In this document: piece after piece, positions 1-64,000 of the stretch
Numbering within the stretch: position 1 is the stretch's first letter
How the letters are laid out: every line of letters begins with the position of its first letter
From: an uncultured Bacteroidota bacterium
GTDB taxonomy: Bacteria; Bacteroidota; Bacteroidia; Chitinophagales; Chitinophagaceae
Length of the DNA stretch: 64,000 nucleotides
NCBI GenBank assembly: GCA_903887415.1
Contig: CAISPO010000018.1
Coordinates: 186,001 to 250,000, forward strand
Direction of reading: 5' to 3'
Notes under the pieces: generated by a model
Seen by the model: the letters and a program-made list of their open reading frames with translations, nothing else
Databases searched by the model: none
What the model was told of the DNA's origin: nothing
Made by a program: the position numbers and the translations under genes

Positions 1-1272
1 GTCTTTCCATTTGTCGGGGTAGCCTACTTTTTTGCGTATAGCAGTGAGCTTGTGAATCGCTTTCTGCTTGGTGCTGTCATCCATCCATGTCAGTTTTTCT
101 ATGCGGGATTTGTAGGCATTGCGTACATTTTCCACGATCACTTCGTAGCGGGCTTTTGCGGTCACATCAAAATATTCCTTTACAAAAAGCTGTCCAAGAG
201 CCTCGCCTATGGCCCCTTCTTCAGCATCCAGCGCGCGGCGCCAGCGCGGGTGCTGCTCCTGTGCCCCACGTATTGTTTTTCCGTAGAAGTTAAAATTAGC
301 ATCTGCGAAAGGCTTGCTCAGGTACCCAGCGAAAGTAGTTACCAGATGAAATGACATGTAGTCTTTCAGTGTTTGCATATCGGTAGTGGAAATTGCCTTG
401 CCCAGCGCGCTGTAAAATTCAGGCTGGCCTACAATGACGCTGTCCACATATTTTACGCCCATCAGGCCGAGGTATTTAGGCCATTCAATTCCGGGAGATA
501 AGTTGCCCATGTTTTTGATGGCCATCTTGTGATAGTTAGTATAAGGGTCGCGGAGATCCTCCAGCTTGCGTGAGGACTTGGCCAAGGCAGTCTCCAGCGC
601 AACAATGGCTGTCGCCTTTGCATCGGCTGTTTTATCATCAGCGCCCATGAGGCGGAAAATAGTGGCGATAAACTTTGGATACTCGGCACGGATCTTCGCT
701 GTGCGCTCATCAGTATTAAAATAGTAGTCGCGGTTGGGCAGGCCCAGGCCACCCTGCGTCATATTGTATGCCCACACATCACTGTGCTTTGGATCCTGTG
801 CTACACCCTCATCAAAGAAAACATTGGCGCCATAGGCATGCATATGTGCAGCTTGCGTCATTACGTCATCCTTGTTTTGCATGGCGGCGATCTTGTTCAG
901 CTCCTCGCGCAACGGCTCAACACCGTTTTTCTCTATTGACACCGTATCCATAGCGCTGTACCAGAAATCGCCTATCTGCTTGCCGGTGCCTTTACTATCT
1001 TTTCCTGCAAGGGCATCTTCGTTTATTTTTCTCAGCTTTGCATAGAGCTCTTTTTGTACCAGTTCGCCAACGCCCCAGGCAGTTTCATCCGCAGGAATGG
1101 GGTTGTTTTTGATCCACCCATTATTGGCATAGGCAAAAAAGTCATCCTTTGGGCTTATCGTTGTGTCGAGGTGTGCGGCAAGAACATCTTCTTTCGCGTC
1201 TTTGTGCAAAGGCTGGTTGCAGGCAGCAAAAAGAGATGCTGCGGTAATTATGCCAATGAACTTTTTGTTCAT
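1..1272 (-). CDS. M13 family metallopeptidase lipoprotein, C-terminal part outside window
   Basis: Reading the minus strand from an ATG at 1272 gives an open frame that runs off the left edge (424 codons seen). The N-terminus is a lipoprotein signal with lipobox LFAAC (Cys about residue 18), so the protein is probably anchored in the envelope. The frame carries typical neprilysin/PepO N-domain signatures: a DDFFAYANNGW-like segment near the start, GLGLPNRDYY in the middle, and TKQKAIHKL followed by VGYPDKWKD at the edge. The zinc site (HExxH and the downstream ExxxD) lies outside the window, so activity cannot be judged. Known members are zinc endopeptidases that cut peptides. It is divergent from the gene at 1425. 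Confidence 0.9.
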   Translation of the reverse strand, partial: MNKKFIGIITAASLFAACNQPLHKDAKEDVLAAHLDTTISPKDDFFAYANNGWIKNNPIPADETAWGVGELVQKELYAKLRKINEDALAGKDSKGTGKQIGDFWYSAMDTVSIEKNGVEPLREELNKIAAMQNKDDVMTQAAHMHAYGANVFFDEGVAQDPKHSDVWAYNMTQGGLGLPNRDYYFNTDERTAKIRAEYPKFIATIFRLMGADDKTADAKATAIVALETALAKSSRKLEDLRDPYTNYHKMAIKNMGNLSPGIEWPKYLGLMGVKYVDSVIVGQPEFYSALGKAISTTDMQTLKDYMSFHLVTTFAGYLSKPFADANFNFYGKTIRGAQEQHPRWRRALDAEEGAIGEALGQLFVKEYFDVTAKARYEVIVENVRNAYKSRIEKLTWMDDSTKQKAIHKLTAIRKKVGYPDKWKD

Positions 1273-1323
1273 ATTTTTAATTGATTTAGCCGGTAAAAGT
1301 AGGTGGTTTTTTATTGTTTTACG

Positions 1324-1339
1324 TACCCCAAAGGGGGTA
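1324..1339. repeat. Small GC hairpin between divergent genes
   Basis: TACCCC (1324-1329) pairs with GGGGTA (1334-1339) around an aaag loop, followed by TTTT on the plus strand. It lies in the 152-base region between the divergent M13 peptidase and TMTC-like genes. It could be a weak terminator or an operator; nothing else distinguishes these. Confidence 0.35.
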
Positions 1340-1424
1340 TTTTAACAGACTTCGGGGCTTCATTTGCCGGTATGTGAGTGAAACCCTTATATTTATAATC
1401 ATTAGAAAATGGTAATCGGGCACG

Positions 1425-3341
1425 ATGGCAGATAAACCGACGAAGAAAATAGCACCTAAACCAGCTATTCCGGCAAGGGGCCAGGTGGCGACAGCAAATA
1501 TGAAACAACCGGCGAGGAAGAGTCTTGTATTGCCTTGCCTGCTGCTTGCCATATTTTCGTTTGCATTATATGCAAACACTTTGCAGAATGGGTTTGCACT
1601 GGACGATGTAATGGTGCTTAAGGAAAATACGATCGTTCAGCAGGGCACAAAAGGCATTCCGGAACTGCTGGCTACGCCGCATATGCACGGCTATAGTTTT
1701 TTTTCGCAGGATACCTACCGGCCGCTGCCGCTGGTGCTGCTGGCTGCCGGGTATCAATGCTTTGGAATGAATCCAGGTCCGTTCCACCTGCTGAATATAC
1801 TGTTGTATGCAGCCTGTGTTGTTATGCTGTTCCTTTTTCTCGACCGTTTTTTTGAACGCAAAAAGACAGCCGTAGCTTTTGTGGCATCGCTGCTGTTTGC
1901 GCTGCACCCCATCCATACAGAAGCAGTTGCGAATATAAAAAGCTGCGATGAGCTGCTGTGTTTTTTCTTCGGATTTTTATCCCTGAACTTGTTCACGAGC
2001 TATATGAAACGAGGGCAGGTCGTACAATTGCTCGCAGGGACTGCTTCTTTGTTTATGGCATATTTGTCTAAGGAAACGGTAATAGGGCTGCTGCCGGTCA
2101 TTCTCCTGCTGTTTTTCTTTTACATAAATGAAGACAGAAAGCGGGGGATATTTATTGCCGCCGGCAGCATTGCCGCGACCGTTATTTTCCTTGCTATCAG
2201 GATACATGTGCTCAGCGAATACAATGCAAACCAGGCCTCAGACAGTATAGAGACGTTGGCTATTGCGCCGACTGCTGCAATTAAGATCGCTACTGAAATA
2301 GCGATAATGGGTAAATACCTGCTGCTGCTTTTTGTGCCTTATCCGCTGTTGTGTACTTATGGGGGGAATACAATTCCGTATTCGAGTTTTGCCAGTGCAG
2401 GAGCATGGGCATCTTTGTTAGCGTATATAGCAATTTGCGGGATCGCTGTGACCCGGTTTCTGAAGAATAGGAAAGACCCATGGGCTTTCGGGATATTCTT
2501 TTACCTATGTACGATCTTGCTGTTTTCCAATACGATGTTCCTTATAGCCGGTACGATGGGTGAGCGCTTATTATTTTTTGCGTCTGTGGGGTTTTGTATT
2601 GTTGCTGCGCTTGGTGTTGAGAAGCTGGCAGGGGCGGCTACAGAGGATGTTTTTGTTTTTTTGAAGGCGCCTAAAGTATTGGCGGTGATCATTCCTTTAG
2701 CGCTTTTGTATGGAAGTATGACATTTGCAAGGAATAAGGACTGGGCAGATAACTATAGCCTGTATAAGGCAGATATAGTGAAGGCGCCACACTCGGCTAT
2801 GCTTAATTACTATATAGGCCTGGAACTGGAGACAACTATCGCTGATGCGGCCGGGAAAGACACTGCAAAGCTGGGACAGGTGAGGCGTGAAGGACTGACA
2901 TATCTTACAAAGTCGATCGGGCTGTCGCATGATTTTGCGGACGCGCACGCCACACTGGGCAATACCTACATTATGCTGTCTCAGTACGACTCTGCGGAGG
3001 TGCATGAAAAAAGAGCGCTGGCACTTTCGCCCGGAAGCGAAAAAACCGTGAATAACCTGGCGTACATTTATTACCGCGAAAGAAAATTCCCGGAATCGCT
3101 GGAGTTATCGAAGAAAGCTATAGCGATGAACCGGAATTATGCAAATCCGCATACTAATATGGCCCGTTGTTACTTTGAGCTGGGTAAAACGGATTCGGCT
3201 GTGCTGGCTTTGAACAATGGAATAGCGGCTGATGGCACAAATGCAGCGCCGTATGAATTGCTGGCACTATATTACAGGTCGATAGGAGCGCAAGACTCAG
3301 CGGCTAAGTACAGGGCTTTGCAGCAGAAATGCGGGAATTAA
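1425..3341 (+). CDS. Multi-spanning membrane protein with C-terminal TPR repeats (TMTC/PMT-like)
   Basis: 638 residues. A basic, Pro-rich start is followed by one hydrophobic helix, then a periplasmic loop with an acidic pair (D60-D61 in FALDD), a YRPL motif, and HPIHTEAVANIK followed by DEL. This order of motifs is typical of TMTC-like and other GT-C glycosyltransferases, where the first-loop acids are catalytic. About ten more hydrophobic segments follow to about residue 450. Residues ~485-630 are three to four TPR units (for example NLAYIYYRERKFPESLELSKKA-type helices). The likely role is transfer of a sugar from a lipid carrier at the membrane; the substrate is unknown. The next gene starts 62 bases downstream, so the two may be co-transcribed. 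Confidence 0.8.
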   Translation: MADKPTKKIAPKPAIPARGQVATANMKQPARKSLVLPCLLLAIFSFALYANTLQNGFALDDVMVLKENTIVQQGTKGIPELLATPHMHGYSFFSQDTYRPLPLVLLAAGYQCFGMNPGPFHLLNILLYAACVVMLFLFLDRFFERKKTAVAFVASLLFALHPIHTEAVANIKSCDELLCFFFGFLSLNLFTSYMKRGQVVQLLAGTASLFMAYLSKETVIGLLPVILLLFFFYINEDRKRGIFIAAGSIAATVIFLAIRIHVLSEYNANQASDSIETLAIAPTAAIKIATEIAIMGKYLLLLFVPYPLLCTYGGNTIPYSSFASAGAWASLLAYIAICGIAVTRFLKNRKDPWAFGIFFYLCTILLFSNTMFLIAGTMGERLLFFASVGFCIVAALGVEKLAGAATEDVFVFLKAPKVLAVIIPLALLYGSMTFARNKDWADNYSLYKADIVKAPHSAMLNYYIGLELETTIADAAGKDTAKLGQVRREGLTYLTKSIGLSHDFADAHATLGNTYIMLSQYDSAEVHEKRALALSPGSEKTVNNLAYIYYRERKFPESLELSKKAIAMNRNYANPHTNMARCYFELGKTDSAVLALNNGIAADGTNAAPYELLALYYRSIGAQDSAAKYRALQQKCGN

Positions 3342-3403
3342 AGAGGCTTTGGAAGATGTGGCATGACTTTATTAAATTTATCATTATAACCAAATCAAGA
3401 AAT

Positions 3404-4138
3404 ATGCGTATGAGAAATAATTTCTTCCTGGCCTGCTTGCTGGCGCTGGTGTGCTGTGCATCCTGCGACAATGACAAGGTGATCAAACAAGAGGGCCCGT
3501 CAAGTATTGTGACGCCCACTGTTGGTTCATTTAGTACAATACAGGCGGAGCTGCCGCTAAAGATGTCTGTGACGATACAGAAAGGCGCGCAAGCGGCAAT
3601 TAAGCTCAGGGGGCTTTCTAACATCCTGGATCATATAAAGACTAAAGTTGAAAACAATATACTGTTCATTACATCAGACGTGGACGGCCATGTAAGCATG
3701 GACAGCAAGGATATAGTGGCCGAGGTAACCATGCCGGAGCTTAAGGCGCTTTACTTGTCTTTTTCAGCCAATGCGGAGATACATGGAACAATCAATGAAA
3801 CCGACTTTAAAACAGACATATCCGGGAACAGCACCGTGAGCATTGACGATATAAAAACAGATAAATTCTTCTACAAATCAGTTGGCAATTCAAAACTCGA
3901 TGTGTATAAAGGGACAACGAGGCTTGCGATATTCTCATCGGATGGAGATAATAAAATAAATGCGTATTCGTTACAGGCTACTGAAGCAAATGTGTCTATG
4001 AAAGGGCAGGGAAAATGCGAGATATCGGCTGTAGAAAAGCTGACGACAGATATAGGTTCATCCTGTGCGCTTAGGTACAAAGGCCATCCCAAGATAGCTA
4101 AGAATCCGGAGGGTGGTACCGTTTATGATGCGAATTGA
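3404..4138 (+). CDS. DUF2807 (GIN domain) lipoprotein
   Basis: I chose the ATG at 3404, because from there the protein begins with a short basic stretch, a hydrophobic core and a lipobox ending in CCASC. The longer frame from 3329 overlaps the upstream gene and adds 25 residues ahead of the signal. The mature part, about 220 residues, has the DUF2807 pattern: an opening F...I.AELPLKMSVTIQKG segment, then repeating short strands such as DIVAEVTMPELKALYLSFSA and ISGNSTVSIDDI, as in the right-handed beta-helix 'auto-transporter head' fold of Bacteroidota. It is probably surface or periplasmic; no enzymatic residues are recognisable. A bidirectional terminator follows. Confidence 0.8.
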   Translation: MRMRNNFFLACLLALVCCASCDNDKVIKQEGPSSIVTPTVGSFSTIQAELPLKMSVTIQKGAQAAIKLRGLSNILDHIKTKVENNILFITSDVDGHVSMDSKDIVAEVTMPELKALYLSFSANAEIHGTINETDFKTDISGNSTVSIDDIKTDKFFYKSVGNSKLDVYKGTTRLAIFSSDGDNKINAYSLQATEANVSMKGQGKCEISAVEKLTTDIGSSCALRYKGHPKIAKNPEGGTVYDAN

Positions 4139-4151
4139 TACTTTAGAAACT

Positions 4152-4186
4152 AAAAAAGGTTAGCGCAAATTGCACTAACCTTTTTT
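4152..4186. terminator. Bidirectional rho-independent terminator
   Basis: The arm starting AAAAAAGGTTAG pairs with CTAACCTTTTTT across a short centre, with one non-Watson-Crick position. It is flanked by A and T tracts on both sides. It lies between two convergent genes ending at 4138 (plus) and 4208 (minus), exactly where a shared terminator is expected. Confidence 0.85.
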
Positions 4187-4207
4187 ACTATCCCGTAATA
4201 AATAGTA

Positions 4208-4504
4208 CTATTTGCTTTTCTGAGCAGGCGTTTCTACTGGTTTTGCTTCTTTAACCGTTTGCGGAGCTGCGGTTGCGCGTGCAGGTGCAGCAATTGCCCG
4301 CGCAGGTGTAGCAGTACGCTGAGGAGCGGCAACTGGCTGAAGCGGCCGTGCTGCGGGAGTGGCCTTTAACGCCTGGTTATTTGGCGCTACCGCACTATTG
4401 GCAGGGGCAGGGGCAAGGGCAGTGGCAGGCCTAGGTGCTTCCTGTGCAAATGCAGCGGCGCTCGCTATTACAGCTACGAATGCGAGTGTTAATTGTTTTT
4501 TCAT
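4208..4504 (-). CDS. Small Ala/Pro-rich secreted protein, unknown function
   Basis: 98 residues. The first ~20 (MKKQLTLAF... to AAAFAQ) form a clear Sec signal peptide with an AFA-Q type cleavage site. The remainder is almost entirely Ala, Pro, Thr, Arg and Val, with imperfect repeats such as TPARAIAAPARATAAP, and ends KPVETPAQKSK. There is no fold-forming hydrophobic pattern and no cysteine, so the mature protein is likely disordered and basic. I do not recognise a family. A -7 element sits ~35 bases upstream and a terminator follows, so it is a stand-alone gene. Confidence 0.65.
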   Translation of the reverse strand: MKKQLTLAFVAVIASAAAFAQEAPRPATALAPAPANSAVAPNNQALKATPAARPLQPVAAPQRTATPARAIAAPARATAAPQTVKEAKPVETPAQKSK

Positions 4505-4538
4505 AAAATTATTTCGATTTGGGTGAAAAATGATATGG

Positions 4539-4546
4539 CGAAATTA
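4539..4546 (-). promoter_or_regulatory. Candidate -7 promoter element for the Ala/Pro-rich gene
   Basis: Minus strand TAATTTCG, one base from the Bacteroidota TAnnTTTG consensus, placed 35 bases before the ATG at 4504. No clear TTG at the -33 position. Confidence 0.4.
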
Positions 4547-4669
4547 CTGATTTTTATCTATCTGTACGTTAAAAAAATGAAGACCATTATAATGCCAGTG
4601 AACCGTGATACCTGGAGCAGATGGGCTTCATTCCGTTTTTAATTCTATTTTTATTCCAAAATACTGGCT

Positions 4670-7600
4670 ATGCGGTCTATACTTGTTTTTACGTGTATTG
4701 TTTTATGCTTTTGGAGCGATGCCGGAGCGCAATTGTATAACCCGGTTCCGAAGCCAGTGAAAGTATCGGATCTGGGCGATAACGCATACCGGAATAAAGA
4801 CAATACTTACTACTGGGGGAACCGCCCTCCCGATGCAGCCTACTGGCAGCAGGATGTACAGTATAAGATGTATGCGCGCATGAAAGAGCAGGATAATGAG
4901 ATACAGGGCGCTGAAGAGCTTACTTACTGGAACAACTCGCCGGACACGCTCACTTTTGTTTACTTCCATTTGTTTCAGAATGCCTTCATTAAGGGATCGC
5001 ACCTGCACGACCTGGAACTGGCCAATCATGTGAAGCCGCGCTTGGGCAAGAAAGAAGCCGCTGGCCTGGGTATAGTGCTTGATAAAATTACCGTTGATGG
5101 TAAGGAAGTGAAAACGGAACTGGACAATACCATTATGAAAATGTACCTGCCTGCTCCGCTACCCCCCGGTGGTAAGGTGGTGATAAAAATGAGCTTCGAT
5201 ACTTATTATGATATGGGCGCTACCCGCCGCAGGATGCAGATGTATAACGCCTGGGGCTTTATGCACTACAATGGCTGCCAATGGTTCCCGAAAATATGCG
5301 TGTATGACCGGATGCATGGCTGGGATACCTACCAGCACCTGAACAGGGAATTTTACGGCGATTTTGGGTTGTATGATGTGACACTGGACTTTCCATCGAA
5401 CTACATACTGGAGGCCAGCGGCGTATTGCAGAACCGGGAAGAAGTGCTGCCGGACACGCTGAGGGCAAAGCTGGACATAAAGAACTTTGCGAATAAAAAA
5501 TGGAACGAACCGCCATCGACTATTATACCTTATCAGCCGGGGAACAGGAAGCAGTGGCATTTTATAGCGAACAATGTGCATGATTTTGCGTTCACCGCAG
5601 ACCCATCCTACCGCATAGGAACTGCACATTGGAAAGGCATAGAGTGTGTGGCTATAGTGCAGGAGCCCCACGCATCGGGCTGGCAGAATGCACCGGGCTA
5701 TATAGCGGGGATCATCCGGACTTTTTCACAGACAATAGGGATGTATTGCTATCCGAAAATAGTGGCAGCAGATGCACAGGACGGTATGGAGTACCCGATG
5801 ATAACTATGGACGGCGGTAGAGAGCCGGGTTACAGGGGGCTGTTTGTGCACGAGATAGGGCACAACTGGTTTTACGGGCAGGTGGGTAGCAACGAAACGT
5901 ACCGTGCGGCAATGGATGAAGGGTTTACACAATTTCTGACATCGTGGGGGCAACGCCTTATAGACGGAGATACGATGATAGCTGCCAAGCCCAAGGGCTA
6001 CCGAGGCATTTTTACAGAGCCAACACTGGTGCTGGACCGCACCATACTCAACAGCTATACCAGCAATGCGCTCAACAAAACCGAGCTGGCGCTGAACACA
6101 CACTCGGATGATTTTCATAGCGCACTGGGACAGGGCGGGGGGTATGGCACTGTGTATTACAAAACGGCATCCATGCTATATAACCTGCAATATGTATTGG
6201 GCGATTCACTGTTTGAAGCAACGATACACCACTATTTTGAGCAGTGGAAATTTGCACATCCATATTTTGAAGACTTCCGTGCATCAGTAATTCAGTTTAC
6301 GCATGTGGACCTGAGCTGGTTCTTTGATGAATGGTTTGAGACAACAAAGACACTTGACTATAGCGTAGGAGGTATTCACAAGATACACGGGACAGATGCT
6401 TACGCTATCAACTTTAAGCGTAAGGGAGAAATGCAGATGCCAATAGATTTTACAGTGACTGCGAAGGATGGGTCGAAGCACAGCTACTACATACCTAATA
6501 CCTGGTTTGAAAAGCAAACAGCAGCGACTAAACTGCCGAAGTGGTACGGATGGGGCAAGCTGGACCCCGAATACACTGCCACGGTGGAGGTACCAGGTGG
6601 CATCAGGAGTGTGCGCATAGACACCACGAACAGGCTGGGCGACCGGGATATGGTGGACAACTATAAAACAAGGGGCCTGTGGGTGAGCCCCCAGGCAGTA
6701 AAAGTGAAGCTGGATGGCGGGCTAGCCAATCCTTTTGACCGGAAGAAATACCGGATGTATATAAGGCCAGACCTGTGGTGGAACCCGATAGACGGCATAA
6801 AAGCAGGGGTTCATTTTGAAGGGGATTATTTGTCTACGCTCAACCGCATAGACGCTACAGTATGGTGGAATACGCATGGGCTGCAGGAAACCAATTACGA
6901 GGCATATAAGGGAGAAGGAACGTACAATAATTATGCGCCCGTGAATTATTCGTTCAATTATCTGTCGCCTATAACGCGCAACATGCCCAAAGTGCAGGTG
7001 CAACTAAACAGCCGGTTCCTTGATGGCCTTTGGTATCACAGAGTGGGGCTAAACTGGCTGGCTAATGAGAGCAATACATTGCAACTCTGGGCACAGACCA
7101 TGTGGCGGCCAACGGTTTCTGATCTTGATTACCTGACAGACCCGGGCGACTGGAGCAGCAGCCCCGGCAGAAAAAATAATTCGCTGAACGCCCAGTGGGC
7201 GCACCACTATAGCTATTTTACCGGAGGAGGCAGGTATTCGTTCAGCTTCCGGGCGCCGTTCCTGGAGAAGGATGAACTACCGTTCACTTATGCCTACGCA
7301 CAAATGGAATCTGTGAATTATAGTTATTTAGGCAGGCTTGAAGTAAGGACAAGGTTATTTGGCCGTTACGGCCTTGGGAACCAATTGCCCTACGAGAGCG
7401 CCCTCTATATGGCTGGAGCGAGCCCGGAGGAGGAAATGGAGAATAAATACACCCGTAGTGTGGGCTTTATACCTACCGATTGGCAAGGTATTTCAAGCAA
7501 TGATGTCAATCATTTTCAGCAGGGTGGCGGCCTGGGGCTCAGGGGCTATGCCGGCTACTTTGCGCCGGATGTGCGCAATGGCAGCGTGCTGGAATCGTAT

Positions 7601-7966
7601 AAAGGACGCAGCGGGGCATCGGCTAATGTAGAACTGGATGTGGAGAACTACATGCCGTGGCGGCCGCGCCTGCTACGCAACTGGCTTCACGCAAGCGTAT
7701 ATGCATTTGGCGATGCAGGCATTATGGAGATGAGCTATTTTGATCCTTCCAATATTTACTTTACTGAGCCAAGTACTATTTGGAGCAGTGTACATGTGGA
7801 CGCCGGAGTGGGATTTGCATTTACTATAAAGAGCTGGGGTGTATTTGAAAAAGCAAAACCACTAACGCTACGCCTTGACCTGCCTATATTCCTGAACAGG
7901 CCCCCATATGGTAATGACCAGTATGCTACGCTGCGCTATGTAATAGGGGTGAACAGGGCGTTTTAG
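4670..7966 (+). CDS. M1 family metallopeptidase with C-terminal Omp85-like beta-barrel
   Basis: 1098 residues with a Sec signal peptide ending near AGAQ. Residues ~60-570 are an M1 (gluzincin) peptidase: zinc motif HEIGH (H394, E395, H398) and third ligand E417 in MDEGF, giving the exact HExxH-x18-E spacing. An Ig-like strand domain follows to ~680. From ~690 to the end the sequence changes to alternating aromatic strands: WNPIDGIKAG (the opening of many Omp85-type barrels), ANVELDVENYMPW, a FGDAG segment, LGLRGY at 956-960 (the conserved Omp85 loop-6 RG[F/Y] motif), and a final strand ending in F1098. I infer a peptidase anchored on, or displayed through, an outer-membrane barrel. There is no POTRA-like region. 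Many M1 enzymes lack any such extension. The M1 call is near certain; the barrel assignment is from motifs only. Confidence 0.93.
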   Translation: MRSILVFTCIVLCFWSDAGAQLYNPVPKPVKVSDLGDNAYRNKDNTYYWGNRPPDAAYWQQDVQYKMYARMKEQDNEIQGAEELTYWNNSPDTLTFVYFHLFQNAFIKGSHLHDLELANHVKPRLGKKEAAGLGIVLDKITVDGKEVKTELDNTIMKMYLPAPLPPGGKVVIKMSFDTYYDMGATRRRMQMYNAWGFMHYNGCQWFPKICVYDRMHGWDTYQHLNREFYGDFGLYDVTLDFPSNYILEASGVLQNREEVLPDTLRAKLDIKNFANKKWNEPPSTIIPYQPGNRKQWHFIANNVHDFAFTADPSYRIGTAHWKGIECVAIVQEPHASGWQNAPGYIAGIIRTFSQTIGMYCYPKIVAADAQDGMEYPMITMDGGREPGYRGLFVHEIGHNWFYGQVGSNETYRAAMDEGFTQFLTSWGQRLIDGDTMIAAKPKGYRGIFTEPTLVLDRTILNSYTSNALNKTELALNTHSDDFHSALGQGGGYGTVYYKTASMLYNLQYVLGDSLFEATIHHYFEQWKFAHPYFEDFRASVIQFTHVDLSWFFDEWFETTKTLDYSVGGIHKIHGTDAYAINFKRKGEMQMPIDFTVTAKDGSKHSYYIPNTWFEKQTAATKLPKWYGWGKLDPEYTATVEVPGGIRSVRIDTTNRLGDRDMVDNYKTRGLWVSPQAVKVKLDGGLANPFDRKKYRMYIRPDLWWNPIDGIKAGVHFEGDYLSTLNRIDATVWWNTHGLQETNYEAYKGEGTYNNYAPVNYSFNYLSPITRNMPKVQVQLNSRFLDGLWYHRVGLNWLANESNTLQLWAQTMWRPTVSDLDYLTDPGDWSSSPGRKNNSLNAQWAHHYSYFTGGGRYSFSFRAPFLEKDELPFTYAYAQMESVNYSYLGRLEVRTRLFGRYGLGNQLPYESALYMAGASPEEEMENKYTRSVGFIPTDWQGISSNDVNHFQQGGGLGLRGYAGYFAPDVRNGSVLESYKGRSGASANVELDVENYMPWRPRLLRNWLHASVYAFGDAGIMEMSYFDPSNIYFTEPSTIWSSVHVDAGVGFAFTIKSWGVFEKAKPLTLRLDLPIFLNRPPYGNDQYATLRYVIGVNRAF

Positions 7967-7992
7967 GTAATTTGAAATGTGAAAATGGTGGA

Positions 7993-9120
7993 TTATTTCT
8001 TCCAAATTATAGCTGCATTGCAGCCGCCGAAACCTGATGCTGTTTTCAGGACATAATTTATTTCTACAGGCTGCAATTTTCGGGTTACGTTTATGGGTTT
8101 GGGTACACCCAGGTCTTCATAACCGGCTGAAGGGATGAGTATTTGATTGCGCAGTGCTTCGAGTACCATAACGCTTTCCAGCACACCGGCTGCGCCAAGC
8201 GTATGGCCGGTATAGCCTTTGAAACTGTGAACCGGGCTATTAAGCAATCCGGCATGTTCGAAGGCCTTTGCTTCCATCTCATCATTGAAAGGCGTGGCTG
8301 TGCCATGGGCGGAGATCATGCCTATGTGTTGCTGGGTGGTACCTGCCTGGGCAATGGCGCGGGTGATGGCGGCTGCAAGTTCTTCGCCGGTGCGGGATGG
8401 GCCGGAGATGTGGTTGGCATCGTTCGATGTAGCGCCGCTCATTAGCCGGCCAGAAGTGATTTCTGTTTTTTGCGTTGACAGTATTATTGTTGCCGCTGCC
8501 TCACCGAGCGTCAGTCCTTTACGTGCGGCATCGAACGGGCGGCAAGGCTCATCAGAGAGGGCCTGGAATGACTGGAAGCCATTCAGTACAAACCGGGAAA
8601 ACCTGTCGCAGCCGGTGACAATGGCATGTTTGTACCTGCCTGCCTGTAATAAACGCAGCCCATATTGTAAAGCCACAACGCCGGATACGCAAGCGTGGGA
8701 AATAACGACGGGAGTAGTGGTGATATGATTTTGTGCCGAGATAAGGGTTGCGGAGTGGTGGAGCAGCAGGCGCTCGTCCGGCACCTGGCCTAGCAGCTCA
8801 ATATTACCCTTTGTGGTGGCGAGGATGAAAACTGTATGCTGCAGGTCTATGTCTTCTTCCAGGCTATCTATTGCCTTTTTTACGGAGCAGGACGCCAACT
8901 GTTCAAAAGGAGTGAGCGATTGTGCAGACCGGGTCTGTGCCTGTATGACCTGCCACTGCGCAGCATCTATTTTTGCGGCCATAAACGGCGCATTGCTCAG
9001 CGAGGCATCTTCATATCGCTTAATGCCTGTTTTGCCCGCCAATACCGCCTGCCAGTGGGCCGCAGTATCCATGCCCAGGGAGGAAATGATGTTCGTGGCT
9101 ATTGCGTAAACCGGTACCAC
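7993..9120 (-). CDS. Beta-ketoacyl-ACP synthase (KAS I/II type)
   Basis: 375 residues starting at a GTG (9120) that overlaps the TAG stop of the upstream dehydratase (TAGTG), so translation is probably coupled. The condensing-enzyme triad is present: C144 in SHACVSG, His in SAHGTATPFND and His in KGYTGHTLGAAG, plus the C-terminal FGGCNAA loop. It would perform Claisen condensation of acyl-ACP with malonyl-ACP. It is shorter than FabF (~410), as are synthases from aryl-polyene and flexirubin clusters. No ACP, reductase or acyltransferase lies nearby, so its pathway is unclear: specialised lipid or pigment synthesis rather than the main FAS is my inference. Confidence 0.88.
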   Translation of the reverse strand: MVPVYAIATNIISSLGMDTAAHWQAVLAGKTGIKRYEDASLSNAPFMAAKIDAAQWQVIQAQTRSAQSLTPFEQLASCSVKKAIDSLEEDIDLQHTVFILATTKGNIELLGQVPDERLLLHHSATLISAQNHITTTPVVISHACVSGVVALQYGLRLLQAGRYKHAIVTGCDRFSRFVLNGFQSFQALSDEPCRPFDAARKGLTLGEAAATIILSTQKTEITSGRLMSGATSNDANHISGPSRTGEELAAAITRAIAQAGTTQQHIGMISAHGTATPFNDEMEAKAFEHAGLLNSPVHSFKGYTGHTLGAAGVLESVMVLEALRNQILIPSAGYEDLGVPKPINVTRKLQPVEINYVLKTASGFGGCNAAIIWKK

Positions 9121-9533
9121 TAAGATGCTGCTGGTTGATCGGGGTTAACAAAGATCTTAAATTCACAGCTTGCTATCTCCTCACCGTCAAGTAATACCTG
9201 TCCTTTGACCTGGTGAAAGTTCATGACGATCTGGCCAAAGGTTACTTCTGTGTGTATGGTGTCATTGATCTTTGGCAAACATTTTATTGTAACATTTTTT
9301 AGTGCGGCGATATAGCCCATTGGCATTGGTTTACCATTTTTAATAGCCATATACCCGGTGCCGGCGCCTGCTGTCTGCGCCATATTCTCTACCAGTCCCC
9401 CTTCAGTAAAAAAACCGTTTTCGGCCATGATATTATCAGGCGAAATAGTAAATGTGGTGAGCGTATGCTTCTCGTCTGCAGTTATTACATCGCCGATCAT
9501 AACAAATGGCGGGCGTTGTGGAATGTACATCAT
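9120..9533 (-). CDS. Hotdog-fold 3-hydroxyacyl-ACP dehydratase-like protein
   Basis: 137 residues. It begins MMYIPQRPPFVMIGDV, the FabA/FabZ-like 'PxRxPFLxID' opening in variant form, and has GGLVENMAQTAGAGTGYMA, corresponding to the E-x-x-A-Q helix of hotdog dehydratases. The usual active-site His of FabZ (in GHFP) is not evident; the matching segment reads AENGFFTEGG. It may therefore be a diverged dehydratase or a non-catalytic hotdog protein. It is coupled by a one-base overlap to the ketoacyl synthase. The upstream gap 9534-9623 contains short gtcgtaagt-type repeats. Confidence 0.78.
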   Translation of the reverse strand: MMYIPQRPPFVMIGDVITADEKHTLTTFTISPDNIMAENGFFTEGGLVENMAQTAGAGTGYMAIKNGKPMPMGYIAALKNVTIKCLPKINDTIHTEVTFGQIVMNFHQVKGQVLLDGEEIASCEFKIFVNPDQPAAS

Positions 9534-9534
9534 A

Positions 9535-9573
9535 GTCGTAAGTCGTATGTTATGAGCCGTAAGTCCGGGAGCC
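9535..9573. repeat. Degenerate short intergenic repeat (gtcgtaagt family)
   Basis: Imperfect tandem copies of a ~9-base word (agtcgtaag, tcgtatgtt, gccgtaagt) in the gap upstream of the dehydratase gene. The same word recurs at 26896-26916. Confidence 0.6.
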
Positions 9574-9623
9574 AGCTTCTTGTATTACAGTTATAGCTTA
9601 ATTTCCCGGTGGGCAAAATTAGG

Positions 9624-9977
9624 TTATTTGGCAATGCGGATGACAAGATAAGCAACAATGGTGAGCAGTAAGATGATGCCAATTGCTATCCAGGTGATAT
9701 GGTCTGTGCGCAACGGCCTGCGTTTCCGTTTCCCGCCGAGCATTGTTTTGCCCAGCCCGTGTTTCAGTTTGGTTAGTGAGTGTTTCGTTTCATGTGGCTG
9801 CAGGTTTTTCAAACCTTCAACTGCATCGCTTTCCATTCCTTCCTCGGCAAGCCATAGCTCTACATCATGCTGCTCGGCAGGGGATAGCTGTCCTTCCAGG
9901 TAAGCCATGAGCTTATCTTCAGAAAGTTTTTCATTGCTCCTGTTGCTAAAAGGCGATATGTTTTCCTGGTCGCTCAT
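9624..9977 (-). CDS. Small single-pass membrane protein, probable anti-sigma factor
   Basis: 117 residues. The N-terminal half contains LSEDKLMAYLEGQLSPAEQHDVELWL, an amphipathic helix pair resembling the anti-sigma N-terminal domain of Bacteroidota ECF systems. A basic linker follows, then one transmembrane helix near the C-terminus (WIAIGIILLLTIVAYLVI). There is no zinc HxxxCxxC motif and no FecR domain. Its start overlaps the stop of the sigma gene by ATGA (9974-9977), so it is translated together with it. The role as sigma-sequestering partner is inferred from order, size and topology. Confidence 0.7.
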   Translation of the reverse strand: MSDQENISPFSNRSNEKLSEDKLMAYLEGQLSPAEQHDVELWLAEEGMESDAVEGLKNLQPHETKHSLTKLKHGLGKTMLGGKRKRRPLRTDHITWIAIGIILLLTIVAYLVIRIAK

Positions 9978-10531
9978 AGCTGTCGCCCTGCGGTTTTCTT
10001 TAATAAAATTGATTTCAAATTACGCTTTCCATTCTGGATAAAACTTTTTACCTGCATAAAAGTAAAGCCTGTTTGTGCAATTATTTGCTCATAGCTATAC
10101 TTCTTAAGATAAAAAAGCACGATGACCTTTTTCTGCTCCTCGTTGAGCATGTCTATCGCTTCTTCCATCTGCTGCAATGTGTTTTCGTGCCACGCTATTT
10201 CGTCTTTGTCTGCCTCGCGGGAGGCTACATGGGCCAGTGCGGCTTCATCTGTGTAATAAGTTTTATCGCGCATCTGCTGCAGGCAATGGTTTCTCATCAA
10301 TATATAGAGCCAGCCCTTGAAATTATTTATCTCTTCCTGCGGCATATGGGTAAGCACCTTCTCAAACACCTGCTGCACAGCATCTTCTGAGTGCGCTTTA
10401 TTTTTCAGGTATTTCATTGCGACACCAAACAGCAGGGCGGTATAGCGCAGCAACAGGTGTCCCAGCCACTGGTTATCGCCATCGGCCCGGTAGTTTCGCA
10501 TTAGTGCTTCGTCAGTGAGGTTGCTGGCCAT
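9974..10531 (-). CDS. ECF-type RNA polymerase sigma-70 factor
   Basis: 185 residues from the ATG at 10531 (MASNLTDEAL). A longer frame from 10591 adds 20 atypical residues and abuts a terminator hairpin. Region 2 is visible as LLRYTALLFGVAMKYL, SEDAVQQVFEKVL and FKGWLYILMRNHCLQ; region 4 as LNEEQKKVIVLFYLKKYSYEQIIAQTG followed by a recognition helix FMQVKSFIQNGKRNL. It would direct RNA polymerase to a small regulon. ATGA overlap with the downstream anti-sigma candidate. The hairpin at 10598-10615 lies 66 bases upstream of the start. Confidence 0.9.
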   Translation of the reverse strand: MASNLTDEALMRNYRADGDNQWLGHLLLRYTALLFGVAMKYLKNKAHSEDAVQQVFEKVLTHMPQEEINNFKGWLYILMRNHCLQQMRDKTYYTDEAALAHVASREADKDEIAWHENTLQQMEEAIDMLNEEQKKVIVLFYLKKYSYEQIIAQTGFTFMQVKSFIQNGKRNLKSILLKKTAGRQL

Positions 10532-10597
10532 AACGATCAATTCGCAATATACTTCGTTATTCAGTAAGATGAAAAAGGAAGGATATTCCATAAAAAA

Positions 10598-10615
10598 GCC
10601 CCCGAAGGCGGGGGC
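10598..10615 (-). terminator. Strong hairpin plus T6 just upstream of the sigma gene
   Basis: GCCCCCG (10598-10604) pairs perfectly with CGGGGGC (10609-10615). On the minus strand it is followed at once by six T residues, a textbook rho-independent terminator. It points toward the sigma factor gene and ends 66 bases before its ATG. No minus-strand gene lies between it and 10868, so it is either an attenuator in the sigma leader, the end of an unseen small RNA, or an insulator. Confidence 0.8.
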
Positions 10616-10763
10616 TTAAAAATGTTTCATGGTGATAGGTGATTATTTTATTCTAAGGCCAGAGGCCCGATCTTAAAATTTCACAGTGACAGGTAATAGG
10701 GGCGTTAGGAAACAACAATATGGAAACTGGTACAAAGAACGGACATCTATTGATGCATAACAT

Positions 10764-10797
10764 GGGAAAAACACCCTAAAAAAAGGGTGTTTTTCCC
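10764..10797. terminator. Perfect 14-bp palindromic terminator
   Basis: GGGAAAAACACCCT (10764-10777) and AGGGTGTTTTTCCC (10784-10797) are exact reverse complements around six A residues. It reads as hairpin plus T5 in both directions. It lies in the 337-base gap (10532-10868) between divergent genes, 72 bases before the next plus-strand gene. The rest of that gap shows no gene; 10620-10740 contains gataggtgat/gacaggtaat-like words. Confidence 0.8.
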
Positions 10798-10808
10798 GTA
10801 TCCTAAAA

Positions 10809-10841
10809 TTTGGAAATAACATAAAAATGGCTTTATCTTTC
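10809..10841 (+). promoter_or_regulatory. Candidate promoter for the gene at 10869
   Basis: TTTG at 10809-10812, then 21 bases, then TATCTTTC at 10834-10841; close to the Bacteroidota TTTG-N19-TAnnTTTG pattern. It gives a ~20-base leader and lies downstream of the 14-bp terminator. Confidence 0.4.
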
Positions 10842-10868
10842 CGCCTCACGTTTTAAATAAGTTATTTT

Positions 10869-11606
10869 ATGGCAAATCCCATGGTAATCACGCTCAACCA
10901 TTTTGAAACTATGCAGAAAAATTTTCAACAGCATTATTTCCTGGCCAACTGCAATTCAGATTTCGGCGGTCAGGACATACAGGTGCCGTGGGATTCTTTT
11001 GCACTTGCGGTGCAAAATTTCATTAAATCATCCAAGGCTTCGCCAGATACGGTTGCGATGCGTTTTGTGCTCTGCTACGATACAGCCAATAATGCACTGT
11101 TTCTACGTATGCAGATATGCACTATGACGGCAACGAGTGACCCCAATACATTTAACCTGGATACTACAAACTGTGCCTGGTACACAATCGAGGACGGCTC
11201 GCTGGCGCCAACGGCAATCACAGATTTGTTTGACCAGAACTACGTGGATAATTTTTACTATTGTGATAAGGGGGCATGCGATCCAAATACGTTAGTGAAC
11301 CTGGCATCAGATACATCAGGAACAATATTTGTGCGAAACATTGTTTTCCCCTGGATGCAGGAAGTACACAAAATTTACGCGAATAATAGCTCACCTGCTA
11401 ATGCTTCTATCCATTTTGCAGCCGGCTCTCATGACAATACGAGTCCGGTTCTCGCCCACCCGCATGCCTTGGTAATATATCTTTGCCAAAGTGACGGTAC
11501 CCCGCTGCTGGATAATGTAGCTTATACGCTGGAGTTCCAGATGAAGGCAGGTGATTTTGGAACATTGTGCCCGCCAACTTGCAACGTATATGTTCTTCCA
11601 AAGTAA
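10869..11606 (+). CDS. Protein of unknown function
   Basis: 245 residues, no signal peptide and no membrane helix, so probably cytoplasmic. It has a balanced composition with scattered Cys (about ten) and many aromatic residues, which suggests a folded globular protein. The N-terminal third has FETMQKNFQQHYF and a VPWDSFALAVQNFI helix. The central part has strands such as MRFVLCYDTANNALFLRMQIC, and the C-terminus has HPHALVIYLCQSDGTP and YTLEFQMKAGDFGTLCPP. I do not recognise a family. It has its own candidate promoter and is bounded upstream by terminators, so it is monocistronic or at most shares weak read-through into 11685. Confidence 0.75.
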   Translation: MANPMVITLNHFETMQKNFQQHYFLANCNSDFGGQDIQVPWDSFALAVQNFIKSSKASPDTVAMRFVLCYDTANNALFLRMQICTMTATSDPNTFNLDTTNCAWYTIEDGSLAPTAITDLFDQNYVDNFYYCDKGACDPNTLVNLASDTSGTIFVRNIVFPWMQEVHKIYANNSSPANASIHFAAGSHDNTSPVLAHPHALVIYLCQSDGTPLLDNVAYTLEFQMKAGDFGTLCPPTCNVYVLPK

Positions 11607-11684
11607 ATTTTTATTTAAATATTTAAATATTAACAACAAATTTCTTGCCCTTTCTTAATTTCGTCACGGGAAGACGATAGATAT

Positions 11685-12332
11685 ATGGGTGTATTTGTTT
11701 GTATTTTTGCTGGGAAGGTATTCAATCTGGCAACAGGCGGATATTACTTCCGTAGCTTGCCGCTGCCATACAAACTGGTACTTTTTCTCACTGCTGCGGC
11801 ATTGCTGTTTGAATGTTATGGGTACTACCTTGGTGTCCACTTGCATAAAGGGAATTCATGGCTTTTCAATATTTATATTTTGGTGGATGCGTGGGTTTTA
11901 GGCGTGGCAGCAATTTATTTAATGAACGTAAGTAAAAAATATTTGTTTTTTGCTGCACTGGCTGCGCATACTATTATCTGGTGCGTTAATGTGTGCATGG
12001 GCTCCATATACACTTTTGCAAATTTCGGGTTGGTATCAGACTTTATATTGCTGACAGCGATGTATTTAACGGTGCTTATCAGCAACAGCGTTTTTAAAAA
12101 AAGCAGCATTCTAAGCCAGCCAGTGTTTTGGTTGTCCGCAACTATAATCTTTTGCAGCGCTTGCGCTATCCCTTACTTCGGTTTGCACCATTACTTAATA
12201 TCAAATGCCCCTGCCCTGGCTTCAAAGCTTATAAGCATAAACATGTTTTTGGATATAATCCGTTACCCACTTGTTGCAATAAGCTTTATCTTGTTGGGGC
12301 GTCAGAAGCAGGCCGTATTAAAGGTCGCCTAA
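11685..12332 (+). CDS. Multi-pass membrane protein preceding a two-component system
   Basis: 215 residues with about six to seven hydrophobic helices and short loops; no recognised domain or catalytic motif. Candidate -7 element TAATTTCG at 11656-11663. It ends three bases before the histidine kinase frame at 12336, and the response regulator follows, so the three genes form one operon. By position it may be the sensory membrane subunit of the kinase, which itself has only one transmembrane helix and no sensor domain; that is inference. Confidence 0.75.
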   Translation: MGVFVCIFAGKVFNLATGGYYFRSLPLPYKLVLFLTAAALLFECYGYYLGVHLHKGNSWLFNIYILVDAWVLGVAAIYLMNVSKKYLFFAALAAHTIIWCVNVCMGSIYTFANFGLVSDFILLTAMYLTVLISNSVFKKSSILSQPVFWLSATIIFCSACAIPYFGLHHYLISNAPALASKLISINMFLDIIRYPLVAISFILLGRQKQAVLKVA

Positions 12333-12335
12333 GTT

Positions 12336-13106
12336 ATGTTCTCAAATCCCATTGTTTTAACCGTCCTTACAACTACGTTGTTAGTCGCACTGCTGGTAGC
12401 CGTAGTGATCATCACCATGTTTGCATCCAATAAAAGAAATGTGCAGCAGGAGATGAAAATAACGCAACTGCAACTGGACTATGAGAAAGGGCAGCGGGAA
12501 GTACAGGAGCAGGTAATGACGGCAGTGGCCAGGGAACTTCATGACAATATAGGGCAGCGGCTTACTTTTATGAATATGCAGCTACAGCAGCAAAAGGCGG
12601 TAAGCCTGGCCGCTGCGGGTTCTCTGTTGCCGGTGAGTAACATGATGATTGAAACGATTGAAGAAGTGCGTGTTCTGGGACGGAGCCTCAATAGCGACCA
12701 GATAGCAAAGAATGGGCTTGTCTATACCATTGAGAAGGAAGTGGAACGGTTGCGTCAACTGAATAAATACACCGTACACTGGGAGTACGACAAGGAGCCG
12801 GAACTCAATAAGGACCAGAAAGTTATTGTATTCAGGATATTCCAGTAAATGCTGAACAATCTGCTGAAACATGCCGATGCGAAAAATATTTATCTTAGCC
12901 TGCAAGGAGACGGAAATTTTAAGATGACGGTGAAGGACGATGGAAAGGGATTTGATGCAGATGAAATGATGAAGACTGCCAAGGGCGCCGGGCTGAAAAA
13001 TATCATGAGCCGGGCTGACCTGGCCGGGCTGAAATGCAGGATAGATACAAAGCCGGTAGCAGCAGGCGGCACAGGCACAACATTTACACTGGAAAAAATA
13101 GCATAG
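12336..13106 (+). pseudogene. Histidine kinase of the LytS/NarX-like HisKA_3 type, split by one in-frame TAA
   Basis: The frame encodes a TM helix (residues ~7-30), a coiled coil, the HisKA_3 phosphoacceptor helix with H69 in RELHDNIGQ, and a HATPase domain with DDGKGF, GAGLKNIMSRA and TGTTFTLE. Codon 171 (12846-12848) is TAA; the next codon is ATG (12849), and the frame is otherwise intact to 13106. The stop falls in RIFQ-*-MLNNLLKHA, where the family has the N-box Glu, so a GAA-to-TAA change would explain it. The result is a 170-residue N-terminal half and an 85-residue ATPase half that could be re-initiated. It could be a recent pseudogene, a base-call error or a naturally split kinase. 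The response regulator next to it is intact. Confidence 0.85.
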
Positions 13107-13114
13107 AAGAATAA

Positions 13115-13774
13115 ATGGGCAAAGCAGTTTCTATAGCGCTTGTTGACGACCACACCATTGTACGGCATGGTTTGAAATCGCTTATTGAGGTGTTGGGAAA
13201 TTTTAAGGTAACCGCCCAGTACGATAACGGTAAAGACTTCATGCTGAACTTCGATAATGCGCCGGAGCCGGATATGGTGATCATGGACCTGAATATGCCG
13301 GAAATGAACGGCAAGGAAACCACACGCTGGATACACAAGTACAAGCCCCATCTGAAAGTGCTGATCCTGACCCTGGATGAAGACGAAAAAACGGTGATCG
13401 AATTGTTCCGGATGGGCGTCAGGGGGTTTCTGCGTAAAAGCTGTGCGGAAGAGGAACTGAGAAAGGCGATAAATGACATAAAGACCAGCGGATATTACCA
13501 TAGTGAACTATCGCAGAATGCCATGCTGAGCCGCGTGGTACCGGAAGATGCCAGGCAACTCCCCTCGCTAAGCTCGCTGAGCGAAAGAGAAATGTTGTTC
13601 GTGGTATTGGTGTGCGACCAAAAAGAGTTTACATACGACCAGATCGCATCGCAAATGAAGGTCTCTGTAAGAACGATAGACGGATACCGTGAATCGGTAT
13701 TCCGGAAACTGGATATCAGGTCTAAAACCGGCCTTGTGCTTTTTGCCATTAAACATGGTATTGTGCAGCTATAA
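13115..13774 (+). CDS. LuxR/NarL-family response regulator
   Basis: 219 residues. The receiver domain is residues ~5-125, with acidic pocket D11-D12, phosphoacceptor D58 in VIMDLNMP, a Thr in LILTLD, and Lys in FLRKS. The C-terminal LuxR-type HTH (~150-215) reads LSEREMLF, YDQIASQMKVSVRTIDGYRESVFRKL. The start lies nine bases after the interrupted kinase, so it is co-transcribed with it. It would activate or repress unknown targets when phosphorylated. With the cognate kinase damaged it may rely on another donor. Confidence 0.92.
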   Translation: MGKAVSIALVDDHTIVRHGLKSLIEVLGNFKVTAQYDNGKDFMLNFDNAPEPDMVIMDLNMPEMNGKETTRWIHKYKPHLKVLILTLDEDEKTVIELFRMGVRGFLRKSCAEEELRKAINDIKTSGYYHSELSQNAMLSRVVPEDARQLPSLSSLSEREMLFVVLVCDQKEFTYDQIASQMKVSVRTIDGYRESVFRKLDIRSKTGLVLFAIKHGIVQL

Positions 13775-13818
13775 ATTCGCCTGATGCGGCTATTTTTCCC
13801 GCTGTAAATCTAAAAAGC

Positions 13819-13826
13819 TACCTTTG
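13819..13826 (+). promoter_or_regulatory. -7 promoter element of the P5C dehydrogenase gene
   Basis: TACCTTTG is a perfect match to TAnnTTTG, 55 bases before the ATG at 13881. No clear -33 TTG. Confidence 0.6.
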
Positions 13827-13880
13827 CAATCCTTAATTAATAAATCAGCAGGCTGATCGGCCAACCAAAATTTTATACTA

Positions 13881-15515
13881 ATGAACAATGCATATTTTGA
13901 TTTTGCAGAACCAAAGAATGAAACGGTATTAAGCTATGCCCCCGGCAGCCACGAGCGGAAAGCGCTGCAAAAAGCGATAGCAGAACTGAAGGGCCAGCAG
14001 CGTGATATACCGGCCTATATAGGCGGTAAAGAAGTGCGCAGCGGTAATAAGAAAGAAATACGCCCACCGCATGAAACAGCGCACTTGCTGGGCCATTTTC
14101 ATGCCAGCGATGAACAGCAGGTGCATGATGCAATAGATGCCGCAATGTCTGCCCATGCAACCTGGTCGGCAACAAGCTGGGAACACCGCGCTTCTATATT
14201 TATGAAAGCTGCGGAATTGCTGGCTACCAAGTACCGCTTCCGGATGAATGCCGCTACCATGCTGGGACAGAGCAAGAATGCCTACCAGGCGGAAATAGAC
14301 AGCGCCTGCGAGCTGATAGATTTTTTGCGGTTCAATGTGCATTTCCTGAGCCAGATATATAAGCAACAGCCACTGTCGCCACAGGGTATGGACAACCGTA
14401 TGGAATACCGGCCGCTGGAAGGTTTTGTACTGGCGGTGACACCGTTCAACTTTACGGCGATAGGCGGTAACCTGCCTACGGCGCCGGCAATGTGCGGCAA
14501 TGTAGTGGTATGGAAGCCGGCCAATACGCAGGTGTACTCGGCAAGTGTGTTTATGGAAATATTGATAGAAGCTGGGTTGCCTGCGGGAGTTATCAACCTT
14601 ATCTACCCGTCTGGTCCGGTGGTAGGAGAAATATGTTATGCTCATCCCTATTTTGCCGGTGTGCATTTTACCGGATCTACTGGTGTGTTCCAAAGTATGT
14701 GGAAAAGCATAGGCAACAATATTGCGAAGTATAAGTCTTACCCGCGTATAGTGGGTGAGACAGGTGGCAAAGACTTTGTGTTTGTCCACCCGTCTGCGCA
14801 TGTGGATGCAGTGGTGGCTGGCCTTGCACGGGGCGCGTTTGAGTACCAGGGCCAGAAATGCTCTGCTGCATCGAGGGCTTATCTCCCTGCGAATCTTGCG
14901 GACGAAATAAAGACGAAGCTCGTAGCGGAACTCAAGACCATGAAAATGGGTGTTGTAGATGATTTTACCAACTTCATCAACGCGGTGATTGACGACAAAT
15001 CATTCGCAAGCATCTCGAAGTATATAGATAATGTGAAAAACAGCAATGGCGCAGCGAAAATACTCTACGGCGGCAAATGCGATAGCTCGAAAGGATGGTT
15101 TGTAGAGCCAACGATCATAGAAGCTACAGACCCATCGTATGTAACGATGTGCGAAGAGATCTTCGGCCCGGTGCTGACCATATACGTTTATGAGCCTGAC
15201 CAGTGGATACAAACCCTGGAAGTGCTGGACAAGACATCTCCTTATGCGCTTACAGGCGCGATATTTGCGCAGGACCGCCACGCGATAGAATACCTTACCA
15301 AGGCATTGGTAAACAGCGCGGGCAATTTTTATATCAATGACAAGCCAACGGGCGCGGTGGTAGGGCAGCAACCATTTGGAGGAGCGCGGGCATCAGGCAC
15401 TAATGATAAGGCAGGGTCTATACTTAATCTTTACCGCTGGCTGAGTGCAAGGACGATAAAGGAAACTTATGTGCCGCCGGTGGACTACAGATATGCGTTT
15501 CACCAGGCTGATTAA
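13881..15515 (+). CDS. pruA: L-glutamate gamma-semialdehyde (P5C) dehydrogenase
   Basis: 544 residues, full length for the stand-alone bacterial enzyme. Aldehyde dehydrogenase landmarks: VTPFNFTAIGGNLP, VWKPANTQVYSA for NAD binding, HFTGSTGVF, ETGGKDFVFV, catalytic C327 in GQKCSAASRAY, EEIFGPVLTIYVY, and QQPFGGARASGTNDKAG at the end. It oxidises glutamate semialdehyde to glutamate, the second step of proline catabolism. The first enzyme, proline dehydrogenase, is encoded separately at 57164-58330. It has its own TACCTTTG promoter. It is followed by a 518-base gap containing hairpins. Confidence 0.96.
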   Translation: MNNAYFDFAEPKNETVLSYAPGSHERKALQKAIAELKGQQRDIPAYIGGKEVRSGNKKEIRPPHETAHLLGHFHASDEQQVHDAIDAAMSAHATWSATSWEHRASIFMKAAELLATKYRFRMNAATMLGQSKNAYQAEIDSACELIDFLRFNVHFLSQIYKQQPLSPQGMDNRMEYRPLEGFVLAVTPFNFTAIGGNLPTAPAMCGNVVVWKPANTQVYSASVFMEILIEAGLPAGVINLIYPSGPVVGEICYAHPYFAGVHFTGSTGVFQSMWKSIGNNIAKYKSYPRIVGETGGKDFVFVHPSAHVDAVVAGLARGAFEYQGQKCSAASRAYLPANLADEIKTKLVAELKTMKMGVVDDFTNFINAVIDDKSFASISKYIDNVKNSNGAAKILYGGKCDSSKGWFVEPTIIEATDPSYVTMCEEIFGPVLTIYVYEPDQWIQTLEVLDKTSPYALTGAIFAQDRHAIEYLTKALVNSAGNFYINDKPTGAVVGQQPFGGARASGTNDKAGSILNLYRWLSARTIKETYVPPVDYRYAFHQAD

Positions 15516-16033
15516 AAACCCCTGTTTCACCCCTGTCCCCTCCCGCTGAAGAAGCGGGACAGGTGCCGGGAAACCATGCATTTACGCTATTCTGCTCTGG
15601 GCTGAAGGCAATAATTGAGCAAAATTATTGCACCCTGTAAAGTATATTCTTACGCCAGCCAAAATTAGGGTTGAAGGCTAGTATTACGGATACTGACAGA
15701 GATTTGCCAACTTTTAATAAGTTGGCAAATCTGAACGTGTACAGGTTTTCGTCTTTTTTCGGCTTTGGGGCGAATCATTTTTATAAATTGGGAAAGGTAT
15801 TCGTACCACGCATTTCTCGATCTGTTAATTATTATTGCCTGCCGTTTATTTATCATATTCTCGTAATAAAGGCGTATCTTTACTCAAGTGAGCCTTTACA
15901 GGCTTATCACCTCTTACCGCCTCACTTCTAAAGCGTTTCGTATTTACCTCTTTCTGTTTGGAAATGAAATCTCCAGACATTTTATTTAACCGGCGCTCTG
16001 TGATTTTTTGCAGCGTGTTTTAATCGCCTGCGC
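15516..16033. other. 518-base intergenic region with hairpins, no convincing gene
   Basis: Contains a hairpin CCCGCT/AGCGGG (15542-15558) inside a CCTGTCCC...GGGACAGG inverted repeat (15532-15563). A perfect 13-bp stem lies at 15701-15731. A candidate -7 element TATCTTTA is at 15875-15882, and a foldable segment follows with AAGTGAG (15886-15892) and CTCACTT (15921-15927) enclosing a GCCT/AGGC stem. An 86-codon frame at 15671 looks non-coding. Confidence 0.6.
15701..15731. terminator. Perfect 13-bp inverted repeat
   Basis: GATTTGCCAACTT (15701-15713) and AAGTTGGCAAATC (15719-15731) around a 5-base loop. There is no T tract afterwards, so it is either a weak terminator for the P5C dehydrogenase transcript or a dispersed palindrome. 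Confidence 0.5.
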
Positions 16034-16495
16034 ATGAAAATCGTATCACAAAGTGTGCCTTTGAATATTCTCCTCGCAGATGATGACCGGGACGACCGTT
16101 ACTTTTTTGAAAAAGTGCTGAAGGGCTTGCCGATACCAACAAAGCTGAAAATGGTAAATGACGGGGCGCAGCTAATGGATTACCTGCTAGCAAGTGCCAA
16201 CGAACTTCCTGACGTACTGCTCCTGGACAATAATATGCCGCGGAAGACCGGGTCAGAATGCCTCATTGAAATAAAGCGCGATGAGCGGCTGAAAAGGATA
16301 CCGGTAGTTCTGTGCTCTACTTCATCGGGAGATGATTTTGCTAATGAGTTTTATAGAAACGGGGCACATTATTACCTGCACAAATGCGATTATCCCGAGC
16401 TTATAAAATGCATTCAAATGGCGTTGGTATTTATAGGTAAGAACCCAATCCAGCCAGCCAGGAATAAATTTATGCTCAATCTGCAGGAAGCATAA
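16034..16495 (+). CDS. Stand-alone receiver-domain response regulator (Rcp1-like)
   Basis: 153 residues, one receiver domain and no output domain. Acidic pocket D16-D18, phosphoacceptor D65 in LLLDNNMP, a Ser/Thr cluster (CSTSSG) and Lys in LHKCDYPEL. It resembles the Rcp1-type regulators that pair with large PAS or phytochrome kinases. The CheB-CheR-kinase gene starts 17 bases downstream, so the pair probably forms one phosphorelay. It probably acts by protein-protein interaction. Confidence 0.88.
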   Translation: MKIVSQSVPLNILLADDDRDDRYFFEKVLKGLPIPTKLKMVNDGAQLMDYLLASANELPDVLLLDNNMPRKTGSECLIEIKRDERLKRIPVVLCSTSSGDDFANEFYRNGAHYYLHKCDYPELIKCIQMALVFIGKNPIQPARNKFMLNLQEA

Positions 16496-16512
16496 GCTCA
16501 AAATCATTCCAT

Positions 16513-19500
16513 ATGTTAAAGACAAGTGCGGGCAGAGGAAAGAAGAAATCAGCCACTAAAAACGAAACATCCTTTCCCATAGTTGCGATCGGCGCTTCGT
16601 CGGGAGGGCTTGAAGCAGTTACAGAGCTTTTTCAGAATCTTCCCCCGGATACTGGAATGGCGTTTATTTTTATCCAGCATCTCAGCCCCGATTATAAGAG
16701 CATGCTTGTTACCCTTTTGGCGAAGTCAACAGAGATGGCAGTGCAGGAAATAGTGGATATGGAACGCATGGAGCCAAACAATGTATATGTGATCCCGCAC
16801 AATAAAGGTATCGAGGTAACGGATGGGCACATACATTTAATTCCACGGCCGAAGAATGGCCCGGCAATGTCTATCGATGTTCTTTTTACTTCTCTCGCCG
16901 AAACACATGCAGAAGATGCCATCGGAATCATTCTTTCAGGCAATGCTTCCGACGGCACACAGGGGTTAAAAGCGATCAGGCAGGAAGGGGGAATTACCTT
17001 TGCCCAGGATAACTCGGCAAAATACAGCAGCATGCCAGAATCTGCTATTAATGAAGGTGTGGCAGATTTTATTTTATCACCTAAAGAGATCGCGCTGGAG
17101 CTGGGCCGTATCAGCAAACATATTATTGCAAGAAAAAAATCGCTGAAAGCCGGAAACGGGAACGCTATTGACGACAGCGACCCCGATCTGCGAGTTGTTT
17201 TGCAGCTCCTGCATGAAGGGGTTGGGGTCGATTTCAGCCATTACAAAATGAACACCATTAAAAGGCGCATTTTGCGAAGGATGTTTTTTCATAAATTCAA
17301 TACCATGCGGCAATATGTGAAGCTGCTCAAAACAAACGGCAATGAAGTAAATATTCTTTACAACGACCTGCTGATCAATTTCACGGATTTTTTCAGGGAT
17401 ACCGAAGCATTTGAGTATTTTAAAACTACGCTGTTTCCCAAACTGCTGAAGAATAAAAAGCCGAACGAAACACTCAGGATATGGGTGGCTGCGTGCGCCA
17501 CAGGACAGGAGGCCTACTCTATGGCAATACTCCTTACAGAGCTGCTGGGCAATAAATACCAGGGTAAGCAAGTGCAGATATTTGCAACCGATCTTAGCGA
17601 GCCTGCTATTAAAAAAGCCAGGACAGGGGAATATTCAAAACATGATATCGGCGGCGTTTCGCCTAAACGCCTCGCACGTTTCTTTGCCAAATCCGGGGAC
17701 AATTACCGGATAGTTAAGTCAGTGCGCGATCTTTGCACATTTGCCCCGCATAACATCCTGAGCAATCCCCCATTTTCCCGTATTGACTTTATAAGCTGCT
17801 GCAACCTGTTTATTTACCTTGATACTGCCATGCAGAAAAAAGCATTAGCCACTTTCCACTATGCATTAAATGACGGCGGTTCTTTAATACTCGGGAAATC
17901 GGAGAATATGGCTTCATCACAGCTTTTTTCGGGTGGTAACAGGGAGTTTAAAGTATATACCCGAAAGGACGGTGTACGCAGCCTGCCTGATTTAAATGTA
18001 CCGCCTCCGGTTATATCTGTTAAGGAGGAACTACCTGAAACAAAAAGAGAGCATGATCTTATAGCCGCACCGGAAACAACCATTAATTCTATTCTTTTTT
18101 CCAGGTATATACCGGCATATGTGGTCATCAATCATGCACTGGTTATTTTAGAGTTCAAGGGGCCCACAACTAAATATCTTCAGCATACAACAGGCAGGGC
18201 CACACTGAATATACTGAACATGGCACGGCCGGAGATCGCTTTTGAGCTGCTGGATGCTATCAATAAGGCCATCCTTACCAAGCAGGAAGTTCATAAACAG
18301 GACATTGAAATAAAGAATGATGCTGTTTTATCTATCGTTGCACTGGATGTGATACCGCTTAAAATATCAGGAGAAGAACCGATGCTGCTCATTGTCTTTA
18401 CCGAACAGGTTCATACGGAATGGCAGGGGGAGCATTATAGCCCTGGGAAAAACAGTTTAACAAAGAATAACAGTATCATTAAAAAACTTAAAGAAGAGGT
18501 CGCCGTCGTTCGCGCTGAGCTGATCTCGGTGAGCGATGAAAAAGAAAAGGCAAACAAGGTATTGCAGGCTGCGCAGGAAGAGATCCTTTCCAGCAATGAA
18601 GAATTTCAGTGCATGAACGAAGAGCTGGAAACTTCGAAAGAAGAAATTGAATCTGCCAATGAAGAACTGATAACCACTAACCAGGAATTGCAGACACGAA
18701 ACGACCAGATAGCGGAAGCATATGACCTTGCTGCGGCTATAGTGACCACGCTGCATGAGCCAATACTGGTACTGGATAAGCATCTTCGTGTAAAGTCGGC
18801 CAACACGGTATTCTATAAAAATTTCCTTGTGCAGCAGCAGGATACCGAAGGGCGGCTATTATATGAGCTTGGCAACCATCAATGGGATATCCCCGCTTTG
18901 CGGGAGCTTTTAGAAGATATTATTCCCAAGGAAACGTATATCTATGACTACGAGATCACGCATGAATTTCCCGGGATAGGCAGAAAAACAATGCTGCTGA
19001 ATGCCCGGCAGATCATACAAAAGGTGAACCATGAGCAGCTCATTTTACTTGCATTTACAGATACCACCGAAAGAAACAGGAAAGGGAAAGCAGAGCGGCA
19101 GGAGCTCGAAGATATTATCAGTGAAAGAACTGCGGAGCTGAAACAAAGCTACCGGTCGCTTAAGGAGCAGAACATCAGCCTGGAGAAGATGAATAAAGAG
19201 CTGGAGACATTTACCTTTTTATCCAGCCATGACCTGCAGGAGCCTTTGCGTAAAATAAAGAACTTTTCGTCCATACTGCTTGATGAGGAGCAAAAAAAGC
19301 TATCTGCCAATGGCAAAGAATATTTGCAGCGTATGCATGAAACTGCGAAGCGGATGCAGCAGCTCATAGAAGACCTGCTTTCTTATTCCCGGGTCAAGAA
19401 TACCCAGCAGAGTTTTGAGAAAACAGACCTCGGCGTAATTATTGGAGAATTAATAACCGACTTTAAAGAAACGATAGATGAAAAGAAGGCGGTCATAAAA

Positions 19501-19905
19501 TCAGGGAAGCTGTGTGACGTAAGCATTATCCGTTTTCAATTTCGCCAGCTTATGTTCAATCTTATCAGCAACTCGCTGAAATTTGCTGATCCTAAAAGGC
19601 CGCCCGTCATCACTGTAAAATGCAATATAGTTCTGGGCAGTAAACTAAATAATGAGCGCGTGTTAGCTGATGTGAGCTATTGCCATTTGACCGTTACTGA
19701 TAATGGCATTGGCTTTGATCCGCAGTACAAAGACCGCATTTTCAATGTGTTTGAGCGGCTTCATGAGTATGACGAATTCCAGGGTACAGGCATGGGGCTT
19801 GCTATTTGTAAAAGGATAGTGGAAAACCACAATGGTATTATTACCGCAACCGGTAAATTGAACAAGGGTGCAACGTTTGATATTTATATTCCGGTGATAA
19901 ATTAG
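16513..19905 (+). CDS. CheB-CheR-PAS-histidine kinase fusion protein
   Basis: 1130 residues. CheB methylesterase ~20-200 has the full triad (S29 in GASSGG, H56 in QHLSP, D147 in NASDGTQG). CheR methyltransferase ~225-480 contains NFTDFFRDTEAF, the AdoMet site WVAACATGQEAYS and the SCCNLFIYL end. A PAS-like region (~530-640) is followed by a long coiled coil of SNEE/SANEEL repeats (~655-735) and a second PAS. The HisKA helix has H906 in SSHDLQEPLRK, and the HATPase has NLISNSLKF, DNGIGF and GTGMGLAICKRI. Such fusions are common in bacteria that lack flagellar chemotaxis and are thought to link methylation chemistry to two-component signalling. No methyl-accepting protein lies nearby. It is the likely partner of the upstream receiver. 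Confidence 0.95.
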   Translation: MLKTSAGRGKKKSATKNETSFPIVAIGASSGGLEAVTELFQNLPPDTGMAFIFIQHLSPDYKSMLVTLLAKSTEMAVQEIVDMERMEPNNVYVIPHNKGIEVTDGHIHLIPRPKNGPAMSIDVLFTSLAETHAEDAIGIILSGNASDGTQGLKAIRQEGGITFAQDNSAKYSSMPESAINEGVADFILSPKEIALELGRISKHIIARKKSLKAGNGNAIDDSDPDLRVVLQLLHEGVGVDFSHYKMNTIKRRILRRMFFHKFNTMRQYVKLLKTNGNEVNILYNDLLINFTDFFRDTEAFEYFKTTLFPKLLKNKKPNETLRIWVAACATGQEAYSMAILLTELLGNKYQGKQVQIFATDLSEPAIKKARTGEYSKHDIGGVSPKRLARFFAKSGDNYRIVKSVRDLCTFAPHNILSNPPFSRIDFISCCNLFIYLDTAMQKKALATFHYALNDGGSLILGKSENMASSQLFSGGNREFKVYTRKDGVRSLPDLNVPPPVISVKEELPETKREHDLIAAPETTINSILFSRYIPAYVVINHALVILEFKGPTTKYLQHTTGRATLNILNMARPEIAFELLDAINKAILTKQEVHKQDIEIKNDAVLSIVALDVIPLKISGEEPMLLIVFTEQVHTEWQGEHYSPGKNSLTKNNSIIKKLKEEVAVVRAELISVSDEKEKANKVLQAAQEEILSSNEEFQCMNEELETSKEEIESANEELITTNQELQTRNDQIAEAYDLAAAIVTTLHEPILVLDKHLRVKSANTVFYKNFLVQQQDTEGRLLYELGNHQWDIPALRELLEDIIPKETYIYDYEITHEFPGIGRKTMLLNARQIIQKVNHEQLILLAFTDTTERNRKGKAERQELEDIISERTAELKQSYRSLKEQNISLEKMNKELETFTFLSSHDLQEPLRKIKNFSSILLDEEQKKLSANGKEYLQRMHETAKRMQQLIEDLLSYSRVKNTQQSFEKTDLGVIIGELITDFKETIDEKKAVIKSGKLCDVSIIRFQFRQLMFNLISNSLKFADPKRPPVITVKCNIVLGSKLNNERVLADVSYCHLTVTDNGIGFDPQYKDRIFNVFERLHEYDEFQGTGMGLAICKRIVENHNGIITATGKLNKGATFDIYIPVIN

Positions 19906-19920
19906 CGAGGTATCGGTTTG

Positions 19921-20481
19921 TTACTTATTAAACTCCGTCATAGCCTTGCCAATACCCTGCGCCGCAAAGCATTCTATAGCATCAACACTTTTTAGCAGCA
20001 TATCTTTTACGAGCGGTATTTCGCTGGGCTTCCATTTGCCCAGCACGAAGTCCACCTGGCGGCCTTTTGGGAAGTCACTGCCTATGCCGAAGCGCAGGCG
20101 GGGGTACTTGTCGGTAGTGAGGACGAGGTTGATGTTTTTGAGGCCATTGTGGCCGGCATCGCTGCCGGAGGCGCGGAGGCGGAGTGTGCCGAGCGGCAGG
20201 GCGAGATCATCTACGATCACGAGCACATTTTCAAGGGCTATCTTTTCCTTGTCCATCCAGTATTTCAGGGCTTTGCCGCTGAGGTTCATATAGGTGGTAG
20301 GCTTTATGACAATGAAGGTTTTGCCCTTCCACTTTACCTCAGCTACATGCGCATGGCGGTCCAGGGTATAATTGCCGCCATTCTTGATCACGAACGTGTC
20401 CGCTACTTCAAAGCCAATGTTGTGGCGGGTGGAGTCGTATTCCATACCTATATTCCCAAGCCCGACAATGAGGAATTTCAT
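19921..20481 (-). CDS. pth: Peptidyl-tRNA hydrolase
   Basis: 186 residues, normal length. Key residues match the E. coli enzyme: N10 in GLGNIG, H20 in STRHNIGF, an Asn in TYMNLSG, D92 in IVDDLALPLG, and SDAGHNGLKNI. It recycles peptidyl-tRNA released from stalled ribosomes. Convergent with the kinase gene, ending 15 bases away. A TATATTTG -7 element ends only five bases before the ATG, so the transcript may be leaderless. Confidence 0.97.
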   Translation of the reverse strand: MKFLIVGLGNIGMEYDSTRHNIGFEVADTFVIKNGGNYTLDRHAHVAEVKWKGKTFIVIKPTTYMNLSGKALKYWMDKEKIALENVLVIVDDLALPLGTLRLRASGSDAGHNGLKNINLVLTTDKYPRLRFGIGSDFPKGRQVDFVLGKWKPSEIPLVKDMLLKSVDAIECFAAQGIGKAMTEFNK

Positions 20482-20485
20482 GCTG

Positions 20486-20493
20486 CAAATATA
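20486..20493 (-). promoter_or_regulatory. -7 promoter element of pth, very close to the start codon
   Basis: Minus strand TATATTTG (20493 to 20486) matches TAnnTTTG perfectly. The ATG begins at 20481, about where transcription would start. Confidence 0.6.
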
Positions 20494-20502
20494 AGGTTGG
20501 GA

Positions 20503-20555
20503 GTCTAAAGTCTAAACCTGCCTGCCTGCCGACAGGGTAGAAAGTCTAAAGTCGC
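20503..20555. repeat. Degenerate intergenic repeat (gtctaaagtctaaa family)
   Basis: The word gtctaaa occurs four times in 53 bases, interrupted by a cctgcctgcctgccgacaggg segment that can itself fold. It lies between pth and the carboxylase gene. Confidence 0.65.
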
Positions 20556-20629
20556 ATGTATTGTTTATCAGGTGGTTGCCGTTTTAATGGGAAATAATAC
20601 ATAATTTACCACCTCTCGATTTATACAAC

Positions 20630-20637
20630 TATTTTTG
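20630..20637 (+). promoter_or_regulatory. -7 promoter element of the carboxylase gene
   Basis: TATTTTTG matches TAnnTTTG and is followed by CAC. Because it overlaps an upstream in-frame ATG at 20635, it decides in favour of the ATG at 20659 as the true start. Confidence 0.6.
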
Positions 20638-20658
20638 CACTCAAATTTTGAAAGCGGA

Positions 20659-22287
20659 ATGAACCTGGAATTCAATAAAAATGATGATGCGATGCGGCTG
20701 GCTGTGAGCCAGATGAAACAACGCCTGGGAGTAATAAGCCAGGGTGGTGGCAAAAAGAGCATGGACAAGGCCCGGGAGAAGGGCAAGATGTCTCCTCGGG
20801 AGCGTATTGCTTATCTGACAGATAAGGGCAGCTTGTTTACAGAGCTTGGTGCGTTTGCGGGCTATGAAATGTATAAGGAGCATGGCGGCTGCCCGGCGGG
20901 CGGCACTGTTGCCGGGCTAGGCTATATACATGGCCGCCAGTGCATGATAGTGGCTAATGATAATACCGTAAAAGCAGGGGCGTGGTTTCCTATTACCGGC
21001 AAGAAAAACTTGCGCATGCAGGAAATAGCCATGGAAAACCACCTGCCTGTTATTTATATCGTGGACAGTGCAGGTGTATATCTGCCTATGCAGGACGAGA
21101 TATTCCCTGATAAGGAGCACTTTGGCCGCATCTTCCGCAACAATGCACAGATGAGCGCAATGGGCATTACCCAGATAGCTGCTGTAATGGGCAGTTGTGT
21201 AGCTGGTGGGGCATACCTGCCTATAATGAGTGATGAGACGCTGATGGTGGAAGGGAATGGCTCCATCTTCCTTGCCGGGCCTTACCTGGTGAAAGCTGCT
21301 ATTGGTGAAGATGTGGATATACAAACATTGGGCGGCGCCAAGACGCATACCGAGATTAGCGGCATAGCCGATTATAAATTTGATACAGAGCAGGAGTGCC
21401 TGGACCAGGTGCGCCGCATTATGGAGAAGGTGGGTGAGCAGCCACGCATGGGTTATGACCGTATAAAACCGGTTGCACCCGCAAAGGAAGCAAATGAGAT
21501 ATATGGCATCGTGTCCCCGCAAAACAGCAAGCAGTATGATGTGGTGGACGTGATAAAATGCATCGTTGATAATTCAGAGTTCGACCAATTCAAAGAAGAT
21601 TATGGTAAGACGATAGTTTGCGGCTATGGACGTGTGGATGGATGGGCTGTAGGCATTGTAGCCAACCAGCGCAAAATAGTGAAGAGCGGCAAGGGTGAAA
21701 TGCAGTTGGGTGGTGTGATCTATAACGACAGTGCAGACAAGGCTGCGCGCTTCATTATGAACTGCAACCAAAAGAAAATACCGCTGGTATTCCTGCAGGA
21801 TGTGACCGGCTTTATGGTGGGCAGCCGTAGTGAGCACTCGGGCATTATTAAAGACGGCGCAAAGCTGGTAAATGCGGTAGCCAACTCCGTAGTACCTAAG
21901 ATCACGATAATTATTGGCAACTCTTACGGCGCGGGCAATTATGCCATGTGCGGCAAGGCATATGATCCACGCTTTATCTATGCATGGCCAAATGCTAAGA
22001 TAGCGGTGATGGGCGGTGAGCAGGCGGCAAAAACATTGCTGCAGATACAGGTGGCATCTCTGAAAGCAAAGGGCGAAGTGATAGAGCCGGAGAAAGAGGC
22101 GGCTATGCTGAAAGAAATAATAGACCGATATGACAGCCAAACCTCGTCTTACTATGCAGCAGCAAGGTTATGGGTAGATGAGATCATAGATCCTGCGGAA
22201 ACACGGTCGGTGATCAGTGAGGGGATAAATGCGGCTAATCATGCACAGGTGAATAAGGAGTTTAAGATGGGGGTGTTCCAGGTGTAA
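20659..22287 (+). CDS. Acyl-CoA carboxylase carboxyltransferase (beta) subunit
   Basis: 542 residues from the ATG at 20659, which lies about 15 bases after the expected transcription start. It is the carboxyltransferase half of a biotin-dependent acyl-CoA carboxylase (propionyl-, methylcrotonyl- or related CoA). Crotonase-fold glycine motifs are present: GGTVAGLGYIHGRQ, PVIYIVDSAGVYLPMQ, GSCVAGGAYLPIM and the second-half GNSYGAGNYAMCG. The DSAGVYLP oxyanion region and the GxxHxEISG motif resemble methylcrotonyl-CoA carboxylase beta more than PccB. No alpha/biotin subunit is adjacent, so the substrate is unresolved. Confidence 0.92.
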   Translation: MNLEFNKNDDAMRLAVSQMKQRLGVISQGGGKKSMDKAREKGKMSPRERIAYLTDKGSLFTELGAFAGYEMYKEHGGCPAGGTVAGLGYIHGRQCMIVANDNTVKAGAWFPITGKKNLRMQEIAMENHLPVIYIVDSAGVYLPMQDEIFPDKEHFGRIFRNNAQMSAMGITQIAAVMGSCVAGGAYLPIMSDETLMVEGNGSIFLAGPYLVKAAIGEDVDIQTLGGAKTHTEISGIADYKFDTEQECLDQVRRIMEKVGEQPRMGYDRIKPVAPAKEANEIYGIVSPQNSKQYDVVDVIKCIVDNSEFDQFKEDYGKTIVCGYGRVDGWAVGIVANQRKIVKSGKGEMQLGGVIYNDSADKAARFIMNCNQKKIPLVFLQDVTGFMVGSRSEHSGIIKDGAKLVNAVANSVVPKITIIIGNSYGAGNYAMCGKAYDPRFIYAWPNAKIAVMGGEQAAKTLLQIQVASLKAKGEVIEPEKEAAMLKEIIDRYDSQTSSYYAAARLWVDEIIDPAETRSVISEGINAANHAQVNKEFKMGVFQV

Positions 22288-22322
22288 TTTGAAAATTTGA
22301 AAATGTGCAAATTTGAAAATGC
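22288..22322. repeat. Short degenerate repeat (atttgaaaatg family)
   Basis: Three imperfect copies of atttgaaaatg/tg just after the carboxylase stop. They run into the start of the next reading frame, whose first residues (MKMCKFEN) are therefore repeat-derived. Related words occur at 7969-7987. Confidence 0.55.
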
Positions 22323-22758
22323 CCAAACGTTTTCAGGGCTGAGAAGGACAGTTATTGTTGGGTTGTTTCTGTTTCTTTGTGCGTGCAAAGAAAATGAAAA
22401 AACTGGTTTGCAGAATTTTCGTGATGTTACCGGGGAATTCGGCGCCGGGTATTATTTTTCTGCGACCAAAGCTGATCTTGATAAAAACATTTTCTTATTT
22501 GTGCAGGATTATGACAGTACAGGCTTTATCTCCCTGGGTAATAAACTGATAAAGTTTAAGCTCATAAAAGGTGACTATAATGATCAGACCAATGATTTTA
22601 GTGAAGTCTATGCGCATGGAGAATACAAGATCAGGATCAATGTAAAATACATGCGGGATGATACCGCATATGAAAATTATGTGGGTGAAATGAGTTTGGA
22701 AAATAAGAGTGGTATAATGCAGAAGGAAAGAGTTGTAGGTTACAGCCTTTCCGAATAA
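22297..22758 (+). CDS. Small lipoprotein of unknown function
   Basis: 153 residues with a lipoprotein signal: hydrophobic VIVGLFLFLCAC with a Cys about residue 30. The ATG at 22297 or 22303 lies in an atttgaaaatg repeat, so the exact start is uncertain. The mature part is ~120 residues with alternating strands (YYFSATKADLDKNIFLFVQDYD, SLGNKLIKFKLIKGDY, EYKIRINVKYM), a small beta protein. I do not recognise a family. The gap to the ABC ATPase start (22825) is 66 bases. Confidence 0.65.
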   Translation: MKMCKFENAQTFSGLRRTVIVGLFLFLCACKENEKTGLQNFRDVTGEFGAGYYFSATKADLDKNIFLFVQDYDSTGFISLGNKLIKFKLIKGDYNDQTNDFSEVYAHGEYKIRINVKYMRDDTAYENYVGEMSLENKSGIMQKERVVGYSLSE

Positions 22759-22824
22759 GTGGGTTGTTTGAAGTAATAGGCTAGTAGCAAAATAAGGAGA
22801 AGCCCCTTTTGGGGTTTGAGGTAT

Positions 22825-23607
22825 ATGATCGAAGTAAGAGACGTAAAGAAAAGCTTTGACGGGAAGCTGGTGTTGCAAGGTGTATCTGCGAAGATGGAGC
22901 CGGGCAAGACGAGCCTTATCATAGGCACCAGCGGCAGTGGCAAGACGGTATTTATGAAGGTAGTGATCGGGCTGTTCGCGCCCGATTCGGGGGAGATACT
23001 GTATGAAGGGCGGGATATTACCAAGATGGGAACAAAGGAGCTTAAAGAGCTACGTAAGCAGATAGGCATGTTGTTCCAGGGTGGTGCGCTGTTTGACAGT
23101 AAGACAGTGGAAGCTAATGTAATGTTCCCGCTGGATATGTTTACGCATATGAGCGATGCCGAAAAGCTGAAGAGGGTGAACGAAGTGCTGGACCGGGTGA
23201 ACCTGAAGGATGCAAATAAAAAATTCCCGGCAGAGATAAGCGGCGGTATGAAAAAGCGTGTAGCGCTGGCCCGCGCTATAGTGCAGAACCCAAAGTATCT
23301 TTTCTGCGATGAACCTAACTCCGGCCTCGACCCGCAGACCTCATTGGTTATAGATAAGCTGGTAAAAGAAATAACCACGGAATACAATATTACCACCGTC
23401 ATCAATACCCATGATATGAATACCGTGATGGAAAGCGGTGACCATATTGTTTATCTGTACCAGGGGAAAAAGCAGTGGGAAGGTTCCAATAAGGAGATCA
23501 TATTCAGCGATGACGAGAAGCTGAACAAATTCATATTCGCCTCAGAGTTTCTCACCAAGGCTAAGGAAATGACCATGATGCAGGCAAATGATAAGTTGAA
23601 AGGGTAA
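22825..23607 (+). CDS. ABC transporter ATP-binding protein, MlaF-type
   Basis: 260 residues from ATG 22825 (MIEVRDVKKSF). Walker A GTSGSGKT, Q-loop FQGGALFDS, signature ISGGMKKRVALARAI, Walker B YLFCDEPNSGLDP and H-loop NTHDMN are all intact. The PNSGLDPQTS run and the FQGGALFDSKTV Q-loop are typical of MlaF/Ttg2A lipid-transport ATPases. The permease (MlaE) and MCE protein that normally adjoin are not in the window, so this is an orphan ATPase here. A small CCCC-TTTT-GGGG hairpin (22804-22814) lies in its leader. Confidence 0.9.
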   Translation: MIEVRDVKKSFDGKLVLQGVSAKMEPGKTSLIIGTSGSGKTVFMKVVIGLFAPDSGEILYEGRDITKMGTKELKELRKQIGMLFQGGALFDSKTVEANVMFPLDMFTHMSDAEKLKRVNEVLDRVNLKDANKKFPAEISGGMKKRVALARAIVQNPKYLFCDEPNSGLDPQTSLVIDKLVKEITTEYNITTVINTHDMNTVMESGDHIVYLYQGKKQWEGSNKEIIFSDDEKLNKFIFASEFLTKAKEMTMMQANDKLKG

Positions 23608-23655
23608 GAGGTTAAAGGGTTAACAGGGTAAAAGGTGATAGGTTGATAAGTGAAT
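23608..23655. repeat. Degenerate intergenic repeat (ggttaaaggg / aggtgataggttgat family)
   Basis: The region after the ATPase stop reads as overlapping copies of gttaaagggttaacagggtaaaagg and gtgataggttgataag words. No gene or clear terminator is seen. Confidence 0.55.
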
Positions 23656-23676
23656 TACTCCGGCTCTTTACAATAA

Positions 23677-24000
23677 TTATGATTCAGCATTATCGGCAAT
23701 ATTCCTTTTATTCCGGTTGTCGTTCCAGTAGCGGTAGCTGACAAAAGCCATGAGTATAATGAGTATGGTGAAAAGTATTCCCGCCATATGGCTTGTATAA
23801 AAAGTGGAAGTATGCTCAGGTACCTTTAATTCATAAGCGGACTCCGGCAGGGTGTCGGTAGTAGCCAGTTGTACAGAGTCGTTGGCTGGTGTGGAGTTCG
23901 GCCCCTGCGTCTCCTGGGCGGATGTACTAATGCTGCCAAGTGCCAACGTTAGCAGAAAAAAAATGCTGTAATAAACTCTTATAAAGACCGGCCTTTTCAT
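23677..24000 (-). CDS. Small secreted/membrane protein, unknown function
   Basis: 107 residues. The N-terminal ~30 residues form a signal peptide (basic start, hydrophobic core, cleavage near STSAQ). A Thr/Ser/Pro-rich extracytoplasmic stretch follows. A C-terminal transmembrane helix (AGILFTILIILMAFVSYRYW) is followed by a short charged tail, so it is likely a single-pass inner-membrane protein facing the periplasm. No family recognised. Confidence 0.6.
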   Translation of the reverse strand: MKRPVFIRVYYSIFFLLTLALGSISTSAQETQGPNSTPANDSVQLATTDTLPESAYELKVPEHTSTFYTSHMAGILFTILIILMAFVSYRYWNDNRNKRNIADNAES

Positions 24001-24174
24001 ACCATAAGTTATATTTTTTGTAAATCTACAAGAAACAATTAATTGTGCAACCTATATCACAGGCTATTTTACAAAGGGCACAAAAATAATGCCATATGGG
24101 GTAAGACGTACATAATACGGGGTAGAAAGCAAGGCCAAATAGCTGTAAGGCATAAAGGGTTTATTTTCTATTGT

Positions 24175-24182
24175 TATCTTCG
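24175..24182 (+). promoter_or_regulatory. -7 promoter element of the isocitrate dehydrogenase gene
   Basis: TATCTTCG, one base off TAnnTTTG, ends 20 bases before the ATG at 24202. It rules out the longer frame starting at 24043. Confidence 0.5.
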
Positions 24183-24201
24183 CACATTGAAAGAAGATAG
24201 A

Positions 24202-25482
24202 ATGAGCCAACAGAAGATAACGATGGGCAGTGACGGGTTGCTAACAGTGCCGGATCAGCCCATAATACCATTTATAGAAGGGGACGGTATAGGGCCGGAC
24301 GTATGGAGCGCCAGTAAGCTGGTTTTGGATGCTGCTGTAGCCCAGGTTTATGGCGGTACGCGCAAGATAGAATGGAAGGAAATATTGGCCGGTGAAAAGG
24401 CATTTAACAAGACCGGAGAATGGCTGCCGGCAGAGACACTGGATGCCGCGCGGGAATATCTCGTTTCTATAAAAGGCCCGCTCACTACGCCTGTAGGCGG
24501 CGGCATAAGATCGCTGAATGTAGCCATGCGGCAGGAACTGGACCTTTATGTGTGCCTTCGCCCGGTGAAGTGGTATAAGGGAGTGCCATCGCCGGTGGTG
24601 CATCCCGAAAATATGAACATGGTCATCTTCCGGGAGAATACGGAAGATATATACGCAGGCATTGAGTTTGCCTACGATAGCCCGGAAGCAAAGAAATTAC
24701 TGGACTTCCTTACTAACGAATTAGGTGTGCAGAAGAAGATACGTTTTCCTGAGTCGTCGGCCTTCGGTATAAAGCCGGTGTCGAAAGAGGGCTCTGAGCG
24801 GCTGGTGCGGGCGGCGATAAAATATGCCCTGGAGCATAAACTTCCGTCCGTCACTCTTGTCCACAAGGGCAACATTATGAAGTACACCGAAGGCGCGTTT
24901 AAAATATGGGGATATGAGCTTGCAGAGCGGGAATTTGGCGACCAGGTATATACGTGGGGCCAGTGGGAAAATGCAAAGAAAACACAGGGTGAAGATGCAG
25001 CCAATGCCCGCCTGAAGAAAGCAGAAGCCCAGGGCAGGCTTATAATAAAGGATGTAATAGCAGATAACTTTCTACAGCAACTGCTGATCGCTCCGAAAGA
25101 CTATTCTGTTGTGGCCACGCTTAACCTGAACGGTGACTATATATCAGATGCCGCCGCGGCTTCAGTGGGCGGCATAGGGATAGCGCCGGGTGCTAACATA
25201 AATTATATCACCGGCCACGCCGTATTTGAAGCTACACATGGTACCGCTCCCCGCTTTGCCAATACCAATACGATGAACCCATCGTCTCTGCTGCTGAGCG
25301 GTGTGATGATGCTGGAATATATGGGCTGGCATGAGGCTGCGAGATGTATAGAAGATGCACTGGCGATCACCATCATGCGCAAAAGGGTAACAATAGATTT
25401 TTACAACCTGATGCATGACGCCACATTGCTGAAAACAAGTGAATTTGCGCAGGAAATAATAAAAAACATGAAAGCACTTTAA
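24202..25482 (+). CDS. icd: NADP-dependent isocitrate dehydrogenase
   Basis: 426 residues from ATG 24202; the frame extends 53 codons upstream but that part lies before the promoter and is not conserved-looking. It matches the E. coli-type dimeric enzyme: [35 protein letters not shown] (including the regulatory Ser of IRSLN), [39 protein letters not shown] and [11 protein letters not shown]. It converts isocitrate to 2-oxoglutarate with NADP+. Monocistronic by spacing. Confidence 0.96.
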
Positions 25483-25536
25483 GTTACTATTTTTTAAATA
25501 ACACCTTGATTTATTAAATTTTTTTTAAATTTACGT

Positions 25537-25544
25537 TAAGTTTG
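25537..25544 (+). promoter_or_regulatory. -7 promoter element of deoC
   Basis: TAAGTTTG matches TAnnTTTG; the ATG is 14 bases further on, implying a leader of only about 8 bases. Confidence 0.6.
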
Positions 25545-25557
25545 CCGTCATAAATTT

Positions 25558-26223
25558 ATGTCCATCAATATTGCTTCTTATATAGATCACACAGTACTCA
25601 AACAGACTACCACTCTTTCGGAGATAGACAAATTGTGTGTGGAAGCATCGCTGGAGAACTTTGCTGCTGTTTGTGTGCCACCGAAATATGTGCCTGATGT
25701 AAAGAAAATGCTGGACGGCTCAAAGGTAAAGATCGCAACGGTGATAGGTTTTCCTTTAGGGTTTAACACTATAGAGATCAAGGTAAAGGAAATAGAGAAC
25801 GCAATAGATATGGGCGTGGATGAGGTAGATATGGTGATAAACCTTTGCTCTTTGAAAAGCGGTGATTGGAAATACCTGGAAAACGAGATCGCTGCCTGCC
25901 TTGCGCCTGTTTACAATAAGGGCAAGGTGATAAAAGTGATCGTGGAAAGCGGGATGCTGACGGATGGCGAGTTGATATCAGCCTGCCAGCTTTACAGCAA
26001 TTACGAAATAGATTATCTAAAAACGTCCACGGGCTATGCTGATAATGGCGCGACTGTACATGCCGTGGCGCTGATGCGGGCCAACCTGCCGCAACGGATC
26101 GGTATCAAGGCGTCAGGGGGCATCCGTTCGTATGCATTTGCCAGGGACCTGGTAAATGCCGGGGCCACAAGGATAGGCTGCTCATCGAGCATGCAGATCG
26201 TTAAGGAGAGCCGCGCCCAGTAA
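25558..26223 (+). CDS. deoC: Deoxyribose-phosphate aldolase
   Basis: 221 residues, normal length. TIM-barrel signatures: YIDHTVLKQ, AAVCVPPKYV, TVIGFPLGFN, EVDMVINL, the Schiff-base Lys in YLKTSTGYADNGAT and the second Lys in GIKASGGIRSY. It cleaves 2-deoxyribose 5-phosphate to glyceraldehyde 3-phosphate and acetaldehyde in nucleoside salvage. A near-leaderless start is suggested by the TAAGTTTG element. Confidence 0.96.
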   Translation: MSINIASYIDHTVLKQTTTLSEIDKLCVEASLENFAAVCVPPKYVPDVKKMLDGSKVKIATVIGFPLGFNTIEIKVKEIENAIDMGVDEVDMVINLCSLKSGDWKYLENEIAACLAPVYNKGKVIKVIVESGMLTDGELISACQLYSNYEIDYLKTSTGYADNGATVHAVALMRANLPQRIGIKASGGIRSYAFARDLVNAGATRIGCSSSMQIVKESRAQ

Positions 26224-26234
26224 AAAAACTTCCC

Positions 26235-26242
26235 TAAATTTG
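26235..26242 (+). promoter_or_regulatory. -7 promoter element of the SPOR-domain gene
   Basis: TAAATTTG matches TAnnTTTG, 12 bases after the deoC stop and 43 bases before the ATG at 26285. It is followed by GCGCC. Confidence 0.6.
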
Positions 26243-26284
26243 CGCCATACAAAAAATCCGTCTTTGCCCGGATCAAAGGGAACA

Positions 26285-26893
26285 ATGAACATAAGGTATT
26301 ACATATGGCTGCTAAGTTGCTTATTGTTTTTTGCCGGGCATGTGAATGCCCAGTTTTCAGGCGGCAGCGTTATTATGCATTCAGATCCGCGGTTATCGGT
26401 AATGCTCAAAAAAAACCCGGTTGCAGCTCCCCCGCCTACACGAGTGCGCAACCCTGAGATGACTGAAGAGGGCCGCCGTTCACCGAACAGAAACTCCCCA
26501 AAAGGAACAGATATTATCACCGCATCGTCTCTAAAAGGGGGGCGTGGCCCAAACCAGCCTGTAGTAAACTCACCGGCTGCGGTTACAAGGACGACACACT
26601 CGGAAGGCCCTGCCATACACAGGGATGGTAAAGTGATCTATACGGGCAAGGGGTTCCGGGTGCAGATATATAATGGCTACGACCGGGAGAAAGCAAATAA
26701 AGTAAGATTAGCATTTATGAAGCTGTTTCCCGGCACTTATACTTATCTCAGTTATGTTTCGCCCGGTTTCCGGGTAAGAGTCGGCGACTACCGCAGCCGC
26801 GACCAGGCTGCGGGTATGCTGAAGGAGGCCAACTCTATATACCCCAGCCCGTGCATGATAGTACCTGACCAGATAACGGTACATGAGGATTAG
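26285..26893 (+). CDS. Secreted SPOR-domain protein
   Basis: 202 residues from ATG 26285; a longer frame from 26240 would start at the transcription start region. Signal peptide MNIRYYIWLLSCLLFFAGHVNAQ-type with cleavage after NA/AQ. A Pro/Arg/Gly-rich low-complexity linker (~40-120) follows, then a C-terminal SPOR-like domain: GFRVQIYNGYDREKANKVR, LSYVSPGFRVRVGDYRSRDQAAGML. SPOR domains bind denuded septal peptidoglycan, so a cell-wall or division-site role is inferred. Confidence 0.82.
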   Translation: MNIRYYIWLLSCLLFFAGHVNAQFSGGSVIMHSDPRLSVMLKKNPVAAPPPTRVRNPEMTEEGRRSPNRNSPKGTDIITASSLKGGRGPNQPVVNSPAAVTRTTHSEGPAIHRDGKVIYTGKGFRVQIYNGYDREKANKVRLAFMKLFPGTYTYLSYVSPGFRVRVGDYRSRDQAAGMLKEANSIYPSPCMIVPDQITVHED

Positions 26894-26925
26894 CCAATTA
26901 GTCGTAAGTCGTAAGTATAAAACGC
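26894..26925. repeat. Degenerate intergenic repeat (gtcgtaagt family)
   Basis: agtcgtaagtcgtaagta immediately after the SPOR gene stop; the same word as at 9535-9573. Confidence 0.6.
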
Positions 26926-26977
26926 GGATGCAATTTCCTGCTTTGGTATAGTGTTATCAAAATAAAATTTGGGTTTC

Positions 26978-27005
26978 GTAGAGATCCAATGCATTGCGTC
27001 TCTAC
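26978..27005. repeat. 28-bp REP-like palindrome
   Basis: GTAGAGA (26978-26984) pairs with TCTCTAC (26999-27005), and the centre CAATG/CATTG also pairs, leaving two unpaired positions per side. Palindromes of the GTAGAGACGC...GCGTCTCTAC kind are, from memory, dispersed intergenic repeats in several bacterial groups. This is the only copy seen in the window. Confidence 0.65.
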
Positions 27006-27022
27006 ATTGTGCGGTATCTTTA
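26994..27022 (+). promoter_or_regulatory. Candidate promoter of the M20 amidohydrolase gene
   Basis: TTG (26994-26996), 18 bases, TATCTTTA (27015-27022). The -33 TTG lies inside the right half of the REP-like palindrome. Confidence 0.45.
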
Positions 27023-27077
27023 TCATACACGCCAGAACAATTAGTAAATAAACTACTGCTTATCAGAACATAGGCTT

Positions 27078-28274
27078 ATGACTTACGACCATATAAAAAA
27101 ACAAATACTCGAAAAGGCGGAGCAATACTTTCCGGAAGTGCAGGCTATACGGCATTATATACATGCCAATCCGGAGCTTTCTTTTCATGAGCACAATACT
27201 TCTGCTTATGTAGCGGAGAAACTTACATCGTTGGGCATAACACACCAGACCGGGGTTGCAGGTACGGGTATCGTAGCTTTGATAGCGGGTAAAAATCCGG
27301 ATAAACGGTGCGTTGCATTGCGCGCTGATATGGATGCACTGCCCATAATGGAAGCTAATGATGTGCCCTACCGCTCACTCAACAATGGTATTATGCACGC
27401 CTGCGGGCATGATGTGCATACGAGTTGCCTGCTTGGTGCAGCGCACATACTTAATGACCTGCGCGATAGCTTCGAAGGCACTGTTAAACTTATCTTTCAG
27501 CCAGGAGAGGAGAAACATCCCGGCGGAGCGAGCATAATGATAAAAGAAGGGGTACTTGAAAACCCAAAGCCGGAAGCGATCTTTGCGCTCCATGTCTATC
27601 CTCACCTGCCTGCCGGCACTACCGGCTTCAGGGCAGGGCAATATATGGCCAGCGCAGATGAGATATACATCACCATACAAGGCAAAGGAGGCCATGCGGC
27701 TTTGCCCCACCAGACGATAGACCCGATAGCTATATCTGCGCTGGTGATAACGGGGCTGCAGCAGATCATATCGCGCAAGGGCAACCCGCTGATACCATCG
27801 GTGCTTACCTTTGGTAAGATACAGGGCGGCTTTGCAACCAATGTAATACCTGATAAAGTAGAGATACTGGGCACCTTCCGCACAATGAACGAACAATGGC
27901 GCTATGAAGCACACCGCTGGATAAAAGAATTTACGGAACAGACTTGCGCTGCCTATGGCGCCCAGGCGCTTATAGAAATACCATCTGGTTATCCTGCCTT
28001 ATATAACGACCCAGCGCTTACTGCGAAAGCGGAAGCATGGGCGAAAGAATATGTGGGTGACGAGCATGTACATGAACTGGATATGCGCATGGCCGCCGAA
28101 GATTTCAGTTTTTATACGCAGCATGTGCCCGGCTGTTTTTTTCGGATCGGCACCAGCAAAGAAGATAAAGAATTTATTACTCCAGTTCATAATTCACATT
28201 TCGACATTAATGAAGAATCGATGAAAACAGGGATGGGGATGATGGCATGGTGTGCCGTGAAGAGCCTGCAATAG
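27078..28274 (+). CDS. M20 family amidohydrolase (N-acyl-amino-acid or related)
   Basis: 398 residues. Zinc and catalytic motifs of the M20D/AmhX-HipO group: RHYIHANPELSFHEH, ALRADMDALP, HACGHDVHTSCLLGAA, FQPGEEKHPGGA, the GGHAALPH dimerisation domain, and MAAEDFSFY with a late His in FDINEE context. Members remove acyl groups from amino acids, aminobenzoyl-glutamate or indole-acetyl conjugates; the substrate cannot be told. No signal peptide is seen, so it is probably cytoplasmic. It is convergent with the acyltransferase gene 9 bases away. Confidence 0.93.
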   Translation: MTYDHIKKQILEKAEQYFPEVQAIRHYIHANPELSFHEHNTSAYVAEKLTSLGITHQTGVAGTGIVALIAGKNPDKRCVALRADMDALPIMEANDVPYRSLNNGIMHACGHDVHTSCLLGAAHILNDLRDSFEGTVKLIFQPGEEKHPGGASIMIKEGVLENPKPEAIFALHVYPHLPAGTTGFRAGQYMASADEIYITIQGKGGHAALPHQTIDPIAISALVITGLQQIISRKGNPLIPSVLTFGKIQGGFATNVIPDKVEILGTFRTMNEQWRYEAHRWIKEFTEQTCAAYGAQALIEIPSGYPALYNDPALTAKAEAWAKEYVGDEHVHELDMRMAAEDFSFYTQHVPGCFFRIGTSKEDKEFITPVHNSHFDINEESMKTGMGMMAWCAVKSLQ

Positions 28275-28283
28275 TGAATCGGC

Positions 28284-29498
28284 TTAGTCTCCTATATTTC
28301 TCAGTGACTGTGTCTGCCAGGGCCAGAACATGTTTGCTGTTACCAACCCCCTTGCAAATTTTCGCTCCACGAAATGAAAAAGCAGCATTGCGGCGAATAG
28401 TGCGGCAGGAAGGCCTATTCCACGAGAAAGAACTGCATACAGGGTGCTACGGCTGGCCATGAAATGTGACAAAATGTTATCGGTAAGATAGAAAACAGAA
28501 AAGTGCACCAAAAAAAATGAATAGGACCGCTCACCGAGCCACAGCATAAAGGGCTTGCTTAAAATATCCCTTAACGATCTCCGGTTAAACGCAAAGACAA
28601 TTACCCCGCCGAAGATCAGGCCGTAACCGGAATGGACAAAAAACAGTGGATAAAGCTCCGCAGCCAGCCAAGTGTTTAATTTACCTGTTGGGGCCAGGTG
28701 CATAAGAAACGAAGGATAGGCGGAGGAGCAAAATACCAGGAAAACACCAGCCAGGAAAAACATACGGGCGTGCCGGAGATCAAAGTCCTTCGCGGCGATC
28801 AGCACACCCATCATAAAACAAACCGGGTATTCGGCAAACCTGCCGATATTCAATACAAGATATGTAAACGAATAAATATCAGATGCCCAGCCGTTCAGGA
28901 ATAGCTGTAACAGAACGGTAAGCAACACGCCGCAAACTATGGCCAGGAAGAGCCTTGCGTCTGTTAATTTAGCCCTTGAGGGGTAAAGAAACACAACAAT
29001 AGGTACCACCAGGTAAAACAGTATCTCCACGCCGAGGCTCCACCATGCCAGGTTATAGTAGTTACCATCCATGTTGATGATGGGCAGCTCATGTATGGTC
29101 TCCCGCAACGAAAACCGGATATTCATACCGCCGCTGCTGTTGTACCAGGTGGGGTACCTGTTCATAAACAGAATGACGGCCGCGGCAAAAAGCAAAGCCG
29201 CAAAATAGGGCGGATAAATGCGCCAAAACCGCCTTCTGAAATACTCAACTACTTTAAACTCTTTTTGCTTTCTCAAGTAGGGCCGCAGCAGCACCACACC
29301 GCTAAGCACAAAAAAAAGATTTACTCCGTAGCCGTCAATATAATTAAAGATGGTGCCCAGGATATGCAGATGCGATTTATCGGACAGCTTAATAATATTA
29401 GATGCAAAAGCATGCAGTACCACCACCATTGTTGCCGCAACTGCCCTTAACCCGTCTAAAAAATGAAATCTTACTGGTTTTTCTGATACTAAACTCAT
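28284..29498 (-). CDS. Acyltransferase family 3 (OafA/YrhL-like) membrane protein
   Basis: 404 residues with about ten transmembrane helices. Family signatures: the opening FHFLDGLRAVAATMVVVLHAF with its His, the NLFFVLSGVVL segment, YFRRRFWRIYPPYFAALL with the RxxR-type motif, and WWSLGVEILFYLVVP. It transfers acetyl or another acyl group to sugars at the membrane. It is the last gene of the minus-strand polysaccharide locus but has its own TAGCTTTG promoter element in the 62-base gap upstream. Confidence 0.92.
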   Translation of the reverse strand: MSLVSEKPVRFHFLDGLRAVAATMVVVLHAFASNIIKLSDKSHLHILGTIFNYIDGYGVNLFFVLSGVVLLRPYLRKQKEFKVVEYFRRRFWRIYPPYFAALLFAAAVILFMNRYPTWYNSSGGMNIRFSLRETIHELPIINMDGNYYNLAWWSLGVEILFYLVVPIVVFLYPSRAKLTDARLFLAIVCGVLLTVLLQLFLNGWASDIYSFTYLVLNIGRFAEYPVCFMMGVLIAAKDFDLRHARMFFLAGVFLVFCSSAYPSFLMHLAPTGKLNTWLAAELYPLFFVHSGYGLIFGGVIVFAFNRRSLRDILSKPFMLWLGERSYSFFLVHFSVFYLTDNILSHFMASRSTLYAVLSRGIGLPAALFAAMLLFHFVERKFARGLVTANMFWPWQTQSLRNIGD

Positions 29499-29529
29499 GA
29501 AATACTTGTTGTGGCGGAATTGGCAGTTA

Positions 29530-29537
29530 CAAAGCTA
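29530..29537 (-). promoter_or_regulatory. -7 promoter element of the acyltransferase gene
   Basis: Minus strand TAGCTTTG matches TAnnTTTG, 32 bases before the ATG at 29498. Confidence 0.5.
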
Positions 29538-29560
29538 GTGAAGCAGGCAGCATAAAGAGG

Positions 29561-30691
29561 TTAGCGCATAACCTCATCGAATACAGCAAATATCCTAAAC
29601 AAATCCTCACTTTCCAAATTAGAGCCTGAGGGCAGGCAAAGGCCATTCTGAAACAGTTTTTCGGCTGTTCCATCGCCATAAAATGGGTATTGTTCAAAAA
29701 CAGGCTGCATGTGCATGGGTTTCCACAAAGGCCGTGATTCTATATTTTCTTTTTCCAGCGCCAGGCGAAGATCTTCGCGTGTAAAGCCAGCTTCAGCGGG
29801 GTCTATCAGGATAGTAGTAAGCCACCTGTTGCTGAAATACCAAAACGGTTCTTCAAGGAAATGAATACCCTTTTTACTGCCCAGTTTTTCAAAGTATTTA
29901 TCAAATATCTCCCTGCGCTTCGCTATCCTGGCAGGTAGTACCTCCATTTGTCCGCGCCCAACGCCTGCACAGAGGTTACTCATGCGGTAGTTGTAGCCTA
30001 TCCGGGAATGCTGGTAGTGGGGCGCTTCATCTCGCGCCTGTGTGGCAAGAAAGCGGGCATCTTTAACAACAGCTTCATTGGCGGAAACCAACGCGCCGCC
30101 GCCTGATGTGGTTATTATTTTGTTACCGTTAAACGACAGTATGGATATATCTCCGAAGGTGCCGCATTTGCGCCCATCTATAGACGAGCCCAACGCCTCG
30201 GCGGCATCTTCAAGTATCGGAATTTTGTAGTGATTGGAAATGACCCTCAGCGCGCCCATTTTAGCGGGCATACCATACAGGTGTACCGGTATTATGGCTT
30301 TAGGCTTGTTTCCTTTTGCGATGCGGTCTTTAATGGCTTCCTCCAGTAAAACGGGCGACATGTTCCAGGTATCTTTCTCGCTGTCCACAAATATGGGTGT
30401 AGCGCCCACATAAGTAATGGGGTTGGCAGTGGCTGAAAACGTCATGCTCTGGCACAATACCTCATCGCCTGCTTTTACGCCCAGCAATACCAGGCCCAGG
30501 TGCAGCCCCGCTGTACCCGAGCTTAGCGCTGCCACATGGCTATCATTACCGAGGAACAGCTCCAGGTCTTGCTCAAAGCCATTTACATTAGGCCCAAGCG
30601 GGGCTATCCAGTTTGTTTCAAAAGCCTCGTTCACATATTGTTGCTCAGTGCCGCCCATATGCGGAGAGGAGAGCCATATCTTTGGTTTCAT
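29561..30691 (-). CDS. DegT/DnrJ/EryC1/StrS aminotransferase (PglE-like)
   Basis: 376 residues. PLP-dependent sugar aminotransferase: SSGTAGLHLGL phosphate-binding region, ILEDAAEALGS (Asp contacting PLP), and the Schiff-base Lys in SFNGNKIITTSGGG. The opening WLSSPHMGGTEQQYVNEAF is typical of PglE/LegC-like enzymes that aminate UDP-4-keto-6-deoxy sugars. It overlaps the upstream acetyltransferase by ATGA. Together with the PglD- and PglC-like genes it suggests synthesis of a di-N-acetylated bacillosamine-type sugar; the dehydratase (PglF) is not in the window. Confidence 0.92.
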   Translation of the reverse strand: MKPKIWLSSPHMGGTEQQYVNEAFETNWIAPLGPNVNGFEQDLELFLGNDSHVAALSSGTAGLHLGLVLLGVKAGDEVLCQSMTFSATANPITYVGATPIFVDSEKDTWNMSPVLLEEAIKDRIAKGNKPKAIIPVHLYGMPAKMGALRVISNHYKIPILEDAAEALGSSIDGRKCGTFGDISILSFNGNKIITTSGGGALVSANEAVVKDARFLATQARDEAPHYQHSRIGYNYRMSNLCAGVGRGQMEVLPARIAKRREIFDKYFEKLGSKKGIHFLEEPFWYFSNRWLTTILIDPAEAGFTREDLRLALEKENIESRPLWKPMHMQPVFEQYPFYGDGTAEKLFQNGLCLPSGSNLESEDLFRIFAVFDEVMR

Positions 30692-31299
30692 TTTTCTGTG
30701 TCCTTAATTTTAATGATCCTGGCGGGATTGCCAACAGCAGTTGCGTAGTCGGGTATATCTTTAATGATCACCGTGCCTGCTCCAATGGTACACCATTTGC
30801 CTATTCTTATCCCCTGTATGGCTGTTGCACCAGCCCCTATGTGCGTGCCCTCGCCCACGTGCACATCCCCGCTGAGGGTCGCATTCGGAGATATATGTAC
30901 ATAATCGCCCAATACACAATCGTGGTCTATAGATGCGCAGGTATTGATGATACAGTGCCTACCTATCTGTGTGTCTGCATTTACTACAGCGCCGGCCATT
31001 ACTACTGTGCCTTCGCCGATTGACGTTCTTTTGGATATGCAGGCATCAGCATGAACTGCGGTGCCAAATGAAACTGCACTTCCAAGCCGCTCTGCTACTT
31101 TCCTGCGGGTAGCATTAATGCCGATACTTATTATCATTTGGTCATTTACAAGCTCACCTGCCGGCAATGGGCGCTGAACAGGATATTCCCAAACGGGCTC
31201 CCTATCCGCATCATCCCATATAGCGATGTGCGGCGCACTAATGCTTTCCAGTATTTCGATGATCACCTTTCCATGCCCGCTGGCTCCGTAAACGATCAT
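30688..31299 (-). CDS. Sugar O/N-acyltransferase, PglD/NeuD family
   Basis: 203 residues. An N-terminal Rossmann-like sugar-binding part (MIVYGASGHGKVIIEIL) is followed by a left-handed beta-helix of hexapeptide repeats (GEGTVVMAGAVVNADTQIG, CIINTCASIDHDCVLGDY with the catalytic His). It would acetylate the amino group made by the neighbouring aminotransferase. ATGA overlap with it. A near-complete TTTG-N18-TATCTTTG promoter lies 48 bases upstream, so this pair is transcribed separately from the sugar transferase gene. Confidence 0.92.
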   Translation of the reverse strand: MIVYGASGHGKVIIEILESISAPHIAIWDDADREPVWEYPVQRPLPAGELVNDQMIISIGINATRRKVAERLGSAVSFGTAVHADACISKRTSIGEGTVVMAGAVVNADTQIGRHCIINTCASIDHDCVLGDYVHISPNATLSGDVHVGEGTHIGAGATAIQGIRIGKWCTIGAGTVIIKDIPDYATAVGNPARIIKIKDTEK

Positions 31300-31303
31300 A
31301 ATG

Positions 31304-31340
31304 CAAATTCAAAATTCAAAAGTAAAAATTCAAAATCCTA
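31304..31340. repeat. Degenerate intergenic repeat (aaattcaaaa family)
   Basis: Three to four copies of aaattcaaaa-type words (caaattcaaaattcaaaag, aaaaattcaaaatcc) occupy the leader between the promoter and the PglD-like start codon. Confidence 0.6.
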
Positions 31341-31346
31341 TGTTCG

Positions 31347-31376
31347 CAAAGATAGCTATAGATACAGGTATTCAAA
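31347..31376 (-). promoter_or_regulatory. Promoter of the PglD/PglE-like pair
   Basis: Minus strand TTTG (31376 to 31373), 18 bases, TATCTTTG (31354 to 31347): close to the complete Bacteroidota consensus TTTG-N19-TAnnTTTG. Confidence 0.7.
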
Positions 31377-31390
31377 AGAAGCGATGTAAA

Positions 31391-32017
31391 TCAGTTCCCC
31401 CTGAACTTCTCCATTGTTGCTGAAGTCTCTGAGCTGATACCTTCCGATTTTACAATGTTCCTGATTGTGAGGAAGAATATTCTGAAATCGAGGGCGAAGC
31501 TGATATGGTTCACATACCAGACATCGTAGTCGAATTTCTGTTGCCAGCTTATTGCATTACGGCCATTCACCTGGGCCCAGCCGGTGATACCAGGCATAGC
31601 ATCGTGCCGGTGCTTTTGTACTTCGCTGTAAAGAGGAAGATATTCGATGAGCAGCGGGCGCGGGCCAATAAGGCTCATGTCGCCTTTTATTACATTGAGC
31701 AATTGCGGCAGTTCGTCCAGGGATGTTTTTCTGATAAATCTGCCAATACCGGTAAGCCGGTCAGCGTCGGGCAATAGCTCGCCATTCTTGTCTTTGCGGT
31801 CATTCATGGTCTTAAATTTTATCACCTTGAATATCCGCTCCTTTTTACCGGGCCTGCTCTGAAAAAAGAATGGCTTGCCGGAATTGGCAATAGCCAATAG
31901 TATTACAACAATGAAAAAAACAGGAGACAGCACCGTGAAAATAATAAACGCTACAAGCAGATCTATGAGCCGCTTAAAGAAGTAAACATAAAGAGATGAT
32001 GCTAAACTTCGTTTCAT
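31391..32017 (-). CDS. Initiating sugar-phosphate transferase (PglC/WcaJ-type)
   Basis: 208 residues: one N-terminal hydrophobic hairpin (FKRLIDLLVAFIIFTVLSPVFF), then the polyprenyl-phosphate phosphoglycosyl transferase core with SRPGKKERIFKVIKFKTM, TSLDELPQLLNVIKGDMSLIGPRPLL and GITGWAQVNGR. The Asp-Glu pair in LDELPQ is catalytic in this family. It moves a sugar-1-phosphate to undecaprenyl phosphate at the inner membrane, starting the glycan. Its size and position beside PglD/PglE homologues favour a PglC-like bacillosamine substrate. TAATG overlap with the upstream glycosyltransferase. Confidence 0.93.
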   Translation of the reverse strand: MKRSLASSLYVYFFKRLIDLLVAFIIFTVLSPVFFIVVILLAIANSGKPFFFQSRPGKKERIFKVIKFKTMNDRKDKNGELLPDADRLTGIGRFIRKTSLDELPQLLNVIKGDMSLIGPRPLLIEYLPLYSEVQKHRHDAMPGITGWAQVNGRNAISWQQKFDYDVWYVNHISFALDFRIFFLTIRNIVKSEGISSETSATMEKFRGN

Positions 32018-33258
32018 TATTTTCTCCTCACGATTTTACTGATATAGTCAATATACTTTTTCGCCAATACTTCCCGGTCGAAATTCTCTTTTGCAAATTT
32101 ATAGCCGCTTTCTCCTTCCTTAACTATTCGCGCAGGGTCGTTCAGGTATAAGCGGATTATCCGGTTGTACTCACCTATATTCTCCGGCTCTACGTAAACG
32201 CCGGCGCCTGCTGCTTCCACTAATCCCCGCGATACACCATCTATAGCCATCAATATGGGCCGCTTGCAGGACATGTAATCGAAGGTTTTGTTTGAGTAAA
32301 CCGTCTTAAACGTGTCCACCCGCTTCAATACCGATGCACCCATTTCGGAGGCAAGGATATACCGAAACACTTCCGCTTTAGGAACTGAGTCAAGAAACCG
32401 CACGTTTGCTATTTTCCGGCCCTGCGCCATTTTCATGAGGCGGTCTTTTTCCATGCCCTGGCCTATGAGCAGGAACAATACATTGGTGTCAGCGAGGGCT
32501 TCGCCCGCATCCAGTAGCTGCTCCAGGTAGTTGGCCACGCCGTGTGCGCCTACATAGGTAATCACGAAGCGGCCATCAAGATCATGCTCTTTGCGAAATG
32601 CCTCCCGGTCGAAGTCATTCAGCAGTTTTTCCGACAGGCTGAAATCGGACGCGTTTGAAATCTGGATCAGTTTATTTTCAGGTATTCCCTTCTTTTCCCT
32701 GAGCGCCGTGTAAAATGCAGGGGTAAGTACATTGATGAGTGCAGCTCTTTTATAAATAAACGCTTCTACCCAGTAGGCAAGTTTTATAACCAGCTTGTTG
32801 GTAAGTACACCAGTATCTATCGCTGATTCCGGCCAAAGGTCACGCACTTCAAAGACGAATGGCATACGGCGAAGCCGGGAGATCAGGTAGCCGCTTGCAC
32901 CTACGAACAATGGCGGCGAGGTAACGATAACCACATCAAATTTTCCTTTTGCCTTGAAGAGGCCTGCATAAAGCGATGAGAACATGAACGAAAAATAGCC
33001 CCATAGCCTGCCAATAAAATGCTTGTTGTAGGCTTCCGAAACGTGGCACCGCCATACAGTGACCGCACCTTGCTGTTTTTTTACAAAATGCTTCCCTTTA
33101 TACTCAGCTATCTTCTCCTTGCCATTGTAATGCATCATGCCGCCAAGCACCGTAACTGTATGGCCTTGTTCTGTCCAAACACGTGTGAACTCGTTCCAGC
33201 GGGAACCGCCGGGATCGTTCTCTTCAAGAAAGTATTGGTGAATGAGGAGTATGTTCAT
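32017..33258 (-). CDS. Glycosyltransferase family 4 (WbuB-like)
   Basis: 413 residues, GT-B fold. The N-terminus MNILLIHQYFLEENDPGG is typical of WbuB-type transferases that add a (deoxy)amino sugar; FEVRDLWPESAID is also characteristic. In the donor-binding half, FVITYVGAHGVANYLEQLLDA and the GTF4 patch are followed by FDYMSCKRPILMAIDGVSRGLVE. It probably adds the second or a later sugar to the lipid-linked glycan. ATGA overlap with the heparinase-like gene upstream and TAATG overlap with the sugar transferase downstream. Confidence 0.9.
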   Translation of the reverse strand: MNILLIHQYFLEENDPGGSRWNEFTRVWTEQGHTVTVLGGMMHYNGKEKIAEYKGKHFVKKQQGAVTVWRCHVSEAYNKHFIGRLWGYFSFMFSSLYAGLFKAKGKFDVVIVTSPPLFVGASGYLISRLRRMPFVFEVRDLWPESAIDTGVLTNKLVIKLAYWVEAFIYKRAALINVLTPAFYTALREKKGIPENKLIQISNASDFSLSEKLLNDFDREAFRKEHDLDGRFVITYVGAHGVANYLEQLLDAGEALADTNVLFLLIGQGMEKDRLMKMAQGRKIANVRFLDSVPKAEVFRYILASEMGASVLKRVDTFKTVYSNKTFDYMSCKRPILMAIDGVSRGLVEAAGAGVYVEPENIGEYNRIIRLYLNDPARIVKEGESGYKFAKENFDREVLAKKYIDYISKIVRRK

Positions 33259-35147
33259 TTCTCGGTTTCAACAGTTATATGTGTGTCAATAATTTTATCT
33301 GCAGATATAAAATACAGTTCTTCGGTTTTTTCTTTTTGCCCGTATAAGGAAGAGTACCAGCCATCACGTTTTTGAGGAGTGAGCGCTTCTCCCTTTTCAT
33401 TTCCGGCAGTAACCGATACTTTGTTTTTAAGGCCCAATGGCAAGTGCCACAGTTGTATCATCTTCATTTCATCAGGCGCGCCTGTCACCTCGTCTTTTAT
33501 TTCCCATTTCGGCGCGCCCTTTTGTTTAACTATGGTACGCTTGTGGGTGATCCCCTCTCTAATATAACTAAAGACATTCACCGCCCCTTCGAACCGATAA
33601 CTGTTTTCACGTGCCTCAAGGCGCTCAAACTTACCCTGAGTCCAATAGTACCATATAAACCGACCTCCCTTCAGCATCTGGTCTTTGTCGTCCAGCATCA
33701 CCGTGTTATGTGATCCGGTGCCACTGAAGTAACGCATCGTTTGTTCATCCGTATTGTACTTGTATGAACCTGCATCCGGTAAAATATTCTCTCCTTTATA
33801 CCAGATATCGAGGTGAAGATTGTCGGCCTGGGATGGCCTGTCTCTATAGCTGCCACATTTGATAAAGGTAAGTGTATCCGGCTCCCTGACTATGTAGTAC
33901 CCGCCTGTTGCAAAAGTGTGTGTACCATCACCTGGCCTCCACGTAATGGTTGTTTTAGCAATATTATACCAAGCAGTATCTTCAAGACTACCTACCGCAA
34001 TATCCATCCCCAGAACCGATGCCAAAGCCTCTAATTGCGGGCGATAGTCGCGAAAGTGCGAATTGCTCAATTTGAAGAATAATGCCCCGTCGTTGGCTCC
34101 ATAATTGGGCAACCAGCCATTCTCTTCTACCATGCAGGTTCTTAAAAATTCCATTGATTTCTGTGCCCGGTCATAAACTACATCGCCGAACCGCTCCCCA
34201 TTTTTTTCTGACAGTGCAATGCCCCATGTAAGCAACTGTACCACTACGCGGTGATAGTTCATTGAGAATTGGAGGTAGGTTCCATCTTCATATACCTGGT
34301 AAGCGATCTCTTTTTCAAACCAAGCCTTGCCTTTTTTCTTCCACACATCCGCTCCCGGCATGGTTGGGAAAAAAATGCCTGCAAGGTATAACGTCAGCGT
34401 TTCGGTAATTGCATGATTATTTCGCACTGCGATCCTCGAAAAATCAATATTGTCATACACGTGGTGCATGTGCCAGTATATGACATGCTGCATCTCATTA
34501 AATACTTCATCAGTAAGATGAGGGGAGTTGCGGTAATAATAAAGTGCAAAAACCCAGTTCAAAACACGCAATGACATTTCCTGGCTGCAGCGATAATTTG
34601 GCCCACAGTTTATAGGGTTGTTTTTTATCCATGAGCGTATCTCGTTAAATACAAATTCCGCCTGATCGTCTTTATAATGATAGTCGTAACGTATGATGTC
34701 GTAGAGATAAGAGAACCTTGACTTCTCCCATACAAACTTTATGTCGCCCGCTTCTTTAGAGTAATCGGCTATCTCGGTCCAGTGTTTATTTATATCATAC
34801 CGGTGGCCGGAATCAGGGTTGGTGACCCAGTCGTAGTCCTTTCCGAGGTTAACCTGCACACTGTTGAATAACAGGAAGATGCCGTTTTTGATATTGTCAA
34901 CGGTCTCTTTCAATTCAGGTTTCGGGTCGCGCTGAATTGTTAGCGACTCACGGTCTGCAAAGAAAAACTGGGCAGGTTGTTGTTTCCATTGCTCCAATGT
35001 GCCATATTGCCTGAAAAGCGGTGCTACGGGAAATTTTTTCTTTAGTAAACCGCTCCGGCGCATCAATTCATAGCGGGAACGGAAAACAATGTACCGCCAT
35101 CCCATGTTGCCTAAAAAATTGATTACTTTACTAAGTGTTCCCGCCAT
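33255..35147 (-). CDS. Heparinase II/III-like (alginate lyase family) protein
   Basis: 630 residues without a signal peptide. The N-terminal ~330 residues are a helical toroid: NWVFALYYY, VRNNHAITETLTLYLAGIFFP (Asn-His catalytic region of the family) and YHRVVVQLLTWGIAL. The C-terminal half is the heparinase II/III beta-sandwich (ADNLHLDIWYKGENILPDAGSY, GTGSHNTVMLDD). Lyases of this type cleave uronic-acid polysaccharides; in a biosynthesis operon it may trim or turn over the product. The lack of a visible secretion signal is odd for an enzyme acting on exported glycan. Confidence 0.88.
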   Translation of the reverse strand: MAGTLSKVINFLGNMGWRYIVFRSRYELMRRSGLLKKKFPVAPLFRQYGTLEQWKQQPAQFFFADRESLTIQRDPKPELKETVDNIKNGIFLLFNSVQVNLGKDYDWVTNPDSGHRYDINKHWTEIADYSKEAGDIKFVWEKSRFSYLYDIIRYDYHYKDDQAEFVFNEIRSWIKNNPINCGPNYRCSQEMSLRVLNWVFALYYYRNSPHLTDEVFNEMQHVIYWHMHHVYDNIDFSRIAVRNNHAITETLTLYLAGIFFPTMPGADVWKKKGKAWFEKEIAYQVYEDGTYLQFSMNYHRVVVQLLTWGIALSEKNGERFGDVVYDRAQKSMEFLRTCMVEENGWLPNYGANDGALFFKLSNSHFRDYRPQLEALASVLGMDIAVGSLEDTAWYNIAKTTITWRPGDGTHTFATGGYYIVREPDTLTFIKCGSYRDRPSQADNLHLDIWYKGENILPDAGSYKYNTDEQTMRYFSGTGSHNTVMLDDKDQMLKGGRFIWYYWTQGKFERLEARENSYRFEGAVNVFSYIREGITHKRTIVKQKGAPKWEIKDEVTGAPDEMKMIQLWHLPLGLKNKVSVTAGNEKGEALTPQKRDGWYSSLYGQKEKTEELYFISADKIIDTHITVETEK

Positions 35148-35157
35148 CTAACTCACA

Positions 35158-37812
35158 TCAAAGCGTTACAATAAACTCTGTGCCTTCATTTACTTTGCTC
35201 TTCACTTCTATTTTCCCTCCCAGAGACTCCACTTGCGTTTTTGTGATATAGAGCCCTATGCCCTTGCTATCGTAGCCCTGGTGGAATACAGCATTCAGTT
35301 TAAATATCCGGTCGGCATATCTGGTCAGGTCTATACCTAAGCCATTGTCTTTGACGATGACCTGCACCTTTTCATTTTTTACATGTGCGCTTATCGTGAT
35401 CTCGGGTGAAACATCGGGCCTTGAATACTTCAGCGAGTTACTGATGAAATTGTACAGTATATTTTCCAGGTAGGCCTTTGGATAGCTAACCGTGTTAACT
35501 TCCAGGTTGAGCTGGATCTTTGCATGTTTTTCAAAAATAGTGCTATAGAGCTGTGTGGTAATATCGTTTACCAGTTCGGCAATATTACAGTCGTTGTGGG
35601 GTATTTCTTTATCCAGTTTTATCTTCGTGATCTCCATTAGGGTAGCCAGGCTGCTCATCAGTGCAGAGCTGCTTTCTTCTATCAGCTCGAGGGCTTCCTC
35701 CTGTGTAAAAAGATCGCTTATCGAATTTTCGGATTCTGATGTGTCGCCTTTATATTTTGCAGACAATCCCCGGGACAACATTTTAATATTAGCTGCCGGG
35801 CCGCGCAAATTGTGGGCGATAATATGGCTGAGGTCTTCGAGTTGCGAGATTTTATTGACAAGGTTTATCCTTGTAGCCTCCATTTCCGCATTCTTTCTCT
35901 GCAATTCGTTTTCCAGCTCCTTCCGCTTTGTAATATCCAAAACCTGCGCAATCACAAATTTCGGGGAATCATCATTATTCCATACCACGGATACAGTGAG
36001 CGACACTAGAATGATCTTCTTTTTCTTCGAGATGTACCGCTTCTCAATATTGTAGGTGGAGATTTGCCTTGTGAGGAGCTTCCTTACAAGCGCATCGTCG
36101 TTGTGAAGGTCATCAGGGTAAGTAATATCCCGGAGCGTAAGCCGGAGCAGCTCATCCTTACTGTATCCTATCATACCGCACAGTACATTGTTCACATCCA
36201 GCCACGCACCTTCCGGGCTTATCAGGGCCATACCTATCCCCGAATAGTCGAACGCATTGGCAAATGTATCGCGGCTGGTCTTTAAAGACTGCTCTGCCAG
36301 TATGCGGTCTGTAATATTCAGCCCGTAACCGATCATCATTTGCAGGTCGCCGTGTTTATCAAATACGGGGAACATGATACGGAGATGGTATTCGATGTCT
36401 CCGGCAGGGTTGTGGAGTTTTTCCTCCCATTGTATCGGTTGTTTTTCACTTTTTGCAGTATTGAATATCGCTCTCCTTCTTTCCGCGATAGACAGTGGCT
36501 TATCCCTCGCCCTGCAATAATCTTCATCTGTTTTGCCAATAAGCCATTTTCGCAATTCGTCGTCTTTAATAGCAATAGGGTTGATGAAGAGATACCTGTG
36601 CTGCGCATCAAACACAACTATATCCGCTGCAATTGAGTTAAGCACCTGCTCGTAAAACATGCGCTGCTCTTCCAGTTTTTTTTCTTCGTTCTTCTGGTTG
36701 GTCACATCTGTAAATTTCCAGATGCCGCCCTTATAGTTGTTTCCAAATGTGAGCGGTATATAATCTCTCGTAAAAACCCTGCCGTCAGCAAGCGGCCATG
36801 CCTCTTCGAGTATAATTTCATTTTTTTCAAGGATCTCATCTGTCCGTTTAGGGAATTTATCATATTCCTTATAGAAATATTTGCTGATGCACAGGCTCTT
36901 GCTAACATCCTTTCCTACGAGCTGATCCGGGGAGCCAGTAATGTTGTACATATTGCAAAACATCTGGTTTGCAAAAATAATTTTTCGGGATTCATCCGTA
37001 ACCAATATCCCGTTTTGCAGGTTATTTATGAGTTTTGATAAGAGCTCGGCAGCCCCGGAATATCTTTCTTCTGATATTTTACGGTCGGTAATATCAGTTT
37101 GTGTGCCTAAGAATCTTAAAGGCTTGCCGTCTGGTGTAAAAGAAACGGCAATTCCCCGGCTTAATATCCACTTATAACTGCCATCCTTGCACAAATACCT
37201 GAATTCTACAGTGAACGATGGCGTTTTTCCAGAAAGGTAATCTTCCCGTAATTTCATGTAGTGCAGCATGTCGTCAGGGTGTACCTTTGAAGCCCATTGG
37301 GTCCTTGTACTTATTTCAGCAGATGAGTACCCAAATTCTTCATGCCATTTGTCAGAAAAATAAATTTTATCGGTCTGCAGGTTCACATCCCACATCCCAT
37401 CTCCGGCAGCATCTAGAGCCAGCTTCCATTTGTCTTCTATTAATGATACGCCTTCTTTCTTCGAAAGATTTTTTATGACAACAAACAAAAATTCTTTGTC
37501 GGGGTGGATGGGTAGAACACGGATGCTGTATGTTGCAGTGTATTGCTCGTGCGATATAGTATATTCAATGCTGCCGTTATCCCTGCTTTCAAAACTTTTT
37601 GCTACCAGGCCGTCTATTTCACCAAGAATTTTCTCATTACCAGCCTCAATGATCTGTTTGCCGAGGAACCGGGTAGTGTCAGCCAATTTATAACTGGCGC
37701 TTTCCCATATCCTGGTAATAACATGATCTTTCGATACCTCTGCAACAATATCACTCAACTGCAGCAGTGCATTTGCGACCGTTTCAATATCCTTTGCCCG
37801 GGTTTTGACCAT
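35158..37812 (-). CDS. Multi-PAS sensor histidine kinase inside the polysaccharide operon
   Basis: 884 residues, no membrane helix. At least four PAS/PAC units follow each other, e.g. EDKWKLALDAAGDGMWDVNLQTDKIYFSD (PAS-fold 3 type), LINNLQNGILVTDESRKIIFANQMFC, VLNSIAADIVVFDAQHRYLFIN and AFDYSGIGMALISPEGAWLDVN. A coiled coil leads to the phosphoacceptor HNLRGPAANIK, and the HATPase has NFISNSLKYS, VKDNGLGIDL and GIGLYITK. Its spacing is 10 bases to the heparinase-like gene and 9 bases to the epimerase, so it is embedded in the operon. No receiver or response regulator is next to it, so its partner is unknown. Confidence 0.93.
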   Translation of the reverse strand: MVKTRAKDIETVANALLQLSDIVAEVSKDHVITRIWESASYKLADTTRFLGKQIIEAGNEKILGEIDGLVAKSFESRDNGSIEYTISHEQYTATYSIRVLPIHPDKEFLFVVIKNLSKKEGVSLIEDKWKLALDAAGDGMWDVNLQTDKIYFSDKWHEEFGYSSAEISTRTQWASKVHPDDMLHYMKLREDYLSGKTPSFTVEFRYLCKDGSYKWILSRGIAVSFTPDGKPLRFLGTQTDITDRKISEERYSGAAELLSKLINNLQNGILVTDESRKIIFANQMFCNMYNITGSPDQLVGKDVSKSLCISKYFYKEYDKFPKRTDEILEKNEIILEEAWPLADGRVFTRDYIPLTFGNNYKGGIWKFTDVTNQKNEEKKLEEQRMFYEQVLNSIAADIVVFDAQHRYLFINPIAIKDDELRKWLIGKTDEDYCRARDKPLSIAERRRAIFNTAKSEKQPIQWEEKLHNPAGDIEYHLRIMFPVFDKHGDLQMMIGYGLNITDRILAEQSLKTSRDTFANAFDYSGIGMALISPEGAWLDVNNVLCGMIGYSKDELLRLTLRDITYPDDLHNDDALVRKLLTRQISTYNIEKRYISKKKKIILVSLTVSVVWNNDDSPKFVIAQVLDITKRKELENELQRKNAEMEATRINLVNKISQLEDLSHIIAHNLRGPAANIKMLSRGLSAKYKGDTSESENSISDLFTQEEALELIEESSSALMSSLATLMEITKIKLDKEIPHNDCNIAELVNDITTQLYSTIFEKHAKIQLNLEVNTVSYPKAYLENILYNFISNSLKYSRPDVSPEITISAHVKNEKVQVIVKDNGLGIDLTRYADRIFKLNAVFHQGYDSKGIGLYITKTQVESLGGKIEVKSKVNEGTEFIVTL

Positions 37813-37821
37813 AACTCAAAC

Positions 37822-38922
37822 TTAGCTTAAACCAAAAATTCTGGCAATATGCTTTACAATTCTTCCGGATGTTTTGCCATCCCACAATTCGGGTATCGCT
37901 CCTTTTTTCCATTGCCCTGAAAATAGCTTTTCAAAAGCAGGGGCGATACTTTTTGGATCAGTACCCAACAACTCGTTAGTGCCTACTGTACATGTTTCCG
38001 GGCGCTCTGTGCTATCCCTTAGCGTCATGCAAGGCACGCTCATCACTGTTGCCTCTTCGGTTATTCCGCCCGAATCCGTAATTACCGCTTTGGCATTTTT
38101 TACAAGATAATTAAATTCAAGATAACCCAAAGGATCGATCACGTGCAAGTTACTTGCGTTTATCGCCATGTTTTCCAGCATTTTAGCGGTGCGTGGGTGT
38201 ACCGGAAAGATAACTGGTATGCCCTGTGAAGCACGAACGATCTCGGTTATCAATTCTTTAAGTTTTTCTTTATCATCAACGTTTGCCGGGCGGTGCAGCG
38301 TCATCATGATATAGCCCTTTTCAATAAGTCCGAACCTATTCCATAGCTCAGGTTTTGTGAACCGGGGCATCTGTTTATACAAAGTATCGATCATGGTATT
38401 ACCTACAAAAAATACCTGGCTGTCTGCTATTCCTGCCTTACGGAGATTATTATTAGCAACGTCCGATGTGGTAAAGAAATAATCAGTGATCGCATCGGTC
38501 ACTATCCGGTTGATCTCCTCCGGCATGGTCCAGTCGCCAGACCGGATACCGCCTTCCACATGCGCTACTTTGGTATTGTTCACTTTTTTTGCGGCTATAG
38601 AACATGCCATTGTAGATGTTACATCGCCTACCACCACGCAGAGGTCGCAGGGCGTATCGAGCAGCAGCTTTTCGTAACCTATCATTATCCTGCCGGTCTG
38701 CTCTGCCTGTGTGCCGGAACCTACCTCCAGGTTATGATGCGGGGCCGGGATGCCAAGCTGCTCAAAAAAATCACCACTCATTTTTTTGTCATAATGCTGG
38801 CCAGTATGCACCAGCCTGTAGTTCATATCAATACCCGTTGCCCGTATCGCTTCTATCGCTTCTATAATAGGCGCGATCTTAATAAAATTCGGCCTTGCCC
38901 CTGCTATAATGTCTATTAACAT
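37822..38922 (-). CDS. wecB: UDP-N-acetylglucosamine 2-epimerase, non-hydrolysing
   Basis: 366 residues. WecB/MnaA signatures: IAGARPNFIKIAPI, HTGQHYDKKMS, VVVGDVTSTMACSIAA, HVEGGIRSGDWTMPEEINR, TLHRPANVD, and ITDSGGITEEATVMSVPCMTLRDSTERPE. It interconverts UDP-GlcNAc and UDP-ManNAc for surface glycan. The SDW in place of the more usual SxD/FNR after GGIRS suggests a subfamily acting on a modified sugar, which I cannot resolve. Followed at 9 bases by the PAS kinase. Confidence 0.92.
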   Translation of the reverse strand: MLIDIIAGARPNFIKIAPIIEAIEAIRATGIDMNYRLVHTGQHYDKKMSGDFFEQLGIPAPHHNLEVGSGTQAEQTGRIMIGYEKLLLDTPCDLCVVVGDVTSTMACSIAAKKVNNTKVAHVEGGIRSGDWTMPEEINRIVTDAITDYFFTTSDVANNNLRKAGIADSQVFFVGNTMIDTLYKQMPRFTKPELWNRFGLIEKGYIMMTLHRPANVDDKEKLKELITEIVRASQGIPVIFPVHPRTAKMLENMAINASNLHVIDPLGYLEFNYLVKNAKAVITDSGGITEEATVMSVPCMTLRDSTERPETCTVGTNELLGTDPKSIAPAFEKLFSGQWKKGAIPELWDGKTSGRIVKHIARIFGLS

Positions 38923-38932
38923 AAACCCAAAC

Positions 38933-38946
38933 CCCGCTCGTGCGGG
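38933..38946. terminator. Hairpin between epimerase and oxidoreductase genes
   Basis: CCCGC (38933-38937) pairs with GCGGG (38942-38946) around TCGT; TTTT follows on the plus strand and GGGGTTTGGGTTT on the minus strand. It stands just upstream of the epimerase start and could attenuate transcription within the minus-strand locus. Confidence 0.45.
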
Positions 38947-39009
38947 CTTTTATTGTTAAAAATAAAAACTGCCCAATCAATGCCCTGATCCTAAAACCAA
39001 TTCCAACAG

Positions 39010-41172
39010 CTAAATAGTTGGTTCCCCTTTAGGGGACAGGGGTTTCACAGATATCCATTCCCTTTTCATCAAACTTTCTATTGCTGCGAAAGATGCCAGT
39101 GTAGTATTCACGATTTCATCCATGGGAATCAATTGCGCTCCGCCGTTCTTCACTCTTTCAACCAATAACCTGAATTGCGCGCTATGTCCTTTGTCGATGT
39201 TTGTTTTCAGCTTCGAGAAGCCCTTTGTACCAAAGCCCTCCGTCACCATAAAATTGTCGGTAATTATCGTGCGCTCCTGCGCATATACTTCTATTCTTTC
39301 TTTCGAATAGGCCTTCGATCCATTCGAAAAATAGTTGATGACGCCGGTACTTCCGTTCTCATATTGCAGCAGTATAGACGCATTATCCGTATTGGCCTGC
39401 GGGTTCTCGCCCATTGCGTTCATGCAGACAGCCTTTATCTTGCTGCCTGTGAGAAAAGTAATGAGGTCCATGTAGTGGCATGCTTCGCCTACTATACGCC
39501 CGCCGCCGGTTTTCATGTCATGCACCCATATATTGGCAGGGATATTGCCGGAGTTCATAGTAGCAACTACATTCATTTGCGCATCACCCACCAATTGTTT
39601 CACGCGCTGCATATGCGGCGAAAAACGGCGGTTAAACCCAACAGTTAGTGTTTTACTGCCATTATATACCGCCAGCACGTTATCAAGTTCTTCTTTGTTC
39701 AACGCAAGAGGTTTCTCTACAAAAACATGCTTGCCCGCGCTGAGTCCTTCGGCAGCCATATGCGCATGTTCATTGCTGCGCGTGGTTATCATCACAAGGT
39801 CTATCGCCGGATCTGCAATTATACTCTTATAGTCTGTTGTGCTTTTACCTATCTTATATTTTTTTGCCAGTGATGTGCCGGTAAGCCCAGAAGCGCTGGC
39901 GATAGCATACAATGGCGCTCCAATAGCGCTCAAAGCTGGCACCATGGTCATCGCGGTATAGTTGCCTGCACCAATGATACCTATCCCGCCATTGCCGGGC
40001 GCGAATGTACCGCTGGTTATCCGCACCGTATCAGCAGGATTGCTGTCCTCCGGGTATTCAAGAATCGAAGCTATAGAGGAGCCGCTGCTAATGTTTGCGT
40101 AAATTTTCTGGTATTCAGTCAGCGGCACCAGCTCCGTTATCAAGGAATTTACTTCCAGCTTTCCGCTGCTTATCGTTTGCAATAGCGCTTTAAAGTTGCG
40201 TTGCTCTGTCCATCTTACAAAAGGTAGCGGATAGTCTATGCCACCCTTCTCATAACTATCGTCATAACGGCCAGGTCCATAGGAGCAGGACACCTGGAAG
40301 GTCAATTCTTTTTCATAAAAATCTGCCCGGCTGATATTAAGCCCTATCACGCCAACAAGTATTATCCGCCCTCTTTTACGGCTCATCTTTGCCGCATCTG
40401 CAATGATTTCATCGGTCTTGGCAGATGCAGTAATTATTACCCCATCGGCTCCGGTGCCATCGGTTAATTCTGTTACCAGCTTCATCACATCAGCGCCATC
40501 TTTCGGATTTATCGCGATGATCCCTTTTTTCTTCGCTATCTCTATTTTATTGGCATCAAGATCAATGCCTATTACGCGGCAGCCATTAGCTACCAGAAGC
40601 TCTGCTGTTATTAACCCGATTAGCCCCAGCCCCACAACAACAATGGTCTCGCCAAGCTGCGGATCACAAAGACGTATTCCCTGCAATCCTATCGAGCCAA
40701 TAACGGTAAAAGTCGCTTCGTCATCACTTACATTGGCAGGTATGTGGGCGCACAGGTTTTTAGGCACACACACAAATTCCGCATGTTGCCCGTTGCTGGC
40801 TACTCTGTCGCCGATCTTAAAATCAGTCACCCCTTCCCCCACTGCGATGACCCTCCCCACATTGCAATAGCCAAGCGGCAGAGGCTGCCCCAGTTTATTA
40901 AATACTGTTGTAAGCGTTGGTTTTAGCCCTTCAGTTTTTATTTTGTCTAGCACCTGCTTCACCCTGTCCGGCTGCTGCCGGGCTTTTTGGAGCATGTTCG
41001 CCCTGCCAAATTCCACCAGCATACGTTCGGTTCCGATGGATACCAGCGTTCGCGTGGTTTTAATTAATACGCACCCCCTCCTTACCTTAGGAGCAGGCAC
41101 TTCTTCTAAAACAGTTTCCCCGTTTTTGAAAGACTGAATGATTTGTTTCAATGTATAATCGCTTAGCAGCAA
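39010..41172 (-). CDS. Two-domain oxidoreductase: zinc-type alcohol dehydrogenase fused to Gfo/Idh/MocA
   Basis: 720 residues. The first ~360 are a medium-chain dehydrogenase: SIGTERMLVEFG, PLGYCNVGRVIAVGEGV, GDRVASNGQHAEFV, and nucleotide binding at GETIVVVGLGLIGLITAELL. The second half starts at GGIGIIGAGNYTAMTMVPAL (Rossmann) and has VFVEKPLALN, the EKP motif of Gfo/Idh/MocA enzymes, and GGGRIVGEACHYMDL. Such fusions are frequent in exopolysaccharide loci with heparinase-like proteins; the substrate is a nucleotide sugar or sugar by inference. The last residues (LSPKGEPTI) are encoded by a cccctgtcccct-type dispersed repeat. Confidence 0.9.
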   Translation of the reverse strand: MLLSDYTLKQIIQSFKNGETVLEEVPAPKVRRGCVLIKTTRTLVSIGTERMLVEFGRANMLQKARQQPDRVKQVLDKIKTEGLKPTLTTVFNKLGQPLPLGYCNVGRVIAVGEGVTDFKIGDRVASNGQHAEFVCVPKNLCAHIPANVSDDEATFTVIGSIGLQGIRLCDPQLGETIVVVGLGLIGLITAELLVANGCRVIGIDLDANKIEIAKKKGIIAINPKDGADVMKLVTELTDGTGADGVIITASAKTDEIIADAAKMSRKRGRIILVGVIGLNISRADFYEKELTFQVSCSYGPGRYDDSYEKGGIDYPLPFVRWTEQRNFKALLQTISSGKLEVNSLITELVPLTEYQKIYANISSGSSIASILEYPEDSNPADTVRITSGTFAPGNGGIGIIGAGNYTAMTMVPALSAIGAPLYAIASASGLTGTSLAKKYKIGKSTTDYKSIIADPAIDLVMITTRSNEHAHMAAEGLSAGKHVFVEKPLALNKEELDNVLAVYNGSKTLTVGFNRRFSPHMQRVKQLVGDAQMNVVATMNSGNIPANIWVHDMKTGGGRIVGEACHYMDLITFLTGSKIKAVCMNAMGENPQANTDNASILLQYENGSTGVINYFSNGSKAYSKERIEVYAQERTIITDNFMVTEGFGTKGFSKLKTNIDKGHSAQFRLLVERVKNGGAQLIPMDEIVNTTLASFAAIESLMKREWISVKPLSPKGEPTI
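39023..39042. repeat. CCCCTGTCCCCT-type dispersed repeat overlapping a gene end
   Basis: Minus strand CCCCTGTCCCCT followed by AAAGGGGA, which forms a TCCCC/GGGGA hairpin. The same 12-base word follows the P5C dehydrogenase gene at 15530-15541. Here it encodes the C-terminus of the oxidoreductase. Confidence 0.55.
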
Positions 41173-41185
41173 AAGATGAAAAGGA

Positions 41186-41201
41186 GATACATGAATGTAT
41201 C
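41186..41201. promoter_or_regulatory. 7-bp palindrome in the oxidoreductase leader
   Basis: GATACAT-GA-ATGTATC, a perfect dyad 14 bases upstream of the start at 41172 and downstream of a candidate minus-strand TACCTTTA (41233 to 41226). It could be an operator or an RNA hairpin. Confidence 0.4.
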
Positions 41202-41277
41202 TTTATCTATTTGCAGTTTCCGTGGTAAAGGTAACGAATATAGAGCATTGAAAAGATAGCCCAAAAGAACCAAATAA

Positions 41278-41907
41278 TTACTTCACACCGAAAGAAAAAC
41301 CAACAGCAACGATAATGCCGCCGGGAGAAAGTATCTTGATCGTCTCTACAGAGACATCATCGATCGGGGTGCCCGCGGTTTGCGTAAAACGGTTGCTGCC
41401 GTTGAGTGGCACCGTATAGCCAAGCTCTATGTAAAACCGGCTTTTATTACGCCCCAATGCCCAGTAACGGTATGCTGCAAACATCAGGTTTACCTGCGGG
41501 TTCAATTGCAGTTCCACAGGCTCAGTGGAACCGTCAATTGTGGGCAGATTATCATCGAAATTCTTTAAGCCGGTGCTATAGGTGATCCCCGATCCAAACG
41601 CCCAACCAAAATGGCAGGGCTTCAGAAAATATTTTGCACCGCCATACAGCTTCTCTCCCCAAGTGCTGATACCTACTCCGCCATCTACAGAAAAATGCTG
41701 CGAAACAGGCACCTCTGCATTTACCCCTACTATGCCTGTATTGTTGTTCCAGCCGGTGCTTAAAGCAATAAAGAAAGACGGGCATTTACCGGGAGTGGCT
41801 TTATTTTTCTCTTTCTTATAGGGTTTGCGCTCGGAGCCATCGGTGCTTTGTGCAAATACGTTCAGGCTTACCAATGCCATGGATAGGAACAGTATTATTT
41901 TTTTCAT
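41278..41907 (-). CDS. Secreted outer-membrane beta-barrel-like protein
   Basis: 209 residues from ATG 41907 (MKKIILFLSMALVSLNVFAQ, a clear signal peptide); the frame extends 49 codons further but that part lies upstream of the promoter element. A basic stretch (RKPYKKEKNK) follows, then amphipathic strands with Gly and aromatics (VNAEVPVSQHFSVDGGVGIS, WAFGSGITYS, KSRFYIELGYTVPL), ending IIVAVGFSFGVK. This is the pattern of an 8- to 10-stranded OmpW/OmpA-like barrel. Function unknown; possibly the only outer-membrane component encoded in the polysaccharide locus. Confidence 0.75.
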   Translation of the reverse strand: MKKIILFLSMALVSLNVFAQSTDGSERKPYKKEKNKATPGKCPSFFIALSTGWNNNTGIVGVNAEVPVSQHFSVDGGVGISTWGEKLYGGAKYFLKPCHFGWAFGSGITYSTGLKNFDDNLPTIDGSTEPVELQLNPQVNLMFAAYRYWALGRNKSRFYIELGYTVPLNGSNRFTQTAGTPIDDVSVETIKILSPGGIIVAVGFSFGVK

Positions 41908-41921
41908 AAAAAAGTTTGCAT

Positions 41922-41929
41922 CAAATTTA
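41922..41929 (-). promoter_or_regulatory. -7 promoter element of the barrel protein gene
   Basis: Minus strand TAAATTTG matches TAnnTTTG, 15 bases before the ATG at 41907; supports the shorter start. Confidence 0.5.
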
Positions 41930-41965
41930 AGGAATATCGAAATTATATAATAGCCTATTAGGGGC

Positions 41966-41996
41966 TTGTTCAAAATTGAATAAACAAGTAAATTTG
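41966..41996 (+). promoter_or_regulatory. Promoter of the toxin-antitoxin operon
   Basis: TTG (41966-41968), 20 bases, TAAATTTG (41989-41996), a good match to the Bacteroidota consensus, 14 bases before the antitoxin ATG. Confidence 0.65.
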
Positions 41997-42010
41997 TGTA
42001 AAGAGGTTTT

Positions 42011-42247
42011 ATGACTGCGACCGAAGCATTAAGGAAACAAGCAAAAAAATACATTGATAAGGCTGATGAGCGTTCGCTCCGCAGAATAAATGCAATTTTG
42101 GAAATTGATAGCCAGGAAGACTTTTGGGACCATCTTCCTGATCACGTAAAAAATGATGTTGATGAAGCCTTAAAAGAATCAGCGATGGGAGCAGGTAAAA
42201 CAAATGCCGAGGTTATGAAGAAATATGACAAATGGCGTACGAAATAA
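42011..42247 (+). CDS. Antitoxin of a ParE/RelE-type toxin-antitoxin pair
   Basis: 78 residues, highly charged and helical (EALRKQAKKYIDKADERSLRRINAILEID, VKNDVDEALKESAMG). It ends with a toxin-wrapping type tail (TNAEVMKKYDKW). It overlaps the toxin gene by 16 bases. By order and size it is the antitoxin; it lacks a clear HTH or ribbon-helix-helix. It resembles the addiction-module proteins of Bacteroidota that precede RelE/ParE toxins. Confidence 0.8.
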   Translation: MTATEALRKQAKKYIDKADERSLRRINAILEIDSQEDFWDHLPDHVKNDVDEALKESAMGAGKTNAEVMKKYDKWRTK

Positions 42248-42525
42248 TATGGCTCCCTAAAGCGGAACAACGATATGAGCAGATAATAGAGTGGCTCTAT
42301 GAAAACTGGACAGCGCGTGAAATTGAAAATTTTGTTGCCCGAACTGATGAGATACTTGAATTGATCAGTATAAGCCCTGAAATATTCAGGGTATCAGAAA
42401 GAAAAAATATCCGGCAGGTTGTAATTACAAAACATAACACGTTGCTCTATCGCAAAAAGGGCAAAATAATTGAATTGATTACATTCTTTGACACTCGTCA
42501 AAAACCAAATAAAAAATTTAAATAA
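42232..42525 (+). CDS. RelE/ParE family toxin
   Basis: 97 residues with the family pattern: YEIIWLPKAEQRYEQIIEWLYENW, a helical NFVARTDEILELISISPEIF, then strands RQVVITKHNTLLYRKKGKIIELITFFDTRQKP. The Tyr-Arg-Lys cluster and the FDTRQ end are typical. ParE poisons gyrase and RelE cleaves mRNA; which applies is not decidable from sequence alone. It overlaps the antitoxin and is the only plus-strand unit in the minus-strand polysaccharide locus. Confidence 0.87.
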   Translation: MAYEIIWLPKAEQRYEQIIEWLYENWTAREIENFVARTDEILELISISPEIFRVSERKNIRQVVITKHNTLLYRKKGKIIELITFFDTRQKPNKKFK

Positions 42526-42543
42526 CGAGATATTATCTCCAAT

Positions 42544-43554
42544 CTACCTAATCAGCAAATTAATCAGCTTATCTATCTCATTATGTGTCACAACCTCCGG
42601 GAACGGCAGGTCAGGGTCCATTGCATTAAGCACTGCATCAGCGATTGCAGTTTTACAATAAGGATCAAAAGTAAGGCTGGGTTTTATCACGTCATACACA
42701 TAAGGCATATCTGATGCAATGACCTTCATCCCGCTTTCTGTGGCCTCAATGAGCGGTAGTCCGAAGCTCTCAATAACCGACGGAAAAATGAGGTACGGAC
42801 AGTTGAAATATAGCTCGCGCGGGTCTAGATACACATGGTTCACTATTCGCGCGCCTCTTGCATTCAACTCTTTTACCCGGTCTATAAATTGCGGCGCCGT
42901 AGCATCAATGGTTACATGCAGGCGGGGGGTAAAGTCTTTTTCCAAAAGATACTCCCATGCATCGAGCAGGGTAGGGTAGTTTTTTTGCGGCGAAGGGTTG
43001 CTGATAAATACAAATTCATCCTTTACCCGTTTTTCAAAAGGCTTCGCCCCTTCTACGTATTTTTTGTTGTCGTAAAACGGGATGATAATGCAGTGAGCAG
43101 TATCTTTCAATCCTATGTTGGTAAGCTCCGTAGCCATATGCCGGGTCTGCACTATATAGTAATCTGTGTTTTTATTGTACAGCTTTATGACCAGGTATTT
43201 CAGGTACTGCGGGAAATACATTTTGGTAAATATCCGCCGCGGGGCTTCCAGCAGCTTCTGGTTGTGGAGGTACGTGTATGTTTTCACATTCAGTCTTACC
43301 GGTGGTGGAGTATTTGCGAAGCAAAACGCTTTTGAATAATTGTCCTTCGTCTCTTTATAGAATTTTTTCCGCGCTTTCATGCTGTTCGGAACCACGCGGT
43401 AGTTTTTATCAAGCGCGGCAGGTTTATCGAAGCGGGGATCAAGCAGGAAGAAGAACTGATCCTTAGCCGGGTGGGCCAGTATCTTTTCTATAAGGTATTG
43501 CAACAGCACAGCCCCTCCGCCTTTGTTTATATATAGTGCGTCTATGAGTATCAT
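42544..43554 (-). CDS. Glycosyltransferase (GT4/GT1-like)
   Basis: 336 residues. The N-terminal domain starts MILIDALYINKGGGAVLLQYL; the C-terminal donor domain contains FVFISNPSPQKNYPTLLDAWEYL and FPSVIESFGLPLIEATESGMKVIASDMPYVYDV (E-x7-E motif of retaining GT-B enzymes). It adds a sugar to the locus glycan; donor and acceptor unknown. It is the last gene of a tightly packed run, with a 4-base ATGA overlap to the formyltransferase-like gene. Confidence 0.87.
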   Translation of the reverse strand: MILIDALYINKGGGAVLLQYLIEKILAHPAKDQFFFLLDPRFDKPAALDKNYRVVPNSMKARKKFYKETKDNYSKAFCFANTPPPVRLNVKTYTYLHNQKLLEAPRRIFTKMYFPQYLKYLVIKLYNKNTDYYIVQTRHMATELTNIGLKDTAHCIIIPFYDNKKYVEGAKPFEKRVKDEFVFISNPSPQKNYPTLLDAWEYLLEKDFTPRLHVTIDATAPQFIDRVKELNARGARIVNHVYLDPRELYFNCPYLIFPSVIESFGLPLIEATESGMKVIASDMPYVYDVIKPSLTFDPYCKTAIADAVLNAMDPDLPFPEVVTHNEIDKLINLLIR

Positions 43555-44342
43555 TTGCCGGTACGTTGCTTTTTTAATTTTTCAAACTGCCGCTTTATTT
43601 CCAGGAACTGCATGTACGATGGCGTAGTATAGGATGTTCCTTTTCCCTGTGGCTTTGCGATCGAAAAATACTGTTCAAAATTTTGCAGTACGCGAACCAG
43701 GCCTTCTGCGGATGCATCGAATAGCCGGGCGTAATTATACGCTACGGTATCTTCCAATGTTTCCCTGAATACGATGGGCAGTTTTTCCTGCAACAAAATT
43801 TCACCGCTGTCTATGTGTTTGTCTATTTTATGGATGGTATAGCCGGTGTCTGATGAGCCGTTATATAGCTGCCAGATAATACTCTGGGCATTTTGATATT
43901 GGGGCAATATTTCGTGGTGTATATTCAGCATCCCCCATTTGGGAATTTTGAACACTTTGCCTGATATATAGCCATTGCCGAGGCTTAGTCCTACATCCGC
44001 ATGAGATTCTGTGAAAAGCCTTATCGTTTCTTCACTGTTAGTGGAAGGCACTCTTTTAAAAGGGATATTATGCGTGGCACAATACGCTTCGGCATTTTCT
44101 ATTTTGCAATACTTGTTGATGTCTTCCGAATACCACTTGCGCATCCGTATGCCGTTCATAGCGCCGCGCAGCCCTATTTTCAGTATCTTCCTTATCCGTT
44201 TCAGGATCTGTTTTTTCCGGCTGGTTACTTGTCCTTGGCTTACTACCACCATAGCTATCTCCACATCTTTGGATTGATGCAGCGCAGGCAGGTGATGCCC
44301 GGTAGTACCATATACAGAAGTAGTAAGGATGATCACTCTCAT
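43551..44342 (-). CDS. Formyltransferase-fold protein, probably sugar N-formylation
   Basis: 263 residues. The C-terminal part has the formyltransferase signature: GMLNIHHEILPQYQNAQSIIWQLY with the Asn and His of the catalytic triad, and TGYTIHKIDKHIDSGEIL with the Asp. The N-terminal ~100 residues differ from Fmt and there is no tRNA-binding domain, so a sugar or other small-molecule substrate is more likely. It would add a formyl group from N10-formyl-THF to an amino sugar, consistent with amino-sugar genes in the locus. ATGA overlaps on both sides. Confidence 0.85.
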   Translation of the reverse strand: MRVIILTTSVYGTTGHHLPALHQSKDVEIAMVVVSQGQVTSRKKQILKRIRKILKIGLRGAMNGIRMRKWYSEDINKYCKIENAEAYCATHNIPFKRVPSTNSEETIRLFTESHADVGLSLGNGYISGKVFKIPKWGMLNIHHEILPQYQNAQSIIWQLYNGSSDTGYTIHKIDKHIDSGEILLQEKLPIVFRETLEDTVAYNYARLFDASAEGLVRVLQNFEQYFSIAKPQGKGTSYTTPSYMQFLEIKRQFEKLKKQRTGK

Positions 44343-45214
44343 TTGAAATTGGCCGGGTAAAAATTGTTATTTACAGAAGTGTGTTTAGCATTGTTGATGA
44401 GAAAGTACATAATGTGGTTCATATCCCAGCCCAGCACGGTGTGGTCCCGTCTGATGCACAATTCCTGCCCGGTCATTGGTGCGGATGGGTTAATATGGCA
44501 TCCTCTTTCCGCTGTCGCACAGGTGGTAAAGCCGGCATCAAATACGGATTTTCTTCCTGTTGCACTAAAGTGAAAGAAACGCCCGTAAGGGAATGCGAAG
44601 TGTTTCATGCTGCCGCACTTTTCACTAAGAATCCGATAAGTTTGGCGCATATCTTCTGTTATTTGTTGTTCAGTTTGCGCGGCAATATTCATATGCATCA
44701 TAGTATGGCTGCCTATCTCATGGCCCCATTGTTGCAGCTTACCTACCTCATCCCAGTTCAGGAATTCAACCGGCGGGAACTCCAATGTGCCTGTACAAAA
44801 CTGTCTTATCTTATCATAATCAGTTTCTCCTATAACGCCAGGGTTAATGAAAAAGCAGGCTTTTGCATTGTATTCATTTAGTATCTCCGCCGCGCGCAGG
44901 TTATTTTTAAAACCATCGTCCGAACTGAAAGTAATGTATGGCTTATCAATTGCCCCGGCCAATATTTTATCAACAGCATGATTGTAGGAAATAAACTGGT
45001 GGTGCTTGCTGAGCCTTTTCATCAGTGCATCCAGCCGCTTCTCTTCATCTTTGAATACATGATGAATGTACAGAAATTGCACCCTGGGAATCGCCAAATA
45101 TTTTTCACTTGCCGCCAATGACAGGCCCGTGAGCGCAAGGTCTCGGGCATAACCTCGCAGCGTCTTCGTCTTTGAGCGCACCAGGTCTTCGTATCGGGTC
45201 ATGTATTTTTCCAT
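44339..45214 (-). CDS. Polysaccharide deacetylase (NodB domain)
   Basis: 291 residues, no signal peptide. NodB motifs: ITFSSDDGFKNN (motif 1, Asp pair), HEIGSHTMMH (motif 2, metal-binding H-S-x-H) and HFAFPYGRF (motif 3). It would remove N-acetyl groups from a GlcNAc-like residue or glycan. The absence of a secretion signal suggests it acts in the cytoplasm on a nucleotide- or lipid-linked sugar, possibly freeing the amino group that the neighbouring formyltransferase-like enzyme modifies; this link is inference. Confidence 0.9.
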   Translation of the reverse strand: MEKYMTRYEDLVRSKTKTLRGYARDLALTGLSLAASEKYLAIPRVQFLYIHHVFKDEEKRLDALMKRLSKHHQFISYNHAVDKILAGAIDKPYITFSSDDGFKNNLRAAEILNEYNAKACFFINPGVIGETDYDKIRQFCTGTLEFPPVEFLNWDEVGKLQQWGHEIGSHTMMHMNIAAQTEQQITEDMRQTYRILSEKCGSMKHFAFPYGRFFHFSATGRKSVFDAGFTTCATAERGCHINPSAPMTGQELCIRRDHTVLGWDMNHIMYFLINNAKHTSVNNNFYPANFK

Positions 45215-45217
45215 ATG

Positions 45218-46324
45218 TTATCCTCTTTCCCACGGCACAGCGGGCATTTCCTTACCGTTATAAACACTCTCTATTATTTGCAGGTAGTATTTGGCGCCGG
45301 CTTCTCCGCTTATTGATCTTTGCGCCCATGACTTTATTGTTTCTGATCCGGCAAAGCCTTTATCGTCAAGCGCGGTTTCAATTGCGTTATGGCAACTGCC
45401 TTGTTCAGTCCAGCTAAATACTACGCCGTTAAAATTACTTTTTATGGCCCAGCTTACACCACAAATATTGCTGCAGATAGCTTTAAGGCCATTCAGCAGG
45501 CCCTCGCTCACAATAACTCCCCAACCATCTTTTTTTGTGCTGGGTAATACAACCCAGTCATAGTTTACATACTTGGTTACCAGTTCATCATATTTCAGGA
45601 AAGGGAAAAAGTGGATTTTTTCAGTAAGGCCTTTATCTGCAACAAACTTCTTCAGGCTTTCCTCTTCCGGCCCACCACCGTATATATCCATCCGGTACTT
45701 TCTGTCCGTTACAGTAGCCAGCTCAGCCACAAAGCGCGAGATACCTTTACCTTCTTCTATCCGGCCTGCGTAAATAAGTCTTTTCTCATCAGCGGGCGCG
45801 GCCTTTATCGCCGGCACTTTCACGCTCACAAAATATGCCCAGGGGAATACCCTTTTAGGGTTAAAGCCAAGGCCAGTATATGTTTTTACACCTTCTTTGC
45901 CTACTGCGAGAAAGAAATCAATATGCTTATAGTACCGCATCTTGTGAAAAAAATACTTAAGGTGCCGCAATTTGCCTTTTACCCCTGCCTTATTATAAGA
46001 TTCAGACAATGAGCCCATTTTGCCCTTCTGGCGCACACATTCATCGTAGGCCATCGTCATCATTTTGCCTACTCGCACACCGCCCAGCACATGCGCCGCG
46101 TCTTTGTACTTGCTGAAAATGCCTGTTATCTCTTCTTTAGATGGAGAACGAATGATCTCAACTCCTTCTATCGCCGGCACTTCCCACCCCATATTTTTGC
46201 GGTAGGGAGTGATATCCTGTTCCACTACCATCAGCACCTTTGTTACCGATGGCTCTTTTGCAAGCGCCTCCAGGAAGGTTTTCTGATGTAAGCTGATTAT
46301 ACCCTGCCAAAAAATAAGTACCAT
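45218..46324 (-). CDS. Glycosyltransferase family 4
   Basis: 368 residues from ATG 46324 (MVLIFWQGIISLHQ), one base after the upstream gene's stop; a start at 46366 would overlap that gene by 41 bases. GT-B motifs: GVRVGKM, LIYAGRIEEGKGISRFVAEL, MDIYGGGPEEESL, and VLPSTKKDGWGVIVSEGLLNGL followed by CSNICG. Sugar donor unknown. Part of a run of tightly spaced transferase genes. Confidence 0.88.
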   Translation of the reverse strand: MVLIFWQGIISLHQKTFLEALAKEPSVTKVLMVVEQDITPYRKNMGWEVPAIEGVEIIRSPSKEEITGIFSKYKDAAHVLGGVRVGKMMTMAYDECVRQKGKMGSLSESYNKAGVKGKLRHLKYFFHKMRYYKHIDFFLAVGKEGVKTYTGLGFNPKRVFPWAYFVSVKVPAIKAAPADEKRLIYAGRIEEGKGISRFVAELATVTDRKYRMDIYGGGPEEESLKKFVADKGLTEKIHFFPFLKYDELVTKYVNYDWVVLPSTKKDGWGVIVSEGLLNGLKAICSNICGVSWAIKSNFNGVVFSWTEQGSCHNAIETALDDKGFAGSETIKSWAQRSISGEAGAKYYLQIIESVYNGKEMPAVPWERG

Positions 46325-46325
46325 T

Positions 46326-47318
46326 CTATTTCCGGTTTTTTGCTTCCAGCTCCTTATATACCTCAAGGTACTGTTCCGCTATTTTTTTGTAGTCATATTT
46401 AGCTGCGTTCGCATAACCAAGCGCAACAGTATCATCATAAAGCTGTTTGTTGCCAAGCAGCGAATTAATTACGTCCCTGATCGAGGTTATATCATGCGGG
46501 TCAACGAGTATTGCAGAGCCTTGCCCTACCTCCTTCATCGCACCAATATTGCTGGTGACCACGGGCCTCCCCACTGCTTGTGCTTCAATGATGGGCATTC
46601 CGAAGCCTTCGTACAATGAAGCCATGAACAGTACGTCGCATGCCAAATAGCGTTCAAACACCTGCTCGTCTGAAAGGCCGTTATAGACTGTATGCGATAT
46701 ACCATAGTTTTTCAGCTTTTCGAGTTCATCCTGTGCAGGCCAGCCTATAATATCCAAATGGAAATCCGCTCTGTTCGCAGCTTCTATAAGATTATCCAGG
46801 TTCTTATGCTTTCCGGTTCCCAGCATCAGCACCACGGGCTTGCTGTTCGGTTTTGCCCGCTCCGTGCGCCGGAATACAGGTTTTACCGGGTCGGGTATTA
46901 CTCTTATCCTGTTTTCAGGATATTTAAAATAGCCGATCAGTTTTTGCTTTGTGAACTCTGACACCACCGTAACAATATCAACCTTCTTTAAAGGAAAATA
47001 AAGCCAGAAAAAATGGTACATCAGCTTCACGATCTTTGAATGGACGGGGTTTTCATAAAATCCAAAATCATGAATGGTCAAGATGTTTTTTCCTTTCAGG
47101 CCAAGCGCCAGGAAATTCACGTCGCCCGTAATATGGTTGATCTTATTTGAAGACTTACCTGCCAGCCGGATATTCTGTAGCCTTGATAGCTTCGGGTTGC
47201 AATAAAATTCCTTTATTTCCATACGCCCCTGCAAACAGCTTTTTACCAGGCTAAAGATTCCCTCAATAGACACTCCTGTTTTCCTCGGCTCCCTATAAAA
47301 ATAAGTTACTGACAGCAT
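46326..47318 (-). CDS. Glycosyltransferase family 4
   Basis: 330 residues. Opening MLSVTYFYREPRKTGVSIEGIF; NILTIHDFGFY; VTVVSEFTKQKLIGYF and NRIRVIPDPVKPVF at the domain linker; VVLMLGTGKHKNLDNLIEA, then FMASLYEGFGMPIIEAQAVGRPVVTSNIGAMKEVGQGSAILVDP with the E-x7-E motif. A retaining GT of the Wbp/Mtf kind. The ATG-to-ATG spacing to the next gene is one base after the stop. Confidence 0.9.
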   Translation of the reverse strand: MLSVTYFYREPRKTGVSIEGIFSLVKSCLQGRMEIKEFYCNPKLSRLQNIRLAGKSSNKINHITGDVNFLALGLKGKNILTIHDFGFYENPVHSKIVKLMYHFFWLYFPLKKVDIVTVVSEFTKQKLIGYFKYPENRIRVIPDPVKPVFRRTERAKPNSKPVVLMLGTGKHKNLDNLIEAANRADFHLDIIGWPAQDELEKLKNYGISHTVYNGLSDEQVFERYLACDVLFMASLYEGFGMPIIEAQAVGRPVVTSNIGAMKEVGQGSAILVDPHDITSIRDVINSLLGNKQLYDDTVALGYANAAKYDYKKIAEQYLEVYKELEAKNRK

Positions 47319-47346
47319 ACCGCAATTTGATTATAACACCTGCACT

Positions 47347-48831
47347 TTACCCGCCTGTATATTTATAGATATAACAAGCATAGCCTTCCGTTATTTTATA
47401 GGGCAGACGGGCAATGATCCGGTGAAAAAGGCTGTTGTAAGTGTTCTCATCTATAGTGGCCACGAGTTTATACTTGTCTTTCAGAAATGTACTTTGGTAA
47501 AGTGCCTGAAAATTATTGTTCTTCTCGATAACAAAATAATCATACTTGTGATCCTGGAAATAAGATACCTCTTCAAGCTTGGTTCCATTTTGCTCCAGGC
47601 ATTGAAATTTCCACCCGTGTTTTCTGCCAATGTAGTAATACTGAAAATCGCCGCCCACTGATGACCCATCAGGTATTGTCGCTGATATGATCTTGTCGTA
47701 GGTAGCAGGGTTTCGCTGGTCCATAGTCGCGAAAATATAAACGGCCTTAAAAACAAAAACCACAAAAAACAAACCAGCGAGTGCGCGCACAAATATCTTT
47801 GATGGCAGGTTACCAAACGCTGCTAGAGTACTGCCTACAATAAGGATGGTTGTAAAAGGAACGACCAACCCATAATAGCGGCCTGCTATGCCCCCGCTTA
47901 CCAACAGAAGGAATACAATAACGGCAGGAACGGTGAGCAATACTACACTTATCTGCTGCCGTATTTTGCCGGTTATTAGTAAAAGCAAAAAGCACACTAA
48001 CGACAATATATGCATGATCATATTGTAATTCAGGCGCAGGCCAGCAGTTGTAGCGCCTACGTGCTCTTTCATTATAGGAGAGTTGGTGTATGTTTCAGAA
48101 ATATAATTCGCAAGGCTGCCAAACTCTACATAAACCCAAATACCATACAGGCAAACGAACGACACCACGACTGCGGCATACTTTAAGATCAGCGGCAACG
48201 CATTTTTGAACTTCCCGGAGATCAGCTCGAACAGGAAAAAGAAGGGGTAAAACGAAAATGAGAATAATATCCGTGGGTTTGTTAGAAAAGCACATGCCAT
48301 CAGGATACCAGTCAGTAAGCCTTTGAGCAGGTATTTGTTTGTGCCACTGCTGTTAATACTCGTAAATACCAGGTAAGAACTAAGGAAGAAAAAAAGCGCG
48401 ATAAAGTCCATCCGTCCGGAATGCAGGAACTGGTTGAACTGCGGGTCGAGGCCTATCAGCAATAATGTTATCAGGGTCACCTGGTCACTGAACTTCAATT
48501 GCCTGCATACCTTATAGATCAGGAACAAGCAGCCAAGGCCAAAGAAAAGGTTGGTCATCCGGAAAGTGAAAATGCTAAAACCAAACAGGGTGGTCACTGC
48601 TCCCTGCAGCATAAAGTAAACAGGGCCATAGGCGAGGTCCAGTTTAGATGTCGCGACACTGATATTACGGGCTTCTTCATAAAAATGCCCATTTTTTAAA
48701 AACGACTCCGTAATGTTGGCATAAGTCTCTTCGTCAAACCACGGAATAGGGGAATAGATCAATGTTGCGACATGATAGACAACGTACAACAGCACCCCAA
48801 AAAAAATAAACCTGGAATATTTTTTATCCAT
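47347..48831 (-). CDS. GT39/ArnT-like membrane glycosyltransferase
   Basis: 494 residues from ATG 48831 (MDKKYSRFIFFGVLLY); a frame from 48936 adds 35 unusual residues. About ten to eleven transmembrane helices. The first periplasmic loop holds the acidic pair in IPWFDEETYANI, typical of PMT/ArnT GT-C enzymes; LAYGPVYFMLQGAV and LQFNQFLHSGRMDF-like segments also fit. It probably transfers a sugar from a polyprenyl-phosphate donor on the outer face of the inner membrane, perhaps using the donor made by the GT2 gene just upstream. Confidence 0.85.
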   Translation of the reverse strand: MDKKYSRFIFFGVLLYVVYHVATLIYSPIPWFDEETYANITESFLKNGHFYEEARNISVATSKLDLAYGPVYFMLQGAVTTLFGFSIFTFRMTNLFFGLGCLFLIYKVCRQLKFSDQVTLITLLLIGLDPQFNQFLHSGRMDFIALFFFLSSYLVFTSINSSGTNKYLLKGLLTGILMACAFLTNPRILFSFSFYPFFFLFELISGKFKNALPLILKYAAVVVSFVCLYGIWVYVEFGSLANYISETYTNSPIMKEHVGATTAGLRLNYNMIMHILSLVCFLLLLITGKIRQQISVVLLTVPAVIVFLLLVSGGIAGRYYGLVVPFTTILIVGSTLAAFGNLPSKIFVRALAGLFFVVFVFKAVYIFATMDQRNPATYDKIISATIPDGSSVGGDFQYYYIGRKHGWKFQCLEQNGTKLEEVSYFQDHKYDYFVIEKNNNFQALYQSTFLKDKYKLVATIDENTYNSLFHRIIARLPYKITEGYACYIYKYTGG

Positions 48832-48960
48832 ACTAATGTTCTGCCAGTTGCCGGTATGCCCTGAGATCAAAGCAAGCACTGTACAGGGAATAAAGGTAGA
48901 GAAATATTTTCTCCCAATGCCACCTTGTGAAACCATGTACGCAGAGAATAAAACGGATAT

Positions 48961-49902
48961 TTATTCTGCACTATCTTCCGGTGATATCTCAAATATTGGC
49001 TTCTTATCATTAGAGCGTTGGGTGTTCTGGTGCAACAGCAGCAAGCCTATTACAAAGAACCCTATGCAGATAATAGCTAAATTTAAAAGGCCGAGAATTA
49101 CCTGGCTCGTCCAGCCAAGGATAGCCGTATGCACTATAAACTTCTGATAAACAACATTGCAAACGCACAAAAATAACGCCGCCATAACCACGATAAAACT
49201 CTTAAAGAAGATCATCAGCATATCCTCTCCATATTCCACAAACGAACGGAAGGCATGGTAAAACAACTTTTTAAAACCCATTTTCGATTGCCCGCCTATT
49301 CTTATCTCCCGGTCTGCAACAATGTACTCGGTGGTACACTTCTGCTTTGACAAAAAAGCGGCAAAATGAGAAAAAGTGGTAAAGACGGCACTCTCCAGCA
49401 CTTTACGGTTTATGAGACAGAAATTACCAAAGTTCATTTGCTTACCTGTCACCGACTTGAAAAGTATCTTGTAAAAGCGGTAAAACAGCTTGAACATGAC
49501 CGATTCCCTGCGCTTGCTACGCACCACATTCACTATATCGCAGTCCTTATGCTGCAGCAGCAAGGGTATTACGGCAGGGGAGTCTTCCCCATCAGAATCC
49601 ATTACAATAAACTTATCGGAATTCAGGGTCTGGGCATACAGGAACCCCTGGTAAATAGCCACCTGGTGGCCCACATTGAACCTCAGGTTAGCAACCTTTA
49701 ATGTAAGGTTATCGCTTTTGAAACGGAAAGCCTGGAGCAGGCTCAGCGTATTGTCCGTAGAGCAGTCATTAACCACAACTATATTAAAGGAATAGGGAAG
49801 GGGTGCAAGTACACTTTCCAGGCTTTCTAAAAACTTAATTGCCGTTAGATTCTCATTATAGCATGGCGTAATAATTGTTACGGGGACCCTCATCATACTC
49901 AT
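48961..49902 (-). CDS. Glycosyltransferase family 2, DPM1/GtrB-like
   Basis: 313 residues. GT-A core with VTIITPCYNEN, VVVNDCSTDNTL and FIVMDSDGEDSP (DxD-type metal site). Two C-terminal transmembrane helices (FKSFIVVMAALFLCVC and LGLLNLAIICIGFFVIGLLLL) follow. This architecture makes polyprenyl-phosphate-linked sugars. It is the first gene of the minus-strand locus and directly precedes the GT39-like gene that would use such a donor. Several closely spaced ATGs (49902, 49896, 49893) leave the start uncertain by three codons. Confidence 0.9.
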   Translation of the reverse strand: MSMMRVPVTIITPCYNENLTAIKFLESLESVLAPLPYSFNIVVVNDCSTDNTLSLLQAFRFKSDNLTLKVANLRFNVGHQVAIYQGFLYAQTLNSDKFIVMDSDGEDSPAVIPLLLQHKDCDIVNVVRSKRRESVMFKLFYRFYKILFKSVTGKQMNFGNFCLINRKVLESAVFTTFSHFAAFLSKQKCTTEYIVADREIRIGGQSKMGFKKLFYHAFRSFVEYGEDMLMIFFKSFIVVMAALFLCVCNVVYQKFIVHTAILGWTSQVILGLLNLAIICIGFFVIGLLLLHQNTQRSNDKKPIFEISPEDSAE

Positions 49903-49971
49903 AAATATTCCCTGTAAATGTAAACGTAATTTTGTTATCGTTCCTTATCCCTGATGGTTTTACAGAAGCAG

Positions 49972-51957
49972 CTATTCATATATCTTAAAAGAGGTACGCT
50001 TCAACTCCATTTTTGAAAATGGGTTTACCACCATGGGTATTTTTTCGGTGCGGGTTTCGCTGGTATCCAGGCCAAAAGACTTATCATCAGACAAGGCGAG
50101 ATGCTTCAGGAAGAAATAGCTGTTTAATAAAAAACCTTCTGTTGCGCTGAATTCATTATCGGAAGAAAGGAACGTTTCCAGTATCACGAATACAAAATCG
50201 GCGGCAAGGTTATGTTTCGCCAAAGCAGGGTAAGGATTAGCCATTTCCAGCTCTTTGTTGGTCACCATTTCCTGTACTACTTTTCTCATCAGCAGGTTTA
50301 TGCGCGGCTGCACACGGAACCCCAGCCTGAACTCCACCCTTATCACCTTGTCTTTCTTAAGCTCCTCCACCGTGTATTCCATAGTATATGGCTCATCGGT
50401 CCGTTCCACATGTACAAACCAATACACATCTGCGCGTTTAGGCTTGCGGCTGAATATGGAATAGATGATACGGTCTTCTATCTGGTAGGTGTTATACGCC
50501 TTGGTAAGGAATATGGCATGGGTAGCGAATTTTGGCGTTTTCTCATCCTTGCTGAGGTCATCAAGCAACGGCAGGTACTCCTTTATATTCCCGAAACTCA
50601 GGAAGCGGTTGGTGATCTTGCGGGCACGGTACCATACATACATGGTAAATATCAGGCCTACCTCAAACACAAGGAAGAAGAGCCGTTTCAAGATCTTCAC
50701 GGCATTGGTAATAAAGAAAGAAGATTCTACGGTAACGAACACACACATGATCACAATGATCAGCCACAAGGGCCAGTGCTTCACATAACGCATGAAATAA
50801 TACACTAGCACCGTAGTCATAAGCATGGCAATGGTGATGGAAAAACCATATGCGGCAGTCATATTTTCCGATGTCTTGAAATAAAGTACCACCAGGATAC
50901 AGCCTATACACAATATCCAGTTGATACTGGGTATGTATATCTGGCCGCGCACGGTAGTCGGGTATTTCACGCGCACCTTAGGCCAGAAATTGAGGCTTAT
51001 GGCTTCGCTGATGAGGGTAAATGAACCGCTGATAAGCGCCTGGCTGGCAATGATGGTCGCCGCAGTAGCAAGAAGTGTGCACGGCAGGAGATAACCATGC
51101 GGCACGATCTGGAAAAACGGGTTGATATCTCCCAGGTTTTCTTTGTGCTGCAGCAACACCCATGCACCCTGGCCCAGGTAGTTGAGCACAAGGGTGGTTT
51201 TTACAAATATCCAGCTCACCTGTATATTCCTGCGGCCACAATGGCCAAGGTCGGAATAAAGCGCCTCAGCACCTGTAGTGCAAAGGAAAACCGCACCTAA
51301 TAGCCAAAAGCCTTTCGGATGTACTGTCAGCAGCTTGATACCATAAACCGGGCTCAGGGCCTTGAATATTTGCGGATAGTGCATGATCTGGTTCACGCCG
51401 AGGCAGCCCAGCATCAGGAACCAGACAAACATAATGGGTCCAAAGGACCAACCAACCACCTTCGCACCAAATCGCTGAAAAATAAAGAGCAATATCAGGA
51501 TGGTCATTACAAGCCCCATCACCAGCGTATTGCCGGGCACTATCATACCTTCAAGCCCTTTTACACCGTTAAGTCCCTCTATGGCAGATGTCACGGATAT
51601 AGGCGGTGTAATAATTCCATCTGCCAGCAGTGTGCCTGCCCCTATCATAGCCGGGAACATGAGCTTCTTGCCATAACGGCGCACAAGGGCGTAAAGCGAA
51701 AATATACCGCCCTCACCCTTATTATCTGCCTGCAGCGTAATGAGAATGTACTTGAAAGTTGTTTGCAGCGTCAGTGTCCAGAAAACGCAGGAGATAGCGC
51801 CCAGTACCAGTTCCTCAGTTGCTGACCCGCCTTCTTTGAGTATTGTTTGAAAAGTGTATAATGGGGAGGTGCCAATGTCACCGAAAATGATCCCTAAAGT
51901 AATTAACAGCCCTGCGAAGGAAATCTTTTTAATATGGCCTGAGTCCATTGCCCCCAA
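49972..51957 (-). CDS. kup: KUP-family potassium uptake transporter
   Basis: 661 residues, full length. Twelve helices in the N-terminal ~440 residues with family landmarks ITLGIIFGDIGTSPLYTF, ADNKGEGGIFSLYAL, LADGIITPPISVTSAIEG and the GSFTLISEAISLNFWPKVRV loop. A ~200-residue cytoplasmic C-terminal domain follows. It takes up K+ by proton symport. It has its own TAACTTTG promoter and is separate from the polysaccharide locus. Confidence 0.96.
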   Translation of the reverse strand: MGAMDSGHIKKISFAGLLITLGIIFGDIGTSPLYTFQTILKEGGSATEELVLGAISCVFWTLTLQTTFKYILITLQADNKGEGGIFSLYALVRRYGKKLMFPAMIGAGTLLADGIITPPISVTSAIEGLNGVKGLEGMIVPGNTLVMGLVMTILILLFIFQRFGAKVVGWSFGPIMFVWFLMLGCLGVNQIMHYPQIFKALSPVYGIKLLTVHPKGFWLLGAVFLCTTGAEALYSDLGHCGRRNIQVSWIFVKTTLVLNYLGQGAWVLLQHKENLGDINPFFQIVPHGYLLPCTLLATAATIIASQALISGSFTLISEAISLNFWPKVRVKYPTTVRGQIYIPSINWILCIGCILVVLYFKTSENMTAAYGFSITIAMLMTTVLVYYFMRYVKHWPLWLIIVIMCVFVTVESSFFITNAVKILKRLFFLVFEVGLIFTMYVWYRARKITNRFLSFGNIKEYLPLLDDLSKDEKTPKFATHAIFLTKAYNTYQIEDRIIYSIFSRKPKRADVYWFVHVERTDEPYTMEYTVEELKKDKVIRVEFRLGFRVQPRINLLMRKVVQEMVTNKELEMANPYPALAKHNLAADFVFVILETFLSSDNEFSATEGFLLNSYFFLKHLALSDDKSFGLDTSETRTEKIPMVVNPFSKMELKRTSFKIYE

Positions 51958-51976
51958 CTATTTGTTATTGGGTGCG

Positions 51977-51984
51977 CAAAGTTA
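51977..51984 (-). promoter_or_regulatory. -7 promoter element of kup
   Basis: Minus strand TAACTTTG matches TAnnTTTG, 20 bases before the ATG at 51957. Confidence 0.55.
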
Positions 51985-52033
51985 TATCACAGTATTGTCA
52001 AAAAAAATTTTATTCCTTTATTTACCCGATATT

Positions 52034-52966
52034 TTACTGATCCATGTATGCCAACCCGAATTTTTTGTAGGTTTTTGTGCTTTTATACGCAGGCTCCATT
52101 ATATCTGTACTGTTTTGGCTGCTTCTGCCGCCGCCACCGCGATGCATACCGCCGCCCATGCCCATTCCCATACCCATTCCGCCCATGCCACCAAAACCCA
52201 CACTGGGCCTGAATCCACTGCCGCCGCCATGATTTCCGCCGCCGCCCTGCTGCCCTGGGGGGCGTTTCATCGCTGTTGTCTCAAAACAAACGCTGATGGC
52301 TTTACCCTTATCAGCCCGCGTCAGCTGTGGCTTAAAGTAGAATGATTTAAAGGGAACCTTAGCTTCCCATACCAGCTCATTATCCGCATCCAGCCCTATG
52401 CGCACCATTATGCCGCACGTGTCGGTTTCCAGGATGGGAAACTGCAGGTTGCAGCTCTTAAATCCTTGCAGTGAGTATTCTTTTGCCCCATCAAGCGCTG
52501 CCCGCACCTTGTCTTCCAGTTCCATGCGCTGTTTTTGCTGGTGGTCAACGCCAAGTCCCTGCTGCCCCTCGCCCTGCACCTTCTGCCGCGGCGCCCGCTG
52601 TTCTTTTCCATCTGTGTTCGCAGGTATCGGGTAATTGATAGCGGTTTCCTCTCCCTTTTCACCTTTTCGGTCTATCCATACGGTAAGCCCTTCGCGCAGT
52701 ATTTTCAGTTGCGTAGCGGGGTCGCCGGTTTCCACAGTGATGTACAGGTTCTCTTTATCGTTAGATACCGCGTATCCGATCCCAGCCTTTTCATCATATT
52801 CAGGATATGGCGATGGCCAATCCTTGTTGCTGCCATCAATAGTTACCGGCTGTACCTGCCATATTCCCGGCAACCGTTTTGACTTTGAATGCTTCGAGCT
52901 GCTGCACGATAAAAAAGCAAAAACGGCGCCGAAAAATAACAGTGTTTGAAGAATATTCTTTTGCAT
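52034..52966 (-). CDS. Lipoprotein with CBM9/DOMON-like domain and Gly-Met-rich tail
   Basis: 310 residues. Lipoprotein signal with lipobox FAFLSC. Residues ~35-130 resemble a carbohydrate-binding family 9 or DOMON-type sandwich: VTIDGSNKDWPSP, GIGYAVSNDKENLYITVETGD, LTVWIDRKGEKGEE. A charged Gln-rich helix follows, then DTCGIMVRIGLDADNELVWEAKVPF. The last ~70 residues are extremely Gly/Met-rich (GGMGGMGMGMGMGGG, ending HRGGGG) before a short conserved-looking KFGLAYMDQ end. Probably outer-membrane anchored; function unknown. Confidence 0.7.
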   Translation of the reverse strand: MQKNILQTLLFFGAVFAFLSCSSSKHSKSKRLPGIWQVQPVTIDGSNKDWPSPYPEYDEKAGIGYAVSNDKENLYITVETGDPATQLKILREGLTVWIDRKGEKGEETAINYPIPANTDGKEQRAPRQKVQGEGQQGLGVDHQQKQRMELEDKVRAALDGAKEYSLQGFKSCNLQFPILETDTCGIMVRIGLDADNELVWEAKVPFKSFYFKPQLTRADKGKAISVCFETTAMKRPPGQQGGGGNHGGGSGFRPSVGFGGMGGMGMGMGMGGGMHRGGGGRSSQNSTDIMEPAYKSTKTYKKFGLAYMDQ

Positions 52967-52982
52967 AAAGAAAAAAGTATGG

Positions 52983-52990
52983 CAAAGTTA
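52983..52990 (-). promoter_or_regulatory. -7 promoter element of the CBM9-like lipoprotein gene
   Basis: Minus strand TAACTTTG matches TAnnTTTG, 17 bases before the ATG at 52966. Confidence 0.55.
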
Positions 52991-53182
52991 ATGCCCATGC
53001 GGGCAATTAGACAATTTGAAAAAGCTAAAGTTTAAGTATTTGTGGATGAAAGCACAGATTTCTGTTCTGCGCCTGTCGCGGGCAGCCTGTAAAGATACCG
53101 GATGAACAGGGTGCTTTTAAAACAAAAATGGGGTAAAACAGCAACCTTCATATCTTTATGGCTATTTCGCATTTTCCTGATT

Positions 53183-53713
53183 ATGAAAGAATACAAAAGC
53201 TCTCTTGATGTTGTGGCGCGGATTGTGCCGTGGTTCCTGCTTTTTATCGCTGTAATGATAGCTGTGCCGCTGTTTGTTAACTTTTCGACAGTTGGCATGG
53301 GGGCATTACCCACTCTTCTTCTCGGTCCGGTACTGATAATAGCGTTGTATATCTATATGTATATGCTGCAAACGCTTTCCATCAGTGTTGACGGCTATGC
53401 GATAACCATCAACAGGAAGATGAAACCCGTTACAATCCCTTTTTCTGAGATAACCTCCGTAAGAAAAGTAGATGACATGAGATTCGCGATCAGAACCTTT
53501 GGGAATGGCGGCGTATTCGGCTATACCGGGTATTTTTATAAAAAAGGTATAGGCAGTATGTTATGGTACTGTACCCAAAGGGCAAACTACATACTTATAG
53601 AAACGAAAGGTAAAAAGATCGTCATTACGCCGGATGATCCGGAAGGTTTTTTGAAAGACATTGCCGCGGTGAATCCATCGGTAGTTCCGGAATCCGAGGC
53701 GCCACAACCTTAA
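53183..53713 (+). CDS. Membrane protein with bacterial PH-like domain
   Basis: 176 residues from ATG 53183 (MKEYKSSLDVVAR); a frame from 53102 adds 27 residues that precede a candidate TATTTCGC promoter element. Two transmembrane helices (~12-32 and ~45-68) precede a cytoplasmic PH-like domain: LQTLSISVDGYAITINRKMKPVTIPFSEITSVRKVD, a pattern of bacterial PH domains where the 'I.....f..I..v....' helix-strand repeats. Function unknown. Its stop overlaps the convergent serine hydrolase end by four bases. Confidence 0.72.
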   Translation: MKEYKSSLDVVARIVPWFLLFIAVMIAVPLFVNFSTVGMGALPTLLLGPVLIIALYIYMYMLQTLSISVDGYAITINRKMKPVTIPFSEITSVRKVDDMRFAIRTFGNGGVFGYTGYFYKKGIGSMLWYCTQRANYILIETKGKKIVITPDDPEGFLKDIAAVNPSVVPESEAPQP

Positions 53714-54843
53714 TTTGCCCTGGCTATTTCTTTCATCAGCGCGGGCCATGCATGCAGTCCCTCTTTCTTGCCGAGCCGCACTATCACTATATTTTTCTCA
53801 GGATATACATAGATAAACTGGTCAAGGAGGCCGTCCGCAAAGAAATCGCCGGAAATGGCAGCGCTGCCATTTGCATTGCGGTCCAATGTATGCCACCATT
53901 GATAAGAGTAAAAACCACCGTTTTTGTTCTTTGCGTCAAGTGACTTTTTTACCCATTTTTCAGATATGATCTGCTTGCCGTTCCAGTTGCCGTTGTGCAG
54001 GTATAGCCTGCCAATTTTTGCGAAGTCCCTCGCCCGCGCGTTGAAGCAACAGAAGCCCTTTACCTCGCTGTCTTTTTTGCTGTCTATGCTCCAGGATGCA
54101 TCATACTCTGCGCCCAGGTAACGCCATACTTTTTCTTCCATATAGTCGGCCAGGTGCTTGTGTACTGCCCGCTCCACGATCATGGCCAGCAACTGGGAGT
54201 TTACACTTTTATATTTAAAACCCTGGTCCGGCGCTGTCTCTGTCTTCAGCTTCGTAATATACTTGTTCAGGTTCACGCCATAATAGTATTTCGCCACATC
54301 ACCGAATGGGTTTAGGTAGCCCTCGTTGAACCTGATCCCCGAGCGCATATTCAGCAAGTCTTCTATCGTTATCTTTTCAAATCCTGGCGCAGTCAGCTCC
54401 GGCAGGTATTTTGTGATCGGCTCATGTACATCTTTTATTGCTCCTTCGTCTATTGCTATGCCCAGCAGCATAGATACAAATGATTTAGCCATGGAAAAAG
54501 AAGGAACGATCGAAGACTCGGTATACCCCTGCCCATAATATTGATACAACACGGTATCATTCCTGATAACAATAAATGCAACTGTCTTTGTCTTATCAAG
54601 GAATGGCTGGAAGCTGTATTCTCTTTTCTTTACGGTGATCGTTGCCGGCAATTTTACAGAATCTTTATCATCCTTAGCGGTAAAAACAAAAGGCTGTCCC
54701 TGCTTACTGATGGCTATTTTTGGAAACTTCTTATAGTCCCGGATGTCGGCAAAATTATAGATAAAGAAGCGCACCACATGGCACGAGCAAAACAGGCTCA
54801 TGCCAAGCAGGAAACATAGTGCCAAACGATTTCGCCTTATCAT
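53710..54843 (-). CDS. Beta-lactamase-fold serine hydrolase lipoprotein
   Basis: 377 residues with a lipoprotein-like signal (LFCSC near residue 21). Class C/EstB family motifs: the SxxK nucleophile S117-K120 in FSMAKSFVS, the YxN-equivalent region FKYKSVNSQLLAMI, and a late FFADGLLDQFIYVYPEKNIVIVRLG segment. Members include esterases, DD-peptidases and 6-aminohexanoate-dimer-type hydrolases; antibiotic hydrolysis is not implied. It overlaps the upstream VOC gene by ATGA and ends tail-to-tail with the PH-like gene. Confidence 0.88.
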   Translation of the reverse strand: MIRRNRLALCFLLGMSLFCSCHVVRFFIYNFADIRDYKKFPKIAISKQGQPFVFTAKDDKDSVKLPATITVKKREYSFQPFLDKTKTVAFIVIRNDTVLYQYYGQGYTESSIVPSFSMAKSFVSMLLGIAIDEGAIKDVHEPITKYLPELTAPGFEKITIEDLLNMRSGIRFNEGYLNPFGDVAKYYYGVNLNKYITKLKTETAPDQGFKYKSVNSQLLAMIVERAVHKHLADYMEEKVWRYLGAEYDASWSIDSKKDSEVKGFCCFNARARDFAKIGRLYLHNGNWNGKQIISEKWVKKSLDAKNKNGGFYSYQWWHTLDRNANGSAAISGDFFADGLLDQFIYVYPEKNIVIVRLGKKEGLHAWPALMKEIARAN

Positions 54844-55217
54844 CCGGGAAGTTTAAAATGCGGGTTGCAAATAACCCCAAAAGGATTGCCCCAAGGGTCA
54901 CGTACTGCGGCTACTACTATGCCATCGCCCACATCCATTGGCTGTTCCAATTCGGTTGCGCCATTTGCCAGTAAGTCAGCCCATGCAGTGTTTACATCAT
55001 CCACACCCCAGTAGGTGACAACATTGACCGCATCAGATCCATCCGGGCTGCTTTCTGGTTGCAGGCCCAGTTCATAACCAGCTACATTAAAGCCTACATA
55101 AAATGGCTCATCAAAATAAGGCTGTATGCCCAGAATCTTGCTGTACCATTCTTTCGCCTTGCTTAGGTCGCTTACTTTAATGCCCAGTGTCCGAAGGCCT
55201 TTAAGATTTAATGCCAT
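54840..55217 (-). CDS. VOC (glyoxalase/bleomycin-resistance fold) protein
   Basis: 125 residues with the vicinal-oxygen-chelate pattern: LRTLGIKVSDLSKAKEWYSKILGIQPYFD at the start, a middle YWGVDDVNTAWADLLANGATE, and VRDPWGNPFGVICNPHF at the end. It would bind a metal and a small substrate; some members are only binding proteins. The stop overlaps the serine hydrolase start (ATGA), and the start lies four bases after the DUF885 gene, so the three form an operon. Confidence 0.85.
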   Translation of the reverse strand: MALNLKGLRTLGIKVSDLSKAKEWYSKILGIQPYFDEPFYVGFNVAGYELGLQPESSPDGSDAVNVVTYWGVDDVNTAWADLLANGATELEQPMDVGDGIVVAAVRDPWGNPFGVICNPHFKLPG

Positions 55218-55221
55218 GGTT

Positions 55222-56991
55222 CTATTTTTTATCGTGCTGCATTAATTGTTTAATATACTTCACCGGCGCGCTCCCATAACTCAGGAATTGCTCATGAAAT
55301 TTCTTCAGGTTGAATTTAGCGCCCATCGATTGCTTCAGGCTTTCCCGGAGATCGTATATCTCGGTATAGCCCGTAAAATAACAATCAAGCTGCACTTGCG
55401 TCACAGATACCCGGTTCCACTTTCCTTCGGCCTCTGCCTGCTGCTGAAATGCTTCGTTTACCAGCAGGTTCATAGCATCTTCCTTGCTCATATTTTTGGT
55501 ATGCACGCTATAGTCAAGTATGGTGTTGCAGGTGCTGCGCAGGTTCCATTTGTAGTACATTAGCCACATTTCCGGCGAGGCTTCTGTTGAGTTCACGCCT
55601 TGATCGCCGTCATAGCCATTCTCCAGCATCATGCGCTCTCCATACACAGCCCAGCCTTCTATCATGGCATTGTTGCCCAGTATTGATTTTATGATGCTTG
55701 GCGACTGGTTGGCATAAACCAGTTGTGTATAGTGGCCAGGTATCGCTTCGTGAATGTTGAGTATCTGCAGTATGTAGTGATTGTATTCCCGCAGGTAGCT
55801 TTCGGCTTTGTCTTTGTCCCAGCCGCTGAGGCTGCCCACATTGTAGTAGGTGTTCCCGTTCTTGTCATAAGGGCCGGGCGCGTTTATAGATGCGCCGGCC
55901 ACCCCTGCCATGTATCCAGGCTCCTTGCGCACCACCAGCGGTTTTGAAGGGTCTATATAGATGAGGTCTTTGTTCTTGATAAACGCAACAAGCTCAGGCA
56001 ACTGATGCTCTATAGCCGCCTGGAAAGAGTCCGCCTGCACATGGTTCAGCGAAAGCACATCGATCATCTGCCTTATCGCTGCTAACCGGTCTCCGGGCAT
56101 GGGCTTACCAGCCATGTATTTCGGCCATAGCTTCGAGGTAATGTCGTGCATCTTCACCAGCAGCTCATCCTTATGCTGTTGTGCCTTCTTGAATATCTCA
56201 TCTGCGGTATAACCTGATTGTATCTCGTACTCAAATTTTTTCGCGTACAGCTCTTTGCCTAGCCGGAAACTGCGAGGGTTAGGGTTTGGCAGTTTCCCCA
56301 GCCAGGAGGTATAGCGCTTTATTGCCGACACAACCTGGGTGGCTCGCTCCTTTATTGCCGCTTGCTCTGTGTCCGGCAGTGTTGACTTTTTAAGGGCCTC
56401 GTTAAGATCATCTGTAAATACCGAAAGGCCGCCTGAGTTTTGCTCCATGGCCAGTATGGTATGCTCCTTTGTCGGGTTTTTAATATTGTGCTTCGCCGCG
56501 CTGTAATAGTCCGATACCGCGCCCATTCTTACATAGAAGTTGCGCAGGCGGCTGTTAAGATCGGCATAGTCATTGCCCAGCATATTGGCAAAGCTCTCTG
56601 ATACATTGTACGATGCAGGGTTCCATTCATAAGCCTTCTCTTCGGTAATGCCCCACTGTGCATATTTCAATTGGTTCTCTATAAGGTAGTAGTCTATTTT
56701 ATTCAGGTCGGATAGTTCCGCCAGTTTGAATTTTTTAAGTGAATCCAGGTGCGCCCTGCAAAAAGAAAGCTCGTTGTTCCTAGATGCATCGTCGGGTATC
56801 AACAGCACGGAGTCATACTTATGATAGCCCACGCTGCTGGCCCACGACGGATAAACCTTCCACAATTCCAACACAAAATTTTCTTTGTAGCTGTCAAAAC
56901 GGGCATTCGCATCTGCCGGCAGTTTTGCGTTTGTTGTTTCCATGCAAATCAGTATAAAAAAGCAAAGGAGTATGGAGGTTCTTTTTATCAT
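55222..56991 (-). CDS. DUF885 family secreted metallopeptidase-like protein
   Basis: 589 residues. Signal peptide MIKRTSILLCFFILICMETTNA-type, so periplasmic. DUF885 landmarks: LNKIDYYLIENQLKYAQW near the start, FEYEIQSGYTADEIF and KKAQQHKDEL in the middle, and a zinc-type HExxxH-like motif in LNIHEAIPGHYTQL, then EGWAVYGERMMLENGY with a Glu, as in M32-like carboxypeptidases. Family members are poorly characterised, probable peptidases. First gene of a DUF885-VOC-serine hydrolase operon. Confidence 0.9.
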   Translation of the reverse strand: MIKRTSILLCFFILICMETTNAKLPADANARFDSYKENFVLELWKVYPSWASSVGYHKYDSVLLIPDDASRNNELSFCRAHLDSLKKFKLAELSDLNKIDYYLIENQLKYAQWGITEEKAYEWNPASYNVSESFANMLGNDYADLNSRLRNFYVRMGAVSDYYSAAKHNIKNPTKEHTILAMEQNSGGLSVFTDDLNEALKKSTLPDTEQAAIKERATQVVSAIKRYTSWLGKLPNPNPRSFRLGKELYAKKFEYEIQSGYTADEIFKKAQQHKDELLVKMHDITSKLWPKYMAGKPMPGDRLAAIRQMIDVLSLNHVQADSFQAAIEHQLPELVAFIKNKDLIYIDPSKPLVVRKEPGYMAGVAGASINAPGPYDKNGNTYYNVGSLSGWDKDKAESYLREYNHYILQILNIHEAIPGHYTQLVYANQSPSIIKSILGNNAMIEGWAVYGERMMLENGYDGDQGVNSTEASPEMWLMYYKWNLRSTCNTILDYSVHTKNMSKEDAMNLLVNEAFQQQAEAEGKWNRVSVTQVQLDCYFTGYTEIYDLRESLKQSMGAKFNLKKFHEQFLSYGSAPVKYIKQLMQHDKK

Positions 56992-57163
56992 GTTCTATTT
57001 TTTTAAGACCGGTATCACACGTTTGTCATGCTGACGCAGGAAGCATCTGTACTTGTGCAAGGCAAATCATTATGATGAGGTTTAAGGCGAATTTAATTAG
57101 TAGGCTTACTTATGAATTTATTCGTTGGCAGCGCGGCTTACTTAAAACACCTCTTAACAATCC

Positions 57164-58330
57164 TCAGATCCCCCGCCGCTTAATTTCTTTTTTTATCAGC
57201 GACAGCTCGCGGCCTGTTTGACCGGCTACAGATGTATTTTCCTGCGCACGGCGCATCAGGTAGGGGATCACGTCTTTCACCGGGCCATAGGGCAGGTACT
57301 TGGCTACATGGTAGCCTTCATGCGAGAGGTTGAAAGAGATATTGTCGCTCATGCCGTAAAGCTGGGAGAAGAATACCTTTTCGGTATTCACCGGTATGTT
57401 ATGGTCCAGCATGTCTTTAGCAGCTTTCAGGCAACTGGCTTCATTATGGGTGCCTATGAACAGCGACAGGCCATCCAGGTGCTGCATACAGAAATGCACT
57501 GCTTCGTCATAGTCGCGGTCGGTTGCCGCTTTGTCGGGCTGTATAGGGGAAGGATACCCTTTTTCGGCAGCCCTGGTGCGCTCTTTTTCCATATAGGCCC
57601 CGCGCACTAATTTTGCGCCTAGCTGGTAGCCCTTTGTTTTAGCTATTTCATAAGATTCTTTAAGAAAAACAAGCCTGTTGTGCCTGTATAGCTGAAAAGT
57701 GTTAAATACAATAGCTTTCTGCTTGTTATAACGTTCCATCATCTTGTCGGTAAGGTCGTCCACCGGCTTTTGTATCCAGCTCTCTTCGGCGTCCACCAGC
57801 ACCATGATATTGCTATCGGATGCTGCTTTGCATACCTGGTCTATACGGTTATATACCCGTTGCCAGGCAGCATCCTCATCCGCGGTCAGTGATGTGCCGG
57901 CATGTATTTTCTCCAAAAGGGAAAAATAAGCGAAACCGGTTATTTTAAGGCTTATAAAGGGGATGTTCTTTCCGGAAGCGGCGTATTTTATAGCCTTTAT
58001 AAATTCCGGTACCGCTTTATCGAAGTCATCTTCGCTTTCCTTGCCCTCTACACCATAATCAAGAATGGTATTAATGCCATACTTTCCGATCACAGCAGCC
58101 GTTTTAGCTGCATCTTCCATGGTCTCGCCGCCGCAGAAGTGGTCGAACAGGGTGCTTTTAATAATGCCTTTTACCGGCAAGTGCAGCGATAAAGCCAGGC
58201 TGGTCATTTTTATGCCTATGTTCGTGAGCATTGGGGAGCTCATGGACGAGAACAGGAAACGGGCATGTTTTAGTTCTTTATTGCTGCGGTATTGGAAGGC
58301 TACTTCGGTATTGTCAAACTCTGGAAGCAT
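57164..58330 (-). CDS. Proline dehydrogenase
   Basis: 388 residues, stand-alone PRODH domain without the C-terminal P5C dehydrogenase of PutA. FAD-barrel signatures: INTILDYGVEGKESEDD, SLKITGFAYFSLLEKI, MVLVDAEESWIQKPVD, FNTFQLYRHNRLVFLKES, GAKLVRGAYMEKER, GTHNEASC, and the substrate-binding end YLPYGPVKDVIPYLMRRAQENTS. It oxidises proline to P5C, passing electrons to quinone. The product is used by the enzyme encoded at 13881-15515. It has its own TACATTTG element. The 172-base gap 56992-57163 downstream shows no gene. Confidence 0.95.
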   Translation of the reverse strand: MLPEFDNTEVAFQYRSNKELKHARFLFSSMSSPMLTNIGIKMTSLALSLHLPVKGIIKSTLFDHFCGGETMEDAAKTAAVIGKYGINTILDYGVEGKESEDDFDKAVPEFIKAIKYAASGKNIPFISLKITGFAYFSLLEKIHAGTSLTADEDAAWQRVYNRIDQVCKAASDSNIMVLVDAEESWIQKPVDDLTDKMMERYNKQKAIVFNTFQLYRHNRLVFLKESYEIAKTKGYQLGAKLVRGAYMEKERTRAAEKGYPSPIQPDKAATDRDYDEAVHFCMQHLDGLSLFIGTHNEASCLKAAKDMLDHNIPVNTEKVFFSQLYGMSDNISFNLSHEGYHVAKYLPYGPVKDVIPYLMRRAQENTSVAGQTGRELSLIKKEIKRRGI

Positions 58331-58373
58331 AATGAAAATTAAAGGCGCCGGAATTTCCTGCCAGGCCGGGATG

Positions 58374-58381
58374 CAAATGTA
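58374..58381 (-). promoter_or_regulatory. -7 promoter element of the proline dehydrogenase gene
   Basis: Minus strand TACATTTG matches TAnnTTTG, 43 bases before the ATG at 58330. Confidence 0.5.
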
Positions 58382-58553
58382 ATACCAAATAGATTTTTAA
58401 AGCCATATCCGGCAATTGCTTTTTTCAGCACCGAAAGCCGGAAAATATAAAAAAACTCGTGTGCGCAATAATTTTTGCCAAAAATTGTTATTTAATTAAT
58501 GAAAACCCCTTACCTTTACGCGAACCATTTATTATCTTAAAAAATCCCAAAAA

Positions 58554-60008
58554 ATGAAAAAATTACTTTTACTCTTAGCGGCAACCGGCGCAATGTACAA
58601 TGCCGGTGCACAGGCCCTCACCCACAGCGGCCCATTCCTTCCGATGAAGACCAAAGCAGACCATGCCATACAACCGGTAAGGTCAAGTTCTATCGGTCAG
58701 CATCATCATGCTCAGCCAAAAAATGATGAAAAAACAACCTCCACATTCAGCCTTTGGTATGAATATGCTGTGTACATGAATACAACAGGTACTGTAGCTG
58801 CATCGTTCCCCTATATGTGGAATGATACGTCTTCGCTTGATGCTTATGGCAATGGCAGCGGCGGTATCGAGTACGATCACAATACCATGGTTTGTATCGG
58901 CACCACATTTGACCCGTATTTTGCCGGCTGGGGAAGCGCTTACAGTGCGTCTGCTGTTTTGTCTCCTACTCAGGCATATACTATAGACTCCGTAGCTGTT
59001 TATGGTGCTTATGGCACTAACCCTGCGAAAACTGGTGTTGTGGACACGCTTATTATAGGCTACTTATATGGTACAGGTTATCATTGGCGCGGCGGCGCAC
59101 CTAGCTCTGATGTGTTTGAAAGTGAATTTGATAATTCATTCGCTTCGTCAGTTCTTTCTGACTATTCTGTAGCAAGCACGGACACTTTATGGTTTCCGGA
59201 AATGATCTATGATAGTGTAACCAATACTGCCAATGGCCTTACATATGGCGAGCAGAAAGTATTGCTTCGCAACGCTTCGGGCGTAGGTACCAATAATTAT
59301 TTTGGCTGGTATGATACCCTCAATGGCGGCACTAACTTTAAGGAAATTGGTCTCACCACACCTATTAATGTGCCTGCAGGTGATGTTGTTGGTTTTTCAA
59401 TTACCTTTAAGACCGGCGACCCATCCTACAATCCTGCTACACTCACTTTAGATACAGTATTTGCTACAGACGGCTCTACTTATGCTAAATATAATTACAA
59501 CATGTGGCGCCCGGAGTTAGTTAACTACGGTACAGCAACCACTCCGTTGTTCTGGACATACAATCCTGCGGATCTTAACGGTGGCTTGTTCAAAGAACTG
59601 CCAAATTACCAGAATGGCTGGGATAACTTATTCCTTCCTAACTATGCATGGACCAGCGGCGGTAATGCAAGTAACTTGCAATATCCTACAATAGACTACC
59701 ATCTTACTGCTACAACAACAACTACTTCAACAGCTACTCCAGCTATAAAGACTGCGGCAAACCAGGTGAAGGTATATCCTAACCCTGCTTCTAATGTAGT
59801 TACTGTTGCTTACAAATTGGGCGCAGCTGCTAACGTATCTGTAACGCTTACAGATATGCTGGGCCAGGTAGTTGTTACTCAGAATATTGACAACAGCAGC
59901 GAGGGTAAAGCTACGATCAACACATCTGGTCTTGCAGCCGGTATTTATCTTTATACTGTTATTGCTAACGGCGAGCACACTACAGGGCGCGTTGTTATTT
60001 CGCACTAA
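58554..60008 (+). CDS. Type IX secretion cargo protein, first of a tandem pair
   Basis: 484 residues. Signal peptide (MKKLLLLLAATGAMYNAGAQ). The C-terminal ~80 residues are a type A sorting domain: VKVYPNPASNVVTVAYKL, VSVTLTDMLGQVV, LAAGIYLYTVIANGEHTTGRVVISH. It is therefore exported through the T9SS and probably attached or released at the surface. The ~370-residue body has aromatic/Asp-rich strands (YMWNDTSSLDAYGNG, FDPYFAGWGSAYS) but no family I recognise. A candidate TACCTTTA element is at 58511-58518. A paralog follows. Confidence 0.88.
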   Translation: MKKLLLLLAATGAMYNAGAQALTHSGPFLPMKTKADHAIQPVRSSSIGQHHHAQPKNDEKTTSTFSLWYEYAVYMNTTGTVAASFPYMWNDTSSLDAYGNGSGGIEYDHNTMVCIGTTFDPYFAGWGSAYSASAVLSPTQAYTIDSVAVYGAYGTNPAKTGVVDTLIIGYLYGTGYHWRGGAPSSDVFESEFDNSFASSVLSDYSVASTDTLWFPEMIYDSVTNTANGLTYGEQKVLLRNASGVGTNNYFGWYDTLNGGTNFKEIGLTTPINVPAGDVVGFSITFKTGDPSYNPATLTLDTVFATDGSTYAKYNYNMWRPELVNYGTATTPLFWTYNPADLNGGLFKELPNYQNGWDNLFLPNYAWTSGGNASNLQYPTIDYHLTATTTTTSTATPAIKTAANQVKVYPNPASNVVTVAYKLGAAANVSVTLTDMLGQVVVTQNIDNSSEGKATINTSGLAAGIYLYTVIANGEHTTGRVVISH

Positions 60009-60029
60009 CATTAATTTGAAAATTTTTAT

Positions 60030-60057
60030 AAAAGGGCGGCATTTTTGCCGCCCTTTT
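60030..60057 (+). terminator. Rho-independent terminator
   Basis: AAAAGGGCGGC (60030-60040) pairs perfectly with GCCGCCCTTTT (60047-60057) around ATTTTT; 22 bases after the first T9SS cargo gene. Confidence 0.9.
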
Positions 60058-60139
60058 GCATTGGGGGCATTGCCATCGGTCCTGGGGTTATATATCGGGG
60101 TAATTTTCTGAAAGCTGCTCGATCTTCATTTAATCGTTT

Positions 60140-60147
60140 TATCTTTA
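60140..60147 (+). promoter_or_regulatory. Candidate -7 element of the second T9SS cargo gene
   Basis: TATCTTTA, one base off TAnnTTTG, 15 bases before the ATG at 60163. With the upstream terminator it suggests independent transcription of the two paralogs. Confidence 0.45.
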
Positions 60148-60162
60148 TACCAAACCAAATAT

Positions 60163-61542
60163 ATGAAAAAACTACTTTTACTCTTATCAGCCGCTGCCAT
60201 AACCTGCGCTGCGGATGCCCAGCAAAGAGCTCAAAGCATATTATTCAGCGACAACACCGGCCGTATAGCCACAGCTACTCAACCCCCAATGGTTGGCGCA
60301 ACCACAACCCTGGGCCATCTGCGGGGAGCGTCAGGCAATGCCAGGACAACTTCTACCCCAACCAGCAGATGGTATAAGTACACAGATTATCTTACTGCCA
60401 ACTACACTACGGCTGTTTCCGGCACATACCTGTGGAATGATACCACATCTGTAGATGTTTATACTGGCGCTACCGGCAATGAGTATCTTTTTAATACTAT
60501 TGTATCTGTAGGGCTTGTCTGCGATCCCTTTGTAGCTGGCTGGAATGACCCGCTCGCCTATCCCGGTGAGATGGAACTGACCACCGGAAGCGATTATACC
60601 ATTGATACCGTATATATTCATGGTACGTACTACCGCAATGACGCAAAACCAGACCCGGTGGATACGCTGAACCTGGCGCTGATATACGGAGATGGATCAT
60701 TGTCCTCCGATCTTCATGCTGTGGCTCGTGACACAATAGGCAATCAATGGATATATACGGAGTATGGTGTCGATACCCTGCATTATATAAGGATGCCGTA
60801 TGACAGCGTTGACAACCGAGCCGATACCTTCCAGGGCGGTATAACGCCTGTGCTTAGCCAGCTATTATTAAAATCCGGAGATACAGCGCTCAATTATGAG
60901 GCATACATCCCTATGTCCATCAGCGTACCGGCAGGCGGCAACATGCCGGCCCTCTCCCTGACATTTAAAAGCGGAGATGCTTCATTTACTTTTGGTGATA
61001 CCGTATTTACAGGCGTTACAGGCGCTCTGTATAAATATGGTATGTTCCGGCCGGCGTGCGTTTACCAGACTTCAGGCGGAACGACAGCGACTTTCCCAGC
61101 AAACACCTCATCAGATCAAAACCAGGGGCAATTCAGATATGGCGGGTACAACGCGCCGCACCATCTTTATACCCCGCAGTGGTTCTGGACATCAGGCGCA
61201 GGCGGCGCCGCTCAGCTTCAGTACCCTGACTTTGCATTTCATGTTAACTGCGCAACCTGTGATGTGGGGACGAAAAACCTGCAGCAGCCGGTGACAGCGG
61301 CAACCGCTGTTCCTAACCCGGTGAATAACCTGGTAAGCATCAACTTCACTTTAGCGACGGCTGCTGATGTTGCCGTGTCGCTCACAAACGTTATAGGCCG
61401 GGTAGTGGCTGTTGAAAATATGGCTAACGTAAGCAGCGGTAAGGCTTCATTCAATACATCCGCGATGCCGGCAGGTGTTTATTTTTATACTGTAACAGCG
61501 AATGGCGAGCGCAAAACAGGCCGTGTGGTAATTGCGCATTAA
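60163..61542 (+). CDS. Type IX secretion cargo protein, second of a tandem pair
   Basis: 459 residues. Signal peptide (MKKLLLLLSAAAITCAADAQ). It shares the order of features with its upstream neighbour: a WYKYTDY/WYEYAVY strand, YLWNDTTSVDVYTG, a CDPFVAGWND segment, TIDTVYIHGTYY, and the type A sorting domain AVPNPVNNLVSINFTL, AVSLTNVIGRVV, MPAGVYFYTVTANGERKTGRVVIAH. The body has no family I recognise. The pair clearly arose by duplication and has since diverged strongly, more in the body than at the ends. Confidence 0.88.
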   Translation: MKKLLLLLSAAAITCAADAQQRAQSILFSDNTGRIATATQPPMVGATTTLGHLRGASGNARTTSTPTSRWYKYTDYLTANYTTAVSGTYLWNDTTSVDVYTGATGNEYLFNTIVSVGLVCDPFVAGWNDPLAYPGEMELTTGSDYTIDTVYIHGTYYRNDAKPDPVDTLNLALIYGDGSLSSDLHAVARDTIGNQWIYTEYGVDTLHYIRMPYDSVDNRADTFQGGITPVLSQLLLKSGDTALNYEAYIPMSISVPAGGNMPALSLTFKSGDASFTFGDTVFTGVTGALYKYGMFRPACVYQTSGGTTATFPANTSSDQNQGQFRYGGYNAPHHLYTPQWFWTSGAGGAAQLQYPDFAFHVNCATCDVGTKNLQQPVTAATAVPNPVNNLVSINFTLATAADVAVSLTNVIGRVVAVENMANVSSGKASFNTSAMPAGVYFYTVTANGERKTGRVVIAH

Positions 61543-61585
61543 GGTAGCTTAGGTTCATATGTAGTTTTTTTCTAAAATTTTAGTT

Positions 61586-61616
61586 AAAAGGGTTGCGATT
61601 TTCGTTGCCCTTTTTT
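61586..61616 (+). terminator. Probable terminator after the second T9SS cargo gene
   Basis: AAAAGGG pairs with CCCTTTTTT; the inner stem GCGA/TCGT is imperfect. It is followed by a T tract. Confidence 0.6.
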
Positions 61617-61687
61617 CTTTATGGAAACAATATTCTATTATTGCACACGCTTGTACAAAATAAGCGGGTGAAAACAGAAATAAGGGA

Positions 61688-64000
61688 ATGGCAAAACATT
61701 TGTTGATTGTGGAGTCGCCTGCGAAGGCAAAGACCATTGAAAAAATACTGGGGAGTGATTTCGAGGTGAAGTCTTGCTACGGACATATACGTGATCTTGA
61801 GAAAGAGGATATGGGCATTGATATTAAGAATGGATACAAGCCCAAGTACATAGTATCTGAGGATAAGCAGAAAGTGGTTAAGGAACTGAAGGCGATCGCT
61901 AAAAAGTCGGATGACGTATGGCTGGCAACGGATGAGGACCGCGAGGGAGAGGCCATATCATGGCATTTGTGCGAGGTGCTGGGGCTGGATCCATATACAA
62001 CCAAGCGTATCGTATTTCATGAGATCACCAAGCCGGCTATACAAGCCGCGGTGGCAAATCCGCGCTTTGTGAATATGGACCTGGTAAATGCCCAGCAGGC
62101 CCGCCGCATACTGGACCGTATAGTTGGTTTTGAGCTGTCGCCGGTATTGTGGCGCAAAATGAGCATGCGCAACAACCTGTCTGCCGGCAGGGTACAGTCG
62201 GTATCTGTGCGGCTCATCGTAGAGCGGGAGCGTGACATCAACAAGTTTAAGGTGGTCAGCAGCTTTAAAGTAGAGGCGTTTTTCAGCGCTGATGATATTA
62301 ATAAGAAAAAAGTGACCTTTAAGGCCGAAGGGCCCGATAAAGTAAGTGATGCGGCCGGGGCGGAAAGCTACCTGGAGAAGTGCATAGGCGCTTCCTACAC
62401 AGTAAAAGATGTACAGGTAAAACCTGGCAAGAAATCACCGTCTGCGCCATTTACTACCTCTACCCTGCAGCAGGAAGCCAGCCGCAAGCTTGGCTACTCG
62501 GTTTCAAAAACTATGCTGCTCGCCCAAAAGCTCTATGAGAACGGACACATTACCTATATGCGTACCGACTCCGTAAACCTGTCTGAAACGGCGATTGAAG
62601 GGGCTCGTGCTGCCATCATCTCCCAATACGGTGAGCGGTACCACCAGCAGCGTATATTTAAGACCAAGAGTGACTCGGCACAAGAGGCGCATGAAGCCAT
62701 ACGTCCTACTGACATGAACGCCACCACAGCAGGTGATGCAGATACTACGCGCCTGTATGAGCTGATATGGAAACGCACTATGGCCTGCCAGATGGCAGAT
62801 GCACAACTGGAAAGGACGATAGCTAAAATAAGCGTATCCACCCAGGCTGATCCGCTGACTGCTACCGGTGAAGTAATGCGGTTTGATGGGTTCCTGAAGG
62901 TGTATAGCGAAGGCAATGATGACGAAGACGCAGAAGATGAGAACGCAGGCATGTTGCCGCCGCTTGCTGCAGGCCAGGTGCTGGATATGCAGCGCATGGT
63001 GGCCACAGAGCGGTTCTCAAGGCCCGCGCCAAGATATACCGAGGCTTCACTGGTGAAGAAGCTGGAAGAGCTGGGCATTGGCCGTCCGTCCACATATGCG
63101 CCTACTATCAGCACTATACAGGCAAGGGGCTATGTAGAGAAGCGTGAAAAAGAAGGCGTGAAGCGCAATTTTCAGGTGCTGACCCTGAAAAGTGATAAGA
63201 TAGAGAAGTTGACCGATAGCGAAAACTACGGCGCTGAGAAAAATAAGCTGTTCCCAACTGACCTCGGAATGGTAGTGAACGACTTCCTCCGCGAACATTT
63301 TGAGAAGGTAATGGATTATGACTTTACCGCGAAGATAGAAGCGCAGTTCGACAACATTGCAGAAGGCAAGCAGCTCTGGAATAAAATGATAGATGATTTC
63401 TATCTGCCATTTCATGAGACGGTAGAGCATACCATAGAAACCGCCAGCCGTGCAAAAGGTGAGCGGGAACTGGGTGTGGACCCTACAAGCGGCAAGCCCG
63501 TGGTAGCACGCCTGGGACGTTTTGGGCCAATGGTGCAGATAGGTGTTTCGGAAAATGCGGAAACAGAAGAGAAGCCAAGATTTGCCAAGCTGCGCACCAA
63601 CCAGAGCATAGAAACAATAACACTTGAAGAAGCGCTGGAACTCTTCCGCCTGCCCCGCAACCTGGGCCAGTTTGAGGGGGAGGATGTGACTGTGAACATA
63701 GGCCGCTTTGGTCCGTACGCGCAACATGCATCTCTGTTTTATTCGCTGAAGAAAGAGATGGACCCTTATACTGTGGGGCTGGACGAAGTGGCGCCGCTGA
63801 TAGAAGAAAAAAGAAAAGCCAAAGCCGAGAGCGAAATAAAGGTATTTGAAAAGGACAAGATCAGGATACTGAAAGGCCCCTATGGCCCATATATAAAACA
63901 AGGCCTCCGCAACTTTAAAATACCAAAGGAAAAAGCCGAGAAACCAGAAGCACTTACTATTGAAGAGGTAAAAGCCATCATAGAAGAGGGCAAAGCGAAC
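61688..64000 (+). CDS. topA: DNA topoisomerase I (type IA), C-terminal end outside window
   Basis: 771 codons seen from ATG 61688, open at the right edge. TOPRIM domain: HLLIVESPAKAKTIEKIL and the metal-binding LATDEDREGEAISWHL. Active-site Tyr290 in ITYMRTDSVNL. FTTSTLQQEASRKLGYS and the PTYAPTIST-like GRPSTYAPTI motif follow. Near the edge are topoisomerase C-terminal repeats (GVDPTSGKPVVARLGRFGPMVQIG and VNIGRFGPYAQH) instead of cysteine zinc fingers, as is usual in Bacteroidota. It relaxes negative supercoils. A candidate TATTATTG element is at 61636-61643. Confidence 0.97.
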   Translation, partial: MAKHLLIVESPAKAKTIEKILGSDFEVKSCYGHIRDLEKEDMGIDIKNGYKPKYIVSEDKQKVVKELKAIAKKSDDVWLATDEDREGEAISWHLCEVLGLDPYTTKRIVFHEITKPAIQAAVANPRFVNMDLVNAQQARRILDRIVGFELSPVLWRKMSMRNNLSAGRVQSVSVRLIVERERDINKFKVVSSFKVEAFFSADDINKKKVTFKAEGPDKVSDAAGAESYLEKCIGASYTVKDVQVKPGKKSPSAPFTTSTLQQEASRKLGYSVSKTMLLAQKLYENGHITYMRTDSVNLSETAIEGARAAIISQYGERYHQQRIFKTKSDSAQEAHEAIRPTDMNATTAGDADTTRLYELIWKRTMACQMADAQLERTIAKISVSTQADPLTATGEVMRFDGFLKVYSEGNDDEDAEDENAGMLPPLAAGQVLDMQRMVATERFSRPAPRYTEASLVKKLEELGIGRPSTYAPTISTIQARGYVEKREKEGVKRNFQVLTLKSDKIEKLTDSENYGAEKNKLFPTDLGMVVNDFLREHFEKVMDYDFTAKIEAQFDNIAEGKQLWNKMIDDFYLPFHETVEHTIETASRAKGERELGVDPTSGKPVVARLGRFGPMVQIGVSENAETEEKPRFAKLRTNQSIETITLEEALELFRLPRNLGQFEGEDVTVNIGRFGPYAQHASLFYSLKKEMDPYTVGLDEVAPLIEEKRKAKAESEIKVFEKDKIRILKGPYGPYIKQGLRNFKIPKEKAEKPEALTIEEVKAIIEEGKAN

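Follow-up and report, generated by a model that had tools for sequence, protein, structure and literature searches.

A predicted POTRA-less Omp85-fold barrel joined to an M1 zinc peptidase in a single polypeptide widespread in Bacteroidota

The window analyzed here is a stretch of 64,000 nucleotides (contig CAISPO010000018.1 of assembly GCA_903887415.1, positions 186,001 to 250,000) from an uncultured bacterium of the family Chitinophagaceae. On its forward strand, an open reading frame at positions 4670 to 7966 starts with ATG and is translated into a product of 1,098 amino acids, the features of which are listed in Table 1. We confirmed that this frame is real and that its domain reading, an M1 peptidase followed by an Omp85-type barrel, holds. 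The signal peptide, as judged by eye, is predicted to be cut before Q21 and has no lipobox. Residues 560 to 666 were assigned to the M1 module because they align, up to position 107 of the tail profile, with the ends of two M1-only proteins (L176 and L178), and a linker of ∼28 residues joins this module to the barrel, whose first strand begins at about residue 694 in an AF2 model. No POTRA domain was matched in the protein in a Pfam search up to an E value of 10, and given the extent of the M1 module and the start of the first strand there is no room for one. Intact active-site motifs of an M1 zinc peptidase and a POTRA-less, 16-stranded Omp85-fold barrel in one chain are shown or strongly supported.

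Table 1. Features of the 1,098-residue protein and their positions in the window
Feature	Residues	Positions	Strand	Basis
Signal peptide, Sec type (SPI-like)	1-20	4670..4729	+	Read by eye from translation; N termini of relatives similar
M1 peptidase module, including C-terminal beta-rich domain (∼560-666)	∼45-666	4802..6667	+	PF01433, profile A5, alignment with M1-only proteins
GMEYP motif	372-376	5783..5797	+	E374 invariant in A5
HEIGH, zinc-binding and catalytic motif	394-398	5849..5863	+	Sequence; H394, E395, and H398 invariant in 14-row A5
Third zinc ligand	E417	5918..5920	+	HExxHx18E spacing; invariant in A5
Likely catalytic Tyr (in VYYKT from 495)	Y496	6155..6157	+	Invariant in A5
Omp85-fold outer-membrane barrel	667-1098	6668..7963	+	AF2 model of 560-1098, Foldseek, VIA-align, hhalign with controls
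LRGY, loop-6 motif, between strands 11 and 12	957-960	7538..7549	+	Sequence, AF2 model, conservation
Glu of strand 12	E988	7631..7633	+	Invariant in 83/83 of family and order; strand from AF2 model
FGDAG, F-x-D-x-G motif, strand 13	1013-1017	7706..7720	+	Sequence, AF2 model, conservation

The original prediction had described a complete M1 zinc peptidase with HEIGH at residues 394 to 398 and E417, and this was borne out: the motif lies at those positions, and PF01433 matched residues 392 to 555 at 37.5 bits (cut-off, 27.7). PF01433 was the sole Pfam match in the protein up to an E value of 10, and an NCBIfam scan returned M1 models only, all far below their cut-offs. The HExxH-x18-E zinc site is accompanied by Y496, which, by comparison with M1 enzymes, we take to be the catalytic tyrosine, and the GMEYP motif is presumably the counterpart of the aminopeptidase GxMEN motif; compared with this exopeptidase motif, the glutamate is retained and the asparagine is replaced by tyrosine. 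Among nonidentical fused proteins, HExxHx18E was present in 106 of 109, the remaining 3 being cut at the 5′ end. Profile A5, an M1 alignment of 14 relatives, gave 98 matches to PDB sequences (E ≤ 1e-3), and the 60 of these that were listed were aminopeptidases, leukotriene A4 hydrolase (LTA4H), and tricorn-interacting factor F3, with the exception of 4gaa ("MGC78867 protein"). The best match was the cold-active aminopeptidase ColAP (3cia; E, 9.4e-16), and LTA4H (1gw6; E, 1.4e-14) was among the best; both matches covered profile positions 325 to 521. These two soluble enzymes share the M1 catalytic core of our protein but have no barrel. The assignment as an M1 zinc peptidase is strongly supported, and its activity is a prediction.

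The C-terminal part was examined in an AF2 model of residues 560 to 1098, built from a 43-row alignment (mean pLDDT, 72.3; pTM, 0.65), in which 16 barrel strands were counted by hand from the DSSP elements; a single-sequence AF2 model of residues 671 to 1098 had a pLDDT of 30 and was discarded. In the local numbering of the larger model, strands 1 to 11 lie at 135 to 343 and are followed by a 79-residue loop, and strands 12 to 16 lie at 423 to 433, 447 to 466, 483 to 494, 506 to 516, and, at the C terminus, 527 to 536; the stretch 469 to 479 was read as an extension of loop 7, and if taken as a strand it would bring the count to seventeen. The model does not fix the position of loop 6, because the loop-6 region (local 368 to 404) had a pLDDT below 50. 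Foldseek and VIA-align comparisons with this model each gave Omp85 entries only among the 50 matches listed, with Foldseek TM-scores that were modest (0.29 to 0.40 by query). Model, fold comparisons, and profile homology thus point to the 16-stranded barrel of the BamA/TamA/Sam50 fold that characterizes the Omp85 superfamily, a type of barrel whose usual task is the assembly of other barrels.

By direct sequence comparison, no match of note in Pfam, NCBIfam, or PDB was obtained for the last 430 residues. PF01103 did not match the 1,098-residue protein up to an E value of 10, searches of PDB sequences with the barrel, as a single sequence or as a profile, found no Omp85 protein, and Pfam found no Omp85 family in 52 close members. 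Among 51 diverse members there was one Omp85 match, in L155, a distant M1 fusion in which PF01103 matched over the barrel at 27.2 bits (cut-off, 24). Of 10 barrel stretches compared with PF01103, the 2 that matched were both from L155, and the other 8 (6 from M1 proteins and 2 stand-alone barrels) gave no match; for the whole L155 protein (as L215), PF01433 was found at an E value of 2.4e-13 and PF01103 was not listed at an E value of 0.1. As the window's protein has no PF01103 match, our claim is that of a homologous Omp85-fold barrel and not of a curated PF01103 member. Automatic annotation based on Pfam or NCBIfam would see the M1 half only and would therefore miss the outer-membrane location.

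Profiles were compared with hhalign. Barrel profile A3 was diverse, with stand-alone barrels and barrels of distant fusions among its 51 rows. For the Omp85 side, the central ORF was taken at each of 30 places matched by PF01103 in eight genomes, and the last 430 residues were aligned. A3 matched this Omp85 alignment at 96.7% (E, 3.5e-10), compared with 0.5% for the reversed Omp85 alignment and 0.0% for an M1 alignment. One of the 30 Omp85 rows, L192, is a PF01103 protein that matches the barrel profile at an E value of 1.2e-8; upon its removal, A3 still matched at 96.5% (E, 9.8e-10) over profile positions 102 to 397. Alignments of other barrels scored 0.5% (7 FadL-like proteins) and 0.4% (9 PorP/SprF-like proteins). 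The fused-only profile A4 matched Omp85 at 96.0% (E, 4.4e-9), and the close-family profile alone reached 45.1% (with L192) and 49.9% (repeat run), so that a deeper barrel profile was needed for a strong match and the close-family profile did not suffice. Homology of the barrel to Omp85 barrels is supported by these profiles and by the model.

The motifs that define Omp85 barrels, a loop-6 (V/L)RG(F/Y) and an F-x-D-x-G at the right strands, are represented by LRGY957 and FGDAG1013. LRGY starts 142 residues before the C terminus and is followed by VELDVENYMPW and then FGDAG, and the C-terminal residue is Phe. We take R958, E988, and D1015 to be the Omp85 polar triad, at positions corresponding to the loop-6 Arg, Glu, and Asp of BamA. 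R958, G959, E988, F1013, and D1015 were invariant in fused proteins of the family Chitinophagaceae (54/54) and the order Chitinophagales (29/29), the resulting triad count of 83/83 including the window's own protein. Recurrence at the same alignment positions across fused proteins argues that these features are not due to chance. In 26 more distant fusion rows, in which the alignment is less certain and of which two (L150 and L236) represent one gene covered by overlapping loci, R and E were each retained in 5 and D in 7; the loop-6 Arg was thus absent, yet the fusion kept, in 21 of the 26. Comparison with the zinc motif (106/109) indicates that the enzyme site is constant, whereas conservation of the Omp85 triad is limited to near relatives. 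LRGY is also carried by loop 6 of Flavobacterium johnsoniae BamA, according to PMC12611786. In sum, the original prediction of an M1 peptidase with an Omp85-type barrel, which had cited LRGY ∼140 residues from the end, FGDAG, and a terminal Phe, was upheld in each of these motifs, in the 16 strands of the AF2 model, in two fold comparisons that listed Omp85 only, in the profile comparison with its controls, and in the PF01103 match of L155. Neither outcome that would have refuted it, absence of a 16-stranded barrel or a best match outside Omp85, was observed.

The same M1-barrel architecture was searched for, and found, in other Bacteroidota. Within Chitinophagaceae, all 60 genomes matched some part of the 1,098-residue protein, and the barrel was found in 12 (11 full-length fusions and 1 contig-edge fragment). 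Among 149 genomes from the order Chitinophagales, the barrel profile found a match in 74, and in 68 of these an open frame of 900 amino acids or more was present at the match (hand count); 30 of the order loci were examined, one being the window's own, and the other 29 all had an M1 match, with the zinc motif in 28 and the remaining one truncated. At the phylum level, profile A1 matched 48 of 296 genomes and profile A4 matched 48 of 198, the latter comprising 22 matches with an open frame of 990 amino acids or more and 26 with one of only 400 to 497 (hand count); A4 was built from rows including L116, L147, L149, L150, L152, L153, L155, and L156, and matches there are by construction. When 18 loci from the A4 search were inspected, 16 had both M1 and barrel (one of these a 497-residue fragment) and 2 had M1 only at an E value of 1e-3. 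Fusions were found in 14 families outside Chitinophagales, the family of the 497-residue fragment not being counted, and the 49 loci of the named collection all bore Bacteroidota titles, including Taibaiella lutea and Flavipsychrobacter stenotrophus. The M1-barrel fusion is widespread in Bacteroidota and probably old.

Proteins with only one of the two halves were also found. In a tree calculated from 74 chosen M1 rows (an earlier 61-row tree minus 17 loci plus 30 rows; midpoint root, quick search), M1-only proteins of Chitinophagaceae (614 to 698 amino acids) and of family f43 (628 to 647 amino acids) branched inside the fusions, with SH-aLRT values of 98, 94, 99, 99, and 89 at the forks that nest them. 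This nesting is more simply explained if the barrel was lost from an ancestor that was already fused, and a single ancient fusion followed by such loss is favored by this tree. As judged by eye, the signal peptides of the closest M1-only relatives are plain, and nothing follows the M1 module in these proteins. A second barrel-less M1 clade (L238 and L240 to L245) looks like lipoproteins, so that not every M1 relative is a soluble enzyme of the periplasm. Stand-alone homologues of the barrel, of ∼400 to 470 amino acids, occur in other families of Bacteroidota. All 12 f43 genomes, which lie among 16 searched and chosen for holding a stand-alone barrel, carried a barrel-less M1 protein of 628 to 647 amino acids and a separate barrel of 411 to 459. 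A "Rosetta stone" interpretation, in which the f43 pair is a split fusion, was not adopted, because genomes G303 and G217 each hold a fusion as well as a stand-alone barrel. In a barrel tree calculated after removal of some near-duplicates, two long rows (L153 and L156), and the second, L159-type subfamily, stand-alone barrels grouped beside the fused barrels of the order (SH-aLRT, 96), and a single clade for all fused barrels was not rejected (p-AU, 0.278). A conserved operon was considered and rejected, the commonest common neighbor being present in only 7 of 49 loci (39 with more than 1.5 kb upstream and 39 downstream).

Among known systems, the patatin-like Omp85 protein PlpD ("type Vd") likewise has an N-terminal hydrolase and a C-terminal 16-stranded Omp85 barrel in a single chain but carries a patatin-like domain and POTRA, whereas the Bacteroidota protein described here has an M1 zinc peptidase and no POTRA; of the patatin domain and POTRA that precede the barrel in type Vd neither was found, PF01433 alone being matched. 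Fusions of hydrolases to Omp85 barrels were regarded as export devices before protease access and disulfide tests placed the enzyme domain of Pseudomonas aeruginosa PlpD in the periplasm (PMC11116518). The same paper defines Omp85 proteins by at least one POTRA domain, which the 1,098-residue protein lacks; POTRA-less members were counted within the superfamily by Heinz and Lithgow in 2014, whose ten subfamilies include WD40, "Metallo" (PF00149), and "noNterm" outside the POTRA-bearing clusters (PMC4104836). In the "Metallo" subfamily, an Omp85 barrel likewise follows a metal-dependent hydrolase outside the POTRA-bearing groups, and those authors, who term the PF00149 domain a metalloprotease, consider periplasmic quality control and, as the alternative, export to the surface (PMC4104836). 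Our protein differs in that its enzyme domain is PF01433 and bears the motif of zinc peptidases; PF00149 was not matched in it up to an E value of 10. PF00149 is a phosphoesterase family. The terms "Aminopeptidase" and "PF01433" are absent from the main text of PMC4104836. The "noNterm" proteins described there, barrels without an N-terminal extension, resemble by description the stand-alone homologues of the present barrel and have no enzyme domain. The BamA proteins of Porphyromonas gingivalis, F. johnsoniae, and Bacteroides thetaiotaomicron (12 to 13% identity) differ in having POTRA domains and an insertase role. No description of an M1 peptidase-Omp85 barrel fusion was found in open-licence PMC text; enzyme-Omp85 fusions are already known, and the M1 combination is new in the literature searched. 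It represents another, unrelated enzyme class on an Omp85 scaffold, phylum-wide, POTRA-less, and with a membrane half unseen by Pfam, and it lends support to the view of the Omp85 barrel as a general mount that fixes periplasmic enzymes to the outer membrane. The natural series of triad kept, triad lost, and barrel lost offers a way to examine the role of loop 6 without POTRA domains.

The side of the membrane on which the M1 domain lies was inferred with the model of residues 560 to 1098, in which loops on the side opposite the N terminus average 21 residues and turns on the N-terminal side average 6 (hand count). The long-loop side of outer-membrane barrels faces outward. On three indirect grounds, a periplasmic, outer-membrane-tethered M1 domain appears most likely: the long loops face away from the M1 domain and the N terminus, the M1-only proteins closest to ours carry a plain signal peptide and stop after the module, and the enzyme domain of PlpD is periplasmic (PMC11116518). 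The lipoprotein-like M1 clade says less on location than these plain-signal relatives. Our main reading, to which we give a probability of roughly 0.6, is a single-chain, outer-membrane-anchored M1 metallopeptidase with the enzyme in the periplasm and the barrel serving mainly as an anchor. Sec would export the chain and the BAM machinery would insert the barrel; with the N terminus of the first strand on the periplasmic side, the folded peptidase would hang under the outer membrane, where it might trim or degrade peptides, for example fragments that derive from misassembled outer-membrane proteins or peptides that come in from outside. The barrel would descend from an ancestor that assembled outer-membrane proteins and whose loop-6 triad is kept in the Chitinophagales copies, its constant role across the phylum probably being to anchor and position the enzyme.

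Invariance of the triad in 83 of 83 near relatives is more than a mere anchor should need and counts against an anchor-only role. The barrel might instead be an active POTRA-less gate in Chitinophagales, which exchanges unfolded outer-membrane or exported polypeptides with the M1 domain and which elsewhere decayed to an anchor or was lost. Activity of this gate would explain why the full triad is kept in Chitinophagales, and the barrel would have been lost in the M1-only enzymes of Chitinophagaceae and f43. We consider such a gate unlikely; if real, it would act as a proteolytic checkpoint during barrel assembly or as a device that imports peptides, and no description of one was found in the open-licence literature searched. 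The kept triad also agrees with an assembly or quality-control machine, in which an insertase-like gate and a peptidase that clears stalled clients do in one polypeptide the job of BepA at BAM. Escherichia coli BepA, a periplasmic Zn-metallopeptidase, acts on LptD at BAM (PMC8423444), and periplasmic quality control was proposed by Heinz and Lithgow for another Omp85-hydrolase fusion (PMC4104836). We nonetheless doubt this machine, given that the protein has no POTRA domains to receive clients, that the triad is lost in most distant fusions, and that there is no conserved neighbor gene of any kind. In addition, M1 enzymes are mostly exopeptidases, which are unsuited to whole misfolded barrels.

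The original prediction had favored a surface-tethered or self-exported protease. On this view, the Omp85 barrel, or an assembly intermediate of it, would pass the M1 domain outside to digest environmental peptides. Superfamily members such as FhaC do translocate proteins (PMC4104836), the ∼28-residue linker might just span the barrel, and the loop-6 triad is fully kept in the family and order. This proposal was nevertheless not supported and seems improbable: the analogue proposed for it, PlpD, is periplasmic (PMC11116518), POTRA is lacking, an enzyme of 600 residues would need to be threaded through a lumen expected to be filled by loop 6, the long loops point away from the M1 domain, 21 of 26 distant rows lack the loop-6 Arg and are still fused, and the closest M1-only relatives, with ordinary signal peptides, manage without an attached barrel. 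That the C-terminal part is a non-Omp85 barrel, porin-like or other, or a beta-rich M1 accessory domain merely resembling Omp85 motifs would fit the lack of an Omp85 sequence match in Pfam or PDB for the window's barrel and the low confidence of loop 6 in the AF2 model. This view is strongly disfavored, and we regard it as highly improbable, in light of the AF2 model, fold comparisons, hhalign results, motif conservation, and PF01103 match of L155 taken together and of the scores of two other outer-membrane barrel families (at most 0.5%, where Omp85 reached 96%).

The window's genome has another M1 protein, L159, of 1,019 amino acids, the C-terminal part of which is beta-rich. When 15 L159-type proteins were aligned, hhalign with their tails gave 95.8% (E, 7e-9) for barrel profile A3, compared with 1.3% for the close-family profile and 1.1% for general Omp85. 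Judged from these profiles, a more diverged M1-barrel lineage probably coexists in this genome with the one described above.

The window's own genome encodes a second M1 protein, the tail of which is, as judged from sequence comparison, a diverged relative of the barrel of the window protein. An alignment of proteins of this type (947 to 1050 aa), drawn from 15 loci in the window's family, was compared by hhalign with the diverse barrel profile A3, and the tails matched it at 95.8%. A possible sequence link between the M1-type barrel group and other Omp85 proteins is L192, a PF01103 protein with an additional match to the profile of the M1-type barrels (E = 1.2e-8).

Barrels homologous to that of the window protein also occurred as stand-alone proteins of 425 to 465 aa at five loci, where no M1 ORF was found within the surrounding 11 to 12 kb. 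Most stand-alone barrel matches came from f43, another family of the phylum. Among the M1 fusions, eight (L249-L252, L257, and L259-L261) carry PVAY at the position of the loop-6 RGY, and in these the zinc motif is intact.

A further protease-like Omp85 architecture (958 to 1076 aa) was observed at L209, L211, L216, and L217 and also at L210, L212, L213, and L218. It resembles Heinz and Lithgow's (PMC4104836) 'WD40-Omp85' group, for which the consulted part of that paper mentions no peptidase. In the architecture observed here, HExxH lies at about residue 138 to 170, a PD40 propeller was found in all four proteins scanned, and PF13485 (Peptidase_MA_2) scored above the cutoff in L216 and L217 and below it in L209. 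The C-terminal side matched PF01103 in the genome search (below the cutoff in L213).

Coordinates of the features
Feature	Locus	Position
Second M1 protein, 1019 aa	L159 (contig G000:C3)	1882-4938
PF01103 protein, 768-aa frame, 81.8 bits	L192	G393:C5:812589-813203
Stand-alone barrel	L139	5340-6614
Stand-alone barrel	L146	4680-5981
Stand-alone barrel	L151	4996-6390
Stand-alone barrel	L157	4993-6369
Two stand-alone barrels in tandem	L158	3769-5082, 5144-6466
Gene upstream of window protein's ORF	Window	3329-4138
Two adjacent, similar secreted proteins	Window	58554-60008, 60163-61542

The commonest neighbors among the loci were relatives of the gene upstream of the window protein's ORF, located upstream in 7 of 49; its product presumably resembles a DUF2807 (GIN-domain) lipoprotein-like protein. 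Elsewhere in the window, the C termini of the paired secreted proteins look, by eye, like type IX secretion sorting domains.
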